A stretch of DNA of 64,000 nt from assembly GCF_001425025.1 (NCBI RefSeq), contig NZ_LMDE01000009.1, positions 201,357 to 265,356 on the forward strand, read 5' to 3'. Source of the DNA: Nocardioides sp. Root122 (GTDB taxonomy: Bacteria > Actinomycetota > Actinomycetes > Propionibacteriales > Nocardioidaceae). This document shows positions 1 to 64,000 of the stretch, piece by piece. A program made the translations under genes and the position numbers. The notes beneath the pieces are model-generated. The model was not told the DNA's origin. It worked only from the letters and a program-made list of their open reading frames with translations, and did no database searches. Position 1 is the stretch's first letter. Each line of letters starts with the position of its first letter.

Positions 1-314
1 AGCCGCCCGTCACGGAGCCACCCGAGGTGCTCCCGACCACGGCGACCGCCTCGCCGGAGCCGAGCCAGGAGCCGTCCGAGGAGGTCGCGCCGGAACCGAG
101 CGCGCAGGCCGATGACACCGAGGTGCTCGGGGTCGAGGCGTCCCAGCCGCCGGCTCCTCCCGCGCAGGTGCCGACCGTCGTCGACGCGGGTCTCTCGGCG
201 GACACCGGCACCGGGGCCTCCCCGGCCCAGCAGTGGGGCGTGGTCCTCGCTGCGGTCGGCCTGGTGATGCTGGCTGCGGCTGGCGGAGTGCTGACCAGGT
301 CCCGACGCGGCTGA
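1..314 (+). CDS. C-terminal part of a cell-surface protein with a C-terminal membrane anchor (5' end outside window)
   Basis: The open frame enters from the left edge (first full codon at base 3) and stops at 312-314. The visible part is a Pro/Glu/Thr/Ala-rich stretch typical of a wall-spanning linker, then one hydrophobic helix beginning WGVVLAAVGLVML, then a basic RSRRG tail. That layout is a C-terminal anchor or sorting signal. No LPXTG is visible; the segment before the helix reads VVDAGLSADTGTG. The next gene is a sortase, so this protein is a candidate substrate, by inference from position and topology only. The N-terminal domains cannot be seen. Confidence 0.7.
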   Translation, partial: PPVTEPPEVLPTTATASPEPSQEPSEEVAPEPSAQADDTEVLGVEASQPPAPPAQVPTVVDAGLSADTGTGASPAQQWGVVLAAVGLVMLAAAGGVLTRSRRG

Positions 315-329
315 GACGCCCGGGGCGTC
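315..329 (+). terminator. Short hairpin just after the stop codon
   Basis: A 6-bp stem (GACGCC/GGCGTC) with a 3-nt loop begins at the base after the stop codon of the surface-protein gene. There is no T-tract, which is common for terminators in high-GC actinobacteria. It could equally be an mRNA-stabilising or attenuating structure before the sortase gene. Confidence 0.35.
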
Positions 330-383
330 ACCCGGCTCGGCGGGTCACGCCCCGACGTCGTGACCTCGGTGAAGGAGCGTGCC

Positions 384-1037
384 GTGCGACCTCGTCGCCT
401 CGTGCCACTCGCCCGCCGTACCGCACTGGTCGGCGGCGCGGTGGCACTCGTCGTCGTGACGGCGATGCTGCTCGGGGCTCGCTCCGGCGAGGTCCCCGCG
501 CCACCGGCTGCCGACACGTCGGCGGGCGTGGTCACCGGACAGCCCGCCACCCCTGCGCCGCCCCGCGATCCCTCCCGGACCGGGCACGACGCGGCGCCCG
601 GTACGCCCGTGGCGCTGCGCGTGCCTGCCCTGGGGCTGCGCGCGCCCGTGGTCGGCGTCGCGCTCGCCGCGGACGGCGCGCTGGTGCCGCCGGCCGACGC
701 GCGAGTGGTCGGGTGGTGGAGCGGGGGAGTGCGGCCGGGCAGCCGGCGAGGGGCAGCGCTGCTGACCGGGCACACGGTCCACGACGGGGCCGGGGTCTTC
801 GACGACCTGGCCCGGCTCGAGGTCGGCGACGCCGTCGAGGTCCTCACCCGTCGCCGCGTGCTCGACTTCAGGGTGTGGCAGGTCCGTGAGGTGACGAGGA
901 CCCGACTCGCGGCGAGCGCAAGCCGGCTCTTCGACCAGACGGGCGACGCCACGCTGGTCCTGGTGACGTGCAGCGACTGGGACGGCGTGCGCTACCTCGG
1001 CAACACGGTCGTGGTGGCCCGCGCCGAGGGGGAGTAG
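384..1037 (+). CDS. Class F-like sortase (membrane-anchored transpeptidase)
   Basis: Predicted 217-residue sortase joining surface proteins to the wall or to each other. An Arg-rich N terminus precedes one membrane helix (about residues 14-31), a Pro-rich stalk, and a sortase domain. The catalytic His lies in TGHTVHDG and the catalytic Cys in LVLVTCSDW; an Arg follows in GVRYLG. The short single-anchor form and spacing fit class F sortases. GTG 384 is preferred because AAGGAG lies 7 nt upstream; GTG 360 is in frame but has no Shine-Dalgarno. The preceding gene ends in a membrane anchor and is the probable partner. It converges with the tetR-type gene downstream. Confidence 0.82.
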   Translation: MRPRRLVPLARRTALVGGAVALVVVTAMLLGARSGEVPAPPAADTSAGVVTGQPATPAPPRDPSRTGHDAAPGTPVALRVPALGLRAPVVGVALAADGALVPPADARVVGWWSGGVRPGSRRGAALLTGHTVHDGAGVFDDLARLEVGDAVEVLTRRRVLDFRVWQVREVTRTRLAASASRLFDQTGDATLVLVTCSDWDGVRYLGNTVVVARAEGE

Positions 1038-1056
1038 GCCCCGGCAGTGCGTCGCC

Positions 1057-1737
1057 TCAGGTGCCGCGCAGCTGGCGCACGACTGCCAGCGCGTCGTCGA
1101 CCACGCCACGCACGAGCGGCAGCCGGGTCAGGCGGACGGATCGGTCGACCACCGGGACGATGCCGGCGACCAGGGTGCGCGTACGTCGCTGACCGGGGCT
1201 GTCGTCGTGCACCCAGAAGAGCACGACGCCCATGTGCAGCAACCAGAGCAGCTCGGGGAGCTCGTCCCGCAGTGCCGGCGCGACCTTGAGGTCCGAGCCC
1301 TCGACGGCACGGCGGAACAGCGAGGTGCTGGCCTCGCGTGCTGGCGCGGACTCGGCGGAGAACGGCGACAGGGGCGACCGGGGATCGGCTGCGTTGCGGA
1401 AGAACTGCACGCCGAAGTCGTGGAACGGCTCGGCCACCTCGATGAACGACTCCATCACCCCTCGGAGGCGGTCGGCGAACGAGGGCTGCTCGAGCGACTG
1501 CTCCGCCGCGGCCGCATGCTCGACCTGGATCTGGTCGTAGAACGCCTGCACGAGCTCCTCCTTGCCGGAGAAGTAGTAGTACGCGCTGCCCAGCGACACG
1601 CCTGCCTCGGTGGCGATCGCCCGCATGGTGGTGGCGTCGTACCCGCCGGCGCGGAACAGCGTCATCGCGGCGTCGACGATGCCGGCGCGGGTCTGCTCGG
1701 CCTTGGTCGTCCGTCCGGCCGTTCGCTCGTCAGGCAC
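1057..1737 (-). CDS. TetR/AcrR-family transcriptional regulator
   Basis: Dimeric one-component repressor of about 226 residues. The N-terminal HTH is clear: IVDAAMTLFRAGGYDATTMRAIATEAGVSLGS can be followed in segments, with AGVSLGSAYYYFSGKEEL as recognition helix and following turn. The C-terminal ligand-binding half is divergent and gives no ligand clue. GTG 1737 overlaps the end of the upstream membrane-protein gene by 8 bp, so the two are translationally coupled; GTG 1743 and 1746 are alternatives. A perfect 14-bp palindrome at 2293-2306, upstream of this pair and between it and acuC, is the obvious candidate operator, so autoregulation is likely (inference). Confidence 0.85.
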   Translation of the reverse strand: MPDERTAGRTTKAEQTRAGIVDAAMTLFRAGGYDATTMRAIATEAGVSLGSAYYYFSGKEELVQAFYDQIQVEHAAAAEQSLEQPSFADRLRGVMESFIEVAEPFHDFGVQFFRNAADPRSPLSPFSAESAPAREASTSLFRRAVEGSDLKVAPALRDELPELLWLLHMGVVLFWVHDDSPGQRRTRTLVAGIVPVVDRSVRLTRLPLVRGVVDDALAVVRQLRGT

Positions 1738-2248
1738 GCACACCACCCTGGGAGGCCGGCGGACGAGACGGCTGGAAGCCCGCGAGCCACCGGGCCATCG
1801 GACCGCCGAACAGGGAGGCGCCGCCGAGTGCGACCACCCACCACAGCACGTTCGTGCCCGACAGGGAACGGTCCGCCCCCTCCGCCAGGGCGGTGACCAC
1901 CACGGGCGCGGCCATGGTGAGCGGCGGGAGAACCAAGCCGAGCCGGTACGCCCGGTGCCTGGCGACCTCGCGGGACAGGTGCGATCCCACGAGGAAGGTC
2001 ATCTCGAGACCCACGACCAGGCCCACCGCCAGACCAGCGATCGCGCCGAAGAACCCGCCCAGCATCGCGATCGGTACGACGGCGCCGAGCGCCGCGACCG
2101 ATCCGTCAGCCCGGGCGAGCGTGACGTCGTCGGCGACCAGCGCCACCACGAGCAGCAGCACCGCGCCCGTCGCCGCCCCTGCCGCAGCCCCCAGCAGGCC
2201 GCCCATCGGCACCCACAGGACCTGCGGTCGCCAGCGGGGGACGTCCAC
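1730..2248 (-). CDS. Small polytopic membrane protein, unknown function
   Basis: Protein of 172 residues with about four hydrophobic segments: one around GGLLGAAAGAATGAVLLLVV, then AVVPIAMLGGFFGAIAGLAV, LPPLTMAAPVVVTAL and VLWWVVALGGASLFGG. No catalytic motif or familiar family was recognised. GTG 2248 is chosen because AGAGGAG lies just upstream; starts further up would extend into the operator region. Its 3' end overlaps the TetR gene, so the two form one transcription unit, and the membrane protein is the most likely regulated target. Confidence 0.72.
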   Translation of the reverse strand: MDVPRWRPQVLWVPMGGLLGAAAGAATGAVLLLVVALVADDVTLARADGSVAALGAVVPIAMLGGFFGAIAGLAVGLVVGLEMTFLVGSHLSREVARHRAYRLGLVLPPLTMAAPVVVTALAEGADRSLSGTNVLWWVVALGGASLFGGPMARWLAGFQPSRPPASQGGVRA

Positions 2249-2292
2249 GAGCGGCTCCTCTCGACTGTGTCCGGTGCACAGTGGCACAGGAA

Positions 2293-2306
2293 TTGAACAT
2301 GTTCAA
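2293..2306. promoter_or_regulatory. Perfect 14-bp palindrome TTGAACATGTTCAA in the divergent acuC / tetR-operon promoter
   Basis: The sequence is its own reverse complement and lies in the 107-bp divergent region (2249-2355), 45 bp before the membrane-protein start and 50 bp before acuC. It is AT-rich against very GC-rich surroundings. Size and position fit a TetR-family operator controlling the tetR operon and perhaps acuC (inference). Confidence 0.5.
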
Positions 2307-2355
2307 GACGGTCCGCTGGGCGGACAGGGCTGCGGGCGGGAGTAACGTCCGCCAC

Positions 2356-3537
2356 ATGGAGTGCGCGGGTCCCACGTCGGTCGTCTTCGACCAGACGCTG
2401 ACGGAGTACAACTTCGGCCCCACGCACCCGATGTCGCCGATCCGGGTCGACCTGACGATGCGGCTGGCGGAGGAGCTCGGTGTGCTCGACGGCATCAAGC
2501 GCGTCGACGCCCCCGTCGCGACCGACGAGCAGATCGCGACCGTCCACGACCAGGGGCTGATCGATGCCGTCACCCGAGCGGGCGCGACCCCCGGGTTCGA
2601 GGACGCCTCGCGCGGGCTCGGCACCGAGGACGACCCGGTGTTCCAGGACATGCACCTCGCCAGCGCTCACGTCGTGGGCGCCAGCCTCGAGGCGTTCCGC
2701 CAGGTGTGGAGTGGGGAGTCGCTGCACTCGGTGAACATCGCCGGCGGCCTCCACCACGCGATGCCCGACCGGGCCAGCGGCTTCTGCATCTACAACGACG
2801 TCGCCGTCGGCATCAAGCAGCTGCTCGCCGACGGGGTGGAGCGCGTGGCCTACGTCGACATCGACGTCCACCACGGGGACGGCGTCGAGAAGATCTTCTA
2901 CGACGACCCGCGGGTCCTGACCATCTCCCTGCACGAGACGGGGCAGATGCTCTTCCCCGGCACGGGGTTCCCGACCGACACCGGCGGCCCCGCGGCCGAG
3001 GGCAGCGCGGTCAACGTGGCGCTCCCGCCCGGCACCGCCGACGCCGGCTGGCTGCGCGCCTTCCATGCCGTCGTACCTCCGCTGCTGCGGGAGTTCGGTC
3101 CGCAGGTGCTGGTCACCCAGCACGGCTGCGACTCCCACATGAACGACCCGCTCGCCCACATGATGCTCAGCGTCGACGGCCAGCGCGCCGCCTACCTCGC
3201 GCTCCACGACCTCGCCCACGAGGTCGCCGACGGACGCTGGGTGGTCACGGGCGGCGGCGGCTACTCGGTGGTCGACGTGGTGCCGCGGGCGTGGACGCAC
3301 CTGCTCGCGATCGCCTCCGGGCGACCGCTCGACCCGACCACTCCGACGCCCCCGGGATGGCGGGCGTACGTCGAGGAGGTGCTCGGCGCCACCGCCCCGC
3401 ACCGGATGACCGACGGTCGCACGCCGGCCTACCGCGACTGGTCGGGCGGCTACGACCCGGAGACCTGGCTGGACCGCGCGATCCACGCGACGCGCATGGA
3501 GGTCTTCCCGCTCCACGGCCTCGACCCGCTGCCCTGA
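2356..3537 (+). CDS. acuC: AcuC-like histone deacetylase-family protein
   Basis: Zinc-dependent deacetylase fold of 393 residues, matching bacterial AcuC, which is known to deacetylate acetyl-CoA synthetase and so control acetate activation. Visible motifs are GGLHHA (H133/H134, catalytic His pair), DIDVHHGDG (zinc ligands near D170 and H172), HGCDSHMNDPL (later Asp ligand) and GGGGYS near the C terminus. ATG 2356 is chosen because the conserved fold starts there and TAACGT lies 7 nt upstream, suggesting a leaderless mRNA. An in-frame GTG at 2281 would place the palindromic operator inside the coding sequence. It is divergent from the TetR operon. Confidence 0.87.
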   Translation: MECAGPTSVVFDQTLTEYNFGPTHPMSPIRVDLTMRLAEELGVLDGIKRVDAPVATDEQIATVHDQGLIDAVTRAGATPGFEDASRGLGTEDDPVFQDMHLASAHVVGASLEAFRQVWSGESLHSVNIAGGLHHAMPDRASGFCIYNDVAVGIKQLLADGVERVAYVDIDVHHGDGVEKIFYDDPRVLTISLHETGQMLFPGTGFPTDTGGPAAEGSAVNVALPPGTADAGWLRAFHAVVPPLLREFGPQVLVTQHGCDSHMNDPLAHMMLSVDGQRAAYLALHDLAHEVADGRWVVTGGGGYSVVDVVPRAWTHLLAIASGRPLDPTTPTPPGWRAYVEEVLGATAPHRMTDGRTPAYRDWSGGYDPETWLDRAIHATRMEVFPLHGLDPLP

Positions 3538-3732
3538 CCCTGCTCGTCGTGCGCCCGGGCAAAGGGCCGGGACGGTAAAGAATCAAACCGACACGCCGCG
3601 AGTCCCACAAGTTTCTCTGGCATTCCTCTTCCCCACGCGTCACGCGAGCCCTAATGTCAGTCGAAGCGGCACGCCTGTGACGCCGGCGCGGAAGCCGGCG
3701 CCGTCGCCGCGAGAAGGATCGGTGCACACACC
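3538..3732. other. 195-bp intergenic region before the excisionase-type regulator gene
   Basis: No gene is seen. A rare AT-rich patch (GGTAAAGAATCAAACC, about 3573-3588) and a second one (ACAAGTTTC) suggest promoter elements. A 7-bp stem CGCCGGC/GCCGGCG with loop GCGGAA lies about 40 bp before the next start and would fold in its 5' leader. The potential ribosome site AAGGA is about 14 nt from the ATG, longer than usual. Confidence 0.4.
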
Positions 3733-3939
3733 ATGGCTGAGAACACCCCTGGCGACATGTCCGAGGCCCATTTCCTCACCATCGCCGAGGTCGCGGCCAA
3801 GATGCGCGTCTCCAAGATGACGGTCTACCGGCTCGTGCACGGTGGTGAGCTGCCCGCCGTCCGCGTCGGCCGCTCCTTCCGCGTCACCGAGGACGACGTG
3901 AACGAGTACCTCCGCAAGAGCTTCTACAACGCAGGCTGA
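3733..3939 (+). CDS. Excisionase-family (MerR-like winged HTH) DNA-binding protein
   Basis: A 68-residue protein that is almost only a winged helix: [20 protein letters not shown] is the HTH, followed by a wing ([21 protein letters not shown]). This is the excisionase-type DNA-binding domain, but no phage or integrase genes are near, so the role is chromosomal regulation, not excision. From memory, the order excisionase-type protein, bS22, epimerase, acyltransferase is conserved in actinobacteria (M. tuberculosis Rv0500A-Rv0502; a similar gene lies near bldN in Streptomyces). ATG 3757 is a possible alternative start. Its targets are unknown. Confidence 0.85.
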
Positions 3940-4043
3940 GCCCGCCGGGGCCCACCCGGACGCGATTCCGCGCTGCACACCACTGCCAAGTAGGGTGTGC
4001 GGGGTCCGGCCGACGAGCGTCGGCCGAAAGGAAAGGTCTCACC

Positions 4044-4145
4044 GTGGGTTCTGTCATCAAGAAGCGGCGCAAGCGCATGGCCAAGAAGAAGCACCGCAAG
4101 CTGCTCAAGAAGACGCGCGTCCAGCGCCGCAAGCTCGGCAAGTAA
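4044..4145 (+). CDS. Small ribosomal protein bS22 (AURKAIP1/COX24 domain), 33 aa
   Basis: A 33-residue extremely basic peptide starting [19 protein letters not shown] and ending in QRRKLGK, with about 19 Lys/Arg. It matches the small actinobacterial protein found in mycobacterial 30S structures as bS22. The GTG start is preceded by GGAAAGG at good spacing. It sits between the excisionase-type gene and the epimerase gene (12 bp to the latter), the order expected from M. tuberculosis Rv0500B. Such short genes are often missed in annotation. The sequence is intact. Confidence 0.88.
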
Positions 4146-4157
4146 CACCCCTCGCCC

Positions 4158-5135
4158 ATGGGTCGGGTCGTGCTGGTCACCGGGATCTCCCGGGACATAG
4201 GGCGACGCTTCGCGCGCGCCGCGGCCGGCGACCCGTCCATCGAGCGAGTGATCGGGGTGGATGTCGTCCCCCCACGGGGGGACATCGGGGACGTCTCGTT
4301 CGTCCGCGCTGACATCCGCAACCCCGTCATCGCCAAGGTCCTCGCCAAGGAGGACGTCGACACCGTCGTCCACATGAGCGTGATCGCCACGCCCGGCTCG
4401 GCCGGCGGTCGCGGGACGATGAAGGAGCTCAACGTCATCGGCTCCATGCAGCTGCTCGCTGCGTGCCAGAAGTCGTCGACCGTCGAGCGCCTGGTCGTGA
4501 AGTCGACCACGACCGTCTACGGCTCGAGCCCGCGTGACCCCGCGATGTTCAGCGAGGACATGGGGCCCAAGCGCCTGCCCTCCTCCGGCTACGCCAAGGA
4601 CGTCTACGAGATCGAGGGCTACGTCCGCGGCTTCGCCCGCCGCCGCCCCGACGTCCGGGTCACCATGATCCGCGCGGCCAACGTCATCGGCCCGCTCGTG
4701 TCGAGCCCGCTGACCAACTACTTCCGGCTGCCGGTGGTCCCGCGCGTGCTGGGCTTCGACCCGCGCCTGCAGTTCCTCCACGAGGACGACCTGCTGCGGG
4801 TCCTGCGGCATGCCGTGACCAGCGGGACGCCCGGCACCTTCAACGTCGCCGGCGACGGGGTGCTGACCCTGAGCCAGGCCGTACGCCGCCTCGGGAAGCC
4901 GTCGGTGGCCATGCCCCGCTTCGCGGTGAGCCGCCTCGGTGCCGCCATGCGGCAGGCCCGCGTCTCGGACTTCTCACCCGAGCAGCTGGGCTTCCTCACC
5001 TACGGTCGAGGCGTGGACACGACCCGGATGCGCAGCCAGCTCGAGTTCGAGCCGAGGTTCACCACGGCCGAGGCCTTCGCCGACTTCTGCCGCGAGCTCG
5101 TGCCCGGCGAGCTGGAAGGAGCGGGTCGTGCCTGA
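4158..5135 (+). CDS. NAD-dependent epimerase/dehydratase (extended SDR)
   Basis: A 325-residue extended short-chain dehydrogenase. The N-terminal nucleotide motif is VLVTGISRDIGRRFA, a variant of TGxxGxxG with the middle Gly altered. The active site has a Ser/Thr-rich strand (VVKSTTTVYGSS) and SGYAKDVYE carrying the catalytic Tyr-x3-Lys. Sugar-nucleotide epimerases have this architecture, but the substrate is not evident. It resembles GalE2 (Rv0501) by position and length. Its end overlaps the acyltransferase start by 8 bp, so the pair is co-translated and probably acts in one lipid or glycolipid pathway (inference). Confidence 0.82.
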   Translation: MGRVVLVTGISRDIGRRFARAAAGDPSIERVIGVDVVPPRGDIGDVSFVRADIRNPVIAKVLAKEDVDTVVHMSVIATPGSAGGRGTMKELNVIGSMQLLAACQKSSTVERLVVKSTTTVYGSSPRDPAMFSEDMGPKRLPSSGYAKDVYEIEGYVRGFARRRPDVRVTMIRAANVIGPLVSSPLTNYFRLPVVPRVLGFDPRLQFLHEDDLLRVLRHAVTSGTPGTFNVAGDGVLTLSQAVRRLGKPSVAMPRFAVSRLGAAMRQARVSDFSPEQLGFLTYGRGVDTTRMRSQLEFEPRFTTAEAFADFCRELVPGELEGAGRA

Positions 5136-6336
5136 GGACGCCCGGGAGAACGCCCACGAGGACGCCGTGGTGATCCCGATCGGCACCGGTGGGCGTCCCG
5201 GCCGCGGCACCGGCAGGACTCGCCCCTCCTCCGCCGCGCGCAACCTGGCGCCGGCCGCCCGCAAGTCTCCCGCCGGCTCCTCCGCGAAGCCCGCCAAGGC
5301 TCCCGCCGCGAAGAAGGCGGGCGCGAAGGCTGCCCCGCCCCGGGCGACGCCCGTCGCCGAGGTCACGCCCGAGCAGGCGGCGCTCCCGGTCGAGGAGGCC
5401 GAGGCGCCGCGCGAGGCGACCCGGACCTCCGACCGCGGCCCCGGCATCCCCGTCGGCGACTGGCTCTCCGCCGCCCAGGGCGCTGCCCGCGAGGTGTTCG
5501 GTGACGACTGGGAGCGCCGCCTGGCCGAGCTGATGGCGTTCGTGCGCCGCCGGATCGAGGGCGACTACGAGGTCGACGACTACGGCTTCGACCGCGAGCT
5601 GACCGAGCGCTTCTTCATGGCCGCGCTGCGCCCGATCGCCGAGAAGTGGTTCCGGATCGAGGTGCGCGGCCTCGACAACATCCCGGCGGAGGGCGGCGCC
5701 CTCGTGGTGTCCAACCACTCGGGCACCGTGCCGCTCGACGGCCTGATGACCATGCTCACCGTGCACGACCACGCCCACCGGTTCCTGCGCCCGCTCGGTG
5801 CCGACCTCGTCTTCAAGCTCCCCGTGGTCAGCTCCCTGGCCCGCAAGGGCGGCGCGACCCTCGCGTGCATCGAGGACGCGGAGCGGATGCTGTCGGGTGG
5901 CGACCTCGTCGGGGTCTGGCCCGAGGGCTTCAAGGGGATCGGCAAGCCCTTCAGCGAGCGCTACAAGCTCCAGCGGTTCGGTCGCGGTGGCTTCGTGTCC
6001 GCAGCGCTGCGCACCGGGGTGCCGATCATCCCGCTCTCGGTGGTGGGTGCGGAGGAGATCTACCCGCTCGTCGGCAACATGCCCTCGCTCGCGCGGCTGC
6101 TGGGCGTGCCCTACATCCCGATCACGCCGTTCTTCCCGTGGCTGGGACCGCTCGGCATGGTGCCGCTGCCGTCCAAGTGGATCCTGGAGTTCGGCGAGCC
6201 GATCCGCACCGACTCCTACGACCCGGCCGAGGCCGACGACCCGATGCTGGTGTTCAACGTGACCGACCAGGTGCGCGAGACCATCCAGCACACGTTGTTC
6301 GCCCTGCTCCGCGATCGCGACGGCGTCTTCGGCTGA
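5128..6336 (+). CDS. Lysophospholipid acyltransferase-family protein (Rv0502-like)
   Basis: A 402-residue protein with a disordered Ala/Lys/Pro-rich N terminus (about residues 20-110) and a PlsC-type acyltransferase domain (about 170-390). The acceptor motif is SNHSGTVPLDG, so the His-Asp spacing is six residues rather than the classic four. A second motif, GVWPEGFKG, corresponds to the glycerol-phosphate-binding block, and GVPIIPLSVVGAEE to the later conserved strand. It probably transfers acyl groups to a lipid at the membrane face; the substrate is unknown. GTG 5128 has GGAAGGAG upstream and overlaps the epimerase gene. It converges with the DUF5667 gene. Confidence 0.8.
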   Translation: MPEDARENAHEDAVVIPIGTGGRPGRGTGRTRPSSAARNLAPAARKSPAGSSAKPAKAPAAKKAGAKAAPPRATPVAEVTPEQAALPVEEAEAPREATRTSDRGPGIPVGDWLSAAQGAAREVFGDDWERRLAELMAFVRRRIEGDYEVDDYGFDRELTERFFMAALRPIAEKWFRIEVRGLDNIPAEGGALVVSNHSGTVPLDGLMTMLTVHDHAHRFLRPLGADLVFKLPVVSSLARKGGATLACIEDAERMLSGGDLVGVWPEGFKGIGKPFSERYKLQRFGRGGFVSAALRTGVPIIPLSVVGAEEIYPLVGNMPSLARLLGVPYIPITPFFPWLGPLGMVPLPSKWILEFGEPIRTDSYDPAEADDPMLVFNVTDQVRETIQHTLFALLRDRDGVFG

Positions 6337-6348
6337 GCGAGCGGTCAA

Positions 6349-7578
6349 CTAGGGCAGGAGCCCGCCGGTCGCATCGGTGACCGTGTTGCCGGTCAGCCCG
6401 TCGACGGTCCCGGTCACCTCGCTGATGAGGCCGCCCGTGGCGTCGTCGACGGTGCTTGTGAGCCCGCCGAGCGCGCCGCCGGTGACGCCGTCGAGCTGGG
6501 TCACCACGTCGGTGGTGGTGTCGGTGACGGTGTCGACGGTCGTGTCGACCGTGTCCTTGACCTTGCCCGGCAGGGTGGGCTTGGTCGTCTCGGTCGGGTC
6601 GGGCAGGACGTCGGGGGTCTTGGTGGGGACCGCTCCGGTCGGCTGCACGGTCGTCGGCGTCTGCAGCACCTCGGGCACGGTGATGCCGGTGAGGTCCTGG
6701 CCCGACACCGGCGCGGCCGCGGTCTCGAGGGTGAGCTCGTCGGGGTCGAGCCCGGCCAGCAGGTCCTCCGGCGCGCTGGTCAGCAGGAACTCGGGCGTCG
6801 TGGTGATCCCGCCGTCACAGGTCGGGCACGCGTTGCTCGCCTCGATGTCGAGGTCGGTGAGCGTCCGGCCCGCCGCGAGGAGCTCGTCGCGAGCACTCTC
6901 GGGGAGCCGCCCCTGGAGGGACTCGAGCCGGTCGATGCTGGTCGCGGCGAAGTCGCGCGCGACCTGGACGTCGGCGGTGGAGCCCGTGACGTCGTACGAC
7001 GACAGGAGGCTGCGGACGCCGTCGCCGGACTGGCGGGTGAAGGTGTCGAGCGTGTCGGGCACGAGCGTCTCGGGGGCCTCGCCCGCCGCGATCCTCTCGA
7101 GCTCGGCCAGCCGCGTGTCGGCCTGGGCGAGCAGGGTGCGGCCGCGCGCCGCGTCGTCGCCGGCGAGGCGGACCTCGGCGGACTCGATCCCGCGCTTGAC
7201 GCCGTAGAGCGACTCGCCCGGCAGCGCGGTCTGCGCGGCGACGGCCATCGTGGCGGTGGCGCCGATCATCGCCGCCCCGCCGAGGAGCACCGCCACCCGA
7301 CGGTCGCGCCTGCGGGAGGCGGCCGGCATCGCGAGCCGGGACGGCGTCGTCGGCTGGCGCACCAGCACGGTGTCGGCCTCGGCCATCAGGCTCTCGCGCA
7401 GCGAGCTCACGAACTCCGCGCGGGGCGCCACCTCGGGCAGCGCGCGGAGGTCGGCGACGACCTCGAGGAGGGCAGCGAACCGTGCCGCATCACGCTCGTC
7501 GAGCGGTGCGTCGGGGCCTCGGGAGAGGAGTGCCTCGAACTCGTCGGCACGCCGGCGTGCCGAGAAGGCGGGTGTCAT
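6349..7578 (-). CDS. DUF5667-type single-pass membrane protein, probable RsbN-like anti-sigma factor
   Basis: A 409-residue protein. The cytoplasmic N terminus (1-90) contains LSRGPDAPLDERDAARFAALLEV-type helices like an anti-sigma domain. One membrane helix follows a basic cluster (ASRRRDRRVAVLLGGAAMIG). The extracellular part has the DUF5667 signature (LPGESLYGVKRGIESAEVRL), a CPTC pair, and a long Thr/Asp/Val-rich low-complexity tail with repeated TDT/VDTV and TGG motifs. It lies 79 bp downstream of the BldN-like sigma gene on the same strand. In Streptomyces the gene after bldN encodes its membrane anti-sigma factor RsbN, so that role is inferred from position and topology. Confidence 0.7.
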   Translation of the reverse strand: MTPAFSARRRADEFEALLSRGPDAPLDERDAARFAALLEVVADLRALPEVAPRAEFVSSLRESLMAEADTVLVRQPTTPSRLAMPAASRRRDRRVAVLLGGAAMIGATATMAVAAQTALPGESLYGVKRGIESAEVRLAGDDAARGRTLLAQADTRLAELERIAAGEAPETLVPDTLDTFTRQSGDGVRSLLSSYDVTGSTADVQVARDFAATSIDRLESLQGRLPESARDELLAAGRTLTDLDIEASNACPTCDGGITTTPEFLLTSAPEDLLAGLDPDELTLETAAAPVSGQDLTGITVPEVLQTPTTVQPTGAVPTKTPDVLPDPTETTKPTLPGKVKDTVDTTVDTVTDTTTDVVTQLDGVTGGALGGLTSTVDDATGGLISEVTGTVDGLTGNTVTDATGGLLP

Positions 7579-7657
7579 CGCGCTCGTCCTGTCTCACAGC
7601 TGGTGGGTCCTCCCACACAGGCGAACGAGCAGATGCGGGCGCGGGTTACGGGTGGGG

Positions 7658-8410
7658 TCATGACTCCCTCAACCCTTCCGGCAGCAGCTTGGCCAGGTTG
7701 CGCACGCCCCGCAGCTGGAGCTGCTTCACGGCGCCGTCGCTGCGGTCGAGCGCCAGGGCCGTCTCGGCGATTGAGAGTCCTTGGAGGAAGCGCATGATGA
7801 GGCACTCGCGCTGCTCGGTCGGCAGCTCGGTGAGCGCCTTGAGCAGCACCTCGTTGGTGAGGCCGGCGATGACGGCGTTCTCGGGGCCCTCGGTCGCGTC
7901 GTCGTGCGGCGTCATGTCCTCGGTGGACATCTCGAGGCGCGTGCGTCCGGCCTTGAAGTGGTCGGTGGTGAGGTTGCGCGCGATGGTCATCAGCCAGGCA
8001 CCGAAGTCCTTGCCCTGCCACCGGAAGTTGTTCATGCTCCGCAGCGCGCGGAAGAAGGTCTCCGAGGTGAGGTCCTCGGCCAGCGGCTGCGACCGGGTGC
8101 GGTAGTAGAGGAAGCGGTAGACCGAGGCCTGGTAGTGGTCGTAGAGGAGGCCGAACGCCTCCTTGTCGCCGCTGCGCGCCAGCTCGACCAGCGCGATCAA
8201 CCGCTCGCGCTCGGCCTCGTCGCCCTCGGAGGAGGCCGCGAGGTCCTCGTCGCCGACCGGGCCGGAGCCGAAGGTGCCGGGTGCGCCGCCACCGGCCGTG
8301 ACGGCCTCCGCCATGAGCAGCACACCCTGGGGCGACAGGGCATCGAGGACCGCGCGCCGAAGCGCCTCGAGTCCCTCCTCGAGCGTGCGCCCGAGCTCCT
8401 GTCGCGGCAT
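7658..8410 (-). CDS. ECF-family RNA polymerase sigma factor, BldN-like
   Basis: A 250-residue sigma factor. Region 2 is about residues 82-154 (FGLLYDHYQASVYRFLYY ... AEDLTSETFFRALRSMNNF) and region 4 about 190-243 (LPTEQRECLIMRFLQGLSI, ending in the HTH SDGAVKQLQLRGVRNLAKLL). The roughly 75-residue N-terminal extension before region 2 is unusual for ECF factors; Streptomyces BldN has such an extension, which is removed by proteolysis. The adjacent DUF5667 gene and nearby HAD, rex and hemA genes repeat the Streptomyces bldN order as I recall it. Targets in a non-sporulating host are unknown. Confidence 0.82.
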   Translation of the reverse strand: MPRQELGRTLEEGLEALRRAVLDALSPQGVLLMAEAVTAGGGAPGTFGSGPVGDEDLAASSEGDEAERERLIALVELARSGDKEAFGLLYDHYQASVYRFLYYRTRSQPLAEDLTSETFFRALRSMNNFRWQGKDFGAWLMTIARNLTTDHFKAGRTRLEMSTEDMTPHDDATEGPENAVIAGLTNEVLLKALTELPTEQRECLIMRFLQGLSIAETALALDRSDGAVKQLQLRGVRNLAKLLPEGLRES

Positions 8411-8505
8411 GCGGTGGCCCCTCCCAGATACCTGCAGTCTCCACGATAGGCGCGATCCCGCACTCTGTGAACCCGCGAGTAACTACGAGTTACAGCCCGC
8501 GTCGG

Positions 8506-9393
8506 TCAGGAGGGTGGGCGGTGTGCCTTCACGCTGACCCCGGCAGCGACCGCCCCGGAGACCGCGCCGGCGACCGCGGCGGCCATCAGCCCGGCCCGGG
8601 CCGCCTTGCGCCCGGTGCGGTAGTCGTGGATCCGCCAGCCGTTGGCCCGGGCGTGGGCACGCAGGCGGGCGTCGGGGTTGATCGCGCACGGGTCGCCGAC
8701 CATCGAGAGCATCGGCAGGTCGTTGCTGGAGTCGGAGTACGCCGAGCACCGGGCGAGGTCGAGCCCCTCGCGCTCGGCGAGGGCGCGGATCGCCTCGGCC
8801 TTGGCCGGCCCGTGCAGCAGGTCGCCGACCAGCTGCCCGGTGTAGACGCCGTCGACGTGCTCGGCGACCGTGCCCATGGCGCCGGTGAGACCGAGGCGGC
8901 GGGCGATGATGCTCGCGATCTCGATGGGCGCGGCGGTCACCAGCCAGACGCGCTGGCCCTCGTCGAGGTGGAGCTGGGCGAGCGCCCGGGTGCCAGGCCA
9001 GATCCGGTGGGCCATCGCCTCGTCGAAGATCTCCTCCCCGAGCTCCTCGAGCTCGGTGGTCGTGTGCCCGGCGATGAACGAGAGCGCGGAGCTGCGGGCC
9101 TGGGCCACGTGCTCGGGGTCCTCGACGCCGACGATGCGGAAGTAGGCCTGCTTCCAGGCGGCCGACGCGATCTCGCGCGTGGTGAAGAACTGGCGCCGGT
9201 GCAGTCCCTTGGCGAGGTGGAAGATGCTCGCGCCCTGCATCACGGTGTTGTCGACGTCGAAGAACGCCGCCGCGGCCGGGTCGCTGGGTGTGGAGAGGGC
9301 GTTCTCGACCTCGGCCGAGGCAGCCGCGGCCTCTCCCGCGAGCACCGAGCGCAGCTTCAGGTCGAGCCGGCGCGATCGCTCAGACGGGGTCAC
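8506..9393 (-). CDS. HAD-IB family phosphatase (SerB-like)
   Basis: A 295-residue HAD-superfamily hydrolase. Motif I is FFDVDNTVMQGASIF (Asp nucleophile, DxDNT), motif II the Thr in VWLVTAAP, motif III the Lys in GPAKAEAI, and motif IV SDSSNDLPML. This is the IB subclass containing phosphoserine phosphatase; the substrate may differ. The C terminus has a small-residue hydrophobic stretch (AGLMAAAVAGAVSGAVAAG) that could be a membrane tail. It corresponds by position to Rv0505c (SerB1). The GTG start follows TAGGGT by 6 nt on the minus strand, fitting a leaderless mRNA. It is divergent from the acyl-CoA synthetase gene. Confidence 0.83.
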   Translation of the reverse strand: MTPSERSRRLDLKLRSVLAGEAAAASAEVENALSTPSDPAAAAFFDVDNTVMQGASIFHLAKGLHRRQFFTTREIASAAWKQAYFRIVGVEDPEHVAQARSSALSFIAGHTTTELEELGEEIFDEAMAHRIWPGTRALAQLHLDEGQRVWLVTAAPIEIASIIARRLGLTGAMGTVAEHVDGVYTGQLVGDLLHGPAKAEAIRALAEREGLDLARCSAYSDSSNDLPMLSMVGDPCAINPDARLRAHARANGWRIHDYRTGRKAARAGLMAAAVAGAVSGAVAAGVSVKAHRPPS

Positions 9394-9445
9394 CAGCTCA
9401 CCCTATCGGCGGGATCGGTGGGATGGGCTGTGGAAGGATCCCGGC

Positions 9446-11008
9446 ATGCAGCGCACCGACATCTCCGCCTTCGTGGCCGAGGCCGCCGCTGACGTGCCCG
9501 AGCGGCAGGCGCTCGTCGAGAGCGGCGGCCGCACCCTCACCTGGGCCGCGCTCGAGGACGAGGTCGCCCGCATCGCGACCGGCCTGGGCGCGCAGGGGAT
9601 CCGCGCCGGACAGCGCGTGATGATCGTGGTGGGCAACCGCATCGAGTTCGTGACTGCCTACCTCGGCGTGCTCCGCGCGCAGGTCGTGGCCGTCCCGGTG
9701 AACCCGCGCTCCACGCCCGGTGAGGTCGCCCGGATGATCGCGGACTCCGGCACCCGGCTCGTCGTCGTCGACGACACCGCGCTCTCCGTCGTGCGTGCCG
9801 CGCTGGCCGAGCTCGCTGAGCTGCCCGAGCCCCCCGCGGTCCCGATCGTCGTGGTGACCGGCGCCGCGCCCGGCCCCGACGAGCTCGCGTTCGAGGCGCT
9901 GCGCGCCGACGTCGTACGCCCGGTGCCTCCGCTGCCCGACCCGGAGAAGCTGGCCGCCATCCTCTACACCAGCGGCACCTCCGGTCGCCCGCGGGGCGCG
10001 ATGCTCAGCCACCGCGCACTGCTGGCCAACATCGAGCAGGTGGCCGCCGTCGAGCCGCCGATGATGCACGGCGACGACGTGGTGCTCGGGGTGCTGCCCC
10101 TCTTCCACGTCTACGGCCTGAACGCGGTGCTCGGCGGTGTGCTGCGCCACCGAGCGCGGCTGCTGCTCGTCGAGCAGTTCGAGGCGCAGGCGGTGCTCGA
10201 CCTGATCGACGACGAGGCGTGCAGCGTGGTGCCGATCGCCCCGCCCGTCTTCACCCACTGGCTCCCCGACGAGCACCTCCGCGAGCGGCTCGGTCCCGTC
10301 CGGCTGGTGCTGTCGGGTTCGGCGCCCCTCGAGCCCGAGGTCATCGAGCAGTTCACGTCGATCACGGGCATCCCGGTGCACCAGGGCTACGGGCTCACCG
10401 AGGCCTCACCGGTGGTGACCAGCACGCTGTGCAGCCGCGACGACCACCCCGGCTCGGTCGGTGCCGCGCTGCCCGGCATCGAGATCCGGCTCGTCGACGA
10501 GACCTGGCACCAGGTCGAGGGGGAGGACCCCGGCGAGATCCAGATCCGCGGCGCCAACCTCTTCAGCGGCTACTGGCCCGACGGGGCCGACGGTCCCGAC
10601 GCCGAGGGCTGGTACGCCACGGGAGACGTCGGGCTGCTCGACGCCTCGGGCGACCTGTTCCTCGTCGACCGGGTCAAGGAGCTCGTCATCGTCAGCGGGT
10701 TCAACGTCTACCCGACCGAGGTCGAGGACGTGATCCGCGAGGTCGACGGGGTCGCCGATGCCGCGGTGATCGGCGTGCCCGACCCGGACACCGGCGAGGC
10801 CGTCGTGGCCTACGTCGTCCCTGCCGGCGCCGCGCGCACCCACCTCGAGGAGGCGGTGCGGGCCCACACCCTCGTACGGCTCGCACGCTTCAAGCAGCCG
10901 AGCCGTATCGAGGTGGTCGACGAGCTGCCCCTCACCGTCACCGGCAAGGTGCAGAAGGGCCGGCTGCGCGGGATCGAGCGGCGTCGCGCCCTCGGGATCC
11001 TGGAATGA
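9446..11008 (+). CDS. AMP-dependent acyl-CoA synthetase/ligase (FadD-type)
   Basis: A complete 520-residue adenylate-forming enzyme activating a carboxylate through acyl-AMP to a CoA thioester. The P-loop is LYTSGTSGRPRGAMLSH, the A5 motif GYGLTE, the hinge/A7 region YATGDVG with VDRVKELVIVSGFNVYP, and the C-terminal catalytic Lys lies in VTGKVQKGRL. The substrate is probably a medium- or long-chain fatty or aromatic acid; the sequence does not decide this. ATG 9446 has GGAAGG upstream. The glutaredoxin-like gene follows at once, its first possible ATG overlapping this stop codon. Confidence 0.87.
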   Translation: MQRTDISAFVAEAAADVPERQALVESGGRTLTWAALEDEVARIATGLGAQGIRAGQRVMIVVGNRIEFVTAYLGVLRAQVVAVPVNPRSTPGEVARMIADSGTRLVVVDDTALSVVRAALAELAELPEPPAVPIVVVTGAAPGPDELAFEALRADVVRPVPPLPDPEKLAAILYTSGTSGRPRGAMLSHRALLANIEQVAAVEPPMMHGDDVVLGVLPLFHVYGLNAVLGGVLRHRARLLLVEQFEAQAVLDLIDDEACSVVPIAPPVFTHWLPDEHLRERLGPVRLVLSGSAPLEPEVIEQFTSITGIPVHQGYGLTEASPVVTSTLCSRDDHPGSVGAALPGIEIRLVDETWHQVEGEDPGEIQIRGANLFSGYWPDGADGPDAEGWYATGDVGLLDASGDLFLVDRVKELVIVSGFNVYPTEVEDVIREVDGVADAAVIGVPDPDTGEAVVAYVVPAGAARTHLEEAVRAHTLVRLARFKQPSRIEVVDELPLTVTGKVQKGRLRGIERRRALGILE

Positions 11009-11028
11009 ACACCCGAGGGAGTGACCCG

Positions 11029-11265
11029 ATGAGCGCCCGCGTCACCTTCTACACCCGACCCGGGTGCCACCTCTGCGACGACGCCCGCGAGGTGGTCGCG
11101 CGGGTGTGCGCCGACCTGGGGGAGTCCTTCGACGAGGTCGACATCGAGTCCGACGGCGACCTGGAGGACCGCTTCGGCGAGGAGGTCCCAGTGACCTTCG
11201 TCGACGGCCGCCAGCACGACTTCTGGCGCGTCGACGAGGCGCGGCTGCGCGCCGCGCTGGCCTGA
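11029..11265 (+). CDS. Glutaredoxin-like thiol protein
   Basis: A 78-residue thioredoxin-fold protein with the redox motif in TFYTRPGCHLCDDA (CxxC) and the cis-Pro segment EEVPVTFVDGR. It belongs to the DUF836/glutaredoxin-like group found next to hemA in actinobacteria (Rv0508 by position). ATG 11029 is chosen since GAGGGAG lies 8 nt upstream; ATG 11005, overlapping the upstream stop, would add eight residues. It lies close behind the acyl-CoA synthetase gene in the same operon. The physiological partner is unknown. Confidence 0.85.
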   Translation: MSARVTFYTRPGCHLCDDAREVVARVCADLGESFDEVDIESDGDLEDRFGEEVPVTFVDGRQHDFWRVDEARLRAALA

Positions 11266-11322
11266 CGCCTCCCCGCCCCGGGCACGGGGAAGCCCGACGG
11301 CCGCCACGGCGTTGAGGGACAG

Positions 11323-12291
11323 GTGAAGGTCTCCCTCCTCGACCGGTCCCGCACCCGCGACGGCGTGCCCGACGCCGAGGCGCTCGCGGCGACGGTGGCG
11401 CGGGCGGTGCACGCGGAGCAGGCCGGCTTCGACCGGTTCTGGGTCGCCGAGCACCACGCCGTCCCCGGGATCGCCTCCGGCTCCCCGGCCGTGCTGCTCG
11501 CGGCCATCGGCGCCCGTACCGACACCATCCGGATCGGGTCGGGCGGCGTGATGCTCCCGCTGCACCAGCCGCTGGTGGTGGCGGAGCAGTTCCTCGTCCT
11601 CGACGCCCTGCACCCGGGACGGGTCGACCTCGGCCTGGGCCGCTCGCTCGGGTTCACCCCGCCGGTGCGGCGCGCGCTGCGGCGCGACCACGAGGACGGC
11701 GACACCTTCGAGGACGACCTGCTCGAGCTGCGCGGCCACCTCGAGGGCACCGCCGAGGTGACGGCCCGCCCGGCCACCGGCCGCCCGGTGCCGATGCACC
11801 TCCTCGCCACCGGTCGCGGGCTCCAGGTGGCCGCCCGCCTCGGGCTGCCCGTCGTGGTCGGGGGCCCGGTCCTCGACGCCGCCGACCTGCCGGCGGCGCT
11901 GGCGACGTACCGCCGCGAGTTCCGCCCGCACCGCGGCAGCGAGCCACGGGTCACGGTCTCCCTCGACGTGCTCGTCGCCGACGACGACCGCACCGCGCGC
12001 GAGCTCGCGCTGCCCGAGGCGTGGGCGATGGCGCGCTCGCGCCGGACGGGCGAGTTCCCGCCGCTGGAGAGCATCGCCGCGATCCGCGACGCGTCGTGGC
12101 CGAGCCAGGTGCGCCGCCGGGTCGAGGAGACGCTCGACCGGACCGTCGCAGGCGACCCGGCCACGGTGCGCCGCCGCATCGAGGAGCTGGTGGCGCGCAG
12201 CGGTGCCGAGGAGCTGCTCGCGAGCTCGTCCACCACCGACCGCGACGCCCTCCTCGTCTCGGACCGGATGCTGCGGGAGGTGCTGCGATGA
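11323..12291 (+). CDS. LLM-class flavin-dependent oxidoreductase
   Basis: A 322-residue luciferase-like monooxygenase-family protein of the MsnO8 type. Typical landmarks are the N-terminal MKVSLLDRSRTRDG strand, FWVAEHHAVPGIASGSP (motif around the flavin), IRIGSGGVMLPLHQPLVVAEQ and RVDLGLGRS. Such enzymes use FMNH2 or F420H2; the substrate and cofactor are not decided here. GTG 11323 has GAGGGA just upstream. Its end is 183 bp before rex, with the Rex promoter between them. Confidence 0.82.
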   Translation: MKVSLLDRSRTRDGVPDAEALAATVARAVHAEQAGFDRFWVAEHHAVPGIASGSPAVLLAAIGARTDTIRIGSGGVMLPLHQPLVVAEQFLVLDALHPGRVDLGLGRSLGFTPPVRRALRRDHEDGDTFEDDLLELRGHLEGTAEVTARPATGRPVPMHLLATGRGLQVAARLGLPVVVGGPVLDAADLPAALATYRREFRPHRGSEPRVTVSLDVLVADDDRTARELALPEAWAMARSRRTGEFPPLESIAAIRDASWPSQVRRRVEETLDRTVAGDPATVRRRIEELVARSGAEELLASSSTTDRDALLVSDRMLREVLR

Positions 12292-12361
12292 GGGCTCCGC
12301 GCGGGCACCGGTTACGCCCTCGGACGGTCTCTGCGCAAGTCGGCGACGACCCCGGCGCGGG

Positions 12362-12375
12362 TGTGACTTCTCACA
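12362..12375. promoter_or_regulatory. Inverted repeat TGTGA-N4-TCACA upstream of the rex promoter
   Basis: TGTGACTTCTCACA is a perfect 5-bp inverted repeat with a 4-nt spacer, 25 bp upstream of the -35 element of rex. Its half-sites are those of a Rex operator (TGTGA ... TCACA), but the spacer is two bases shorter than in the consensus. It may be an auxiliary Rex site or an operator for another factor. Confidence 0.3.
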
Positions 12376-12399
12376 TGTGCTAGCCCGCTCGTCGACGTT

Positions 12400-12417
12400 T
12401 TGTTCTCCCGTTCACAA
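12400..12417. promoter_or_regulatory. Predicted Rex operator at the rex promoter
   Basis: TTGTTCTCCCGTTCACAA matches the Rex consensus TTGTGAACGCGTTCACAA at 14 of 18 positions; the right half-site is perfect. It overlaps the -35 hexamer and spacer of the rex promoter, so NADH-free Rex would block its own transcription, as known for Streptomyces rex-hem. Confidence 0.68.
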
Positions 12418-12428
12418 ACTCCTACAGT
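12400..12428 (+). promoter_or_regulatory. Predicted promoter of the rex-hemA-hemC-hemD operon
   Basis: -35 TTGTTC (12400-12405) and -10 TACAGT (12423-12428) are separated by exactly 17 bp. The leader to GTG 12475 is about 40 nt and contains GGAGAGAAG as ribosome site. The promoter is embedded in the Rex operator. Confidence 0.55.
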
Positions 12429-12474
12429 GACCGGGTCAGGCGATCCCCGTCACCTGGCTGGAGAGAAGCAAGCT

Positions 12475-13149
12475 GTGACCGCACGGACACCCGACTCTGC
12501 CCGGGACATTCCCGAGGCGACTGTCGCGCGGCTTCCCGTGTACCTGCGTGCCCTGACCGGCCTCGCGGACGACGGCACGACCACGTGCTCGAGCGAGGAG
12601 CTCGCGGCCGCGGCGGGCGTCAACAGCGCCAAGCTCCGCAAGGACCTCTCCCACCTCGGCAGCTACGGCACCCGCGGCGTCGGCTACGACGTGGAGTACC
12701 TCCGCTACCAGATCGCCCGCGAGATCGGCGTCACCCAGGACTGGCCCGTGGTCATCGTGGGCATCGGAAACCTCGGCCACGCGCTGGCGAACTACTCCGG
12801 CTTCCGCAGCCGCGGCTTCCGCGTCGTCGCCCTGCTCGACGCCGACCCGCGCCGCCACACCGAGGTCGTCGCCGGTCTCGAGGTCCGCTCCTTCGACGAC
12901 CTCGAGTCGATCGTCGCCGAGCACGACGTCTCCATCGGCGTGATCGCCACCCCGGCGGTCGCCGCCCAGGACGTCGCCGACCGCATGGTCGCCTCCGGTG
13001 TCACCAGCATCCTGAACTTCGCCCCGACCGTTCTGTCCGTGCCGGACGGCGTCGACGTACGCAAGGTGGACCTGTCCATCGAGCTGCAGATCCTCGCCTA
13101 CCACGAGCAGCGCAAGGCGGTCGCCCCCGGATCGGAGGTCGTGTCATGA
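12475..13149 (+). CDS. rex: Redox-sensing transcriptional repressor Rex
   Basis: A 224-residue NADH/NAD+ sensor. The N-terminal winged helix (about 12-80) has SSEELAAAAGVNSAKLRKDL as recognition region followed by LGSYGTRGVGYDV. The Rossmann domain starts with VVIVGIGNLGHALANY (GxGxxG type), with D at the end of the second strand (LLDADP). The C-terminal helix for domain swapping reads VDLSIELQILAYHEQ. Rex represses respiratory genes when NADH is low. The start GTG follows GGAGAGAAGCAAGCT. hemA overlaps its stop codon (ATGA), so haem synthesis is under the same redox control. Predicted operators lie at its own promoter and at nuoA. Confidence 0.93.
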   Translation: MTARTPDSARDIPEATVARLPVYLRALTGLADDGTTTCSSEELAAAAGVNSAKLRKDLSHLGSYGTRGVGYDVEYLRYQIAREIGVTQDWPVVIVGIGNLGHALANYSGFRSRGFRVVALLDADPRRHTEVVAGLEVRSFDDLESIVAEHDVSIGVIATPAVAAQDVADRMVASGVTSILNFAPTVLSVPDGVDVRKVDLSIELQILAYHEQRKAVAPGSEVVS

Positions 13150-14432
13150 GCGTTCTCGTCGTCGGGATCTCCCACAAGTCGGCGCCGGTGGAGCTCCTCG
13201 AGAAGCTCGCCCTCGACGCCGACGGCACCGTCAAGCTGATCACCGACGTACTGGCCGGCGAGCACGTCAGCGAGGCCACCGCCATCGTCACCTGCAACCG
13301 CCTCGAGGTCTACGCCGAGGTCGACCGCTTCCACGGCAGCGTCGAGGACCTCTCCGGGCTGCTCGTGGCCCGCGCCGAGAAGTCCACCGAGGCGCTGCTG
13401 CCACACCTCTACGTCCACTACGACGAGGGTGCGGTCTCCCACCTGTTCCAGGTCGCGGCCGGGCTCGACTCGATGGTCGTCGGCGAGGGCCAGATCCTCG
13501 GCCAGACCCGTGACGCGCTGCGCGTCGGACAGGAGCACGGCACCGTCGGGCCGGCGCTCAACACCCTCTTCCAGCAGGCGCTGCGCGTCGGCAAGCGGGC
13601 CCACGCCGAGACCGACATCGACCGCGCGGCGCCGTCCCTGGTCAGCGCCGCGCTCGAGCGGAGCGTGGTCCCGGTCGCCGGCGCACGCACCGTCGTCATC
13701 GGAGCCGGCGCCATGGCCTCGCTCGCCGTCGCCCACCTCTCCCGTGGGGGTGCGGACCGGATCGCGGTGCTCAACCGCACCACGGGCAACGCCGACCGCC
13801 TCGCCGCCGAGTACGGCGCCGCCTCCGTGCCGCTCGACGCGCTGCCCACCGAGCTCGCCGAGGCCGACATCGTGGTCTCGTGCACCGGCGCCCTCGAGCC
13901 GCTGGTCCGGCTCGCCGACGTGGTGACCGTGCGCGGCGGCAGCGACCGTCCGCTGACCGTCATCGACCTCGCCCTGCCCCACGACGTGGAGCCCGCCGTC
14001 GGCCAGCTGCCCGGCGTGGAGCTGATCAGCCTCGCCGGTCTCGCGGAGGAGCTGCGCGGCCTCGAGGCGACTGCCGGCGTCGATGACGTACGCACCATCG
14101 TGGGCCAGGAGATCGCCGCCTTCCTCGCCGTACGACGCCAGGCGAGCGTCACGCCCACCGTGGTCGCACTGCGCTCGATGGCCACCGCCGTGGTCGACGC
14201 CGAGATGGAGCGTCTGGCCACCCGGCTGCCGGGTCTCGACGAGGCCACCCGCGCCGAGGTGCTCCAGACCGTGCGGCGGGTCGCCGACAAGCTGCTCCAC
14301 GAGCCGACCGTCCGGGTCAAGGAGCTCGCCGACGCCGAGCCGGCGGTGTCCTACACCGCCGCGCTGGCCGAGCTGTTCCGCCTCGACCCCGATGCCGTCG
14401 ACGCCATGACCCGGGCGGAGGGACAGTCATGA
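13146..14432 (+). CDS. hemA: Glutamyl-tRNA reductase
   Basis: First committed enzyme of the C5 haem pathway: reduces glutamyl-tRNA to glutamate-1-semialdehyde with NADPH. The 428-residue protein has the catalytic Cys50 in [12 protein letters not shown], substrate-binding [13 protein letters not shown], the NADPH domain at [15 protein letters not shown], and the C-terminal dimerisation domain ending in LFRLDP. It overlaps rex and hemC by 4 bp each. Product channelling would be to HemL, whose gene lies about 6.5 kb downstream in the same direction. Confidence 0.95.
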
Positions 14433-15388
14433 ACGAGCCCCTGCGCCTCGGCACCCGCGCCTCCGCGCTGGCCACCACCCAGTCCGGCCACGTCGCCGAC
14501 ATGATCCGCGAGCGGCTCGGCCGCGACGTCGAGCTCGTCGAGGTCTCGACCGAGGGCGACCGCAGCTCGGCCCCGCTGGCCACGCTCGGCGGCACCGGCG
14601 TCTTCGTCAGCGCCCTGCGCGACGCCCTGCTCGAGGGCCGCGTCGACGTCGCGGTGCACTCGCTCAAGGACCTGCCCACCACGCCCGCCGAGGGCATCGC
14701 GCTCGCCGCGATCCCCCTCCGCGAGGACCCGCGCGACGTCGTGGTGGCCCGTGACGGGCTCACCCTCGGCGAGCTGCCGGTCGGCAGCAGGCTCGGCACC
14801 GGCTCGCCGCGCCGCGTCAGCCAGCTCGCCGCGCTCGGCCTCGGCCTGGAGCTCCAGGGCATCCGCGGCAACGTCGACACCCGGATCCGCAAGGTCCGCG
14901 AGGGCGAGGTCGACGCGATCGTGCTGGCCCGCGCCGGACTGTCCCGGCTGGGTCGCCTCGGCGAGGCGACCGAGGTCCTCGACCCGCTCCAGATGCTCCC
15001 GGCCCCGGGCCAGGGTGCGCTGGCGGTCGAGTGCCGCAGCGGCGACGCCGAGCTGGTCGCCGCCCTGGCTCAGCTGGACGACGCCGCCACCCGCGCCGCG
15101 GTCACGGCCGAGCGCGCCGTGCTCGCCACCCTCGAGGCCGGCTGCTCGGCCCCGCTGGGTGCGCTGGCCGAGGTCGTCGAGGGCGAGGACGGTGAGGAGC
15201 TGTGGCTGCGAGCCGTGGCCCTCTCCACCGACGGCGGACTGTCCGTGCGGATGAGCGCGACCGGCTCGGTCGACGACGCCGCCGGACTCGGAACACGCCT
15301 TGCGAGCGAGATGCTCGACGAGGGAGCAGCAGACCTGATGACGGCAGCACGTGAACAGGGACCACCAGTGAGGAATCAGCACGCATGA
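14429..15388 (+). CDS. hemC: Porphobilinogen deaminase (hydroxymethylbilane synthase)
   Basis: Polymerises four porphobilinogens to hydroxymethylbilane. The 319-residue protein has [16 protein letters not shown] at the N terminus, HSLKDLPT (substrate-binding Lys), the conserved Arg region [11 protein letters not shown] and [12 protein letters not shown], and Cys239 in [11 protein letters not shown], which carries the dipyrromethane cofactor. The ATG overlaps hemA's stop and its own stop overlaps the next start, so the operon is translationally coupled. Confidence 0.95.
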
Positions 15389-17040
15389 CGCGAGTACAGA
15401 CCCCGCAGGCCAGCAGCCAGGACAAGGGGGCGACCCCGGGGTGGGTGTCGTTCGTCGGCAGTGGGCCCGGTGACCCGGGCCTGCTGACGGTGCGCGCCGT
15501 GGAGCTCCTCCGGAGCGCCGAGGTCATCGTGACCGAGGCCCCCGAGCACGTCGACCTGGTCCGCTCGGTCCTCGGCCTGGCCGAGGGCCCGGACGGCGAG
15601 TGGGACGGCCCGGAGATCGTGGACGGCGGCTTCGGCGAGGACGGCCAGCCGCTGACGCACGCCGCCCGCGCCAAGGTCGTCGTACGCCACGGCAAGAAGC
15701 AGCGCGTGGTCCGCCTGATGACCGGCGACCCGTTCCTCTACGCTTCCGGCCCCGAGGAGGCGCAGGCGTGCGTCAAGGCGGGCGTCGGCTTCGAGGTCGT
15801 CCCCGGCGTGTCCTCGGTCAGCGCGGTCCCGGCCTACGCCGGCATCCCGCTCACCACCAAGCGCCACAAGGAGATGGCCGTCGTCACGTGCGGCGACAAG
15901 ATCGACTGGAGCGTCTACGCCGACGACCGCACGCTCGTGCTGCTGTCGGGCGTCGGCACCATCGGTGAGACGGCCGCCGCCCTCATCGAGGCCGGCCGCT
16001 CGCCCGAGACGCCCGTCGCGATGACCCGCGTCGGCACCACGACCGAGCAGCAGACGCTCATCTCGACCCTCGCGACCGTCGCCGCCGACGTCCGCGCGGC
16101 CCGGATCGCCCCGCCGGCGATCACGGTCATCGGCGACGTCGTCGACCTGCGCCAGACCCTGTCGTGGTTCGAGACCAAGCCGCTCTTCGGCTGGCGCGCC
16201 CTGGTGCCCCGCACCAAGGAGCAGGCCGGCTCGCTCTCGCGTCGCCTGCGCGAGTACGGCGCGGTGCCCGAGGAGGTGCCGACCATCTCGGTCGAGCCGC
16301 CGCGCAACCCGCTCCAGATGGACAAGGCCGTCCGCGGCCTGGTCGAGGGCCGCTACGAGTGGATCGCCTTCACCTCGGTCAACGCGGTGAAGGCCGTCCG
16401 CGAGAAGTTCGAGGAGTACGGCCTCGACGCCCGCGCCTTCTCGGGCCTCAAGATCGCCGCTGTCGGCGACAAGACCGCCGAGGCGATCTCGGCCTGGGGC
16501 CTGCGTGCCGACCTCGTCCCCTCGGGCGAGCAGTCCGCGGCCGGCCTGCTCGCCGAGTGGCCGCCCTACGACGAGGTGCTCGACCCGATCAACCGGGTCT
16601 TCCTGCCGCGGGCCGACATCGCCACCGAGAACCTGGTCGCCGGCCTGGTCGACCTGGGCTGGGAGTGCGACGACGTCACCGCCTACCGCACCGTGCGCGC
16701 CACCCCGCCGCCGGCGCCGGTGCGCGACGCGATCAAGACCGGCAAGTTCGACGCCGTCGTCTTCACCTCGTCGTCGACCGTGCGTAACCTCGTCGGCATC
16801 GCCGGCAAGCCGCACCCCTCGACGATCATCGCGGTGATCGGTCCGCAGACGGCCAAGACCGCCGAGGAGCACGGCCTGCGGGTCGACGTCCTCGCGCCCA
16901 CGCCCGACGTGGAGGTCCTGGTCGACGCCCTCGCCGACTTCGGTGCCACGCGTCGCCTCTCGATGCTGGAGGCCGGCGAGCCGGTCACCCGGCCGAGCGA
17001 GCGCACCGCGTCCGGTCGCCGGAAGGCCCGCGCCAAGTAG
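15385..17040 (+). CDS. Fused uroporphyrinogen-III C-methyltransferase / uroporphyrinogen-III synthase
   Basis: A 551-residue two-domain protein. Residues about 20-260 are the SAM-dependent methyltransferase: [18 protein letters not shown], then [30 protein letters not shown] and an AMTRVGTT segment. Residues about 270-520 are the HemD domain, with [32 protein letters not shown] and [13 protein letters not shown]. HemD cyclises hydroxymethylbilane to uroporphyrinogen III; the CobA half sends some of it to precorrin-2, leading to sirohaem or cobalamin. The fusion is usual in actinobacteria. A basic tail (SGRRKARAK) ends the protein. Confidence 0.92.
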
Positions 17041-17078
17041 TCGTCAGGCGCCCATCGGCGCCCGGAGAGGATGGATGC

Positions 17079-18074
17079 GTGACGGACGAGAAGCAGGTGC
17101 AGGTCCCGGTCCTGCGGCCCCGGCGGCTGCGCCGTACGCCCGCGTTGCGGCGCATGGTCGCCGAGACCGCGGTCGTGCCGAGCTCGCTGGTGCTGCCGGT
17201 CTTCGTGCGGGAGGGGCTCGACGAGCCGCGACCGATCTCCTCGATGCCGGGCGTCGTCCAGCACTCGCGCGACTCCCTCAAGGCCGCGGTCAACGAGGCA
17301 GCCGAGCTGGGCCTGGGTGGCGTCATGCTGTTCGGCATCCCCGAGCACAAGGACGCCACCGGTTCGGGCGGCATCGACCCGGCCGGCGTGCTCAACCTCG
17401 CGATCACCGACGCGGTCGCCGAGGTCGGTGACCAGCTGACGGTCATGTCCGACCTCTGCCTCGACGAGTTCACCGACCACGGCCACTGCGGCCTGCTGAC
17501 CCCTGACGGCGAGGTCGACAACGACCAGACGCTCGCCGCCTACGCCGACATGGCGCTCGCGCAGGCCGCTGCCGGCGTGGACATGGTGGGGCCCAGCGGG
17601 ATGATGGACGGCCAGGTCGCGGTCGTACGCCAGGCGCTCGACGCGGCCGGCCACAGCCACGTCTCGATCATGGCCTACTCGGCGAAGTACGCCTCCGCCT
17701 TCTTCGGCCCCTTCCGCGAGGCCGTCGACTCCTCGCTGGTCGGCGACCGCCGGACCTACCAGCAGGACCCGGCCAACGCGATCGAGGGCGTGCGCGAGGT
17801 GCTGCTCGACGTGGAGCAGGGCGCTGACATCGTGATGGTGAAGCCCGCGCTCGCCTACCTCGACGTCGTACGCCGCGTGCGCGACGCCGTCGACGTCCCG
17901 GTCGCCGCCTACAACATCTCCGGCGAGTACTCCATGGTCGAGGCGGCCGCCGCCAACGGCTGGATCGACCGGGAGGCCGCCATCCTGGAGACCCTCACCT
18001 CGATCCGCCGCGCCGGCGCCGACGTGGTCCTCACCTACTGGGCCTCCGAAGCCGCCCGCCTCCTCCGTCCTTGA
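17079..18074 (+). CDS. hemB: Delta-aminolevulinic acid dehydratase (porphobilinogen synthase)
   Basis: Condenses two aminolevulinates into porphobilinogen. The 331-residue protein carries both active-site Lys segments, [15 protein letters not shown] and [12 protein letters not shown]. The metal-binding loop is [14 protein letters not shown]: Cys127 and Cys137 are present but the middle ligand is Asp129, between the all-Cys zinc type and the Asp-rich magnesium type. GTG 17079 follows GGAGAGGA. It lies 38 bp after the cobA-hemD gene, so it is still in the rex-hem operon, and ends before a strong hairpin. Confidence 0.94.
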
Positions 18075-18098
18075 TGGCGCTCGCTGCGCTCGCGCGTG

Positions 18099-18129
18099 CT
18101 CGGCGCCCCTGAAGACGTCGGGCGCCGAG
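18099..18129. terminator. Hairpin terminator between convergent hemB and the lytic transglycosylase gene
   Basis: A perfect 10-bp GC-rich stem (CTCGGCGCCC/GGGCGCCGAG) with an 11-nt loop lies 25 bp after the hemB stop. There is no T-tract. Being symmetrical and between two convergent genes, it can terminate both directions. Confidence 0.55.
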
Positions 18130-18162
18130 AGCGGGGGCTGGGGTACTGGGGGCGATCCGGGC

Positions 18163-18177
18163 TTGACTTGAGGTCAA
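18163..18177. promoter_or_regulatory. AT-rich inverted repeat TTGAC-N5-GTCAA between convergent genes
   Basis: TTGACTTGAGGTCAA lies in the 157-bp gap 18075-18231, which contains no gene. It contains ACTTGAGG, one half of a SoxR/MerR-type operator, and a -35-like TTGACT. No target gene follows: plus-strand transcription from here would run antisense into the transglycosylase gene. Confidence 0.25.
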
Positions 18178-18231
18178 TTCAATCCTGGTCCCGGCCAGCC
18201 GCGAGGGCGGTGCGACGGAGCACGCGTCGGG

Positions 18232-19419
18232 TCAGGGGCTGAGGAGGCGGTTGGCGCACTCCGTGAGCTCGTTCACCGCGGTGAGCGGGTTGTCGACCAC
18301 GCCCTGGGCGACGCACTGCGCGATCGCCTCGGTCGTCGTGAGCACCGGGGGAACGGTCGTCGGGACCGGCAGCGGCGGGAGCGTGGTGCTCGTGGTCGTC
18401 GGCAGCACGGTCGGGAGCGTCGTCGGGTCCTTCGTCGGGGTCGGCGACTGCGTGGGCGTCGGGGTCTGGGTCGGCGTCGGGGTCTGGGTCGGCGTCGGGG
18501 TCTGGGTCGGCGTGGGCTTGGTCGTCGGGCTCGGCTTCGAGGTGGCGGTGGGCTCGTGCTTGCCGCCCTTGCCGCCCTTCGTGCCGTGCTGGCCCTTGCC
18601 GCCGGTGCCGTTGCCGGTGACCTGGGGCGTGATCACCCCGGAGGTGGTCGTGGAGGTCGGCACGGCGCTGTAGTCGCCGTCCATGTAGGCCTGCATGATC
18701 TCCAGCACCAGGTCGACGTAGGCGTTGGAGTGGTTGTAGCGGTAGACCGAGGCGCGCTGGCCCTTCTCGGCGGAGAGGTCGTCCTCGCCCGAGCAGAGGT
18801 AGACCGCCGTCGCGAGCGCCGCGTCGTCGATGTCCTGCGGGTTGCGGGTGCCGTCGCCGTCGCCGTCGACGCCCACGACCGACCAGGTCGAGGGGATGAA
18901 CTGCATCGGGCCGACCGCCCGGTCGTGGCGGGTGTCGTTGTCGTACTGCCCGGCGTCGGTGTCGCTGATGTCCTGGGTGTTGTTCTTGCCGTTCAGGGCG
19001 ACGCCGTAGATGCCGGGGCGCGCGACGCCCTTGCCGTCGAGCGAGTTGCCGCCGTAGCGACCGTGGTCGGACTCGACGCGTCCGATGGCGGCGACCAGCT
19101 CCCACGGGAGGTTGCAGCTCTTGTCGGCCTGGTTGATGACCGCCTCCGCGCGCTGGTAGGCGGCGAGCGCGGCCTGGGGGATGCTGCTCGCGGCGCCGGG
19201 CGTCAGGGCGGCGGCGCGGGTGACGGCGTCACCGACGCTGGCCGGGGCCTCGATCGCGGCGGTCGGCAGGACGGTGCCGTCGGGGAGCGTGCCGGAGCCG
19301 TCCGGGTCGGCGCTCGCGGTGCCGGCGCCCACGCCGGCGAGGCTCGCGGTCCACGCAGCCGAGAGCAGGGCGAGCGGAATGATCGCGGTCGCCCGGTGAA
19401 GCCGGCCTGAACTCGACAT
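18232..19419 (-). CDS. Secreted lytic transglycosylase with Pro/Thr-rich C-terminal region
   Basis: A 395-residue exported murein hydrolase. A signal peptide (about 1-37, ending GTASA|DP) is followed by an SLT-type domain: catalytic Glu116 in AAIGRVESDHGRYGG, then GPMQFIPSTWSVVGVDGDGDG and LATAVYLC. A wall-spanning low-complexity region follows with Gly/Lys runs and (PTPTQT) repeats, then a small C-terminal segment with two Cys (AQCVAQG and TECANRLL). ATG 19419 is chosen because GGGGAG lies just upstream; earlier in-frame starts would include that site. It cleaves glycan strands during wall turnover (family knowledge). It is divergent from hemL. Confidence 0.87.
   Translation of the reverse strand: MSSSGRLHRATAIIPLALLSAAWTASLAGVGAGTASADPDGSGTLPDGTVLPTAAIEAPASVGDAVTRAAALTPGAASSIPQAALAAYQRAEAVINQADKSCNLPWELVAAIGRVESDHGRYGGNSLDGKGVARPGIYGVALNGKNNTQDISDTDAGQYDNDTRHDRAVGPMQFIPSTWSVVGVDGDGDGTRNPQDIDDAALATAVYLCSGEDDLSAEKGQRASVYRYNHSNAYVDLVLEIMQAYMDGDYSAVPTSTTTSGVITPQVTGNGTGGKGQHGTKGGKGGKHEPTATSKPSPTTKPTPTQTPTPTQTPTPTQTPTPTQSPTPTKDPTTLPTVLPTTTSTTLPPLPVPTTVPPVLTTTEAIAQCVAQGVVDNPLTAVNELTECANRLLSP
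18463..18516. repeat. Three tandem 18-bp repeats inside the transglycosylase gene
   Basis: Three copies of GGTCTGGGTCGGCGTCGG, the last with one change, encode a Pro-Thr-Gln hexapeptide repeat on the minus strand. Such a tract can change length by slippage and so alter the reach of the wall linker. Confidence 0.8.
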
Positions 19420-19520
19420 CGTGCATCTCCCCTTGGTCATCTGCTGCCATGATGCCCCCTCCGGGCACAGACGAAACACCCAACGAGTGGCACCGGTCAC
19501 AAGTTACGCCCCGGTCACGT

Positions 19521-19546
19521 GTGGTCCGGAGCACATCCCGGACCAC
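19521..19546. promoter_or_regulatory. Perfect 9-bp inverted repeat in the transglycosylase/hemL divergent region
   Basis: GTGGTCCGG and CCGGACCAC are separated by 8 nt, 51 bp before hemL and about 100 bp before the transglycosylase start. It could be a dimeric regulator's operator or an RNA hairpin. The rest of the 177-bp gap (19420-19596) contains no gene. The hemL -10 candidate GACAAT (19585-19590) lies 6 nt before its GTG. Confidence 0.45.
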
Positions 19547-19596
19547 GATCGGCCGCCGGTTGGGGTTGCCTTGCACCCCTACGTGACAATGACTCG

Positions 19597-20925
19597 GTGA
19601 CCCCCGCGACGACCACCTCCACGACTGCGGCCAGCGAGGCGCTCTTCGAGCGTGCGCGCGCCGTCACCCCGGGCGGCGTGAACTCCCCGGTCCGGGCGTT
19701 CAACGCGGTCGGCGGCACCCCCCGCTTCATCACCTCCGCCTCCGGGGCGTGGCTGACCGACGTGGACGGCAACGACTACGTCGACCTGATCTGCTCGTGG
19801 GGGCCGATGCTCCTGGGTCACGCCCACCCCGACGTGCAGGCCGCAGTGGTCGACGCCGTGTCGCGCGGCACGTCCTACGGCACGCCCACCGAGCCCGAGG
19901 TGGAGCTCGCCGAGGAGATCGTCCGGCGCACTCCCGTGGAGCGCGTCCGCTTCGTCTCCTCCGGCACCGAGGCCACCATGTCGGCGATCCGGCTGGCGCG
20001 TGGTGCGACCGGTCGCGACCTCGTCGTGAAGTTCAGCGGCTGCTACCACGGCCACGTCGACGCGCTCCTCGCCGAGGCGGGCTCCGGTGTCGCCACACTG
20101 GCCGTGCCCGGCACGAGCGGCGTGCCCGCCAGCTCGGCGGGGGAGACGCTCGTCCTGCCCTACAACGACCGCGCCGCGGTGCTGGCCGCCTTCGAGGCCC
20201 ACGGCCCGCAGATCGCCTGCCTGATCACCGAGGCCACGCCGGGCAACATGGGCATCGTCCCGCCGGAGCCGGGCTTCAACGCCTTCCTCGCCGAGACCTG
20301 CCGCGCCCACGGCGCGCTGTTCATCAGCGACGAGGTGATGACCGGCTTCCGGGCGACCGAGCAGGGCGGCTGGGGCCTAGACGGCCTGGTCGAGGGCTGG
20401 ACGCCCGACCTGATGACCTTCGGCAAGGTGATGGGCGGCGGCTTCCCGGCTGCGGCCTTCGGCGGCCGCGCCGACCTGATGGCGCACCTCGCGCCCGAGG
20501 GCCGCGTCTACCAGGCCGGCACGCTCTCCGGCAACCCCGTGGCGACGACGGCGGGCCTGGCCACGCTCCGTCTCGCCACGCCGGAGGTCTACGCCCACCT
20601 CGACGCCACCGCGCAGACCATCCGCACGGCAGCCGCCGAGGCCCTCGCCGCGGCCGGCGTGCCGCACGCCGTCCAGACCGCCGGCACCATGTTCTCGGTG
20701 TTCTTCCGCGACGCCCCGGTGCGCGACTTCGCCGAGGCGAGCACCCAGGACACGGCCGCCTACGCGGCTTTCTTCCACTCGATGCTGGCGCAGGGCGTCT
20801 ACCTGCCCCCGTCGGCGTACGAAGCGTGGTTCGTGTCCGCGGCCCACGACGACCGGGCGGTGTCCACCGTCCTCGACGCGCTACCGGGAGCCGCACGCGC
20901 GGCCGCCGCGGCAGGAGGTCACTGA
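19597..20925 (+). CDS. hemL: Glutamate-1-semialdehyde 2,1-aminomutase
   Basis: PLP enzyme making 5-aminolevulinate from glutamate-1-semialdehyde, the step after HemA. The 442-residue protein has [29 protein letters not shown], the substrate/PLP segment [21 protein letters not shown], and the PLP Lys in [18 protein letters not shown]. The usual VEPVAGNMG stretch reads TEATPGNMG here. GTG 19597 has no Shine-Dalgarno but follows a -10-like GACAAT by 6 nt, so the mRNA may be leaderless. Three bases separate it from the histidine phosphatase gene. Confidence 0.94.
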
Positions 20926-20927
20926 GC

Positions 20928-21605
20928 ATGGGTGTCCAGACGATCGTCCACCTGCTCCGACACGGTGAGGTGCACAACCCCCGAGGCGTGCTCTACGGGC
21001 GCCTCGACGGCTTCCACCTCTCCGACCTGGGCAACCAGATGGCGCAGCGGATCGCGGAGACGATCGGCGAACGCGACATCACCCACATCCGTACGTCGCC
21101 GCTGGAGCGCGCGAAGGAGACGGGCGCGCCGCTGGCCGCCGTACGTGGCCTGACGCCCGTCATCGACCCGCGCGTGATCGAGTCGAGCAACAAGTTCCAG
21201 GGCGTGGACTTCGGCGACGGCGCCATGACGTTCCTCAAGCGGCCGAGCCTGCTGCGCCACATGTACAACCCGCTCAAGCCGTCCTGGGGCGAGCCCTACG
21301 ACGAGATCGCCGGGCGGATGGTCGCAGCGGTCCACGACGCCCGCGACGCCGCACGCGGTCACGAGGCCGTCGTGGTCTCCCACCAGCTGCCGATCTGGAC
21401 GACCCGCCTGTTCCTGGAGAAGCGCAGCTACCTCCACCACCCCAAGAACCGTCAGTGCACGCTGTGCTCGCTGACCAGCGTGGTCTTCGACGACGACCGG
21501 ATGGTCCAGGTGCGCTACTCCGAGCCCGCCGGCGACCTGATCCCGGTCGCCGACCGCTCCGCCCCGTTCTCGGCCGGCGGCGCCCGCCAGGAGGACCGGC
21601 CCTGA
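20928..21605 (+). CDS. Histidine phosphatase family protein (phosphoglycerate-mutase-like)
   Basis: A 225-residue protein with the RHG motif in VHLLRHGEVHNPRG (phospho-accepting His), the second-strand Arg in RTSPLERAKETG, and the late His in VVVSHQLPIWTTR. Substrate unknown; it is not a glycolytic mutase by length. GGAGG precedes ATG 20928. The order hemL, phosphatase, tlpA is conserved in actinobacteria (Rv0524-Rv0526 by position, from memory). Its stop codon overlaps the CTG start of tlpA. Confidence 0.85.
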   Translation: MGVQTIVHLLRHGEVHNPRGVLYGRLDGFHLSDLGNQMAQRIAETIGERDITHIRTSPLERAKETGAPLAAVRGLTPVIDPRVIESSNKFQGVDFGDGAMTFLKRPSLLRHMYNPLKPSWGEPYDEIAGRMVAAVHDARDAARGHEAVVVSHQLPIWTTRLFLEKRSYLHHPKNRQCTLCSLTSVVFDDDRMVQVRYSEPAGDLIPVADRSAPFSAGGARQEDRP

Positions 21606-22168
21606 AGCTCCTCCGCTCCGCCGTCATCCCACTCGTCCTGGCCTGCCTCGCCCTGACGGGCTGCTCGAGCCTGTCCGGCACCGGCGACAAGGGCTACATC
21701 TCCGGCGAGGGCGTCCCCGTCGAGGTGGCTGCCGCCGACCGCGACGCGCCCCTCGAGCTCTCCGGCGAGGACCTCGACGGCAAGCCGGTCGACCTCGCCG
21801 ACCTCCGCGGCAAGCCGGTCGTGATCAACGTCTGGTGGTCGGAGTGCCCCCCGTGCCGGGTCGAGCAGCCCGACCTCAACGAGGCCGCCGCCGAGCTCGG
21901 CGACAAGGTGAGCTTTCTCGGGCTCAACATCCGTGACTCCTCCGCGGAGAAGGGGCTCGCTTTCACCCGCAACTTCGACGTGGCCTACCCGTCGATCTAC
22001 TCACCCGACGGGTCCGCCCTGCTGTCCTTCGCCGGCACCCTCAACCCGCGCTCCATCCCGAGCACGGTGGTCCTCGACTCGCAGGGTCGTGTGGCCGCCT
22101 CCGTCCAGGGTCGGATCCCGACCACGCAGACGCTCCTGTCGCTGGTGGACGTGGTCCTCGGTGAGTGA
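21602..22168 (+). CDS. TlpA/ResA-like thiol-disulfide lipoprotein, CTG start
   Basis: A 188-residue membrane-anchored thioredoxin-fold protein acting outside the cell to reduce apocytochrome c thiols. The signal peptide is KLLRSAVIPLVLACLALTGC with lipobox LTGC (lipidated Cys21), and the redox motif is WWSECPPCRVEQP (Cys82, Cys85). No ATG, GTG or TTG precedes the lipobox in frame. CTG 21602 overlaps the upstream stop codon and has AGGAGG 7 nt before it, so it is the best start. It is followed by resB after 9 bp; the electron donor CcdA normally encoded between them is missing. Confidence 0.85.
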   Translation: MKLLRSAVIPLVLACLALTGCSSLSGTGDKGYISGEGVPVEVAAADRDAPLELSGEDLDGKPVDLADLRGKPVVINVWWSECPPCRVEQPDLNEAAAELGDKVSFLGLNIRDSSAEKGLAFTRNFDVAYPSIYSPDGSALLSFAGTLNPRSIPSTVVLDSQGRVAASVQGRIPTTQTLLSLVDVVLGE

Positions 22169-22177
22169 GCAGACGCC

Positions 22178-23797
22178 GTGACCCAGCTCGACCGACGTCC
22201 GTCCGACGACCGCCAGGCCACCGCCCTGCCCCCGGACCTCAACGCCCGCGAGCTCGCGCGCTGGTCGTGGCGACAGCTGACCTCGATGCGTACGGCGCTC
22301 GTGCTCCTGCTGCTGCTCGCCCTCGCCGCCATCCCCGGGTCGGTGATCCCGCAGGAGGACGTCGACTCCCTGGCGGTCTCGCAGTGGCGCGACAACCACC
22401 CCCGCCTGGCCCCGATCTGGGACCGTCTCGACCTGTTCTCGGTCTACGGCTCGGTGTGGTTCTCCGCGATCTACATCCTGCTGATGATCTCGCTCGTCGG
22501 GTGCATCATCCCGCGCCTGTTCGTCTACGCCCGCGCGCTGCGGGCCCGCCCGCCGAGGGCGCCCCGCAACCTCTCGCGCCTGCCCGAGCACACGGCGTAC
22601 GAGACCGACGAGGACCCCGAGGTCGTGCTCGCACGCGCTGCGCAGGCGCTGCGGCGACGGCGCTACAGGGTCGCCCTCGACGAGGGTGCCGACTCCGTCG
22701 ACGCCGAGCGCGGGCACCTGCGCGAGGCCGGCAACCTGGTCTTCCACCTCGCCGTCATCGTGGTCCTGGTCGGCGTCGCCGTCGGCAGCCTCTTCGGCTA
22801 CAAGGGCGGCGTCATCATGTACAACGGCGCCGACTACGGGTTCTCCAACAACCTCACCCAGTACGACGACTTCGCCCCCGGCAGCCTCTTCGACCCGGCG
22901 GTGATGGAGCCGTTCTCCTTCAGCATCACCGACTTCGACGTCGACTGGATCACCGACGGCCCCCGGGCCGGGATGGCGCGCAAGTTCGTCGCGCACCTCG
23001 ACTACACGACCGAGCCGGGCGCCGAGACGCGGCAGTACGACCTCAAGGTCAACCACCCGCTCGCCATCGGTGGCACAGAGGTCTTCCTCATCGGTCACGG
23101 CTACGCACCGGTGATCACGATCCGCGACGGCGACGGCAACATCGCCCAGTCGGGGCCGACGGTCTTCCTGCCGACCAACGCCCGGACCTTCGAGTCGTTC
23201 GGCGTCGTGAAGGCACCCGACGCCCAGCCGACCCAGATCGGCCTCGAGGGCACCTTCTACCCGACCTTCACCATGGGCAAGGACGCCGACGGCAAGCTGA
23301 CCATGCCCGCCTCGGCCTGGGGCGACGCCCTCGACCCGCTGGTCTCGCTCAACGTCTACACCGGCGATGTGGGCCTCGACAACGGCACCAGCGCGTCGGT
23401 CTACGTCCTCGACAAGTCCAAGGCCGAGCAGGTGACCAAGCCCAACGGACAGCCGTTCCGGATGGACCTGCGCCCCGGCGAGAGCGTGGAGCTGCCCGAC
23501 GGGATGGGGTCGGTGACGTTCGAGGGCCTCGAGCGCTGGAACAAGATCCAGATCAGCCGCACCCCGGGCAAGCTGGTCGCCCTGACGGGCGTCGTCGCCG
23601 CCCTGCTCGGCCTGCTGGGGTCGCTCTTCGTGCGCCCCCGCCGGCTCTGGGTGCGCGCCCGCCGCCGCGACGACGGCACCACCCTGGTCGAGGTGGCACG
23701 CCTCGACCGCTCCTCCGGGGGAGACCCGGAGACCGGCCGCAGCGAGCTGGCTGCGATCGTGGCAGCACTCAGACAGGACCGAGAGGCAACACCATGA
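22178..23797 (+). CDS. resB: Cytochrome c biogenesis protein ResB (Ccs1)
   Basis: A 539-residue System II cytochrome c synthase subunit that with CcsB delivers haem to apocytochrome c outside the membrane. The N-terminal half has three membrane helices (around TALVLLLLLALAAIPGS, AIYILLMISLVGCIIPR and LVFHLAVIVVLVGVAVGSLFG), a large extracytoplasmic domain follows (about 210-455), and a fourth helix near 460-485 (LVALTGVVAALLGLLGSLF) leads to a cytoplasmic tail. LPEHTAYE after helix 2 is typical of actinobacterial ResB. GTG 22178 lies 9 bp after tlpA; its stop overlaps ccsB (ATGA). Confidence 0.9.
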   Translation: MTQLDRRPSDDRQATALPPDLNARELARWSWRQLTSMRTALVLLLLLALAAIPGSVIPQEDVDSLAVSQWRDNHPRLAPIWDRLDLFSVYGSVWFSAIYILLMISLVGCIIPRLFVYARALRARPPRAPRNLSRLPEHTAYETDEDPEVVLARAAQALRRRRYRVALDEGADSVDAERGHLREAGNLVFHLAVIVVLVGVAVGSLFGYKGGVIMYNGADYGFSNNLTQYDDFAPGSLFDPAVMEPFSFSITDFDVDWITDGPRAGMARKFVAHLDYTTEPGAETRQYDLKVNHPLAIGGTEVFLIGHGYAPVITIRDGDGNIAQSGPTVFLPTNARTFESFGVVKAPDAQPTQIGLEGTFYPTFTMGKDADGKLTMPASAWGDALDPLVSLNVYTGDVGLDNGTSASVYVLDKSKAEQVTKPNGQPFRMDLRPGESVELPDGMGSVTFEGLERWNKIQISRTPGKLVALTGVVAALLGLLGSLFVRPRRLWVRARRRDDGTTLVEVARLDRSSGGDPETGRSELAAIVAALRQDREATP

Positions 23798-24834
23798 CCG
23801 ACGTTCAGTGGGAGACCCTCAGCAACCAGGGCGTGGCCGCGGCAGGCGTGGTCTACTTCCTCGCGCTGCTGGCGTACGCCGTCCAGTGGGCGGCGCTGCG
23901 CGACGTCCCGGTCCGGCAGGCCGTCGCCGCGGGTGGTGGCGCCCCGGTCGTGGACGTCGAGGTCGCCGACGAGGGCACGGGAGACCGGGCCGCGATGTCG
24001 GGCCGTCTCGGCCTGCTGCTCACCGGGATCGGCGCCCTCGCCCACGCCATCGCCCTGCTCGGCCGCGGCATCGCCGCGGACCCCAACCGGGTGCCGTGGG
24101 GCAACATGTACGAGTTCACCCTCAGCGGCACCTTCGTCGTGGTGGCGCTGTTCCTCGCCACGACCAGCCGCTGGCGGCTGTCGTGGCTCGGACCGATCGT
24201 CGTCGGCTTCGTGCTCTGCGTGCTGCTCGCCGACGTGCTGTGGCTCTACGAGCCGGTCGCACCCCTCACGGAGGCGCTCGAGTCCTACTGGCTGGTGATC
24301 CACGTGGTCGCCGCCGTCATCGCCACCGGCGCCTTCACCCTCGGCGGCATCACCTCGATGCTCTACCTCCTCAAGGCGCGCTCGACCAAGGAGACCGGCT
24401 ACCTCGCCCGCCTCCCCGAGCTGCCGGCGCTGGACCGCATCGCCTACCGGATGCACGCCTTCGGCTTCCCGGTGTGGACCTTCGGCGTGCTGATCTCCGG
24501 ACCGATCTGGGCGCACCAGGCGTGGTCGTCGTACTGGAACTGGGACCCCAAGGAGGTGTGGGCGTTCATCACCTGGGTCGTCTACGCCGCCTACCTCCAC
24601 GCCCGCGCGACCGCCGGCTGGCGCGGGCGCAACGCCGCGCTGCTGGCGCTGGTCGGTGTCGCGACGCTGTGGTTCAACTTCATCGGGATCAACTTCTTCA
24701 GCACCACCAGCCAGCACTCCTACGCCAAGGGTGCCGCGCAGGAGCGCTCAGTCGTCCTCCGGGTCGCGACGGCGCCGGTCGATGTCGCGCAGGAAGTCCG
24801 GGTCGTCGTCCGGGCCGATCACGCGCGGGCGTGA
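23794..24834 (+). CDS. ccsB: Cytochrome c biogenesis protein CcsB (ResC/CcsA), haem handling
   Basis: A 346-residue polytopic protein with about eight helices. The conserved haem-binding WWD-type segment is WSSYWNWDPKEVWAFITWV, flanked by conserved His residues (VIHVVAAV, HSYAKG). It forms the haem delivery channel with ResB. The family normally ends close to the INFF...HSYA segment; here about 32 more residues follow, and this tail (bases about 24740-24834) is antisense to a conserved small gene. That suggests the ancestral stop was lost or the genes came to overlap. Confidence 0.9.
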   Translation: MTDVQWETLSNQGVAAAGVVYFLALLAYAVQWAALRDVPVRQAVAAGGGAPVVDVEVADEGTGDRAAMSGRLGLLLTGIGALAHAIALLGRGIAADPNRVPWGNMYEFTLSGTFVVVALFLATTSRWRLSWLGPIVVGFVLCVLLADVLWLYEPVAPLTEALESYWLVIHVVAAVIATGAFTLGGITSMLYLLKARSTKETGYLARLPELPALDRIAYRMHAFGFPVWTFGVLISGPIWAHQAWSSYWNWDPKEVWAFITWVVYAAYLHARATAGWRGRNAALLALVGVATLWFNFIGINFFSTTSQHSYAKGAAQERSVVLRVATAPVDVAQEVRVVVRADHARA

Positions 24835-24936
24835 CGCCGGAGAGTCACCGCCGTCGCCGATCCGTCCGAGGATGATCTTCACGAGCACCCACACGACGAC
24901 CGCGATCAGCGCGACGACCAGCAGGACCTTCAGCAT
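24748..24936 (-). CDS. Small conserved single-pass membrane protein, 62 aa
   Basis: A 62-residue protein: an N-terminal helix (MLKVLLVVALIAVVVWVLVK) and a charged cytoplasmic tail with RVIGPDDDPDFLRDIDRRRR. The GPDDDPDFL tail is a pattern I recall from small actinobacterial proteins of unknown function near ccsB. The true ATG is at 24936. TACATT lies 6 nt upstream, which would give a leaderless mRNA; GGAGGA sits immediately before the ATG, too close for normal Shine-Dalgarno spacing. The last 87 bp overlap the end of ccsB on the other strand. Confidence 0.75.
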   Translation of the reverse strand: MLKVLLVVALIAVVVWVLVKIILGRIGDGGDSPASRPRVIGPDDDPDFLRDIDRRRRDPEDD

Positions 24937-24972
24937 TCCTCCAATGTAGACCGCCCCGCCTAGGCTGGCCCC

Positions 24973-25236
24973 GTGAAGGAGTTCGTGGTCTACACCCTGC
25001 TGCGGATCGTGCTGTTCCTCGCCTCGCTGGGCGTGGTCATCGGCGTGATGGCGCTGCTCTTCGACGGCCGGTTCCACCTGTTCTGGGCCGTCGTCCTGGC
25101 GTTCCTGGTCTCGGGCATCGCGTCGTACTTCATCCTCGAGCGGCAGCGCGAGGCCTTCGCCCGGCGCGTCGAGTCGCGGGCGGCCAAGGCCGCCGCCGCC
25201 TTCGACGAGCGCAAGGCGCGCGAGGACCAGGACTGA
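24973..25236 (+). CDS. DUF4229-type small membrane protein
   Basis: An 87-residue protein with two helices (VYTLLRIVLFLASLGVVIGV and FWAVVLAFLVSGIASYFIL) and a basic, Ala/Arg/Lys-rich cytoplasmic tail. This matches the DUF4229 pattern common near menaquinone and ccs genes in actinobacteria; function unknown. The GTG start follows TAGGCT by 6 nt and there is no Shine-Dalgarno, so the mRNA is probably leaderless. It is divergent from the 62-aa gene (36 bp apart) and converges with the acetyltransferase gene, 3 bp away. Confidence 0.78.
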   Translation: MKEFVVYTLLRIVLFLASLGVVIGVMALLFDGRFHLFWAVVLAFLVSGIASYFILERQREAFARRVESRAAKAAAAFDERKAREDQD

Positions 25237-25239
25237 CCC

Positions 25240-26496
25240 TCAGAACCCCGTCAGGCTGTACGGCGGCTCGCTGAGGTCCGCCATGGCGGCGAGGCGCGCC
25301 ACGGCCTCCTCCGGGCCCTCGAGGCGACCGGCGTGGTGCATCCGCCGGACCTCGACCTCGCCGAGGTAGAGCGAGGCCAGCGTCTCGGCAGAGAGGCGTA
25401 CGTCGCCGGGCCGGTCGGTGCGTGACGTGGCCGCCACGCCGTCGGAGGTGGTGATCTCGAAGCGACCGGCGGCGTGGCCCAGTGCGTCGTCGACCTCGAG
25501 GACGACGGTGCCGTCCGCGGCCCACGGTCGGGCGGCGAGGCACCGCGGCACGTCGAGGAGCCGCAGCCACAGGAACTCCTCGACCTCGGTCGTCCTCACC
25601 CGGTTCATGTCGGTGAGCGCCCACACCAGCGGGTCGTCGGGGTGGAAGAGGTTGAACGTCACCTTCGCGACCCGGTCCATGTGGCCGAGGAACGACCAGA
25701 AGGCCAGCTGGGCCTCGGGCGTGAGGGCGACCATCTCGTCGACCTTCACCGAGTACTTCTCGCCGTGCTTGAAGAGCACGAAGCCGTCGACCTCGCCGTC
25801 GGCGTCGAGGTGCACGGCCCCGCGGAGCTTGCGGTTGGGGCCGCCGCTGTCGAAGTCGAAGGCGGCGCTGTGCATGTCCTCGTAGGGCGAGGGCCACTCC
25901 ACCGAGCCGCGCTGACGGGCGTGGAAGGTGTCGAAGACGGCCTTCACGTGCGGCCAGGCGTCTGCCGGCTCGATCAGCTCGACGCGGCCGGGGTCGGTGA
26001 AGGAGCGGAACCCGAAGCCGGGGGACGTGTCGAGCTCGACGCCCTTGCGGAGCGTGGCCGCACCGAACCCCCAGCGGCCGTAGATGGTCGCCTCCGAAGC
26101 GGTGAGGGCGGCCATGGGCACGCCCTGCGCGGCGGCGTCGGCGAGGTCGGCCTCGATCATCCGGCGCAGCAGCCCCTGGCGGCGGTGGGTGGCGCTGGTG
26201 GTCACGTCGGTGATCATCCGCAGCGGCAGCAGCTCACGACCCGCGTTGAGCGTCTTGTCGAGGCTGGCGTAGGTCGCGACCGGCATCGGGCCGGCGCCGA
26301 ACTCGCCCTCCGGCAACCAGGCACCGCGGACGGTGACCCCGTCGGAGCGGTAGTGGCGGACCCAGACGTCGATCAGCGTGTCCTCGGGACGGTCCTCGCG
26401 GAAGCCGCGCTGGACGGCGCCGATCCAGCCGCGTCGCCGGGCGACGGCCTGCTCGGACTCGTCGTCGAAGTCGAGGATCGCGAAGTCGTAGTCCAC
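25240..26496 (-). CDS. Eis-like GNAT N-acetyltransferase
   Basis: A 418-residue protein with the Eis layout: N-terminal GNAT domain with acetyl-CoA motif ITDVTTSATHRRQGLLRRMI (V-x-x-x-x-R-R-x-G-L), a second degenerate GNAT domain starting around GAATLRKGVEL, and a C-terminal SCP2-like domain ending ADLSEPPYSLTGF, where the C-terminal carboxylate normally takes part in catalysis. Eis proteins acetylate aminoglycosides or protein lysines; the substrate here is unknown. The GTG start follows TAGCGT by 6 nt (leaderless). Confidence 0.83.
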   Translation of the reverse strand: MDYDFAILDFDDESEQAVARRRGWIGAVQRGFREDRPEDTLIDVWVRHYRSDGVTVRGAWLPEGEFGAGPMPVATYASLDKTLNAGRELLPLRMITDVTTSATHRRQGLLRRMIEADLADAAAQGVPMAALTASEATIYGRWGFGAATLRKGVELDTSPGFGFRSFTDPGRVELIEPADAWPHVKAVFDTFHARQRGSVEWPSPYEDMHSAAFDFDSGGPNRKLRGAVHLDADGEVDGFVLFKHGEKYSVKVDEMVALTPEAQLAFWSFLGHMDRVAKVTFNLFHPDDPLVWALTDMNRVRTTEVEEFLWLRLLDVPRCLAARPWAADGTVVLEVDDALGHAAGRFEITTSDGVAATSRTDRPGDVRLSAETLASLYLGEVEVRRMHHAGRLEGPEEAVARLAAMADLSEPPYSLTGF

Positions 26497-26545
26497 CCGC
26501 TCACGCTAGTGACGACCGCCGTGCCGGGCCACGCAATTACGGGGG

Positions 26546-27058
26546 TCAGCGCAGGCGCGACCAGCGGTGGCGCTCGCGCGGCGGCCACGCCCAGCGCTGG
26601 AGAGCGAAGAGGCCAGGCCCGAAGAGCACCAGGAAGACGATGCCGAAGACCCGGTCACCCATGTCCTGGCCGGCCAGCAGCAGGCCGAGGCCCATCAGGA
26701 GGAACGGTGCCGTGATCACGGTGACCATCCAGAAGAGCACCTTGCGCGCCGGGCGATCGACCTCCGGCGCTGCGGGGACCTGGAGCCCGACGAGGACCTC
26801 GTCGAGGTCGCCGTGGGTGCGGGCGGTGAACGCCCGGGTGGTGCGCTCCGCGTGCTCCTCCGGGGTCAGCCGGCCCTGCGCGTAGGCCTCGTTGAGCACC
26901 GTGGCCGTCAGGTCGCGATCGGTGTCCGAGGCCAGGGTGCTGGCGCGCAGCTGGGCGTCGGCGTCCTCGCGCGCGCGCTTGCGTCGTACGGCATCGGCGA
27001 CCTGCCGCTGCACGAACGCGTCGAGGCGTGCGCTCTCCTCGGGCTGCTGCTGGGACAT
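26546..27058 (-). CDS. DUF1707-domain membrane protein
   Basis: A 170-residue protein. An acidic/basic N-terminal coil (residues 1-50) is followed by the DUF1707 domain (ASDTDRDLTATVLNEAYAQGRLTPEEHAERT, recognisable in parts), a family with a helical motif near the membrane in many actinobacteria. Two helices follow (VLFWMVTVITAPFLLMGLGL and VFGIVFLVLFGPGLFAL), then a basic tail. Function unknown. ATG 27058 (MSQQQPEES) is the natural start; the reading frame extends further upstream without similarity. Confidence 0.78.
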   Translation of the reverse strand: MSQQQPEESARLDAFVQRQVADAVRRKRAREDADAQLRASTLASDTDRDLTATVLNEAYAQGRLTPEEHAERTTRAFTARTHGDLDEVLVGLQVPAAPEVDRPARKVLFWMVTVITAPFLLMGLGLLLAGQDMGDRVFGIVFLVLFGPGLFALQRWAWPPRERHRWSRLR

Positions 27059-27108
27059 GCCACGAGGATCCCATGCCCGCTGGGGAGCGGCCGCCGAACG
27101 CGAGAATC

Positions 27109-27981
27109 TCAGGCCACGAACAGCGGCAGTGCGACGAGGACCGACCAGATCAGCTCCGCTGCCCCGGTGCCGGCGAGGACCGGGATGAGTGCGGGGCCAG
27201 CGGCTCCGGTCAGCACCGCTCGGGTCGGTGCCGCGGCCCGCGCCAGGAAGCCGAGGCCGACGAGCGCCCACCACGTCGTCGCGGCGGCGACGGCGACGAC
27301 GGCAGCGGCCGCGACGAGGACCAGGAAGGCGTAGAGGTAGCGCGTGCGCTCGTCACCGAGACGGACCGCCAGCGTGTGCTTGCCGGCCACGGTGTCGGTG
27401 GGGATGTCGCGCAGGTTGTTGGCCACCAGGATCGCGCAGGCGAGGGCACCGATGCCGACGCCGGCGTAGAGCGCGGGCCACTCCCAGGCCGTCGTCTGGA
27501 CGTAGGTCGTGCCGATCACGGCGACGAGGCCGAAGAAGACGAAGACCATGACCTCGCCCAGGCCGAGGTAGCCGTAGGGCTTCTCGCCGCCGGTGTAGAA
27601 CCAGGCGGCCACGACGCAGACGGCTCCCACCGCGACCAGCCACCAGGCGGTGGTGGCCGCGAGCACCAGGCCGGCCACCGCGGCGACGCCGAACGCGGCG
27701 AAGGCGGCGTGCTTCACCGCACGTGGCGTCGCCGCGCCGGAGCCGACGAGGCGCATCGGACCGACGCGGTCGGCGTCGGTGCCGCGGATGCCGTCGGAGT
27801 AGTCGTTGGCGTAGTTGACGCCCACCTGCAACGCCAGGCTGACCAGGAGCGCGAGCGCGGCCTTCCACCAGACGGCCGCGTCGACGTGGGCGGCGACGCC
27901 GGTGCCGGCGAGGACGGGCGCGACGGCGGCGGGGAGGGTGCGCGGACGGGCGCCGGCGATCCAGTCAGCGGGTGAGGTCAC
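27109..27981 (-). CDS. menA: 1,4-dihydroxy-2-naphthoate polyprenyltransferase
   Basis: Attaches the polyprenyl chain to dihydroxynaphthoate, giving demethylmenaquinone. The 290-residue UbiA-family protein has about eight to nine helices, the first Asp-rich motif in [17 protein letters not shown] (binds Mg-diphosphate), and a later NNLRDIPTD with the second Asp motif. Its first 17 bp overlap the end of the upstream MFS gene, so the two are translationally coupled. Substrates would come from MenD/C/E and from the polyprenyl synthase at 57531. Confidence 0.93.
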
Positions 27982-29377
27982 CGCTGGATTCTGGCAGCCC
28001 GTCGAACGGGGACGCTCCGCCGGGCTCGGCCGGCTGCTCGACGATCGGCGGGCCGACCGGCGCGTCCTCGACCTCGTGGGCGGCTGCGTCGGCGAGCACG
28101 TCGGCCGGGACGTGCTCCTCGAGGAACCGTCGGGCCATCGCGGTCGACGGGTGCAGCCCGGCCGCTGCCACCACGATCAGGCCGGCGATGACGAGCCAGC
28201 CGACCGATCCCCAGTTCATCGCCAGGAAGGTGAAGGCGGCGGGCGCCCAGACCCGGCCGAGGGTGCCGGCGAGCTCGGCGGCGCCCTGGTACTCGCCGCG
28301 GCGGCGCGGGTCCATCAGCTCTGCCTCGAACGTCCAGCTCGCGGCCGAGAGGTAGAGCTCGGCGCCGGTCAGCGTCACGTGGCCGAGGAAGAAGAGCAGG
28401 ATCGTCCACAGACCCACCGTGTGGTGCGTCGACAGCGTGATGACGCACGAGATGACGAAGAACAGCGTCGAGAGCCGGATGGCCCTCAGCGCGGTGGTGA
28501 CGTCCTTGATGCCGCGGGCAGCCGCCATCGGCAGCACGATGCACATCACCGTGTTGGTGCCGAAGAGCAGCGACAGGATCACCCAGGGGGCGTCGGTCTT
28601 GTCGACGAGCCACAGCGGGATGACGATGTTGAGGATGACCTGGTTGGTCCACAGCATGCCCTGGAAGAAGCTGGAGACCAGCCAGCCGACGTTCTTCATC
28701 GGGCCGGGCCCAGGGATCACCGCCTGGCGCTCCTCGGCGGTGCGCATGTCGTGGGCGGCGTGGGGCAACCGGGTGATGTTGAAGGCGTTGAACAGGAAGA
28801 CGACCGAGGTGAACAGCGGCATCACCATGAGGAGCGTCAGCGACTCCGGGCCGAGCGCGATGATCCCGAGCAGCGAGCCGAGGGTGAACCCGACGTTGAG
28901 CGCGGAGTACATGTAGGCGCGCGACTGCACTCGTTCCTGCGGTGGCAGCACGTCGATCGTGTACGCCCCGTGCGCGACGCCCCCGAGCGCGCCGATCACC
29001 TCCATCGTGACCGCCATCGCGACGTAGCCCTGGAAGGTGTCGATGAACGGCCATACGGCGAACATCGCGCCCTGGCCGGCCGAGCTCATCGCCCAGCACC
29101 GCTTCGCACCGAGGCGGTCGACGACGCGCCCCATCGGGTAGGCGGCGATGAACGACGCGATGCCCGCGATGGTCAGGCCGAGGCCGACCTGCACGACCGA
29201 GAGGCCGACGACCTGGGTGAAGAACACCGCCGACCCGGCCATGAACGTGCCCTCGCCGAGCGCGAAGAGGAGCGACTGTGTCGCCAGGCGCCCCGCCAGG
29301 GGTGAGGGGGGAGTGGCCTGCTGCTTGAAGGTCGACACGATGCTCATCGGGGACATTGTGGGTCGCGGGTACGACAT
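27965..29377 (-). CDS. MFS transporter, paralogue 1
   Basis: A 470-residue major facilitator with about 12 helices. The N-terminal signature [20 protein letters not shown] and FFTQVVGLS recur almost unchanged in the second MFS gene at 30319-31599, and the loop 2-3 motif is [11 protein letters not shown]. The C-terminal tail is acidic and cytoplasmic. The transported compound is unknown. ATG 29377 is supported by GGAGG 4-5 nt upstream; ATG 29347 is a later alternative. Overlap with menA implies co-expression with menaquinone synthesis. Confidence 0.83.
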
Positions 29378-29457
29378 CCGTCCTCCGATTTCCGGAGAGT
29401 CCTTTACTTTCTCGCGGTCTCCGGAGCCGCCGGCCGAGTCCGACGTGCGGTGCCTGG

Positions 29458-29616
29458 CTACCGCGCGTCCTCCTCGCCGTCGCTGGTCTCGCGCCCCTGC
29501 GCCATGTCACGGGTGTCGCGCTCGATCGCTCGTGCCCGACGGCGCTCGAACAGCAGGATGGCGACGACCACCCCCACCATCACGACGACGGTGAGCACGA
29601 GCCGGAAGGCGTCCAT
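29458..29616 (-). CDS. Small single-pass membrane protein, 52 aa
   Basis: A 52-residue open frame: an N-terminal helix (MDAFRLVLTVVVMVGVVVAI), a strongly basic stretch (ERRRARAIERDTRD), then an acidic end (ETSDGEEDAR). GGAGTG just before the ATG can act as ribosome site. The helix-basic-acidic order, the proper start and the fit within the same-strand gene row (36 bp after the DUF1801 gene, 80 bp before MFS 1) support a real gene. I do not recognise the family. Confidence 0.55.
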   Translation of the reverse strand: MDAFRLVLTVVVMVGVVVAILLFERRRARAIERDTRDMAQGRETSDGEEDAR

Positions 29617-29652
29617 CACTCCACCATGCCACCGTGCCGGGCGGCGGGGAGC

Positions 29653-29994
29653 TCAGCTGCGGTTGAGCTCGACGGCCTCGCGCACGAGCGCGACGAAGGC
29701 GTCCCGGTCGAGCTCGTCACCCTCGTGGACGTCGACCGCGCGCCGGGTGCCGGCGTCGAGGCTGGCGTTGAGGACCCCGGTCGGGTCCGCGAGCGAGGCA
29801 CCCTGGGCGAAGGTGACCTTCACCTTGTCCTTGTAGGTCTCGACGGTGCAGACCAGTCCGTCGGCCGAGAAGGTCGGCACGCCGTCGGGGTTCGAGGCCT
29901 TGCGCCACTTGGTCTCCTCGACGACGTCGGGCTCTGCCTCCGCGATCAGGGAGCGGATCTCCTCGACGAGCCGTGCCCGCCAGTCGGTGCCCAT
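29653..29994 (-). CDS. DUF1801-domain protein
   Basis: A 113-residue protein of the DUF1801 (YdhG-like) fold, with EIRSLIAEAEPDVVEETKW near the N terminus and PTFSADGLVCTVETYKDKVKV, the central strand pattern, followed by VTFAQGASLADP. The family has no settled function. It lies 8 bp from the DUF1330 gene upstream on the same strand and probably shares its transcript. Confidence 0.8.
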   Translation of the reverse strand: MGTDWRARLVEEIRSLIAEAEPDVVEETKWRKASNPDGVPTFSADGLVCTVETYKDKVKVTFAQGASLADPTGVLNASLDAGTRRAVDVHEGDELDRDAFVALVREAVELNRS

Positions 29995-30002
29995 CGCGTG
30001 AC

Positions 30003-30290
30003 CTAGGCGCTCGGGACGACGCGCATGTCGCGGTCGGCGCCGCCGTCGAGGGCGCGCAGGGCCTCCTGGTAGGCCTCGCTGTCGTGGGCCGCGACCGCTG
30101 CCTCGACGGACGGGAACTCGATGACGACCGTGCGGGTCGTCTCGCCCTTCTCGAAGGTCGCCTCGGGGACTCCCCGCACCAGGAATCGGCCGCCCGCGGC
30201 GGCCAGGGCAGGGGCGGCGAGGACGGCGTACGCCGCCACCTTCTCCTGGTCGTGCACGGCCTTGTAGGTGGTGATCCAGTACGCGCTCAT
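30003..30290 (-). CDS. DUF1330-domain protein
   Basis: A 95-residue ferredoxin-like (dimeric alpha-beta barrel) protein: MSAYWITTYKAVHDQEKVAAY, then GGRFLVRGVPEATFE, TRTVVIEFPSVEAA and SEAYQEAL. This pattern is DUF1330; members have no established reaction. It lies between the MFS 2 gene (28 bp upstream) and the DUF1801 gene, all on the minus strand. Confidence 0.83.
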   Translation of the reverse strand: MSAYWITTYKAVHDQEKVAAYAVLAAPALAAAGGRFLVRGVPEATFEKGETTRTVVIEFPSVEAAVAAHDSEAYQEALRALDGGADRDMRVVPSA

Positions 30291-30318
30291 GCGACCGACC
30301 CTACGACCCCGCGCCGGC

Positions 30319-31599
30319 TCAGGCCGCGGAGCCGTGGCGCGCGAGATAGCGTTCCGCGGCGCGCGCGGACGGGCCCATCGTCAGCGTCCCCACGATGCAG
30401 ATCGCGGCGATCGTGACCCAGCCGAGCGAGCCGTGCTCCATGGCGAGCCAGGTGAACAGGGCCGGTGCCCACACCGAGCCGAGCGTGCCGCCGATGTGGG
30501 CGGCGCCCTGGTACTCCGCACGCTGGTCGGCGTCGGTGAGCTCGGACATGAACCCCCAGTGACCGGCGGACTGGAACAGCTCGGCGCCCGTGACGGTCAC
30601 GTGGCCGAGCCAGACCAGGAAGATCGTCAGCCAGCCGATGGTGTCGTGGGTGACCAGCACGATGGCGCAGGAGAGCACGAAGAACCCCGCCGAGATGTAC
30701 GACGCCCGCAGCGACCGTGCGACCGAGTCCACGCCCCGCGCCGCCGCCACCTGGAGGAGCACCGCCATCACGGTGTTGGTGCCGAACAGCCAGGCCAGCA
30801 GCACCCGCGGGGCGTCGGTCTCCTCGACCAGCCACAGCGGGATGACGATGTTGAGCAGGACCTGGTTGGTGCCGAGCACGCCGTCGCCGGTCATCAGGGC
30901 GAGGAAGGCGCGGTTCTTCAGCGCGGCCGGCTTGATGACCGCCTCCTCCGCGGCGACGGGCTCCTTGGCCGGCGGGTCCGGGAGGCGGGTGATCCACCAG
31001 GCGTTCAGCAGCAGGATCAGGCCCGTGAGGATCGGCACCGCGCGCACCACGGCGTCGCTGTCGGTCGCCAGCGCCAGGCCGCCGATCAGCGCCCCGACCG
31101 TGAAGCCGATGTTGAGCGCGGCCCGCATGAAGGCCTGGGACTGGACGCGCTCCTCGCGGGTGAAGATGTCGATCGTGTAGGCGCCGCGGCCGCTCCAGCC
31201 GGCCTGGCTGACCACCTCCAGCGCGACCATCATCACCAGGTAGGCGGCGAAGCCGTGGATGAACGGCCAGACCAGGTAGAGCAGCGCGGTCAGTCCCGCG
31301 CCGATCGCCCAGATCCGCTTGGTGCCGACCCGGTCGGCGAGCTTGCCCGCCGGCACGGCGAAGAAGAACGACGCGACGCCCGCGACGGTCAGGCCGACGC
31401 CGACCTGGGCGGCCGACAGGCCGACGATCTGGGTGAAGAAGACCGCCGACCCGGTGATGAACGTGCCCTCGCCGATCGCGAACAGGATCGACTGCACCGA
31501 CAGCGAGCGGGCGAGCGGGCTCGGCGGCAGCTGGCGCTGGAGCCAGCTCCCCCTGCCCATGTCGGCGCGTGGCCCTGCCTGCTCGTCGGTCTCCTCCAT
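30319..31599 (-). CDS. MFS transporter, paralogue 2
   Basis: A 426-residue, 12-helix transporter clearly paralogous to the product of 27965-29377: SILFAIGEGTFITGSAVFFT and FFTQIVGLS match it nearly residue for residue, and [16 protein letters not shown] matches [15 protein letters not shown]. The loop 2-3 motif is GKLADRVGTKR. The long acidic C-terminal tail of paralogue 1 is missing. Substrate unknown. The ATG at 31599 starts the protein MEETDEQAG. It is divergent from menE, 37 bp away. Confidence 0.83.
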   Translation of the reverse strand: MEETDEQAGPRADMGRGSWLQRQLPPSPLARSLSVQSILFAIGEGTFITGSAVFFTQIVGLSAAQVGVGLTVAGVASFFFAVPAGKLADRVGTKRIWAIGAGLTALLYLVWPFIHGFAAYLVMMVALEVVSQAGWSGRGAYTIDIFTREERVQSQAFMRAALNIGFTVGALIGGLALATDSDAVVRAVPILTGLILLLNAWWITRLPDPPAKEPVAAEEAVIKPAALKNRAFLALMTGDGVLGTNQVLLNIVIPLWLVEETDAPRVLLAWLFGTNTVMAVLLQVAAARGVDSVARSLRASYISAGFFVLSCAIVLVTHDTIGWLTIFLVWLGHVTVTGAELFQSAGHWGFMSELTDADQRAEYQGAAHIGGTLGSVWAPALFTWLAMEHGSLGWVTIAAICIVGTLTMGPSARAAERYLARHGSAA

Positions 31600-31636
31600 C
31601 GCGGCCCATCGTGGCAGAACGGATAGCGTGGGTCGC

Positions 31637-32656
31637 GTGAGTTTCCTGCGGCCCTCCGACGAGCCCTCGGTCGCGATCCGGCAGCTGGCGCGGTGGCTGG
31701 ACGCCGACGATCCGGCCCCACTGCTCATCGAGACCTCGGGCTCGACCGGTCGGCCGAAGGGCGTGGTGCTGAGCCGCGACGCCGTGGTCGCCAGTGCCGA
31801 GTCGTCCGCCCGGCGGCTGCAGGCCTCCGGCCGGTGGCTCCTCGCCCTGCCGTCGTCGTACGTCGCCGGGGTGCAGGTCATCGTCCGGTCCCTCCTGGCC
31901 GGCCACGATCCGCTCGTCGTCGACGGCCTCGGCATCGCGCGCGCAGCCGCGGACCACCGCACCGACACCCCGCTCTTCCTCTCCCTCGTCCCCACGCAGC
32001 TGCACCGCCTCCTCGGCGACCCCGACCAGCTTCCGGCGCTCACCCGCCTGCACACGGTCCTGGTCGGCGGTGGCGGGCTCGACGCCCGGCTGCGCCGGCG
32101 GGCCGAGGACACCGGCGTCCGCGTCGTCGTCACCTACGGCTCCTCCGAGACCGCCGGCGGGTGCGTCTACGACGGCCGGCCGCTCGACGGGGTCGAGGTG
32201 ACCGTCGACGACACCGACCGGGTGCGGATCGGCGGGCCGACGCTCTTCAGCCACTACGACGGCGACCCGCAGCTCACCGCGCAGTGCCTCGTCGACGGGT
32301 GGTTCCTGACCTCCGACACCGGCCGCCTCGACGAGACCGGCCGGCTGCAGGTCACCGGCCGCATCGACGACGTGGTGATCAGCGGGGGCGTGAAGGTCGC
32401 CGTCCCGGCGGTGGCGGAGCGGCTGCGCGAGCACCCGCTCGTCGTGGACGCCGAGGTCCTCGGCGTGCCGGACCCGGAGTGGGGGCAGCGCGTCGTCGCC
32501 GTCGTGGTGGGCACCGTGGCCGACCCCGACCTCCGCGACTGGGTCGGCCTGGTCCACCCCCGGTCGTGGGCACCGCGGCAGTTCGTCCGGGTCGAGGCGC
32601 TCCCGCGCCTGGGCAACGGCAAGGTCGACCAGCAGGCCCTCAGGGCGGCGCTGTGA
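31637..32656 (+). CDS. menE: o-Succinylbenzoate-CoA ligase
   Basis: Adenylates o-succinylbenzoate and forms its CoA ester. The 339-residue protein is a short adenylate-forming enzyme as usual for actinobacterial MenE: P-loop IETSGSTGRPKGVVLS, A5-like TYGSSETAGG, hinge TSDTGRLDETGRL with GRIDDVVISGGVKV, and catalytic Lys in RLGNGKVDQQAL. The GTG start lies 7 nt after TAGCGT, suggesting a leaderless mRNA; GTG 31628 is an alternative. It overlaps menC by one base. Confidence 0.9.
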   Translation: MSFLRPSDEPSVAIRQLARWLDADDPAPLLIETSGSTGRPKGVVLSRDAVVASAESSARRLQASGRWLLALPSSYVAGVQVIVRSLLAGHDPLVVDGLGIARAAADHRTDTPLFLSLVPTQLHRLLGDPDQLPALTRLHTVLVGGGGLDARLRRRAEDTGVRVVVTYGSSETAGGCVYDGRPLDGVEVTVDDTDRVRIGGPTLFSHYDGDPQLTAQCLVDGWFLTSDTGRLDETGRLQVTGRIDDVVISGGVKVAVPAVAERLREHPLVVDAEVLGVPDPEWGQRVVAVVVGTVADPDLRDWVGLVHPRSWAPRQFVRVEALPRLGNGKVDQQALRAAL

Positions 32657-33597
32657 TGCACGTCTTCTCGATCCCGCTGCGGATCCGGTTCCGCGGCATC
32701 ACCGTGCGCGAGGGCGTGCTGCTGCGCGGCGACGCCGGCTGGGGTGAGTGGTCGCCCTTCCTCGAGTACGACGACGACGTCGCGCGACCGTGGCTCGCCT
32801 GCGCCCGCGAGGCCGCCGACGTCGGGTGGCCGGAGCCGTTGCGCGACCGGGTCCCGGTCAACGTCACCGTCCCGGCGACCGACCCCCAGCGGGCCCACGA
32901 CATCGTGCGCGCCGGCGGCTGCCGGACCGCCAAGGTCAAGGTCGCCGAGCGCGGCCAGGCACTGGCCGACGACCTCGCGCGGCTGGAGGCGGTCCGCGAC
33001 GCGATCGGTCCCGACGGGCTGGTCCGGGTGGACGCCAACGGCGGCTGGGACGTCGACGAGGCGGTCACCGCCATCGCCGCCCTCGACCGCGCCGCCGGCG
33101 GGCTCGAGTACGTCGAGCAGCCGGTCGCGAGCGTCGAGGACCTCGCCGTCGTACGCCGCCGGGTCGCGGTCCCGGTCGCGGCCGACGAGTCGATCCGCCG
33201 CGCCGAGGACCCCTACCGCGTGCGCGACCTCGAGGCCGCCGACATCGCGGTGCTCAAGGTGCAGCCGCTCGGCGGCGTGCGCGCGTGCCTGCGGATCGCG
33301 GAGGACATCGGCATGCCGGTGGTGGTGTCCAGCGCGGTGGAGTCCAGCGTCGGGATCGCTGCGGGCGTGGCGCTCGCGGCCGCGCTGCCCGAGCTCCACC
33401 ACGCGTGCGGACTGGCCACGGTGCAGCTGCTCACCGACGACGTGGTGGTGGACCCGCTGCTCCCGGTCGACGGCATGCTGCCTGTCGGCCGTCCCGTCGT
33501 CGACGAGGCCGCGCTCGCCCGGCTCGCTGCCGCTCCGGACCGGGTCGACCACTGGCGCCGTCGGCTCGACGGCGTACGGCAGGATCGGGACTCGTGA
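32656..33597 (+). CDS. menC: o-Succinylbenzoate synthase
   Basis: Enolase-superfamily dehydratase giving o-succinylbenzoate. The 313-residue barrel has the KVKV motif (CRTAKVKVAERG), metal ligands in LVRVDANGGWD, EYVEQPV and VAADESIR, and the second catalytic Lys in AVLKVQPLGG. It overlaps both menE (TGATG) and menD (GTGA), so the three genes are translated as a coupled unit. Confidence 0.92.
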   Translation: MHVFSIPLRIRFRGITVREGVLLRGDAGWGEWSPFLEYDDDVARPWLACAREAADVGWPEPLRDRVPVNVTVPATDPQRAHDIVRAGGCRTAKVKVAERGQALADDLARLEAVRDAIGPDGLVRVDANGGWDVDEAVTAIAALDRAAGGLEYVEQPVASVEDLAVVRRRVAVPVAADESIRRAEDPYRVRDLEAADIAVLKVQPLGGVRACLRIAEDIGMPVVVSSAVESSVGIAAGVALAAALPELHHACGLATVQLLTDDVVVDPLLPVDGMLPVGRPVVDEAALARLAAAPDRVDHWRRRLDGVRQDRDS

Positions 33598-35201
33598 GCA
33601 ACCCCTCCACCGAGCTCGCCCGCGCGGCGGTCACGGCACTCCGCGGCTCGGCCGTGCGCGAGGTCGTCGTCGCGCCCGGGTCACGCAACGCGCCCCTGTC
33701 GTTCGCGCTCTACGACGCCGCGCAGGCCGGGGGCCTGCGGTTGCACACCCGGATCGACGAGCGCACGGCCGGCTTCCTGGCCCTCGGCCTGGCGAAGGTG
33801 GGTGGGCGTCCGGCGGCCGTCACGTGCACGTCCGGCACGGCCGTGGCCAACCTGCTGCCCGCCGTGGTCGAGGCGGCGCACGCCGGGGTGCCGCTCGTCG
33901 TCGTCACCGCCGACCGGCCGGCCCGGATGCGGGGCACCGGCGCCAACCAGACCACCCACCAGGACGGCATCTTCGGGACCTTCGCCCCCACCCTCGACGT
34001 CGCCGCGGCAGACCTCGACGAGCTGCTCGCCTTCGTGCGCAGCCACGACCACCGTCGGCCGGTGCACCTCAACCTCCAGCTCGACGAGCCGCTGCTCCCG
34101 GACAATGGCGGCTGGGACGGGGGAGAGGCGCCGGACTGGCCCGCCCCGGCGGTCGGCGCAGCCCCGGAGCGGGTCGTCCTCGACCCCGGTCCCCGCACCG
34201 TCGTGGTCGCGGGGGACGACGCCGGCCCGCCGGCCCGTGTCCTCGCCGAGAAGGCGGGGTGGCCGCTGCTGGCCGAGCCGTCGAGCGGCTGCCGGACGGG
34301 CGACAGCGTCATCCGGACCTATCGGCTGTTGCTCGGGGGTGAGCTGGGCGCGCAGGTCGAGCGAGCCGTGGTCTTCGGCCACCCGACGCTCTCCCGACCC
34401 ATCTCGCGGCTCCTCGCCCGCGCCGACGTCGAGGTGGTCTCGGCACGCCACCGCGGCGCCTGGTCCGAGCGGCCGTTCCCCGTCGTGCGCGAGGTCGACC
34501 GGGTCGACGTGAGCGGCCCGGACGACCCTGCGTGGTCCGCCGCGTGGCACGAGGCCGACCGCCGCGTCTCGCGCGACCTCGACGCGCTGCTGGCCGCCGA
34601 GGCCGACCTGACGCCGTACGAGGTGGCGGGTGCCGTCAGTGCGGCGCTGCCGCCCGGTGGCCTGCTGTTCGTCGGCGCCAGCAACCCGGTCCGCGACCTC
34701 GACCTGACCGTCGCCCCCTACGACGTCGGTGGCCGGCGCAAGGTCGTCGCCAACCGGGGGCTCGCGGGCATCGACGGCACGATCAGCTCCGCGATCGGAG
34801 CCGCGCTCGGACGTCCGCGGTCGTCGCGCGCGCTCGCGCTGATGGGCGACGTGACCTTCCTGCACGACACGACGGGGCTCTTCCTCGGGCCGCGCGAGGA
34901 GCGCCCGGACCTGACGATCGTCGTGGTCAACGACGACGGCGGCTCGATCTTCGCCACGCTCGAGCAGGGCGCGCCGGCGTACGCCGACCGCTTCGACACG
35001 CTCTTCGGCACCCCGCACGGCGTGGACCTCGCCAGCCTCTGCGCCGCCGCGCGCGTCCCGCACCTGCGGGTCACCAGCCTGCCCGAGCTGCAGCACGCGC
35101 TGACCTCGCCCAACGGCGGCATCGAGGTCGTCGAGGCCCGCGTGCGCCGCGACAACCGCGGCGACCTGGACAAAAGAATCCGCGCGCTGGCCCTTCCCTG
35201 A
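33594..35201 (+). CDS. menD: SEPHCHC synthase (2-succinyl-5-enolpyruvyl-6-hydroxy-3-cyclohexene-1-carboxylate synthase)
   Basis: ThDP enzyme joining 2-oxoglutarate-derived succinic semialdehyde to isochorismate. The 535-residue protein has EVVVAPGSRNAPLSFAL, the ThDP-activating Glu in RIDERTAGFLALG, VTCTSGTAVANLLPAV, and the ThDP-Mg segment GDVTFLHDTTGLF ... VVVNDDGGSIF. GTG overlaps menC's stop. Isochorismate would come from MenF at 37253-38506. A strong terminator hairpin begins within its last codons. Confidence 0.93.
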   Translation: MSNPSTELARAAVTALRGSAVREVVVAPGSRNAPLSFALYDAAQAGGLRLHTRIDERTAGFLALGLAKVGGRPAAVTCTSGTAVANLLPAVVEAAHAGVPLVVVTADRPARMRGTGANQTTHQDGIFGTFAPTLDVAAADLDELLAFVRSHDHRRPVHLNLQLDEPLLPDNGGWDGGEAPDWPAPAVGAAPERVVLDPGPRTVVVAGDDAGPPARVLAEKAGWPLLAEPSSGCRTGDSVIRTYRLLLGGELGAQVERAVVFGHPTLSRPISRLLARADVEVVSARHRGAWSERPFPVVREVDRVDVSGPDDPAWSAAWHEADRRVSRDLDALLAAEADLTPYEVAGAVSAALPPGGLLFVGASNPVRDLDLTVAPYDVGGRRKVVANRGLAGIDGTISSAIGAALGRPRSSRALALMGDVTFLHDTTGLFLGPREERPDLTIVVVNDDGGSIFATLEQGAPAYADRFDTLFGTPHGVDLASLCAAARVPHLRVTSLPELQHALTSPNGGIEVVEARVRRDNRGDLDKRIRALALP

Positions 35202-35226
35202 GATCAGGGGAGCGGACCAGCGCGCG
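35181..35226. terminator. Strong bidirectional hairpin at the menD / GH16 convergence
   Basis: Outer arms CGCGCGCTGG (35181-35190) and CCAGCGCGCG (35217-35226) are perfectly complementary over 10 bp. An inner stem CTTCCCTG/CAGGGGAG (one U-G wobble) forms inside. The 5' arm lies within the last menD codons. No T-tract. Confidence 0.6.
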
Positions 35227-35255
35227 GACCTGGTGGTGCGTTCAGCTGCTGTGCG

Positions 35256-36455
35256 TCAGGAGGCGGGGGTCTCCCACACGCGCACCCAGTCGACGTACAT
35301 GTGCTGCGGCAGCTTGGAGTCCTTCATCTCCAGCGCCTCGTAGTCCGAGGCGAGGAGGCTGAGGATGAGGTACTGCTCGGTCTTGGACACGCGGGCCGAC
35401 GTGCGCCAGGTCTCCTTGCCGTCGATGCGGAAGATGATCGACTTCGGGGTCCACTGGACCGAGAACACGTGGTAGTTCTTCGACCAGCCGTCCTTCTTGT
35501 TCTTCAGGAACGACTTCGAGTCCTTGATCCACGAGCCGGTCTTGATCAGGCGCTTGCCCTTGTACCAGTGGATGAAGCTCGTCAGGCCACCCTGCGGGTG
35601 CTTGTCGCCGAAGTACTCGATCACGTCGATCTCGTGACCGTCGCTGCCGGGGTGGTTCTCCCCGACGGGCTGCAGCCAGAAGCTGGCGTGCTGGCCCTGC
35701 GCCTTCTGCATCTTGACGCGTGCGGCGGCGACGCCGTACTTGAAGGTGAAGCCGTCGCGCGAGCCGATGTGGCCGTTGACGCGGTAGGAGATCTTCTTCT
35801 TCAGCTTGCGGGACTTCGCGAGGCACTTGCCCGAGCGCGACTTGTCCTTGAGGACGCTGAGGCGCAGGGCGCCACCGGTGACCTTGACGGCCGACGGGTC
35901 GCCCTTGGAGCAGTAGCGCTTGCTCGTCGGCTCGTAGTCCTGACCGCGCATGCTCCACACAGGGTTGAGGGTGCTGCCCGAGAACTCGTCGGAGAAGGTC
36001 GGGGTCAGCCACTGCGCCGTGTCGGCGCTGGTGCTGGTGACCTTCTTGAGGCCCTTGTACTTCTGGGCGGTGACGCGGTAGGTGAGCGGCTGGCCGCCCT
36101 TGGAGACGGCGGCGGCGAAGCTGGCGCGGCCGGACTTCTCCTGCTTGGCCGTGCTGACCTTCTTCCACGACGAGCCGTTGAGCTGCTCGAGGACGACCTT
36201 GCGGCCGACCTTCACAGGCTTGATGGTGGCGGTGACGGCGGCCTTGGCGCTGTTGGCGCTGGCGGTGCGCTTGCCCTGCTGGACGATCTGGGGAAGCACC
36301 TCCAGCGAGATCTTCTGGCCGGCCTTCTGGCGCACCGACGTCGACGCGGACTGCGCCGCGGAATCGGTGGCGGAGCCAGACTCGGTCGACAACAGCATTG
36401 ACGCGGGCAGGAGCAGCGCGGCAACGCTGCCTGCTAGCACGCGGCGTGCAGACAT
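35256..36455 (-). CDS. Secreted glycoside hydrolase family 16 protein
   Basis: A 399-residue exported beta-glucanase-like enzyme. The signal peptide (about 1-32) starts MSARRVLAGSVAALLLPASM. Residues about 45-145 form a Lys/Thr-rich beta domain of Ig-like type; residues about 160-399 are GH16, with the catalytic motif GHEIDVIEYFG near 275 (nucleophile Glu, Asp, acid/base Glu) and a Trp/Tyr-rich cleft (SFWLQPVGENHPG, HVFSVQWTPKSIIFRIDG). Substrate could be a beta-1,3-glucan, agar or another polymer. ATG 36455 has GAGAG upstream. Confidence 0.86.
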   Translation of the reverse strand: MSARRVLAGSVAALLLPASMLLSTESGSATDSAAQSASTSVRQKAGQKISLEVLPQIVQQGKRTASANSAKAAVTATIKPVKVGRKVVLEQLNGSSWKKVSTAKQEKSGRASFAAAVSKGGQPLTYRVTAQKYKGLKKVTSTSADTAQWLTPTFSDEFSGSTLNPVWSMRGQDYEPTSKRYCSKGDPSAVKVTGGALRLSVLKDKSRSGKCLAKSRKLKKKISYRVNGHIGSRDGFTFKYGVAAARVKMQKAQGQHASFWLQPVGENHPGSDGHEIDVIEYFGDKHPQGGLTSFIHWYKGKRLIKTGSWIKDSKSFLKNKKDGWSKNYHVFSVQWTPKSIIFRIDGKETWRTSARVSKTEQYLILSLLASDYEALEMKDSKLPQHMYVDWVRVWETPAS

Positions 36456-36603
36456 GTGAACTCTCTTCGTCTCGGGTGCGATTGGTGTTTCCCCCAGGGC
36501 ACTCCACCCAGTCGGAGGCTGCACCACCCTAACCTCGCACCCCACCCGTCACGCATTCGACAGGCGAACTCGTCCTGGGATCCGGAGGCATAGTCTGGGG
36601 TGC

Positions 36604-37239
36604 ATGCGCATCACCAAGTTCGGGCATGCCTGTGTGCGGGTCGAGCACGACGGGCGCACCCTCGTCCTCGATCCCGGGGTGTTCACCGACGCCGCTGCCC
36701 TCGACGGCGCCGACGCCGTGCTGATCACCCACGAGCACGCCGACCACGTCCATCCCGACCACCTCCGCGGCAGCGATGCGCCGATCTGGACCATCGCCGC
36801 GGTCGAGCGCCGGCTGCGCGAGGAGGCGCCCGAGGTGGCCGAGCGCGTCACGGTGGTGCGCCCGGGCGACCGGCTCGAGGTTTCCGGCGTCTCGGTGGAG
36901 GTCGTCGGCGAGAAGCACGCGGTGATCCACCCCGACTACGACCGCTTCGACAACTCCGGCTACCTCCTCGAGGCCGGTGGGCGTGGGCTCTACCACCCCG
37001 GTGACGCGCTCACGCCGCCGCCGCGGGCGGTCGACGTGCTCCTCGCACCGGTCAGCGCGCCGTGGCTCAAGCTGTCCGAGGCCGTCGACTTCGTCCGCGA
37101 GGTCGCGGCACCGACGTCTCTGGCGATCCACGACCGGGTCTACAGCGACATCGGGCTCGACATGGTGGCCACCCACATGGGCAACCTGCTCCCCGAGGGC
37201 CTGGCCTTCGAGCGGCGCGAGCCGGGCCAGGACCTGTAG
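36604..37239 (+). CDS. Metallo-beta-lactamase-fold hydrolase (UlaG-like)
   Basis: A 211-residue MBL-fold protein: MRITKFGHACVRVEHDGRTL, the metal motif ITHEHADHVHPDHL (HxHxDH), a later His in VVGEKHAVIHPDY and GLYHPGDALTPPP (Asp ligand), and SLAIHDRVYS with a last His. This is the UlaG-like branch acting on small phosphate or lactone substrates; the actual substrate is unknown. The ATG follows TAGTCT by 7 nt, so the mRNA may be leaderless. It converges with menF. Confidence 0.83.
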   Translation: MRITKFGHACVRVEHDGRTLVLDPGVFTDAAALDGADAVLITHEHADHVHPDHLRGSDAPIWTIAAVERRLREEAPEVAERVTVVRPGDRLEVSGVSVEVVGEKHAVIHPDYDRFDNSGYLLEAGGRGLYHPGDALTPPPRAVDVLLAPVSAPWLKLSEAVDFVREVAAPTSLAIHDRVYSDIGLDMVATHMGNLLPEGLAFERREPGQDL

Positions 37240-37252
37240 GAGGTCGCTCGGC

Positions 37253-38506
37253 TCAGCCGGCCTCGAGCGCGTCGCGCACCGGGACGAACTTCGCCTGCGA
37301 CTCGGCCAGCTCGGCCTCCGGGTCGGAGCTGGCGACGATGCCGCAGCCGGCGAAGAGGCGTACGCCGCCCTCGGTGACCATGGCCGAGCGCAGCGCGATG
37401 CCCCACTCGCCGTCGCCCGAGGCGTCCATCCAGCCGACCGGGCCGGCGTAGCGGTCGCGGGGCATGCCCTCGATCTCGGCGATCAGCCGGGTCGCGGCGG
37501 GGGTCGGCGTGCCACCCACGGCGGCCGAGGGGTGCAGCGACTCCGCGAGCTGGAGCGAGGTCGCGACGTCGTGGACGACGCCGTTCACGTCGGTCGCCAG
37601 GTGCATCACGTTGGGGAGGTGCAGCACGAACGGCGCCTCGGGGACGTTCATCGACGAGCAGTGGGGCTCGAGCGCGTCGGCGACGGAGCGGACGGCGTAC
37701 TCGTGCTCCTCGAGGTCCTTCGACGAGCGGGCGAGCGTGGCGGCCAGGGCCAGGTCGCGCTCGTCGTCACCCGTGCGCCGGATGGTGCCGGCCAGCACGC
37801 GGGAGGTGACCAGCCCCCGCTCGCGGCGCACCAGCATCTCGGGCGTCGCGCCGAAGATGCCGTCGACGTGGAAGGTCCAGCACATCTCGTACTGCTCGGC
37901 GAGGCGGCGCAGCGGCCAGCGGACGTCGAGCGGCTCGTCGGTCGCGGCGTAGAGGTCACGCGCGAGCACGACCTTCTCGAGGTCGCCCGCCGCGATCCGG
38001 GAGACCGCGTCGGCGACGACGGACATCCACTCCTCTCCGTTGCGGGCCCCGTCGGAGAAGGTGAGGCCCACGGGCGGCCGCGGTGCCGACGTGGGCGCCA
38101 GCGCGGGTGCCTCCACCGAGACGGTGGTGAGCCAGGTCCGGTCGCCGCGGCGGCCGACCACGACCTGGGGGATGACCAGCACGGAGTCGCCGGGCTCATC
38201 GGCGAAGGCGAAGGCGCCGAAGCACACCAGCCCGGTGCCGGGCTCGCCGACGCGGTCGTCGACCTCGGCGCGGGCCACGGTCTCCGACCACCACTTCACC
38301 GCGTCGCTGAACCGCGCGGGGCCTGCGGTCTCGAGCCGCGCCGCGACGCCCCAGCCGACCAGGCCCTCGCCGCGGCGCAGCCAGCTGACCGGCGCCTGCT
38401 CGGGCAGGAGGTCGAGGAGGGGGACGTCCGCCAGGTCGACCGGGACGGTGCGCACGATGAGCGGCGGGGTCGCTCCCTGGGCGGAGGCGGACGCGGGGGT
38501 CGTCAC
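37253..38506 (-). CDS. menF: Isochorismate synthase
   Basis: Converts chorismate to isochorismate, the first menaquinone-specific step. The 417-residue chorismate-utilising enzyme has ISRIAAGDLEKVVLARDL-type signature (KVVLAR, catalytic base Lys), FGATPEMLVRRE, VLAGTIRRTGDD, the Glu of SSKDLEEHEYAV, HPSAAVGGTPTPAATRLI, and the C-terminal RLFAGCGIVASSDPEAE with E(L)AES for Mg. A salicylate synthase is less likely given the men genes nearby. GTG 38506 follows TAGGCT by 8 nt. Confidence 0.9.
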   Translation of the reverse strand: MTTPASASAQGATPPLIVRTVPVDLADVPLLDLLPEQAPVSWLRRGEGLVGWGVAARLETAGPARFSDAVKWWSETVARAEVDDRVGEPGTGLVCFGAFAFADEPGDSVLVIPQVVVGRRGDRTWLTTVSVEAPALAPTSAPRPPVGLTFSDGARNGEEWMSVVADAVSRIAAGDLEKVVLARDLYAATDEPLDVRWPLRRLAEQYEMCWTFHVDGIFGATPEMLVRRERGLVTSRVLAGTIRRTGDDERDLALAATLARSSKDLEEHEYAVRSVADALEPHCSSMNVPEAPFVLHLPNVMHLATDVNGVVHDVATSLQLAESLHPSAAVGGTPTPAATRLIAEIEGMPRDRYAGPVGWMDASGDGEWGIALRSAMVTEGGVRLFAGCGIVASSDPEAELAESQAKFVPVRDALEAG

Positions 38507-38625
38507 GAGGGGGGAGCCTACGCCGGGGATCGCGGCCTCCGTGAACGGAGATCGGCAAACCGCGAACAGGAGCGACGTGCATCACCTACGTTGCGGCGGT
38601 ACACGACGCACGGAGGAGCCCGCAA

Positions 38626-39801
38626 GTGCCTGTTCACGAATCGCCGCTCACGCGCTTGGAGCGTCACGCGCGCAGCCGTGCGCTGGAGGTCGCGGTCGCT
38701 GAGCAGCGCGGCGGCTCGTGGGCCTCGCTGACCTGGAACGAGCTCTACCGCCGGGTCATCGACGGCGCCGCCGGCATGATCGAGGCCGGGGTCAACCCGG
38801 GGCAGGTCGTGGTCATCCGGGTGCCGGCCGGCATCCGCCAGATCGAGCTCGAGCTCGCCACCCGGGTCGCCGGTGCCGTGCCGCTCCTGCTGCCCGAGCA
38901 CCTGGACCCCCACGAGGTGGGCCGCCTCCTCGACGAGATCGAGGTCCGCCTCGTCATCGTCGACCACGAGAGCCGGCTGGTCCTGCTGCGTCGCGCCGGG
39001 CTGATGGACGCCCAGCTCTTCGAGTGCGACGACCGCTCGTGGGAGCGGCTGCGCGGCATGGGGCTCGACCGTCGCAAGCGCCAGCCCGACCTGCTCCGCT
39101 GGGTCGACGCAGCGCGCGCCGACGTGCCGTCGAGCGCCGTGCTGGGCCTCCCGCGGGAGAAGAGCCAGGCCTGGCTCTTCCGCCCCGAGTCCTCGGGCAC
39201 GCTCACCGACCTGGTCGCCGACGACGTCGTGCTCCTCACCGGCGAGGCCACCGACCGGTTCACCACGGTCGTGCGCGACGCCCACCTCACCGCCGGCTGC
39301 CTGCTGGTCTGGGTGGAGCACCCCGAGGAGCTCGAGGCCGCGCTGGCGGCGTACTCCCCGACCCACGTGCTCCTCGACCACCTCACGGCGCGGCTCCTCG
39401 AGGACCTCATGGTCGCGGGACGGATCGACGGCGAGCCGTGGCACGAGACCCCCCAGGAGGTCCTGGAGGCCACGTCCGCCCGGGTCGCCGAGGCGAGGCT
39501 GAGCTCCCGCACGAAGAAGCTCGCGGCCGACGTCTCCGCCCTGGTGCCCTGGTGGGGCGGACGGTTGCGCGTGCTCGTCCTCGACACCCGTGTCAACCGC
39601 ACCGTCAGCGGCCTGGCCACCACGCTGGGCTTCCGGATCGGACGCATCGCGCACCACCCCGCGGTCAAGCTCGACCTGGCCCGCGAGCACACGGTCGTGG
39701 CCGCCCCGGCCGCTCCCGCCCTCGAGGCCCCGGACGCCGCGCTGCCGCGTCGCGGCGGTCGCACCGGCCTCGACTCGGCCTTCACCCTGTCCGGGTCGTA
39801 G
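38626..39801 (+). CDS. Degenerate adenylate-forming (long-chain acyl-CoA-synthetase-like) protein
   Basis: A 391-residue intact frame with GGAGGAG before GTG 38626. The N-terminal half follows the long-chain FadD pattern: SWASLTWNELYRRVIDGAAG, GVNPGQVVVIRVPAG, and RLLDEIEVRLVIVDH. Where the ATP P-loop should be (about residues 199-224) it reads VLLTGEATDRFTTVVRDAHL, losing the Ser/Thr/Gly run and its Lys. A later part (SRTKKLAADVSALVPWWGGRLRVLV in segments) corresponds to the FadD stretch before GYGLTE, but that motif and the C-terminal domain are missing. It is therefore probably not a ligase. It lies beside menF (divergent); role unknown. Confidence 0.7.
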   Translation: MPVHESPLTRLERHARSRALEVAVAEQRGGSWASLTWNELYRRVIDGAAGMIEAGVNPGQVVVIRVPAGIRQIELELATRVAGAVPLLLPEHLDPHEVGRLLDEIEVRLVIVDHESRLVLLRRAGLMDAQLFECDDRSWERLRGMGLDRRKRQPDLLRWVDAARADVPSSAVLGLPREKSQAWLFRPESSGTLTDLVADDVVLLTGEATDRFTTVVRDAHLTAGCLLVWVEHPEELEAALAAYSPTHVLLDHLTARLLEDLMVAGRIDGEPWHETPQEVLEATSARVAEARLSSRTKKLAADVSALVPWWGGRLRVLVLDTRVNRTVSGLATTLGFRIGRIAHHPAVKLDLAREHTVVAAPAAPALEAPDAALPRRGGRTGLDSAFTLSGS

Positions 39802-39810
39802 GCGCCGCGG

Positions 39811-40818
39811 TCAGGAGCGGTAGACGATCACCTTGTCTCCGAGCCTGACCTGGTCGAAGAGCCACTCCACGGCGACCCGGTCGCGCACGTTGACGCAGCC
39901 GTGCGAGGCCCCGGCGTAGCCGTTGGCGGCGAAGTCGGGGGAGTAGTGCACCGCCTGCCCGCCGGAGAAGAACATCGCGAACGGCATCGAGGTGCCGTAG
40001 AGGCTCGAGACGTGGTCGCGCGACTTCCTGAAGACCGCGAAGGCGCCCTCGCGGGTCGGCAGCTCGTCGGACCCGAAGCGGACCTCGACGGTCCTGAGGA
40101 CCACCCCGTCCACCACCCAGCGCAACGAGCGGGACGTCTTGTCGACGCACATCGCGCGCCCGGTCGCGCAGCGCGGGTCGAGGGCCGGGCCGGTCGGCAC
40201 GACGTTGAACAGCTCGGCCTTCGTCGGCTGCCGCGTCATCCCCGTGAGCCGCGAGAGCGTACGACGGTCGACCTGGCCGGTCACCGGGATCCTGCGCTTG
40301 GCCTGGAAGCCCTTCACGGCCTTCACCGTCGATGCGCCGTAGCGACCGGTCACCCGGCCGTCGTACCAGCGGACCTGCTTGAGGCGGGCCTGCACCTGCC
40401 GCACCCACATGCCCGCGTCGCCGCGCTGGAGCAGCGCCGGACCGGGCGTGTAGACGTTGTGCAGCGCCTCGGACGTGGGCTCGGTCGTGCGGGCGACGAT
40501 CTTCTCCCACGTGCGCCGGTCGACGACGCCGTCGGCGCGCCACCCGCGGCGGCGCTGGAAGGTCGCCACGCCGGAGCGGGTCTCGGCGTCGAAGCGGCTG
40601 GTGACGACCTCGGAGTGGAGGTCGAGCTGGTGCAGCCGGCTCTGCAGCTGGCGGACCCGCCAGCCGGTGTCGCCGAGCCGCATCGGCGCGAAGGCGACCC
40701 GGGAGGCCGCCTGGGCCGACGGTCCCGAGGCCGCGCCGGCGGGACCGGTGAGGCCGGTGACGCCGGTCAGGGCGCACAGGAGTGCGAGGACGAGCGTGAG
40801 CGTGCGGTGGCGTGACAT
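39811..40818 (-). CDS. L,D-transpeptidase with two peptidoglycan-binding domains
   Basis: A 335-residue exported wall enzyme. The signal peptide ends around GPAGAAS (about residue 30). Two PG_binding_1 domains follow (about 47-105: RLGDTGWRVRQLQSRLHQL; about 130-190: LLQRGDAGMWVRQVQARLKQ). The YkuD domain (about 215-335) has HYSPDF and the catalytic SHGCVNVRD with nucleophile Cys. It makes 3-3 cross-links or attaches proteins to peptidoglycan. It is convergent with the degenerate synthetase gene, 9 bp apart, and divergent from menG. Confidence 0.88.
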   Translation of the reverse strand: MSRHRTLTLVLALLCALTGVTGLTGPAGAASGPSAQAASRVAFAPMRLGDTGWRVRQLQSRLHQLDLHSEVVTSRFDAETRSGVATFQRRRGWRADGVVDRRTWEKIVARTTEPTSEALHNVYTPGPALLQRGDAGMWVRQVQARLKQVRWYDGRVTGRYGASTVKAVKGFQAKRRIPVTGQVDRRTLSRLTGMTRQPTKAELFNVVPTGPALDPRCATGRAMCVDKTSRSLRWVVDGVVLRTVEVRFGSDELPTREGAFAVFRKSRDHVSSLYGTSMPFAMFFSGGQAVHYSPDFAANGYAGASHGCVNVRDRVAVEWLFDQVRLGDKVIVYRS

Positions 40819-40883
40819 GTGGATCCTCCCCCGGGGACTGCCATCTGCTGGTGATCATAGGGACGCACGGGGACACCCCTGGG

Positions 40884-40914
40884 TTGCGCGACCCGTGCAG
40901 TGGACGCCTACGCT
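40884..40914 (+). promoter_or_regulatory. menG: Predicted leaderless promoter of menG
   Basis: -35 TTGCGC (40884-40889) and -10 TACGCT (40909-40914) with 19-bp spacing; the GTG is 6 nt after the -10 element, so transcription would start at the start codon. No Shine-Dalgarno is visible. Confidence 0.45.
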
Positions 40915-40920
40915 CGCCGC

Positions 40921-41610
40921 GTGGCCCGCGCTGACCTGGACAAGCAACCGACCGACGTACGTCGCATGTTCGACACCGTGGCCAAGCGCTACGACCTGAC
41001 CAACGACCTGATGACGGCTGGCATCCAGCGCAGCTGGCGCCGGTCGATGGTCGCCGCGGTCGACCCGCAGCGCGGCGACCTCGTGCTCGACCTCGCGGCC
41101 GGCACCGGCTGCTCGAGCGAGCCGTTCCTCACCCACGGCGCCACGGCGGTGCCGTGCGACTTCTCCGTCGGGATGCTCCGGCAGGGCAAGAAGGACCGTC
41201 CCTCGCTGCCCTTCGTGGCCGGCGACGGCACGCGGCTGCCGTTCCTCGACGACACCTTTGACGCGGTGACGATCTCCTACGGCCTGCGCAACTTCGTCGA
41301 CCCGGTCGCGGGGCTGAAGGAGATGCTGCGCGTGACGCGTCCCGGTGGGCGCCTGGTGGTGTGCGAGTTCAGCCGCCCCACCAACGCCGCGTTCCGCACC
41401 GTCTACCTCGACGGCTTCATGCGGACCCTGCCGAGGATCGCCTCGGTCACCGCCAGCGCCAGCGACGCCTACGTCTACCTCGCCGAGTCGATCCGCGCCT
41501 GGCCGGACCAGCAGGGTCTCGCTTCGATGATCGCGGAGGCCGGCTGGCAGCGCCCCGAGTGGCGCAACCTCACCGGCGGCATCGTCGCGCTGCACCGCGC
41601 GACCGCCTGA
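40921..41610 (+). CDS. menG: Demethylmenaquinone methyltransferase (MenG/UbiE family)
   Basis: Last step of menaquinone synthesis: SAM-dependent C-methylation of demethylmenaquinone. The 229-residue protein has [22 protein letters not shown] motif [37 protein letters not shown], and [20 protein letters not shown], all UbiE/COQ5 hallmarks. GTG 40921 is favoured over GTG 40900 because TACGCT lies 6 nt upstream with TTGCGC 19 bp before it, fitting a leaderless transcript. The nuo operon follows after a 221-bp gap. Confidence 0.92.
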
Positions 41611-41719
41611 GCGCGTCCCTCGTCGCGGACGCTGCGGCACCGCGCGGCGACGAATTAGCGCACGCCCCCATGGCTTAAATGCGCAGGTCAGGGCCGCAAA
41701 CGACGGTCCGCACCCCGAG

Positions 41720-41749
41720 GTGACGCATCGCGCACGGGAGTCCTAGACT
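41720..41749 (+). promoter_or_regulatory. Predicted promoter of the nuo operon
   Basis: -10 TAGACT (41744-41749) with GTGACG (41720-41725) 18 bp upstream as -35. It lies in the 221-bp gap 41611-41831, which contains no gene. The leader of about 75 nt carries the Rex operator and GGAAGGGAAG just before nuoA's ATG. Confidence 0.45.
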
Positions 41750-41763
41750 GTGGCCCGCGCCAC

Positions 41764-41781
41764 TCGTGAAGACATTCACAA
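41764..41781. promoter_or_regulatory. Predicted Rex operator upstream of nuoA
   Basis: TCGTGAAGACATTCACAA has the Rex half-sites TTGTGAA (one mismatch) and TTCACAA (perfect) at the correct 4-nt spacing. It lies 14 bp downstream of the predicted -10 element, where bound Rex would block elongation or open-complex formation. Rex control of nuo is known in Streptomyces. Confidence 0.72.
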
Positions 41782-41831
41782 AGTCACATGTCTCCACCCG
41801 ACTCGGGCGCAGGTCCACCGGAAGGGAAGCG

Positions 41832-42191
41832 ATGGAGCTCTACACGCCGATCCTCGCGCTGGCACTGATCGCGACCGGTTTCGCGGTCTTCTCCGTGATC
41901 ATGAGTGCCTTCATCGGCCCGAAGCGCTACAACCGGGCGAAGCTCGACTCCTACGAGTGCGGCATCGAGCCGACGCCGCAGCCGGTCGGCGGCGGGCGGT
42001 TCCCGGTGAAGTACTTCATCACCGCGATGCTCTTCATCGTCTTCGACATCGAGATCATCTTCCTCTACCCGTGGGCCGTCCACTTCGACGCGATGCGCCT
42101 GTTCGGCCTCGTCGAGATGGTCCTCTTCATCGCAACTGTGTTCGTGGCCTACGCCTACGTCTGGCGCCGCGGCGGACTGGACTGGGACTGA
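41832..42191 (+). CDS. nuoA: NADH-quinone oxidoreductase subunit A
   Basis: Complex I membrane subunit of 119 residues with three helices; the conserved loop KLDSYECGIEPTPQP (quinone-site region) and FDIEIIFLYPWAV are clear. The ATG is preceded by GGAAGGGAAG. It is the first gene of the nuo operon, downstream of the Rex operator. Unlike all the other nuo genes it is separated from the next by a 132-bp gap. Confidence 0.95.
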   Translation: MELYTPILALALIATGFAVFSVIMSAFIGPKRYNRAKLDSYECGIEPTPQPVGGGRFPVKYFITAMLFIVFDIEIIFLYPWAVHFDAMRLFGLVEMVLFIATVFVAYAYVWRRGGLDWD

Positions 42192-42323
42192 GGCCCGTGA
42201 TGCACGCACATTGCCCGCGTTGTCGTCGGTCGACGACCGCTCCGCTGCGCTCCGCTGAAGGTCGCCTTCCCTCCTCCGCCTTGGCACTGCATGCACCTCA
42301 CGACCCTCAGAAGGAGATCTGAC
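42192..42323. other. 132-bp gap between nuoA and nuoB with two hairpins
   Basis: No gene is seen. Two inverted repeats, GTCGTCG-GT-CGACGAC (42222-42237) and GAAGG-TCG-CCTTC (42257-42269), would fold in the mRNA, separated by a CTCCGCTGCGCTCCGCT tract. The nuoB ribosome site AAGGAG follows. Possible RNA processing, attenuation or a second promoter. Confidence 0.45.
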
Positions 42324-42874
<551 letters not shown>

Positions 42875-42878
<4 letters not shown>

Positions 42879-43681
42879 GCGACGACAAGAGCGACAAGAA
42901 CGAGTCGGCCCGTCCTGCCGAGGAGCGCAACCTCGAGACCGCGAAGGACGAGACCGGCACGGGCACCGGCGTCGAGCAGCCCGCGCCCGAGCAGTCGCCG
43001 GTCAACGTGCCCGCGCCCACCGGCGAGGTGCGCGCCGTCGGCGAGCGACGCGGCATGTTCGGCGTCACGGGCACCGGTGACACCTCCGGCTACGGCGGCC
43101 TCGTCAGCGCCACGATGTTCCCCACCCCGTCGGCCCGCCCCTACGGCGGCTGGTTCGACGAGGTCTCCGACGCCCTGGAGGCGCGCCTCGAGGCGACCGA
43201 GCTGACCTCGGCCATCGAGAGCGTCGTGGTCCACCGCGGCGAGATCACCTTCCACGTGCGCCGCGAGGACCTGCCGTTCGTCGCGCAGATGCTGCGCGAC
43301 GACGAGGCGCTGCGCTTCGAGTTCTGCGCGGGCGTCAGCGGGGTGCACTACCCCGAGGACACCGGCCGCGAGCTCCACGCCGTCTACCACCTGACGTCGA
43401 TGACCCACAACCGGCGGATCCGCGTCGAGGTGTCCGTGCCGGACAGCGACCCGCACGTCCCCAGCCTGGTGAGCATCTACCCGACGCTCGACTGGCACGA
43501 GCGGGAGACCTACGACATGTTCGGGCTGATCTTCGACGGTCACCCCGCTCTGACCCGGGTCCTGATGCCGGACGACTGGCCGGGCCACCCGCAGCGCAAG
43601 GACTACCCCCTCGGGGGCATCCCCGTGGAGTACAAGGGCGGGAGCATCCCGCCGCCCGATCAGCGAAGGTCGTACAACTGA
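42875..43681 (+). CDS. nuoC: NADH-quinone oxidoreductase subunit C
   Basis: A 268-residue peripheral-arm subunit contacting NuoD. An unusual charged, Pro/Glu-rich, probably disordered N terminus (about 1-60) precedes the conserved 30-kDa domain, with [16 protein letters not shown] and the signature [18 protein letters not shown] followed by [16 protein letters not shown]. It overlaps nuoB (GTGA) and nuoD (TGATG). Confidence 0.95.
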
Positions 43682-45021
43682 TGACCACTGAACAGGACTT
43701 CTACGCCGCTCCCGGCGACACGAGCCAGGGCCGCGTCTTCACCGTCACCGGCCAGGACTGGGACTCGGTCACCCAGAGCATCGGCGAGTCCGCCGAGGAA
43801 CGTGTCGTGGTCAACATGGGGCCGCAGCACCCCTCGACCCACGGTGTGCTGCGCCTGATCCTCGAGCTGGAGGGTGAGACGGTCACCGAGGCCCGCTGCG
43901 GCATCGGCTACCTCCACACCGGCATCGAGAAGAACATGGAGTACCGCTCCTGGGTGCAGGGCGTCACGTTCTGCACGCGGATGGACTACCTCTCGCCGTT
44001 CTACAACGAGGCGACCTACGTCCTCGGCGTCGAGCGCCTCCTCGACATCGAGGACGACATCCCGGAGAAGGCGCAGGTCATGCGCGTGCTCCTGATGGAG
44101 CTCAACCGGATGTCCTCGCACCTCGTGGCGATCGCCACGGGCGGCATGGAGATCGGCGCCCTGACCGTGATGACCATCGGCTTCCGCGAGCGCGAGCTGG
44201 TCCTCGACCTGTTCGAGCTGATCACCGGCCTGCGCATGAACCACGCGTTCATCCGCCCCGGTGGTGTCGCACAGGACCTGCCGCCCGGCGCCCTCGACGA
44301 GATCCGCGACTTCATCGCCCTGATGAAGAAGCGACTGCCCGAGTACGCCGCGCTCTGCAACGCCAACCCGATCTTCAAGGGTCGTCTCGAGGGCGTCGGC
44401 CACCTCGACCTCGCCGGCTGCATGGCCCTCGGCCTCACCGGCCCGGTGCTCCGCTCCACCGGCTACGCCTGGGACCTGCGCAAGACCCAGCCCTACTGCG
44501 GCTACGAGGACTACGACTTCGAGGTCCAGACCTGGGACACCGCGGACTCCTACGGCCGCTTCCGCATCCGCCTCAACGAGATGTGGGAGTCGCTGAAGAT
44601 CGTCGAGCAGTGCGCCGACCGCCTGGCCGGCCTCGAGGGTGCCCCGGTCATGGTGGGCGACAAGAAGATCGCCTGGCCCAGCCAGCTCGCCATCGGCAGC
44701 GACGGCATGGGCAACAGCCTCGACCACATCCGCCACATCATGGGGGAGTCGATGGAGGCGCTGATCCACCACTTCAAGCTGGTCACCGAGGGCTTCCGGG
44801 TCCCGGCCGGACAGGCCTACGTCCCCATCGAGTCGCCCCGCGGCGAGCTGGGCGCCCACGTCGTCTCCGACGGTGGCACGCGTCCGTTCCGTGCGCACTT
44901 CCGCGACCCGTCGTTCACCAACCTGCAGGCGACGAGCGTGATGAGCGAGGGCGGCATGGTCGCCGACGTCATCGTCGCCATCGCCTCCATCGACCCCGTG
45001 ATGGGAGGAGTCGACCGATGA
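43681..45021 (+). CDS. nuoD: NADH-quinone oxidoreductase subunit D
   Basis: A 446-residue 49-kDa subunit forming the quinone pocket with Nuo[19 protein letters not shown] supplies the conserved quinone-site His, then [30 protein letters not shown] and the C-terminal [16 protein letters not shown]. The family lacks cofactors of its own. It starts within nuoC's stop codon and its stop overlaps nuoE. Confidence 0.96.
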
Positions 45022-45665
45022 GTCTCGACGAGAAGACCTGGGGCGAGCTGCGCGAGATCGCGGCCCGCTACCCCGAGGCGCGCTCCGGCCTGCTCCCGAT
45101 GCTGCACCTCGTGCAGTCGGTGGAGGGCCGGATCACCCCCGAGGGCATCGAGGCGTGCGCGGAGATCCTCGGGATCAGCGCCGCCGACGTCAACGGCGTG
45201 GCGACGTTCTACACGATGTACAAGCGCAGGCCGGTCGGCGACTACCACGTCGGCGTCTGCACCAACACGCTCTGCGCGGTGATGGGCGGCGACCTGATCT
45301 TCGAGCGGCTCAAGGAGCACCTCGACGTCGGCAACGACGAGACGACCGAGGACGGCACGATCACCCTCGAGCACGTCGAGTGCAACGCGGCCTGCGACTA
45401 CGCCCCGGTGATGATGGTCAACTGGGAGTTCATGGACAACCAGACCCCCGAGTCCGCCGTCCAGGTCGTCGACGACCTGCGCGCGGGCAAGGAGGTCCAC
45501 TCCACCCGCGGCCCGCGGCTGTGCACCTGGCGCGAGGCCGAGCGCGTGCTCGCCGGCTTCCCCGACGACCGCGCCGACGAGGGACCGGCGGCCGGACCGG
45601 CCTCGCTGGTCGGGCTGAAGATCGCGCGTGAGAAGGGCTGGACGGCTCCGGAGGGAGAGAAGTGA
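45018..45665 (+). CDS. nuoE: NADH-quinone oxidoreductase subunit E
   Basis: A 215-residue subunit with the 2Fe-2S cluster N1a: ligands in [13 protein letters not shown] (C-x4-C) and [11 protein letters not shown] (C-x3-C). [15 protein letters not shown] is the conserved N-terminal helix. It forms the NADH module with NuoF and NuoG. It overlaps nuoD and nuoF by 4 bp each. Confidence 0.95.
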
Positions 45666-46972
45666 CAGACACACTGACCCCGGTCCTCACGGACAACTGG
45701 GACGCCGAGCGCGCCTGGACCCTGGCGTCGTACGAGGAGCGCGGTGGCTACTCCGCCCTCGACAAGGCCTTCGCGATGGCACCCGACGACGTGATCAACG
45801 CCGTCAAGGAGTCCGGCCTGCGCGGCCGCGGCGGCGCCGGCTTCCCGACGGGCATGAAGTGGGGCTTCATCCCCCAGGACAACCCCCGGCCCAAGTACCT
45901 CGTCGTCAACGCGGACGAGTCCGAGCCGGGCACCTGCAAGGACATCCCGCTGATGATGGCCAGCCCGCACACGCTGGTCGAGGGCGTCATCGTGTCGTCC
46001 TACGCCATCCGCGCCAACACCGCGTTCATCTACGTCCGCGGTGAGGTCCTCCACGTGATCCGCCGCCTGCAGCGCGCGGTGCAGGAGGCCTACCTCGCCG
46101 GCCACCTCGGCAAGAACATCCACGGCTCGGGCTACGACCTGGACCTGGTCGTGCACGCCGGTGCCGGCGCCTACATCTGCGGCGAGGAGACCGCCCTCCT
46201 CGAGGGCCTCGAGGGTCGCCGCGGCCAGCCGCGCCTGCGCCCGCCGTTCCCCGCGGTCGCCGGCCTCTACGCCAGCCCGACCGTGATCAACAACGTCGAG
46301 TCGATCGCCTCGGTCCCGAGCATCATCAACCACGGCGCGACCTGGTTCGCCTCGATGGGCACCGAGAAGTCGAAGGGCTACGGCATCTTCAGCCTCTCCG
46401 GGCACGTGCAGAACCCCGGCCAGTACGAAGCCCCGCTGGGCATCACGCTGCGCCAGCTGCTCGACCTCGCGGGCGGCATCCGCGAGGGCCACGAGCTGAA
46501 GTTCTGGACCCCTGGTGGCTCGAGCACGCCGCTGCTGACCCCCGAGCACCTCGACGTCCCGCTCGACTTCGAGTCCGTCGGAGCGGCCGGCTCGATGCTC
46601 GGCACCCGCGCGCTGCAGATCTTCGACGAGACCACCTGCGTCGTGCGCGCGGTGCTGCGCTGGACGGAGTTCTACAAGCACGAGTCGTGTGGCAAGTGCA
46701 CCCCGTGCCGTGAGGGCACGTGGTGGCTCACCCAGACCATGGCGCGGCTGGAGAAGGGGCAGGGGAGCGAGGACGACCTCGAGCTGCTGCTCGACCAGTG
46801 CGACAACATCCTGGGCCGGGCGTTCTGTGCGCTGGGAGACGGCGCCACCAGCCCGATCTCGAGCTCGATCCAGCACTTCCGTGACGAGTACCTCGCCCAC
46901 CTGACGCACGGCGGCTGCCCGTTCGACCCCGCCGCCTCGACCGCCTTCGCACCCGTGGGAGCTGAAGCATGA
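45662..46972 (+). CDS. nuoF: NADH-quinone oxidoreductase subunit F (NADH- and FMN-binding)
   Basis: A 436-residue catalytic subunit oxidising NADH. FMN/NADH site: [28 protein letters not shown] and [19 protein letters not shown]. Cluster N3 ligands: [13 protein letters not shown] plus the distant Cys in [11 protein letters not shown]. The GTG start overlaps the nuoE stop; the last 4 bp overlap nuoG. Confidence 0.96.
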
Positions 46973-49422
46973 CGGCCACCGACAAGGCGCCGGAGAAGCG
47001 CGACACCGACCTGGTCACCCTGACCATCGACGGCGTCCAGGTCAGTGTCCCGAAGGACACCCTGGTGATCCGCGCCGCCGAGCAGGTCGGCGTACAGATC
47101 CCGCGCTTCTGCGACCACCCGCTGCTCGACCCGGTCGGCGCGTGCCGCCAGTGCCTGGTCGACATCCCCGACGCCGGCAACGGCCGCGGCTTCCCCAAGC
47201 CGCAGGCCTCCTGCACGCTGCCGGTCGCCGAGGGCATGGTCGTCAACACCCAGGCGACCAGCGAGGTGGCCGACAAGGCCCAGCAGGGCATCATGGAGTT
47301 CCTGCTGATCAACCACCCGCTCGACTGCCCGGTCTGCGACAAGGGTGGCGAGTGCCCGCTGCAGAACCAGGCGATGAGCAACGGTCGCGGCGAGAGCCGC
47401 TTCTCCAGCAACGGTGGCATCAAGCGCACCTTCCCCAAGCCGATCAACATCTCGGCGCAGGTGCTGCTCGACCGCGAGCGCTGCGTGCTGTGCGCGCGCT
47501 GCACCCGCTTCTCCGAGCAGGTCGCCGGTGACCCGTTCATCGCCCTCGCCGAGCGCGGCGCGCTCCAGCAGGTCGCCATCTACGAGCGTGAGCCCTTCGA
47601 GAGCTACTTCTCCGGCAACACCATCCAGATCTGCCCGGTCGGCGCGCTGACCTCGGCCGACTACCGCTTCCGCTCGCGTCCCTTCGACCTGGTCTCCACG
47701 CCCGGCGTGGCCGAGCACGACGCCTGCGGCGCCGCGATCCGCATCGACCACCGTCGCGGCAAGGTGATGCGTCGCCTCGCCGGCAACGACCCCGAGGTCA
47801 ACGAGGAGTGGATCAGCGACAAGGACCGCTTCGCGTTCCGCTACGCGCAGGTCGACGACCGCATCACCTACCCCCAGGTCCGCGAGGCTCTGCCCAACGG
47901 CGAACGGGGCGAGCTCCGCCCGGCCTCGTGGCCCGAGGCGTTCGCCGTCGCGGCCCGCGGGCTCCGCGCGGCCGGGGCCGCCGCGGTGCTCACCGGTGGC
48001 CGACTGACCGCCGAGGACGCCTACGCCTACGCCAAGTTCGCCCGGGTCGCCCTCGGCACCAACGACGTCGACTTCCGGGCCCGGCCGCACACCGCCGAGG
48101 AGGCCAGCTTCCTGGCCTCGCACGTCGCGCTGTCCGGTGACGTGACCTATGCCGACCTCGAGGCCGCCCCGGTGGTGGTCCTCCTCGGGCTCGAGCCCGA
48201 GGACGAGGCGGCCACGATCTTCCTGCGCCTGCGCAAGGCGGCCCGCCGTGGCCGTACGCAGGTCGTGTCCGTGGCGCCCTACACCTCGCGCGGCCTGCGC
48301 AAGATGAACGGACGCCTCATCCCCGCCGCTCCCGGCGACGAGGTCGAGGTCATCGGGTCCCTCAAGGACGCCGAGCACGGCGTGACCAAGGACGCCGTCA
48401 TCCTCGTGGGTGAGCGGCTCGCCGGCACGCACGGTGCCCTCGCGGCCGCTGCCGACCTGGCGGCGACCACCGGTGCCCGGCTGGCCTGGGTGCCGCGCCG
48501 GGCCGGCGACCGAGGTGCCGTCGAGGCCGGCGCGCTGCCCAACCTGCTGCCCGGTGGGCGTCCGGTGGCCGACACCACCGCGCGCGTCGACGTGGGCGTC
48601 GCCTGGGGTGTTGACTCCCTGCCTGCGAAGGCCGGCCGTGACGGCGACGCAGTGGTCGCCGCGCTCGCCAAGGGGGACCTGGGCGGACTCGTCGTCGGTG
48701 GCGTCGACCCCGACGACACCAGCGATCCAGCAGCGTTCCGCGCCGCGCTCGCCGCCGCCGGCTTCGTGGTCAGCCTCGAGCTGCGCGAGACGGACGTGAC
48801 CCGCGTGGCCGATGTCGTGCTGCCGGTCGCCCCGGTCGCCGACAAGGCCGGCACGTTCGTGACCTGGGACGGTCGGGCGCGCTCCTTCGAGGCGGTCTTC
48901 ACCAACCCCTCGTCGCTGCCCGACCTGCGCGTCCTGGCCGGCATCGCCGAGGAGCTGGGCCGCCCGCTCGGCTTCCGCACGGTCGCCGAGGTGCGCGCCG
49001 AGATGGAGGCGCTGGGCCCGTGGGACGGCGCCCGTCCCTCGCTCGACGCCGGCAAGGCGCCGCGTGCGCCGAAGGCCCGGTCCGGCGCCAAGGGCACGAG
49101 CATGGCGCTCGCGACCTGGAAGCAGCTGATCGACCTCGGCGCGATGCAGGACGGCGAGGAGCACCTGCGTGCCACCGCCCGCCGTCCGGTCGCCCGCATG
49201 AGCCAGGCGTCCTACGACGCGCTGTTCGGCATGATCGACGGGGGCGCCGACGGGCTCGTCACCGCGACCCTCACCGGCGACCGGGGCAGCGTGACGCTGC
49301 CCGTCGAGGTCGCCGACCTGCCCGACGACGTGGTCTGGGTCCCGGCCCGGTCCTTCGGTCGGGGCGTCCTGGCCGAGCTCGCCTCACCCGGCAGCCCGGT
49401 GTCCGTGAAGGGAGCCAACTGA
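46969..49422 (+). CDS. nuoG: NADH-quinone oxidoreductase subunit G, lacking the N7 cluster ligands
   Basis: An 817-residue iron-sulfur subunit. The N-terminal ferredoxin domain (N1b) has [17 protein letters not shown] and SCTLPV. N5 has [17 protein letters not shown], and N4 has [10 protein letters not shown] with CPVGAL. In the molybdopterin-like part the C-x2-C-x3-C-x27-C motif for cluster N7 is replaced at every position: Ala248, Asp251, Ala255 and Ser283, in [10 protein letters not shown] and EEWISDK. The rest of that domain is intact though divergent. Electron flow does not need N7, so the complex should work. Confidence 0.94.
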
Positions 49423-50768
49423 TGCGCATCCTCGCCGCCGACCTGCCCGACGCGAGCCTGACCCAGTTCGGTCAGGACCCGTGGTGGGTCATCGCGCTCA
49501 AGGCGCTGTTCATCTTCGTCGTCCTCGTGCTGCTCACGCTCTTCAACATCTGGTTCGAGCGTCGCGTCGTGGCCCGCATGCAGCACCGCGTCGGCCCCAA
49601 CGTCCACGGACCGTTCGGCCTGCTGCAGTCGCTGGCCGACGGTGTGAAGCTGGCGCTGAAGGAGGACATCGTCCCGAAGGCCGCCGACAAGGTCGTCTTC
49701 CTGATCGCGCCGGTCATCGCGACCGTGCCCGCGTTCATCACCTGGGCGGTGATCCCGTTCGGTCCCGAGGTCAACTTCTTCGGCCACCGCACCCCGCTGC
49801 AGCTCACCGACATGCCGGTCGCCGTGCTCTTCGTGATGGCGATCGCCTCGATCGGCATCTACGGCATCGTGCTCGGCGGCTGGTCCTCGGGGTCGACGTA
49901 CTCCCTGCTCGGCGGCCTGCGCTCGAGCGCCCAGATGATCTCCTACGAGGTCGCGATGGGTCTCGCGCTGGTGGCGGTCTTCCTCTACGCCGGCTCGATG
50001 TCGACGTCGGAGATCGTCGCGGCCCAGGACAAGCTGTGGTTCGGCCTGATCCTGATGCCGTCCTTCGTGATCTACGTGATCTCGATGGTCGGCGAGACCA
50101 ACCGCGCCCCGTTCGACCTCCCGGAGGCCGAGGGTGAGCTGGTCGGCGGCTTCCACACCGAGTACTCCAGCCTGAAGTTCGCCCTGTTCTTCCTCGCCGA
50201 GTACATCAACCTGGCCACCGTGTCCGCGATCGCGACCACGCTCTTCCTCGGCGGCTGGGCCGCCCCGTGGGGCATCGAGAACGTCTGGGACGGCGCCAAC
50301 AGCGGCTACTGGCCGCTCCTGTGGTTCTTCGGCAAGGTCTTCATCTTCGTCTTCCTGTTCGTCTGGCTGCGAGGCTCGCTTCCGCGCATGCGCTACGACC
50401 AGTTCATGGCGCTCGGCTGGAAGGTCCTGATCCCGGTCTCGCTGGCCTGGATCGTGGCCGTCGCCACCATCCGGGTGATCTCGCTCGAGGGCGACATCAA
50501 CCGCACCTACCTCGTCGCTGCCATCGCGGTCCTGCTGGTGCTCACCGTCGCGCTCATGTTCGTCGGCGACACCAAGGGCAAGGGCGACGACACCGGGGCC
50601 GGGGCGACCGACGAGCCGCACGACGCGTTCGCGGGCGGCTTCCCCGTCCCGCCGATGCCTGCCGGCGGCGCCGTACGCGGTGGCGCAGCGCCACTGTCGT
50701 TCGCCCACTCGCCGGGGGGCCGCACCACCGTCACCGCTGCAGCGGAGGAGAACCAGCACCATGAGTGA
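49422..50768 (+). CDS. nuoH: NADH-quinone oxidoreductase subunit H
   Basis: A 448-residue membrane subunit linking the quinone site to the proton channels, with about eight helices. Conserved quinone-cavity loops: [29 protein letters not shown], and [21 protein letters not shown] Gly/Pro/Ala-rich C-terminal tail of about 50 residues is an actinobacterial extension. It starts within nuoG's stop and overlaps nuoI by 8 bp. Confidence 0.95.
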
Positions 50769-51330
50769 GTCCCAGAAGGATTCCGCCAAGGACTCGAGGG
50801 GCATCAAGGAGAGCCTCTGGGACCCCATCGCCGGGTTCGGGGTCACCTTCCGGACGATGTTCAAGAAGGTCGTCACCGAGCAGTACCCCTTCGAGAAGCT
50901 CCCGACGGCGCCCCGCTTCCACGGCCGGCACCAGCTCAACCGCTGGCCCGACGGTCTGGAGAAGTGCATCGGCTGCGAGCTGTGCGCATGGGCCTGCCCG
51001 GCCGACGCGATCTACGTCGAGGGTGCGTCGAACAGTGACGCCCCGGACGCCGAGGGCAACAGCCAGCGCTTCAGCCCCGGCGAGCGCTACGGCCGCGTCT
51101 ACCAGATCAACTACCTGCGCTGCATCCTGTGCGGGCTCTGCATCGAGGCCTGCCCGACGCGCGCGCTGACGATGACCAACGAGTACGAGCTGGCCGACAA
51201 CAACCGTGCCGACCTGATCTACGAGAAGTCCGACCTCCTCGCGCCGCTGCTGCCCGGCATGGAGCAGCCGCCGCACCCGATGCGGCTCGGCGACGACGAG
51301 GGCGACTACTACAGGGGGACGACTCGATGA
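50761..51330 (+). CDS. nuoI: NADH-quinone oxidoreductase subunit I
   Basis: A 189-residue subunit with two 4Fe-4S clusters (N6a, N6b): [17 protein letters not shown] and [17 protein letters not shown], each with C-x2-C-x2-C-x3-C-P. The N-terminal helix region ([14 protein letters not shown]) rests on the membrane arm. It passes electrons from NuoG to NuoB. Its stop overlaps nuoJ. Confidence 0.96.
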
Positions 51331-52157
51331 CGTTCTGGCTCCTCGCCCCGATCATGGTGGCCGCCGCGCTCGGCATCCTGTTCGTGCGCAAGGCAGTGCA
51401 CGCCGCCCTGCTGCTCGCGGTGGTGATGATCAGCCTGGCGTTCCTCTACGCCGTGCTGGACGCGCCGTTCCTCTTCGCCGTGCAGATCATCGTCTACACC
51501 GGCGCCATCTTGATGCTGTTCCTCTTCGTGATGATGTTGATCGGAGTCGATGCCTCCGACTCGGTCGTGGAGACGATCCGCGGCCAGCGGGCCATGGCGG
51601 TCGTGCTCGGCCTGGTGTTCGGCGCGGTCCTGGTGGTCGGCCTCGGTCAGGTCACCCTCGGCACCGTCGTCGGTCTCGACGCGGCCAACGAGGGCGGCAA
51701 CGTCCCGGCCATCGCCAACATCCTGTTCAGCAAGTACGTCTTCGCCTTCGAGGCCACCAGCGCGCTGCTGATCACCGCGGCGCTCGGCGCGATGGTGCTC
51801 GCCCACCGCGAGCGGCTCACGCCGAAGGCGACCCAGGCCGACCTCGCCGCCCAGCGCCTGCGCGACTACGCCGACCACGGCAAGCACCTCGGCCCGCTGC
51901 CGTCGCCGGGCGTCTACGCCCGCCACAACGCGGTCGACACCCCGGCACTGCTGCCCGACGGCACCGCCGCCGAGTCGTCGGTCTCGCGGGTGCTCGCCGC
52001 CCGTGGCACCGTGCGCTCCGCCCCTGCGATGGCCGACGACATCGACGACGTACGTCGTCAGCTCGGCGGCCTCGACGGGCACAGCGACCCCGCCACCATG
52101 CCCGAGACGTCCGGCAAGGCCGGCACGCCTGCGTCCACCGAGGAGGACGAGAAGTGA
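51327..52157 (+). CDS. nuoJ: NADH-quinone oxidoreductase subunit J
   Basis: A 276-residue membrane subunit with five helices; the third helix [21 protein letters not shown] is the signature segment containing the pi-bulge. About 110 C-terminal residues (from about 165) are hydrophilic, low in similarity and probably cytoplasmic, an extension usual in actinobacteria. It overlaps nuoI and nuoK. Confidence 0.94.
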
Positions 52158-52447
52158 CCCAGTACGTCGTCCTCTCGGCGATCCTGTTCACGATCGGCTG
52201 CGTGGGTGTGCTCACCCGCCGCAACGCCATCGTGGTGTTCATGTGCGTCGAGCTGATGCTCAACGCCTGCAACCTCGCGTTCGTCGCGTTCGCGCGCCAG
52301 CACGGCAACCTCGACGGCCAGATCACCGCCTTCTTCGTGATGGTGGTGGCTGCGGCCGAGGTCGTCATCGGACTCGCGATCATCATGACCATCTTCCGCA
52401 CCCGACGCTCGGCCTCGGTCGACGACGCCAGCCTGCTGAAGTACTGA
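52154..52447 (+). CDS. nuoK: NADH-quinone oxidoreductase subunit K
   Basis: A 97-residue three-helix subunit. The two key membrane Glu residues are seen in [18 protein letters not shown] and [15 protein letters not shown]; both belong to the proton path. The GTG start overlaps nuoJ's stop. A 10-bp gap with GAGGGAGAG separates it from nuoL. Confidence 0.95.
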
Positions 52448-52457
52448 GGGAGAGCTC

Positions 52458-54452
52458 GTGAACCTGTTGTCCCACTCAGTCCTCCTCGCGGGACTCCCCA
52501 CGGCGGAGGGCGGTGCCCACGCGCCCGTGGTCGCGCCCGACACCGCTGCCGGCGGGGTCTTCGACCTGCTGTGGCTGGTCATCGGCCTGCCGCTGCTCGG
52601 CGCGGTCCTGCTCCTCGCCGTGGCGCCGTTCCTGCCGGCCTCCGTCCGGGAGACCTTCGACCGGCGCGGCCACCTCGTCGGCACCGCCGCGGCGGTCGCG
52701 TCGTTCGTGCTGAGCCTGGTCCTGTTCCTCGCCCTGCTCGGGCGGGGTGAGGAGGAGCGCCAGGTCGGCCAGCACCTCTACACCTGGTTCGAGACCGGGT
52801 CGCTGAGCGTCGGCATGGACCTGCTCTACGACCAGCTCGCCGCGCTGTTCCTGCTGCTGATCACCGGTGTCGGCTCCCTGATCCACGTCTACGCCATCGG
52901 CTACATGGAGCACGACCCCCGGCGCCGCCGGTTCTTCGGCTACCTCAACCTCTTCGTCGCCGCGATGCTCACGCTGATCCTCTCGGCCAACTTCGTGGGC
53001 CTGTTCCTCGGCTGGGAGGGCGTCGGCCTGGCGTCGTACCTGCTGATCGGCTTCTGGCAGCACAAGCCGTCCGCGGCCGCCGCGGCCAAGAAGGCGTTCG
53101 TCATCAACCGCGTCGGCGACATCGGCCTCTCGCTGGCGATCGCCCTGATGTTCGCGACCTTCGGCACCACGGACTTCGCCGGTGTCAGCGAGCACGCCGG
53201 CGACGCCTCGCAGGACACGCTCACCGCGCTCGGCCTGCTGCTGCTGCTCGGTGCCTGCGGCAAGTCCGCCCAGGTCCCGCTCCAGGCGTGGCTGCTCGAC
53301 GCGATGGAGGGCCCGACCCCGGTCTCGGCCCTCATCCACGCGGCCACCATGGTCACCGCCGGCGTCTACCTCGTCGTGCGCGCGAACTTCATCTTCGAGC
53401 TCGCGCCGATCGCGCAGACCGCCGTCGTGGTCGTCGCCACGGTCACGCTGCTGTGGGGCGCGATCCTCGGCTGCGCCAAGGACGACATCAAGAAGGCGCT
53501 GGCCGGTTCCACGATGAGCCAGATCGGCTACATGATGCTCGCTGCCGGCCTCGGCCCGGTCGGCTACCCGTTCGCGATCTTCCACCTGCTCACGCACGGC
53601 TTCTTCAAGGCCAACATGTTCCTGGGCGCCGGCTCGGTCATGCACGGCATGGACGACGACGTCGACATGCGCCACTACGGCGCGCTCAACAAGGCCATGC
53701 CGGTCACCTTCCTGACCTTCGCGATGGGCTACCTCGCGATCATCGGGTTCCCCGGCTTCTCCGGCTTCTGGTCCAAGGACCGCATCATCGAGACCGCGCT
53801 CGCCGACAACCTCCTCGTCGGCCTGCTGGCCATGCTCGGCGCCGGCATCACCGCGTTCTACATGACGCGCCTGATGCTGATGACGTTCTTCACCGAGAAG
53901 CGCTGGGAGGCCGACGTGCACCCGCACGAGTCGCCCAAGGTGATGACCGTCCCGCTCGTCGTCCTCGCCGCGCTGTCGGTCCTCGGTGGCGTGCTGCTGC
54001 TCGGTGACTGGATCGTGAACTGGCTGGAGCCGGTCACCGGTCACGCCGAGCACCACGAGCCGCCGCTGCCGGCGCTCGTGATCACCCTGCTCATCGTCGG
54101 CGTCGTCGCCATCGGCATCGCGGCTGCCTGGTTCCTGGTCGGCAAGCGCGACGTCCCGCGCGAAGCCCCGCGTGACGTGTCGTTCGCGACGCGGGCGGCC
54201 CGCGCCGACCTCTACGGCGACGCCATCAACGACGCCGTCGTGGTGCGTCCCGGCGCCTCGCTCGTCGGCGGCCTGACCACCTTCGACCGCGTCGGCGTCG
54301 ACGGGGTCGTCGAGGGCGGCTCCGCCGCTGTCGGCGGGTTGTCCAACGTGATGCGCCGCCTCCAGAACGGCTTCGTCCGCTCCTACGCCCTGTCCCTCCT
54401 CGGTGGCGCCCTGCTGGTCGTCCTCGCTCTCCTGGCGGTGAACCTCGGATGA
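52458..54452 (+). CDS. nuoL: NADH-quinone oxidoreductase subunit L
   Basis: A 664-residue antiporter-like proton-pumping subunit with about 16 helices and the long lateral helix near the C terminus. Signature elements are [19 protein letters not shown] (Glu of the channel), [20 protein letters not shown] (Lys), and a His-rich loop before [23 protein letters not shown] 52458 has GGGAGAG at proper spacing. Its last 4 bp overlap nuoM. Confidence 0.95.
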
Positions 54453-55945
54453 TCTTGTCTGTCCTGATCCTGCTGCCGCTGGTCGGCGCGCTCGTCACGG
54501 CCTTCGTGCCCGGCGGCCTCGCCCGCACCGTCGGCCTCGGCTTCTCCGGGGCGACCCTGGTCGCCGGCGTGGTCGCCGCGACGCAGTACGACGCCGGCGA
54601 CGGCATGCAGCTCACCGAGACCCACACCTGGATCGAGTCCCTGGGCGTCCACTACGCCCTCGGCGTCGACGGGCTGGGCCTGCTGATGGTGCTGCTCACG
54701 GTCGTGCTCGTGCCGATCGTGCTGCTGGCCGGCTGGCGTGAGTCCGAGGCCGTGGGCAACGGCGGAGCCCGTGCGTTCTTCGCCTGGACGCTGGCGCTCG
54801 AGGCGATGTCGCTGGCGGTCTTCACCGCGACCGACGTGCTGCTGTTCTACGTCGTGTTCGAGGCCACGCTCATCCCTGCGTACTTCCTCATCGGTGGCTT
54901 CGGTCGCGCCGGTCGAGGGCGCGCGGCCACCAAGTTCCTGATCTACCAGCTCGCCGGTGGACTGGTGATGCTCGCGTCGGTGATCGGCCTCTACGTCGTC
55001 TCCGCCGACGCCGGCACGCCGAGCTTCCTGCTCAGCGACCTGGCCGCGATCGACATCGACCCGATCACCCAGCGCTGGCTGTTCCTCGGCTTCTTCATCG
55101 CCTTCGCGATCAAGGCGCCGATGTTCCCGGTGCACACCTGGCTGGCCGACACGACCGAGAAGGCGACCACCGGCACGTCCGTGCTGCTGGTCTGCATCCT
55201 CGACAAGATCGGCACCTTCGGCATGCTGCGGTTCTGCCTCGGCCTGCTGCCCGACGCCTCGCAGTGGGCGACGCCGGTCGTGGTGGTGCTCGCGCTGATC
55301 TCGATCATCTACGGCGCGCTCGTCGCGATCGGCCAGGACGACGTGCTGCGCCTGATCGGTCTGACCTCGCTGTCCCACTTCGGCTTCATCGTGCTGGGCA
55401 TCTTCGTGTTCAGCCCCACCGGTGGCACCGGGGCGATCCTCTACATGGTCAACCACGGCATCGCGACCGCGCTGATGTTCCTGGTCGCCGGGTTCCTCAT
55501 CAACCGCACCGGGACGGCGTCGATCCGCGCGATGGGCGGTGTCGAGAAGACCGCGCCGGTCCTGGCGGGCTTCTTCCTCGTCGCCGGACTGGCGGCCTGC
55601 GGCCTGCCCGGCCTGTCGCCGTTCGTCTCCGAGCTGATGGTCATCGTCGCCGCGTTCGACCACCACTGGCTGGTCGGCTCGGTCGCGGTCCTGGCCATCG
55701 TCCTGGCCGCGTTCTACGCGCTCTGGATGTACCAGCGCACCATGACCGGCCCCGACCGGACGGGTGTGGTCCCGGTGGCCGACCTCGACCGTCGTGAGGT
55801 CGGCATCATCGCGCCGCTGGCGCTCGCACTCGTGCTGTTCGGCTTCTTCCCGTCGCCGCTGCTCGACGTCATCAATCCCGTCGTCCACGACACCCTCGTG
55901 GGTGTGGGCATCGGCCAGGAGGCCAAGGAGGCTGGTCACCAGTGA
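54449..55945 (+). CDS. nuoM: NADH-quinone oxidoreductase subunit M
   Basis: A 498-residue antiporter-like subunit with about 14 helices. Characteristic parts are [18 protein letters not shown] (channel Glu), [21 protein letters not shown] (Lys and His) and [17 protein letters not shown]. It pumps protons with NuoL and NuoN. Both ends overlap their neighbours by 4 bp. Confidence 0.95.
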
Positions 55946-57534
55946 CCGAGTTCGTGAAGCCCAGCGTCGAGTACTTCGAGCTCTGGCCGCTCCTCGCCGT
56001 CTTCGGCGTGGCCTGCCTCGGCGTCGTCGTCGAGGCGTTCGCCCCCCGGGCGGTGCGCTACACCGCCCAGGTGGTGCTGGCCCTCGGTGGCCTCGTGGCC
56101 GCCCTGGTCGGTGTGGTCCTGGTCGCCCAGGACGTGAAGTCGTACGACGACGGGGCCGCGCGCGGCATCCTGGCGGTCGGCGGCACGATCGCCGTCGACG
56201 GGCCCAGCCTGTTCATCTGGGGCCTCGTGCTCGCGCTGGCCATCGCCGGCGTGCTGCTCTTCGCGGAGCGCCACCTCGACGGCGGCGTCTCGGCGTTCGC
56301 CGGGCAGGCCGCCGCGGTGCCCGGGACCGACGCGGAGACCGCGTCCATCGCGGCCAACCGCGAGCACACCGAGGTCTACCCGCTGATGATGTTCGCGGTC
56401 TTCGGCATGATGCTCTTCCCGGCCGCCAACGACCTGCTGACCATGTTCGTCGGCCTCGAGGTCCTCTCGCTCCCGCTCTACCTGCTGAGCGGGCTCGCGC
56501 GCCGTCGCCGCCTGCTGAGCCAGGAGGCGGCGCTGAAGTACTTCCTGCTCGGCGCGTTCTCGTCCGGCTTCTTCCTCTACGGCGCGGCGCTGCTCTACGG
56601 CTTCGCCGGCTCGATGGACTTCGCCGCGATCAACGAGGCCGTGCGCAACGACGTCGGCAGCTCCACCATGCTGCTGATCGGCACCGGCCTGCTCTCGGTG
56701 GGCCTGCTGTTCAAGGTCGGCGCGGTGCCCTTCCAGGCCTGGACCCCCGACGTCTACCAGGGCGCGCCCACTCCGGTCACCGCGTTCATGGCCGCCGGCA
56801 CCAAGGTCGCCGCGTTCGGCGCGATCATGCGCCTGTTCTACGTCGCCCTCGGCGCCGACCGCTGGTCCTGGCAGCCGATGTTGTGGATCATCGCCGTCCT
56901 CTCGATGTTCGTCGGGGCAGCGCTGGCGATCACCCAGACCGACATCAAGCGCCTGCTGGCGTACTCCTCGGTCGCCCACACCGGCTTCATCCTCACCGGC
57001 GTCCTCGGCCTGCAGGCGTCCAACGACCTCGCGGTCGGCGAGATCTCCTCGCTGCAGGCGGTGCTCTTCTACCTCACCACCTACGGCTTCGCCACGATCG
57101 GCGCCTTCGCCGTGGTCAGCCTGGTGCGCGACAGCGGTGGCGAGACCACCGCCATCGACCGCTGGGCCGGGCTCGGCAAGGAGTCGCCCGTGGTGGCGGC
57201 CGTGTTCGCCTTCTTCCTCCTGGCGATGGCGGGCATCCCGCTCACGTCCGGCTTCGTCGGCAAGCTGGCGGTCTTCTCGGTCGCGCTCGCGGCGGGCGCC
57301 TGGCCGGTCGTGGTGGCCGCGGTCCTGGCGAGCATCATCGCTGCCTACCTCTACGTCCGGGTCATCAAGGTCATGTACTTCGACGAGCCGGTCGGCGACG
57401 GCCCGAGCGTCGCGTACCCGTCCGTCCTGACGGCCACGACGATCGCCGTCGGCGCGGCCGTGACGCTGGTCCTCGGCGTGCTGCCGGGCCCGGTGCTCGA
57501 CCTGGCGGCGGTTGCTGGAGAATTCATCAGGTGA
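55942..57534 (+). CDS. nuoN: NADH-quinone oxidoreductase subunit N
   Basis: A 530-residue antiporter-like subunit. FVGLEVLSLPLYLLSGLARR carries the channel Glu, LLFKVGAVPFQAWTPDVYQGAPTP the Lys, and QTDIKRLLAYSSVAHTGFIL the later conserved block. It is the last nuo gene; its stop overlaps the GTG of the polyprenyl synthase gene, placing that enzyme in the operon. Confidence 0.95.
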   Translation: MTEFVKPSVEYFELWPLLAVFGVACLGVVVEAFAPRAVRYTAQVVLALGGLVAALVGVVLVAQDVKSYDDGAARGILAVGGTIAVDGPSLFIWGLVLALAIAGVLLFAERHLDGGVSAFAGQAAAVPGTDAETASIAANREHTEVYPLMMFAVFGMMLFPAANDLLTMFVGLEVLSLPLYLLSGLARRRRLLSQEAALKYFLLGAFSSGFFLYGAALLYGFAGSMDFAAINEAVRNDVGSSTMLLIGTGLLSVGLLFKVGAVPFQAWTPDVYQGAPTPVTAFMAAGTKVAAFGAIMRLFYVALGADRWSWQPMLWIIAVLSMFVGAALAITQTDIKRLLAYSSVAHTGFILTGVLGLQASNDLAVGEISSLQAVLFYLTTYGFATIGAFAVVSLVRDSGGETTAIDRWAGLGKESPVVAAVFAFFLLAMAGIPLTSGFVGKLAVFSVALAAGAWPVVVAAVLASIIAAYLYVRVIKVMYFDEPVGDGPSVAYPSVLTATTIAVGAAVTLVLGVLPGPVLDLAAVAGEFIR

Positions 57535-58532
57535 GCGACGCTTCGTCCCTGGCCCTGCCTGTCGTCGACCCCGAGCTCGAGGCTCGGCTCGTCGAGCGGT
57601 TGGCGCGCGTGGAGGAGCTGCTGGTCGGCCACTGCCAGGGACGTACGCCCTACGTCTCGCGCGCCGCGGCGCACCTCATGGCAGCCGGTGGCAAGCGGTT
57701 CCGCCCGCTGCTGGTGCTGCTGGCGGCGGAGACCGGCACCCACCCGGAGGCCGAGGAGGTGCACACCGCGGCCTGCGTCGTGGAGCTCACCCACGTGGCC
57801 TCGCTCTACCACGACGACGTCATGGACGAGGCCGCGCTGCGGCGCGGGGCCGACACGGCCAACGCCCGCTGGGACAACCACGTCGCGATCCTCACCGGCG
57901 ACTTCCTGTTCGGCCGCTCCTCCGAGCTGACCGCCGACCTCGGGCCCGAGGCGGTCAAGATCCAGGCGCAGACCTTCACGCGCCTCGTCGAGGGCCAGAT
58001 CCTCGAGACCGTGACGCCGGAGGCGGGGGACGACCCGCTCCAGCACTACCTCGAGGTCGTCGCCGGCAAGACCGGCTCGCTGATCGCCACCTCGGCCCGC
58101 TACGGCGCGATGTTCGGTGGCGCGCGGCCCGAGGTCGTGGAGGCGCTGCGCGCCTACGGCGAGATCGTCGGCTCGGCCTTCCAGCTCTCCGACGACATCC
58201 TCGACATCGCCTCGGAGTCCGACACCTCGGGCAAGACCCCGGGCACCGACCTGCGCGAGGGCGTGCCCACGCTCCCGGTCCTGATGGCTCAGGCCTCGAC
58301 CGACCCGGCCGACGCCCGCCTGCTCGAGCTCCTCGGCCGCCCGCTCACCGACGACGACCTCCACGCCGAGGCCCTCGAGCTGTTGCGGCGCCACCCGGCC
58401 ATGGACCGGGCCCGCGACTACGTCCTCGGCCAGGCCACCCAGGCCAAGAAGCTCCTCGAGGTCCTCGATCCCGGCCCGGTCCGCACGGCCCTGGAGTCCT
58501 TCGCCGACATCGTCGCCACCCGCTCCGCCTGA
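57531..58532 (+). CDS. Polyprenyl diphosphate synthase (probable menaquinone side-chain synthase)
   Basis: A 333-residue trans-prenyltransferase elongating a prenyl diphosphate with isopentenyl diphosphate. First Asp-rich motif: SLYHDDVMDEAALRRG; second: QLSDDILDIASES; also GGKRFRPLLVLLAA and GKTGSLIATSARYG. No aromatic residue precedes the first motif at the short-chain position, which fits a long chain. Overlap with nuoN (GTGA) and the men genes nearby point to the menaquinone tail; position matches GrcC1 (Rv0562) from memory. Confidence 0.9.
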   Translation: MSDASSLALPVVDPELEARLVERLARVEELLVGHCQGRTPYVSRAAAHLMAAGGKRFRPLLVLLAAETGTHPEAEEVHTAACVVELTHVASLYHDDVMDEAALRRGADTANARWDNHVAILTGDFLFGRSSELTADLGPEAVKIQAQTFTRLVEGQILETVTPEAGDDPLQHYLEVVAGKTGSLIATSARYGAMFGGARPEVVEALRAYGEIVGSAFQLSDDILDIASESDTSGKTPGTDLREGVPTLPVLMAQASTDPADARLLELLGRPLTDDDLHAEALELLRRHPAMDRARDYVLGQATQAKKLLEVLDPGPVRTALESFADIVATRSA

Positions 58533-58540
58533 CCCCTGGC

Positions 58541-58655
58541 GGTAGTCCCCTACGTTCTGCACCGAGACGCGGGGTAGTCCCCTACGTTCTGCACCGAGAC
58601 GCGGGGTAGTCCCCTACGTTCTGCACCGAGACGCGGGGTAGTCCCCTACGTTCTG
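58541..58655. repeat. Direct array of a 32-bp repeat (three full copies and one partial)
   Basis: Copies start at 58541, 58573, 58605 and 58637 with an exact 32-bp period; the last is cut after the 19-bp core GGTAGTCCCCTACGTTCTG. Full units are identical. The core holds a small inverted repeat, GTAG-TCCC-CTAC. No unique spacers separate copies. The same core occurs twice in reverse orientation at 59814-59832 and 59846-59864. Confidence 0.92.
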
Positions 58656-58658
58656 GAC

Positions 58659-58745
58659 GGACCAGAGAGCGTCCACAGCGGCGCTTCCGCGCCCGTGGAC
58701 GCCACGTATGTGGAGAGCGGGCGGCACGACGCGCTCTCTGAGTCC
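58659..58745. other. Foldable region just before the nuclease-like gene
   Basis: Arms 58659-58671 (GGACCAGAGAGCG) and 58732-58745 pair over 13 bp with one bulged A. Inside are two further stems: GTCCAC/GTGGAC (58671-58676 with 58695-58700) and CCAC-GTAT-GTGG (58702-58713). An alternative small hairpin TCTGG-ACGGA-CCAGA (58652-58666) competes with the outer stem. It ends 11 nt before the ATG, so as RNA it could control translation; as DNA it could extrude as a branched structure. Confidence 0.5.
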
Positions 58746-58756
58746 AGCCTGCGTGG

Positions 58757-59809
58757 ATGGACAGAGACCGGACGCATGCGCTCCCCACCCGCCCGGGGCT
58801 GGTCTGGCCCGTACGCCGCGACCCGACAGGTCGCCGCGGTCCGAAAGGGCGGCAGACGCGCGACGGTTCGTGGCGTCGTACGAGCCGGGGGTTGTACGTC
58901 CCCGCCCATGTCGAGCCGACCGTGGACCAGCGCATCGTGGAAGCCGGCGCGGTGCTCCCGGCGTACGGCGGCGTGACCGGCTGGGCCGCGCTGGCGTGGT
59001 CCGGCGGGACGTGGTTCCACGGTCGCGGTCCGGACGGCACCCCGGTGCCCGTTCCTCTGGCGATCGGGAGCTCGCGCATCCGCCCACAGAGCGGGATCCA
59101 GGTCACGTCGGAGACGCTCGGCATGGGCGACCTCGAGGTCGTCGACGGCCTCGCGGTCACGTCGCTCCTCTGGGCGCTCGCCTGGGAGCTGCGCCACGCC
59201 TCCGACGCACGCCGGGCCGTGGCGATCGCCGACATGGCGGCGTACTCCGACCTGGTGTCGCGCGCCGAGCTCGAGCGGTGGGCGGCTGCGATGCTGCCGC
59301 AGACGGGTGTCGACAAGGTGCGCGCCGCGGTCGAGCACATGGACGAGAACTCGTGGTCGTGGCAGGAGACCGCATTGCGGCTGGTGTGGGTGCTGGACGC
59401 CGGCCTCGACCGGCCCTTGTGCAACGCGGCGATCTTCGACAGGTTCGGGCAGCACCTGGCGACCTGTGACCTCCTGGACGTGGAGACGGGGCTCGCCATC
59501 GAGTACAACGGCCATGTCCATGACGGGCGGCCCCGTGCCGACCTGGACCGGCAGCGCACCACGTTGCTCGAGGCGCACGGCATCACCATGATCACGGTCG
59601 TCGAGGCCAACATGCAGGACCGCGGCGCCCTGGCCGAGATGCTGTACGACGCCCGCGAAGAGGCGCGTCGCGTCGGGCCTTCCGTCCGACCGTGGACCCT
59701 CGACCAGCCGTCGTGGTGGGTTCCGACCGAGACGGTGGCCGACCGCCGCGCACTCTCCACCCAGCAGCGCGCGCGACTCCTGGCGCACCGCACGGGCGAC
59801 GCGGCCTGA
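58757..59809 (+). CDS. PD-(D/E)XK nuclease-fold-like protein (AbiEi/DUF559-like) within a repeat-bracketed unit
   Basis: A 350-residue protein I recognise only loosely. The N-terminal part (about 30-70: WRRTSRGLYVPAHV) resembles the small winged domain found at the front of AbiEi/DUF559-type proteins. The C-terminal part (about 245-300: LLDVETGLAIEYNGHVHD, then DLDRQRTTLLEAHGITMITV) resembles Vsr/DUF559 nuclease folds, with Glu in IEYNG, a His, and a D-x2-R pattern. No transposase motif is seen. There is no Shine-Dalgarno; a foldable leader precedes the ATG. Inverted copies of a 23-bp sequence lie on either side (58637-58659 and 59810-59832). Confidence 0.7.
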   Translation: MDRDRTHALPTRPGLVWPVRRDPTGRRGPKGRQTRDGSWRRTSRGLYVPAHVEPTVDQRIVEAGAVLPAYGGVTGWAALAWSGGTWFHGRGPDGTPVPVPLAIGSSRIRPQSGIQVTSETLGMGDLEVVDGLAVTSLLWALAWELRHASDARRAVAIADMAAYSDLVSRAELERWAAAMLPQTGVDKVRAAVEHMDENSWSWQETALRLVWVLDAGLDRPLCNAAIFDRFGQHLATCDLLDVETGLAIEYNGHVHDGRPRADLDRQRTTLLEAHGITMITVVEANMQDRGALAEMLYDAREEARRVGPSVRPWTLDQPSWWVPTETVADRRALSTQQRARLLAHRTGDAA

Positions 59810-59864
59810 CGTCCAGAACGTAGGGGACTACCCGGCGTCGGCGTTCAGAACGTAGGGGACTACC
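59810..59864. repeat. Two inverted copies of the repeat core downstream of the nuclease-like gene
   Basis: The reverse complement of the 19-bp core lies at 59814-59832 and 59846-59864. The first copy matches the last upstream copy over 23 bp (59810-59832 against 58637-59 at 58637-58659), starting at the base after the stop codon. Together with the upstream array this forms terminal inverted repeats around 58637-59832. Confidence 0.9.
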
Positions 59865-59877
59865 CGGGAGGGCGGGG

Positions 59878-60786
59878 TCAGGCGGCGCTGGCGTGGGCCA
59901 CGAGGCGCAGCTGGCGGCGGCGGTGGTTGAGCGCCTCGACCGTGAAGAGGGCAAGGGCGACCCAGACGAGGCCGAAGCCGATCCAGCGGCTCGCGGGCAT
60001 GTCCTCGTGGAAGACGGCGATGCCGAGGGCGAACTGGATCGTCGGCGCGAGGTACTGGAGCAGGCCGAGGGAGACCATCGAGACCCGGATCGCGGCCGCG
60101 CCGAAGAGCATCAGGGGGACGGCGGTGACGATGCCGGTGGTCGTGAAGAGCAGCGCGTGCCCGACGCCCTCGGTGCCGAACGTGGACTCGCCGGTCGCGA
60201 CCAGCCACAGGACGTAGGCCCCGGCGACCGGCGCCAGCAGCATGGTCTCGAACGTGATGCTCTCCACCGCGCCGACCCCCGCCTGCTTCTTGAGCAGGCC
60301 GTAGGTGCCGAAGGAGAAGGCCAGCAGGAGCGCGATCCAGGGGGGCCGTCCGTAGTCGGCGGTGAGCACCACCACGGCGACGAGGGCGATGCCCATCGCC
60401 ACCCACTGCAGTCGGCGCAGCCGCTCGCCGAGGACGAGCACGCCCATGAGGACGGTGACGAGCGGGTTGATGAAGTAGCCGAGCGAGGTCTCGACCACGC
60501 GACCGTTGTTGACGCCCCAGATGTAGCCACCCCAGTTGAAGGTGATGACCACGGCTGCGGCGCTGATGAGCAGGAGCCGGCGGCGGTTGCGCAGCAGTGC
60601 CTGCAGCTGGCCCACGCGGCGCCACAGCACGAGCACCAGCACCATGGTCACGAGGGACCAGACGATGCGGTGGGCGAGGATCTCGACGGCTCCGGCCGGC
60701 TCGAGCAGTCGCCAGTAGAGCGGGAAGGTGCCCCAGAGGACGTAGGCCAGGGCGCCCAGGATCAGTCCACGACGGCTATCTGGCAC
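59878..60786 (-). CDS. rarD: RarD-type EamA-family permease
   Basis: A 302-residue drug/metabolite transporter with about ten helices: AYVLWGTFPLYWRLLEPAGA, HRIVWSLVTMVLVLVLWRR, NWGGYIWGVNNGRVVETSLG and YFINPLVTVLMGVLVLGERL are the RarD signature segments. RarD was named from chloramphenicol sensitivity; its normal substrate is unknown. The GTG start lies 6 nt after TAGACT on the minus strand (leaderless). It is divergent from the small secreted protein gene, 99 bp apart. Confidence 0.87.
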   Translation of the reverse strand: MPDSRRGLILGALAYVLWGTFPLYWRLLEPAGAVEILAHRIVWSLVTMVLVLVLWRRVGQLQALLRNRRRLLLISAAAVVITFNWGGYIWGVNNGRVVETSLGYFINPLVTVLMGVLVLGERLRRLQWVAMGIALVAVVVLTADYGRPPWIALLLAFSFGTYGLLKKQAGVGAVESITFETMLLAPVAGAYVLWLVATGESTFGTEGVGHALLFTTTGIVTAVPLMLFGAAAIRVSMVSLGLLQYLAPTIQFALGIAVFHEDMPASRWIGFGLVWVALALFTVEALNHRRRQLRLVAHASAA

Positions 60787-60885
60787 TCGCGAAGTCTAGG
60801 GGTGGGTCGTCGCCTACGATGGGCCTGGTCCCGACGCCGGGACCACGGTCAGAACTGATCGATGAATCTCGAGGGGGAGTTCCAC

Positions 60886-61296
60886 ATGCGGATGTTCCGC
60901 GCCGTCCTGGCAGCACTCGTCACTGCTCTGCTCGTCACCGGCGCGCTGAGCGTCAGCGCCAGCGCCGGGTCGTCGGTCAAGCGCATCATCGACGAGGAGC
61001 CGCCCCGCGACCACCAGGTCAGCTACAACGCCTTCAAGCTCAAGGGCGTCGTCACCGAGCCCCAGGTCGACGGCACCGTCCTTCCCTACGCCAACCAGAA
61101 GGTGAAGATCCTCAAGAAGGCGTGCGGCTCCTGCAAGTGGAAGACCGTGAAGAAGGTCAAGACCAACGACAACGGCGTCTTCAAGACCCGCATCTTCGCC
61201 CCCGAGAAGGGCCGCTGGAAGTGGCGCTCCAAGGTCGACCACTCCAACGGCTACGGCAACACCAAGGGCACCGTCTGGACCCTGTACTTCGACTGA
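60886..61296 (+). CDS. Small secreted protein of unknown function
   Basis: A 136-residue exported protein. The signal peptide is about residues 1-28 (MRMFRAVLAALVTALLVTGA, cut near VSASA|GS). The mature part looks like one beta-sandwich: FKLKGVVTEPQ, NQKVKILKKACGSCKWKTVKK with a CxxC pair, NGVFKTRIFAPEKGRWKWR, and a C-terminal VWTLYFD. Related Lys-rich Ig-like modules occur in wall proteins such as the N-terminal part of the GH16 protein here. GAGGGGGAG precedes ATG 60886; ATG 60862 would place that site inside the gene. A -10-like TACGAT lies at 60815-60820. Confidence 0.7.
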   Translation: MRMFRAVLAALVTALLVTGALSVSASAGSSVKRIIDEEPPRDHQVSYNAFKLKGVVTEPQVDGTVLPYANQKVKILKKACGSCKWKTVKKVKTNDNGVFKTRIFAPEKGRWKWRSKVDHSNGYGNTKGTVWTLYFD

Positions 61297-61335
61297 GCCC
61301 GCAGGGCGACCGCTGACCCCGAGGTCAGCCGGTCG

Positions 61336-62445
61336 TCAGCCGACGGTCCAGGTGTCGCCACCGCTGATCAGCGCAGCCAGTCGGGCAGCGCGGTCGGCGG
61401 TGTCGTCATTTCCGGAGGCGTCACCGGTGGCCACCGCCACCTGCTGGCGAGCCGCGTCGTCGTACGTCGTGCGCTCGACCTGCCGGAAGATGCCGATCGG
61501 CGAGGTGTTGAGGTAGCCGGAGTCGGTGAGCCGCGAGATCGCGAACGCCGTCGTCGGCTCGGGGTTGTGCGCGTCGTGGACCAAGATGTCAGCCGCGTCC
61601 ACGTCGGCCGTCTCGACCACCTTCACGCCGCCCGTCGCCTCGTCGTGCACCAGCGCCTTGGCGCCGTCCACACCGAAGGTGATCGGCTCGCCCTGGACGA
61701 GCGGGATGATCGCGTCGGCCTTGGTCTCAGGCGACTTGATCGCGTCGAACGCCCCGTCGTTGAAGATCGGGCAGTTCTGGTAGATCTCCACCAGGGACGT
61801 GCCGCGGTGGGCGGCGGCCGCCGCCAGCACCGAGGTGAGGTGCTTGCGGTCGGAGTCGATGGTGCGCGCCACGAAGGTGCCCTCCGCGCCCAGGGCCAGC
61901 GACACCGGGTTGAACGGGTGGTCCAGCGAGCCCATCGGGGTGGACTTGGTGACCTTGCCCGTCTCCGAGGTCGGGGAGTACTGGCCCTTGGTGAGGCCGT
62001 AGATCCGGTTGTTGAACAGCAGGATCGTCATGTTGACGTTGCGGCGCAGCGCGTGGATGAGGTGGTTGCCGCCGATCGACAGCGCGTCGCCGTCACCGGT
62101 GACCACCCACACCGAGAGGTCCTCGCGGGCCGTGGCGATGCCGGTCGCGATCGTCGGCGCACGGCCGTGGATCGAGTGCATGCCGTAGGTGTCGAGGTAG
62201 TAGGGGAAGCGCGAGGAGCAGCCGATCCCGGAGATGAACACGATGTTCTCGCGCCGCAGCCCGAGGTCGGGCAGGAAGGACTGCACGGCCTTGAGCACGG
62301 CGTAGTCACCGCAGCCGGGGCACCAGCGCACCTCCTGGTCGGAGGTGAAGTCCTTGCCGGTCTGGGGCTCGTCGGTGGCGGGCACGCTCTCCGTGCCGGA
62401 GCGGAACGACGGGATTCCTAGCTCGGTCAGTGGCTGGGTGGTCAT
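61336..62445 (-). CDS. 2-oxoacid:ferredoxin oxidoreductase, beta subunit (KorB-like)
   Basis: A 369-residue ThDP-binding subunit. RWCPGCGDYAVL gives cluster/ThDP-site Cys residues, FISGIGCSSRFPYYLDTYGMH the substrate side, and VVTGDGDALSIGGNHLIHAL with LLFNNRIYGLTKGQYSPTS the ThDP-Mg motif (GDGD ... NN). With the alpha subunit it decarboxylates 2-oxoglutarate to succinyl-CoA and reduces ferredoxin, as for mycobacterial KorAB; pyruvate is possible. It overlaps the alpha-subunit gene by one base (TGATG). Confidence 0.9.
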   Translation of the reverse strand: MTTQPLTELGIPSFRSGTESVPATDEPQTGKDFTSDQEVRWCPGCGDYAVLKAVQSFLPDLGLRRENIVFISGIGCSSRFPYYLDTYGMHSIHGRAPTIATGIATAREDLSVWVVTGDGDALSIGGNHLIHALRRNVNMTILLFNNRIYGLTKGQYSPTSETGKVTKSTPMGSLDHPFNPVSLALGAEGTFVARTIDSDRKHLTSVLAAAAAHRGTSLVEIYQNCPIFNDGAFDAIKSPETKADAIIPLVQGEPITFGVDGAKALVHDEATGGVKVVETADVDAADILVHDAHNPEPTTAFAISRLTDSGYLNTSPIGIFRQVERTTYDDAARQQVAVATGDASGNDDTADRAARLAALISGGDTWTVG

Positions 62446-64000
62446 CACACATCCTCCTTCTGGGACGGCTGGCCCCAGATGCCGAGCTCCACGGTGGTGT
62501 CCTCGGCCTGGCCGACGAGGTCGGCGATCACGTGGGCCAGCTGGGTGGCCTTGAGCGGGAGGCCGCGCACCTCGTTGTAGCCGACGACGTCGACGAGGTA
62601 CTCGGCGCGGAGCAGCAGGGAGAGCTGGCCGAGGTTCATCTCGGGCACCAGCACCTTGTCGTAGCGCTTGAGCACCTCGCCCAGGTCCTTGGGGAACGGG
62701 TTGAGGTGCCGAAGGTGTGCCTGCGCGACGTGGTAGCCGGCCTTGCGCACCCGGCGTACGCCGGCGCCGATGGGGCCGTAGGTCGAGCCCCAGCCGAGGA
62801 CGAGCACCTTGGCCTCGCCGCTGGGGTCGTCGACCTCGAGCGGCGGCAGCGAGTCGGCGACGCGGTCGACCTTGGCCTGGCGGGTGCGGACCATGAAGTC
62901 GTGGTTGGCCGGGTCGTAGGAGATGTTGCCGTGGCCGTCGCCCTTCTCGAGCCCGCCGAGGCGGTGCTCGAGGCCCGGGGTGCCCGGGATCGCCCACGGG
63001 CGCGCCAAGGTGGCCTCGTCGCGCAGGTAGGGCCAGAACTCGGCGTCGTCGCCCTCGCCGTGGTTGGTCTCGGTGGCGAACGCCGGGTCGATCGCCGGCA
63101 GCTCGTCGAGGGACGGGATCCGCCACGGCTCGGAGCCGTTGGCGAGGTAGCCGTCGGAGAGCAGCATGACCGGCGTGCGGTAGGTGATGGCGATGCGCAC
63201 GGCCTCGACGGCCGCGTCGAAGCAGTCGCCGGGGGAGCGCGGCGCGACGATCGGGAGCGGTGCCTCGCCGTTGCGGCCGAACATCGCCTGGAGCAGGTCG
63301 GCCTGCTCGGTCTTGGTGGGCAGGCCGGTCGACGGCCCGCCACGCTGCACGTCGACGACGACGAGCGGCAGCTCGGTCATGATCGCGAGGCCGATCGCCT
63401 CCGACTTGAGGGAGACGCCCGGGCCGGACGTGGTGGTGACGCCCAGCTGGCCGGCGAAGGATGCGCCGATGGCGGCACCCACGCCCGCGATCTCGTCCTC
63501 GGCCTGGAACGTCGTCACGCCGAAGCCCTTGTGCTTCGAGAGCTCGTGGAGGATGTCGGAGGCCGGGGTGATCGGGTAGGACCCCAGGAAGACTGGCAGC
63601 CCGGCCTGCACGCCGCCGGCGATGAGGCCGTAGGACAGGGCGAGGTTGCCGGTGATGTTGCGGTAGGTGCCGGACGGCATGGTGGCCGGCTTGATCTCGT
63701 AGCGGACCGCGAACGCCTCGGTGGTCTCGCCGAAGTACCAGCCGGACTTGAAGGCGGTGATGTTGGCGTCGCGGATCGCGGGGACCTTGGCGAAGCGCTT
63801 GGAGACGAAGTCGACGGTCGTCTCGGTCGGGCGGCCGTACATCCACGACAGGAGGCCCAGCGCGAACATGTTCTTCGCGCGCGAGGCGTCCTTGCGGGAG
63901 AGGCCGAACTCCTTGACCGCCTCGACCGTCATGCCCGTCAGGTCGACGGTGTGCACCACGAAGTCGGCCAGGCTCTCGTCCTCGAGCGGGTTGGCCTGGT
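62445..64000 (-). CDS. 2-oxoacid:ferredoxin oxidoreductase, alpha subunit (KorA-like), 5' end outside window
   Basis: The frame runs through the right edge, so the first residues are missing; the visible part is about 518 residues. The gamma-type domain comes first (GLSRKDASRAKNMFALGLLSW), then the alpha domain with GSYPITPASDILHELSKHKG, TFQAEDEIAGVGAAIGASFAG, TTSGPGVSLKSEAIGLAI and VVDVQRGGPSTGLPTKTEQ, followed by the C-terminal domain (HLRHLNPFPKDLGEVL). The fused gamma-alpha arrangement is typical for actinobacterial KorA. Confidence 0.9.
   Translation of the reverse strand, partial: QANPLEDESLADFVVHTVDLTGMTVEAVKEFGLSRKDASRAKNMFALGLLSWMYGRPTETTVDFVSKRFAKVPAIRDANITAFKSGWYFGETTEAFAVRYEIKPATMPSGTYRNITGNLALSYGLIAGGVQAGLPVFLGSYPITPASDILHELSKHKGFGVTTFQAEDEIAGVGAAIGASFAGQLGVTTTSGPGVSLKSEAIGLAIMTELPLVVVDVQRGGPSTGLPTKTEQADLLQAMFGRNGEAPLPIVAPRSPGDCFDAAVEAVRIAITYRTPVMLLSDGYLANGSEPWRIPSLDELPAIDPAFATETNHGEGDDAEFWPYLRDEATLARPWAIPGTPGLEHRLGGLEKGDGHGNISYDPANHDFMVRTRQAKVDRVADSLPPLEVDDPSGEAKVLVLGWGSTYGPIGAGVRRVRKAGYHVAQAHLRHLNPFPKDLGEVLKRYDKVLVPEMNLGQLSLLLRAEYLVDVVGYNEVRGLPLKATQLAHVIADLVGQAEDTTVELGIWGQPSQKEDV

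Follow-up and report, generated by a model that had tools for sequence, protein, structure and literature searches.

REP and REPIN sequences are inverted doublets of a short half-site that lie in intergenic DNA and often carry GTAG at their outer end, according to passages in three papers (PMC3116915, PMC3733652, PMC8266576). The RAYT is presented in these passages as a single-copy gene that is flanked by its own repeat and has a largely vertical phylogeny, and several distinct gene/repeat pairs are possible in one genome (PMC3116915, PMC3733652, PMC8266576). GTAG repeats are named for Proteobacteria, Cyanobacteria, Chloroflexi and the PVC group in passages of one of these papers (PMC3733652), the main text of which contains neither Nocardioides, Streptomyces, Mycobacterium or Frankia nor any word beginning with actinobacter-. 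Antitoxins of the AbiEi type are described in a passage of another paper as binding inverted repeats at their own promoters (PMC7319586). Genes of the kind reported here, flanked by their own dispersed palindromes, were not described among the matches listed from open-licence full texts.

We analyzed a window of 64,000 nucleotides from Nocardioides sp. Root122 (contig NZ_LMDE01000009.1), in which a sequence-only reading had proposed a nuclease-like gene bracketed by inverted arrays of a short repeat, acting like terminal inverted repeats, as a possible mobile or repeat-dispersing unit. The direct array before the gene was found as claimed, with three full and one partial 32-bp units, and the two inverted core copies after the gene were found as well. 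The innermost copies are an inverted match abutting the stop codon, as had been stated; their length is 24 bp and not the 23 bp given. The features are listed in window coordinates:

58541 to 58572, + strand: 32-bp repeat unit 1, with the core GTAGTCCCCTACGTTCTG at 58542-58559 (repeat search)
58573 to 58604, + strand: 32-bp repeat unit 2 (repeat search)
58605 to 58636, + strand: 32-bp repeat unit 3 (repeat search)
58637 to 58659, + strand: partial fourth unit, the innermost upstream copy, with the core at 58638-58655
58757 to 59809, + strand: nuclease-like gene, 350 aa (ORF list, profile matches, homologue alignment)
59810 to 59833, - strand: innermost downstream inverted copy, exact reverse complement of 58636-58659
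59842 to 59865, - strand: second downstream inverted copy (repeat search)

Exact copies of GTAGTCCCCTACGTTCTG start at 58542, 58574, 58606 and 58638 on the + strand and at 59814 and 59846 on the - strand, with a 32-bp period upstream of the gene and 32 bp between the two downstream copies. At up to three mismatches the window contains six matches, compared to 0.02 expected from shuffles. The stop codon TGA occupies 59807-59809, and the downstream inverted copy begins at the very next base. The neighbours of the gene are presumably a polyprenyl synthase gene and rarD, the names that the first reading took from the sequence.

A genome-wide count showed that the core is not confined to this locus, since 50 matches are present in the genome at up to two mismatches, 35 of them exact, and none in the reversed control. 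Fifteen stretches around core matches outside the window were taken for inspection; 14 of them are core clusters, and one (L049) is a lone site with two mismatches. Gene positions were assigned with a crude codon-composition gene caller, allowing an overlap of 25 bp, which placed the 15 clusters found in the 14 stretches in intergenic DNA, between 11 co-directional, 3 convergent and 1 divergent gene pairs; four of the 15 run 3-20 bp into a called gene end. An inverted pair is present in every cluster except that of L036 (the partner in L045 was counted at four mismatches). In L036 (G000:C1, 3963-4160) a tRNA-Gly gene at 3963-4038 has a core 8 bp downstream, beyond which the tRNA 3' end is repeated and the degenerate core CTGGTCCCCTGCGTTCTG follows; this arrangement is a duplicated tRNA end carrying its repeat. 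The core was absent at up to one mismatch from 57 relatives sampled. An exact core scan of the genome_contigs collection returned nine stretches; eight belong to Nocardioides hwasunensis and the ninth is a single site in a Chitinophaga MAG, and no exact core was found in viral contigs.

Judged from its sequence, the protein looks like an AbiEi-like N-terminus followed by a DUF559-like domain of the PD-(D/E)XK type. Both domain assignments rest on weak profile matches and motifs, because the AlphaFold prediction (two sequences) has a mean pLDDT of 36, and a profile search of solved structures yielded no solved relative and one chance-level match. We take the nuclease-like domain to be linked to Vsr and PD-(D/E)XK. 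In the N-terminal part, a PADLOC AbiEi model matches the window protein weakly (E 1.3e-4); one such model matches 33 of 52 subfamily members, and the best E-value among the AbiEi models is 3.7e-7. The C-terminal part resembles DUF559, DUF2726 and MTES_1575, in all cases below the curated cut-offs. For DUF559 the score is 14.6 bits against a cut-off of 20.6. The DUF559/Vsr-type fold suggested earlier is a putative one, to which conserved residues, the motif and weak profile similarity point. The 52 subfamily members likewise lie below the Pfam cut-offs or are unmatched, with weak best E-values. NCBIfam had no match to the window protein; it gave two stray matches below cut-off among the 52 members and one DUF559 match below cut-off among nine distant members. 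Four of these nine (L148, L153, L154, L155) pass the Pfam DUF559 cut-off, and L148 alone is above the cut-off for AbiEi_1.

An alignment of 71 homologues, from which L124 was left out due to an internal stop in the reading, showed that E197, W200, E204, W211, N223, F227, G231, D238, Y250, H255 and D264 are invariant. Four of these, E204, D238, H255 and D264, are thus present in 71 of 71 sequences, and E249 in 59; the C-terminal motif is D...(E)-Y-x-G-x-x-H...D. The conserved acidic residues probably form the active site. In nine homologue pairs dN/dS is 0.13-0.30, showing that the gene is under purifying selection.

The protein has no Y1/HUH transposase match, in agreement with the earlier statement that it carries no RAYT motif. 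PF01797 (Y1/HUH) was found neither in the window protein nor in its genome; the same search matched in 5 of 14 control genomes. With PF01797 matched in one of the 215 genomes of the genus and absent from 214, a RAYT as the disperser was rejected for the genus, and with it a REPIN moved by a RAYT. The sole Y1_Tnp match is L128 (G160:C78:12861-13172), located in an assembly that is 86% complete. The structural features of REPINs are present, namely an inverted pair of short conserved half-sites, an extragenic position and a less conserved spacer.

Homologues of the gene were detected in at least 189 of the 215 genomes; up to nine candidates were scored per genome, and the homologue counts are therefore lower bounds. 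Two genomes in which the genus search detected no homologue (G094, G156) contain distant members by profile. We examined 72 loci: three from the window's own genome, 29 best matches, 20 from genomes with element pairs and 20 taken at intervals down the matches listed. The 350 bp on each side were compared for a common word at the 68 loci with enough flank, and such a word was found at 65, 63 and 57 of them for k=12, 14 and 16, compared to 17.7%, 3.8% and 0.9% in 3000 random layouts drawn from the examined loci. In the interval-sampled subset the numbers are 19/19, 19/19 and 18/19 usable loci. When distal windows were compared at these loci, 10 of 67 had a common 12-mer. Flanks of different loci have a common 12-mer in 919 of 4556 pairings, since families and the end motif recur. 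Two of the three loci missed at k=12 (L089, L095) nonetheless have G[AG]TAGTC half-sites on both sides, and L087 has no flank repeats. The question raised in the sequence-only reading, whether the repeats flank homologues of the protein, can thus be answered: the same layout occurs over the genus, in most cases with a different repeat sequence.

The usual flank element is an imperfect palindrome of 61-64 bp with the ends G[AG]TAGTC...GACTA[CT]C, one copy upstream and one downstream of the gene. Among 94 paired elements in homologue flanks, 93 are 61-64 bp and 69 are 63 bp long (44-74 bp were allowed). Other ends, such as GGATACCC and CGTCGTACCGGAC, are found in a similar layout at about a dozen loci. 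A gapless alignment of 25 elements of the family common to G018, G036 and G167 revealed the half-site GRTAGTCCGNCACA-N5-GTCG; the centre of 16 shows little conservation. The arms of these elements pair in 90% of the cells, with a covariation of 0.149 compared to 0.092 after shuffling, and three of five pairing measures, including covariation, beat all 500 shuffles, the other two being reached by 351 and 141 of the 500; these pairing and covariation values are inflated because the copies are related. These data agree with a hairpin as well as with a double strand bound by protein. At L118, L121, L105, L032 and in the window, the simple pair is replaced by three to five tandem half-sites about 30-33 bp apart, on one side of the gene or on both. 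A stretch of about 530 bp (L202:1390-1921, G085:C1) contains five elements; two of these recur 390 bp further on, which looks like a tandem duplication of the stretch.

The median distance is 123 bp between the end of the upstream element and the start of the aligned region, and 14 bp between the stop and the beginning of the downstream element, a placement that would also suit regulation: the protein would be an AbiEi-like autoregulator, the flanking elements operators or transcription boundaries, and the scattered copies a regulon or recruited terminators. Such a role would have a precedent in the AbiEi-type antitoxins that bind inverted repeats at their own promoters (in the passage cited, PMC7319586); it leaves the downstream copy unexplained, and with 11 tandem, 3 convergent and 1 divergent among the 15 core clusters, divergent promoters are not the rule. 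The direct core spacings in the window's family lie near 22-23, 31-33 and 43, as might fit binding along one helix face. Helical phasing is suggestive only: R is 0.85 at 10.5 bp for the direct spacings (13 distinct values) and 0.56 for the inverted ones, but tandem copies are non-independent, and the 25 values together are fitted best by a period of 9.5 bp, slightly ahead of 10.5 bp. Since a regulon also poorly explains the change of families between species and the gain and loss of sites (see below), we regard regulation as a rather unlikely explanation.

The gene itself looks mostly vertically inherited, and the scattered part is the repeat, not the gene. Eight of nine homologue pairs with at least 80% identity share at least one neighbour, six of them both, and the ninth (L071/L078) lies at contig ends. 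Searches of the plasmid, phage and viral collections yielded no relatives of the gene, and carriage of the gene by a phage, plasmid or virus was dropped on these grounds. The best other matches in the window's genome are 46%, 45% and 28% identical, so there is no recent duplicate. An insertion sequence with terminal inverted repeats was rejected as well, with no near-identical copies (46%, 45%) and no duplication at the few sites examined. These data bear on a selfish unit, in which the gene and its flanking elements would hop together, the outer elements forming the ends. Its element-gene-element layout is what such a unit would have, and some similar genes are without common neighbours (L075/L083, 76%; L119/L123, 73%), but the shared neighbours of the closest pairs, the lack of a recent duplicate and the lack of plasmid or phage relatives make it very improbable. 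For the proposal made from the sequence, this means that a REP-like repeat with dispersed copies, tied to a non-RAYT gene of the DUF559/Vsr type, is upheld, whereas gene and repeats moving together as one element is not supported, given the common neighbours and the missing plasmid, phage and viral relatives.

Different genes are accompanied by different repeats. Two paralogues of the window gene (L032 and L033, 46% and 45% identical) are flanked by GGTAGTCCACCGGGAA and GGTAGTTAGGGACGTT, respectively, and one degenerate pattern for both repeats has 33 matches in the genome compared to two in the control. GGTAGTCCACCGGGAA recurs exactly at six places away from the L032 gene, and GGTAGTTAGGGACGTT with its variants forms 63-64 bp pairs at four places away from the L033 gene; the window gene and its two close paralogues have three different repeat families, each of which is also present elsewhere in the genome. 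A fourth, distant relative (28%; L034, G000:C14:157434-161201) has its own palindrome on both sides (CGCGCACGTGCGGCGGTT / AACCGCCGCACGTGC). The inner element sequence differs between most lineages. The families are not strictly private, since CCCTGACGAAAAGCACC is common to L077, L103, L115, L116 and L124.

Dispersed elements were compared with gene flanks using 35 generically found elements from eight genomes, leaving out G128, the flank of which (L137) is without such half-sites. Altogether, 48 of 70 dispersed half-sites match the gene flank of their own genome best or tied among 60 flanks, and 58 of 70 do so if G018, G036 and G167, which have a common family, are taken as one. Dispersed families without a matching gene among the loci examined are the second one of G172, that of G076, part of that of G085 and that of G128. 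In G172, two elements about 1.1 kb apart led to a homologue (E 6e-96) at a position not listed before. Elements with a distance of about 1.1-1.3 kb were predicted to frame a homologue, which was right in L188 and wrong in contig 24 of G018, where the close pair frames an oxidoreductase-like ORF.

The generic pattern TAGTCCN{16,46}GGACTAYC was searched in the 215 genomes together with a reversed control and matched in 71 of them. Low counts mean little, because the reversed control also matches in many genomes; the window's genome, with 3 forward and 5 reverse matches compared to 4 and 1 in the control, has no excess. Some genomes reach 8 to 26 forward matches where the control gives 0 to 2, and many homologue-bearing genomes have few or no pairs. 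Three or more forward pairs are present in 29 genomes, all of which carry a homologue, and in none of the 26 genomes that are without one at the sensitivity of the genus homologue search (Fisher p 0.018); the reversed control reaches three forward pairs in seven genomes. This association argues against the elements being miniature transposons of some other transposase with the nuclease gene as a passenger or preferred neighbour. Being short palindromes with fixed ends, the elements do resemble miniature inverted-repeat elements, and the transposase search covered PF01797 alone. Nevertheless, one gene family is flanked in nearly all loci examined, three different families surround three paralogues of a single genome, and RAYTs are nearly absent from the genus, which renders another transposase improbable.

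Matching sites were then compared between relatives. In N. hwasunensis (G101, NZ_JACXYY010000002.1) the orthologue lies between the same neighbours as the window gene and has four direct and four inverted core copies at up to three mismatches, with different spacers; this relative with the gene at the same locus is therefore not one without repeats, the case that would have spoken against the initial proposal. The window protein is 68% identical to this orthologue and the neighbours are 87% and 83% identical, showing that the nuclease-like protein changes faster than its neighbours. Five of the eight N. hwasunensis core stretches (L052, L054, L056, L057, L058) are at sites that are also occupied in the window's genome. 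The element of L053 is missing at the matching site of the window's genome (L045), where the short similar stretch GGTGGTTCCC is a possible remnant, and L051 and L055 matched no stretch among those compared from that genome.

Many element sites are common to G167, G036 and G018, for example three between L190 and L191. Three elements (L192:2283, L194:3109 and L194:14356) have an empty matching site in a relative, the gap corresponding to L194:14356 being filled by other sequence, and a fourth presence/absence comparison in this group was too diverged to call. Two of the three come after a TGA resembling the end of the upstream gene (frame unchecked). The inserts consist of a 62-bp element and extra bases alongside, with no clear target duplication at the few sites examined. 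The comparison with empty sites in relatives that had been proposed thus showed that some elements are absent at matching sites, although the sites are not clean. Because of the unclean inserts, the lack of a clear target duplication and the possible remnant at L053/L045, loss is as possible as gain.

Within the class as a whole, the own genus included, the family profile detects mostly distant members; it matches in 129 of 197 genomes and in 72 of the 90 genera sampled. Outside the genus, 17 loci had enough flank, and a common word was found at 14, 11 and 8 of them for k=12, 14 and 16, for which the random rates of the genus are only a guide, since flank windows of 400 and 450 bp were used. 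The distant members L034 and L137 from within the genus have common flank words at k=12, 14 and 16; L138, L139 and L148, also distant members, have none. The repeat of L149 is present at up to two mismatches eight times each in G412 and G283, once in G238 and not at all in five other genomes of the same genus, with totals of 18, 21 and 2 to 12 at three mismatches, and is located on both sides of the homologues in G412 (C1:142321-143115) and G283 (C1:3408195-3409028). The repeat of L147 has 47, 38, 57 and 67 matches in G308, G276, G355 and G373 and 15, 2 and 5 in G293, G344 and G416, with 0 or 1 in the controls; its copies often form 72-bp pairs, and it is found on both sides of a homologue in G373 (C47:192371-193195) and beside the homologue of G355.

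We consider it probable that these loci follow the RAYT/REPIN logic with a different enzyme, the cognate target of each gene being its own half-site family. The gene would encode a nuclease of the PD-(D/E)XK type whose AbiEi-like N-terminal part is probably DNA-binding, and this protein would bind the short inverted half-sites of its own family, as AbiEi antitoxins do at their own promoters. Direct recognition of the half-sites is plausible because AbiEi proteins are described, in the passage cited, as binding inverted repeats at promoters (PMC7319586). In the commonest form, two half-sites would make up an element of about 63 bp that borders the gene at either end and has more copies between other genes; the nuclease activity would drive copying or insertion of the elements, and gene and repeat would evolve together like RAYTs and REPINs. 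The association of gene and repeat and the dispersal of the repeats are observed; we infer recognition, cutting and mobilisation of the elements by the protein and, with these, the step from recognition to dispersal. A wider proposal is that a non-HUH nuclease family in Actinomycetes has independently become the keeper and disperser of palindromic repeats, each gene lineage owning, recognising and spreading its family, in a second invention of the REPIN/RAYT way with a PD-(D/E)XK enzyme; for this we see the balance as even. If true, it would provide a substrate and a role for an unnamed protein family that is very widespread (72 of the 90 genera sampled, mostly distant members), explain a good part of the actinobacterial palindromic repeats and add an independent case for how REP-like repeats spread and persist. 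Every locus brings a gene and its half-sites together, so that specificity is directly testable by pair swapping in vitro.

In comparison with known systems, the AbiEi antitoxins (type IV AbiE) share a weak N-terminal similarity and inverted repeats near the gene; they differ in that the proteins reported here have a nuclease-like C-terminal part and repeats that are located on both sides and scattered. With the DUF559, REase_MTES_1575 and Vsr-like nucleases, the C-terminal motif is common and four distant members pass the DUF559 cut-off, whereas the 52 subfamily members are below the Pfam cut-offs or unmatched. Closest in organisation are REP/REPIN sequences with their RAYTs ('REPtrons'), which likewise have inverted half-site doublets, a gene flanked by its own dispersed repeat, several pairs per genome and a largely vertically inherited gene. 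Unlike these, the loci described here combine a non-HUH protein with elements of about 63 bp on both sides of the gene. As the enzyme test for this nearest known kind, the RAYT, failed, we place them in a categorically new kind; on a stricter view, they could be a new variant of REP systems.
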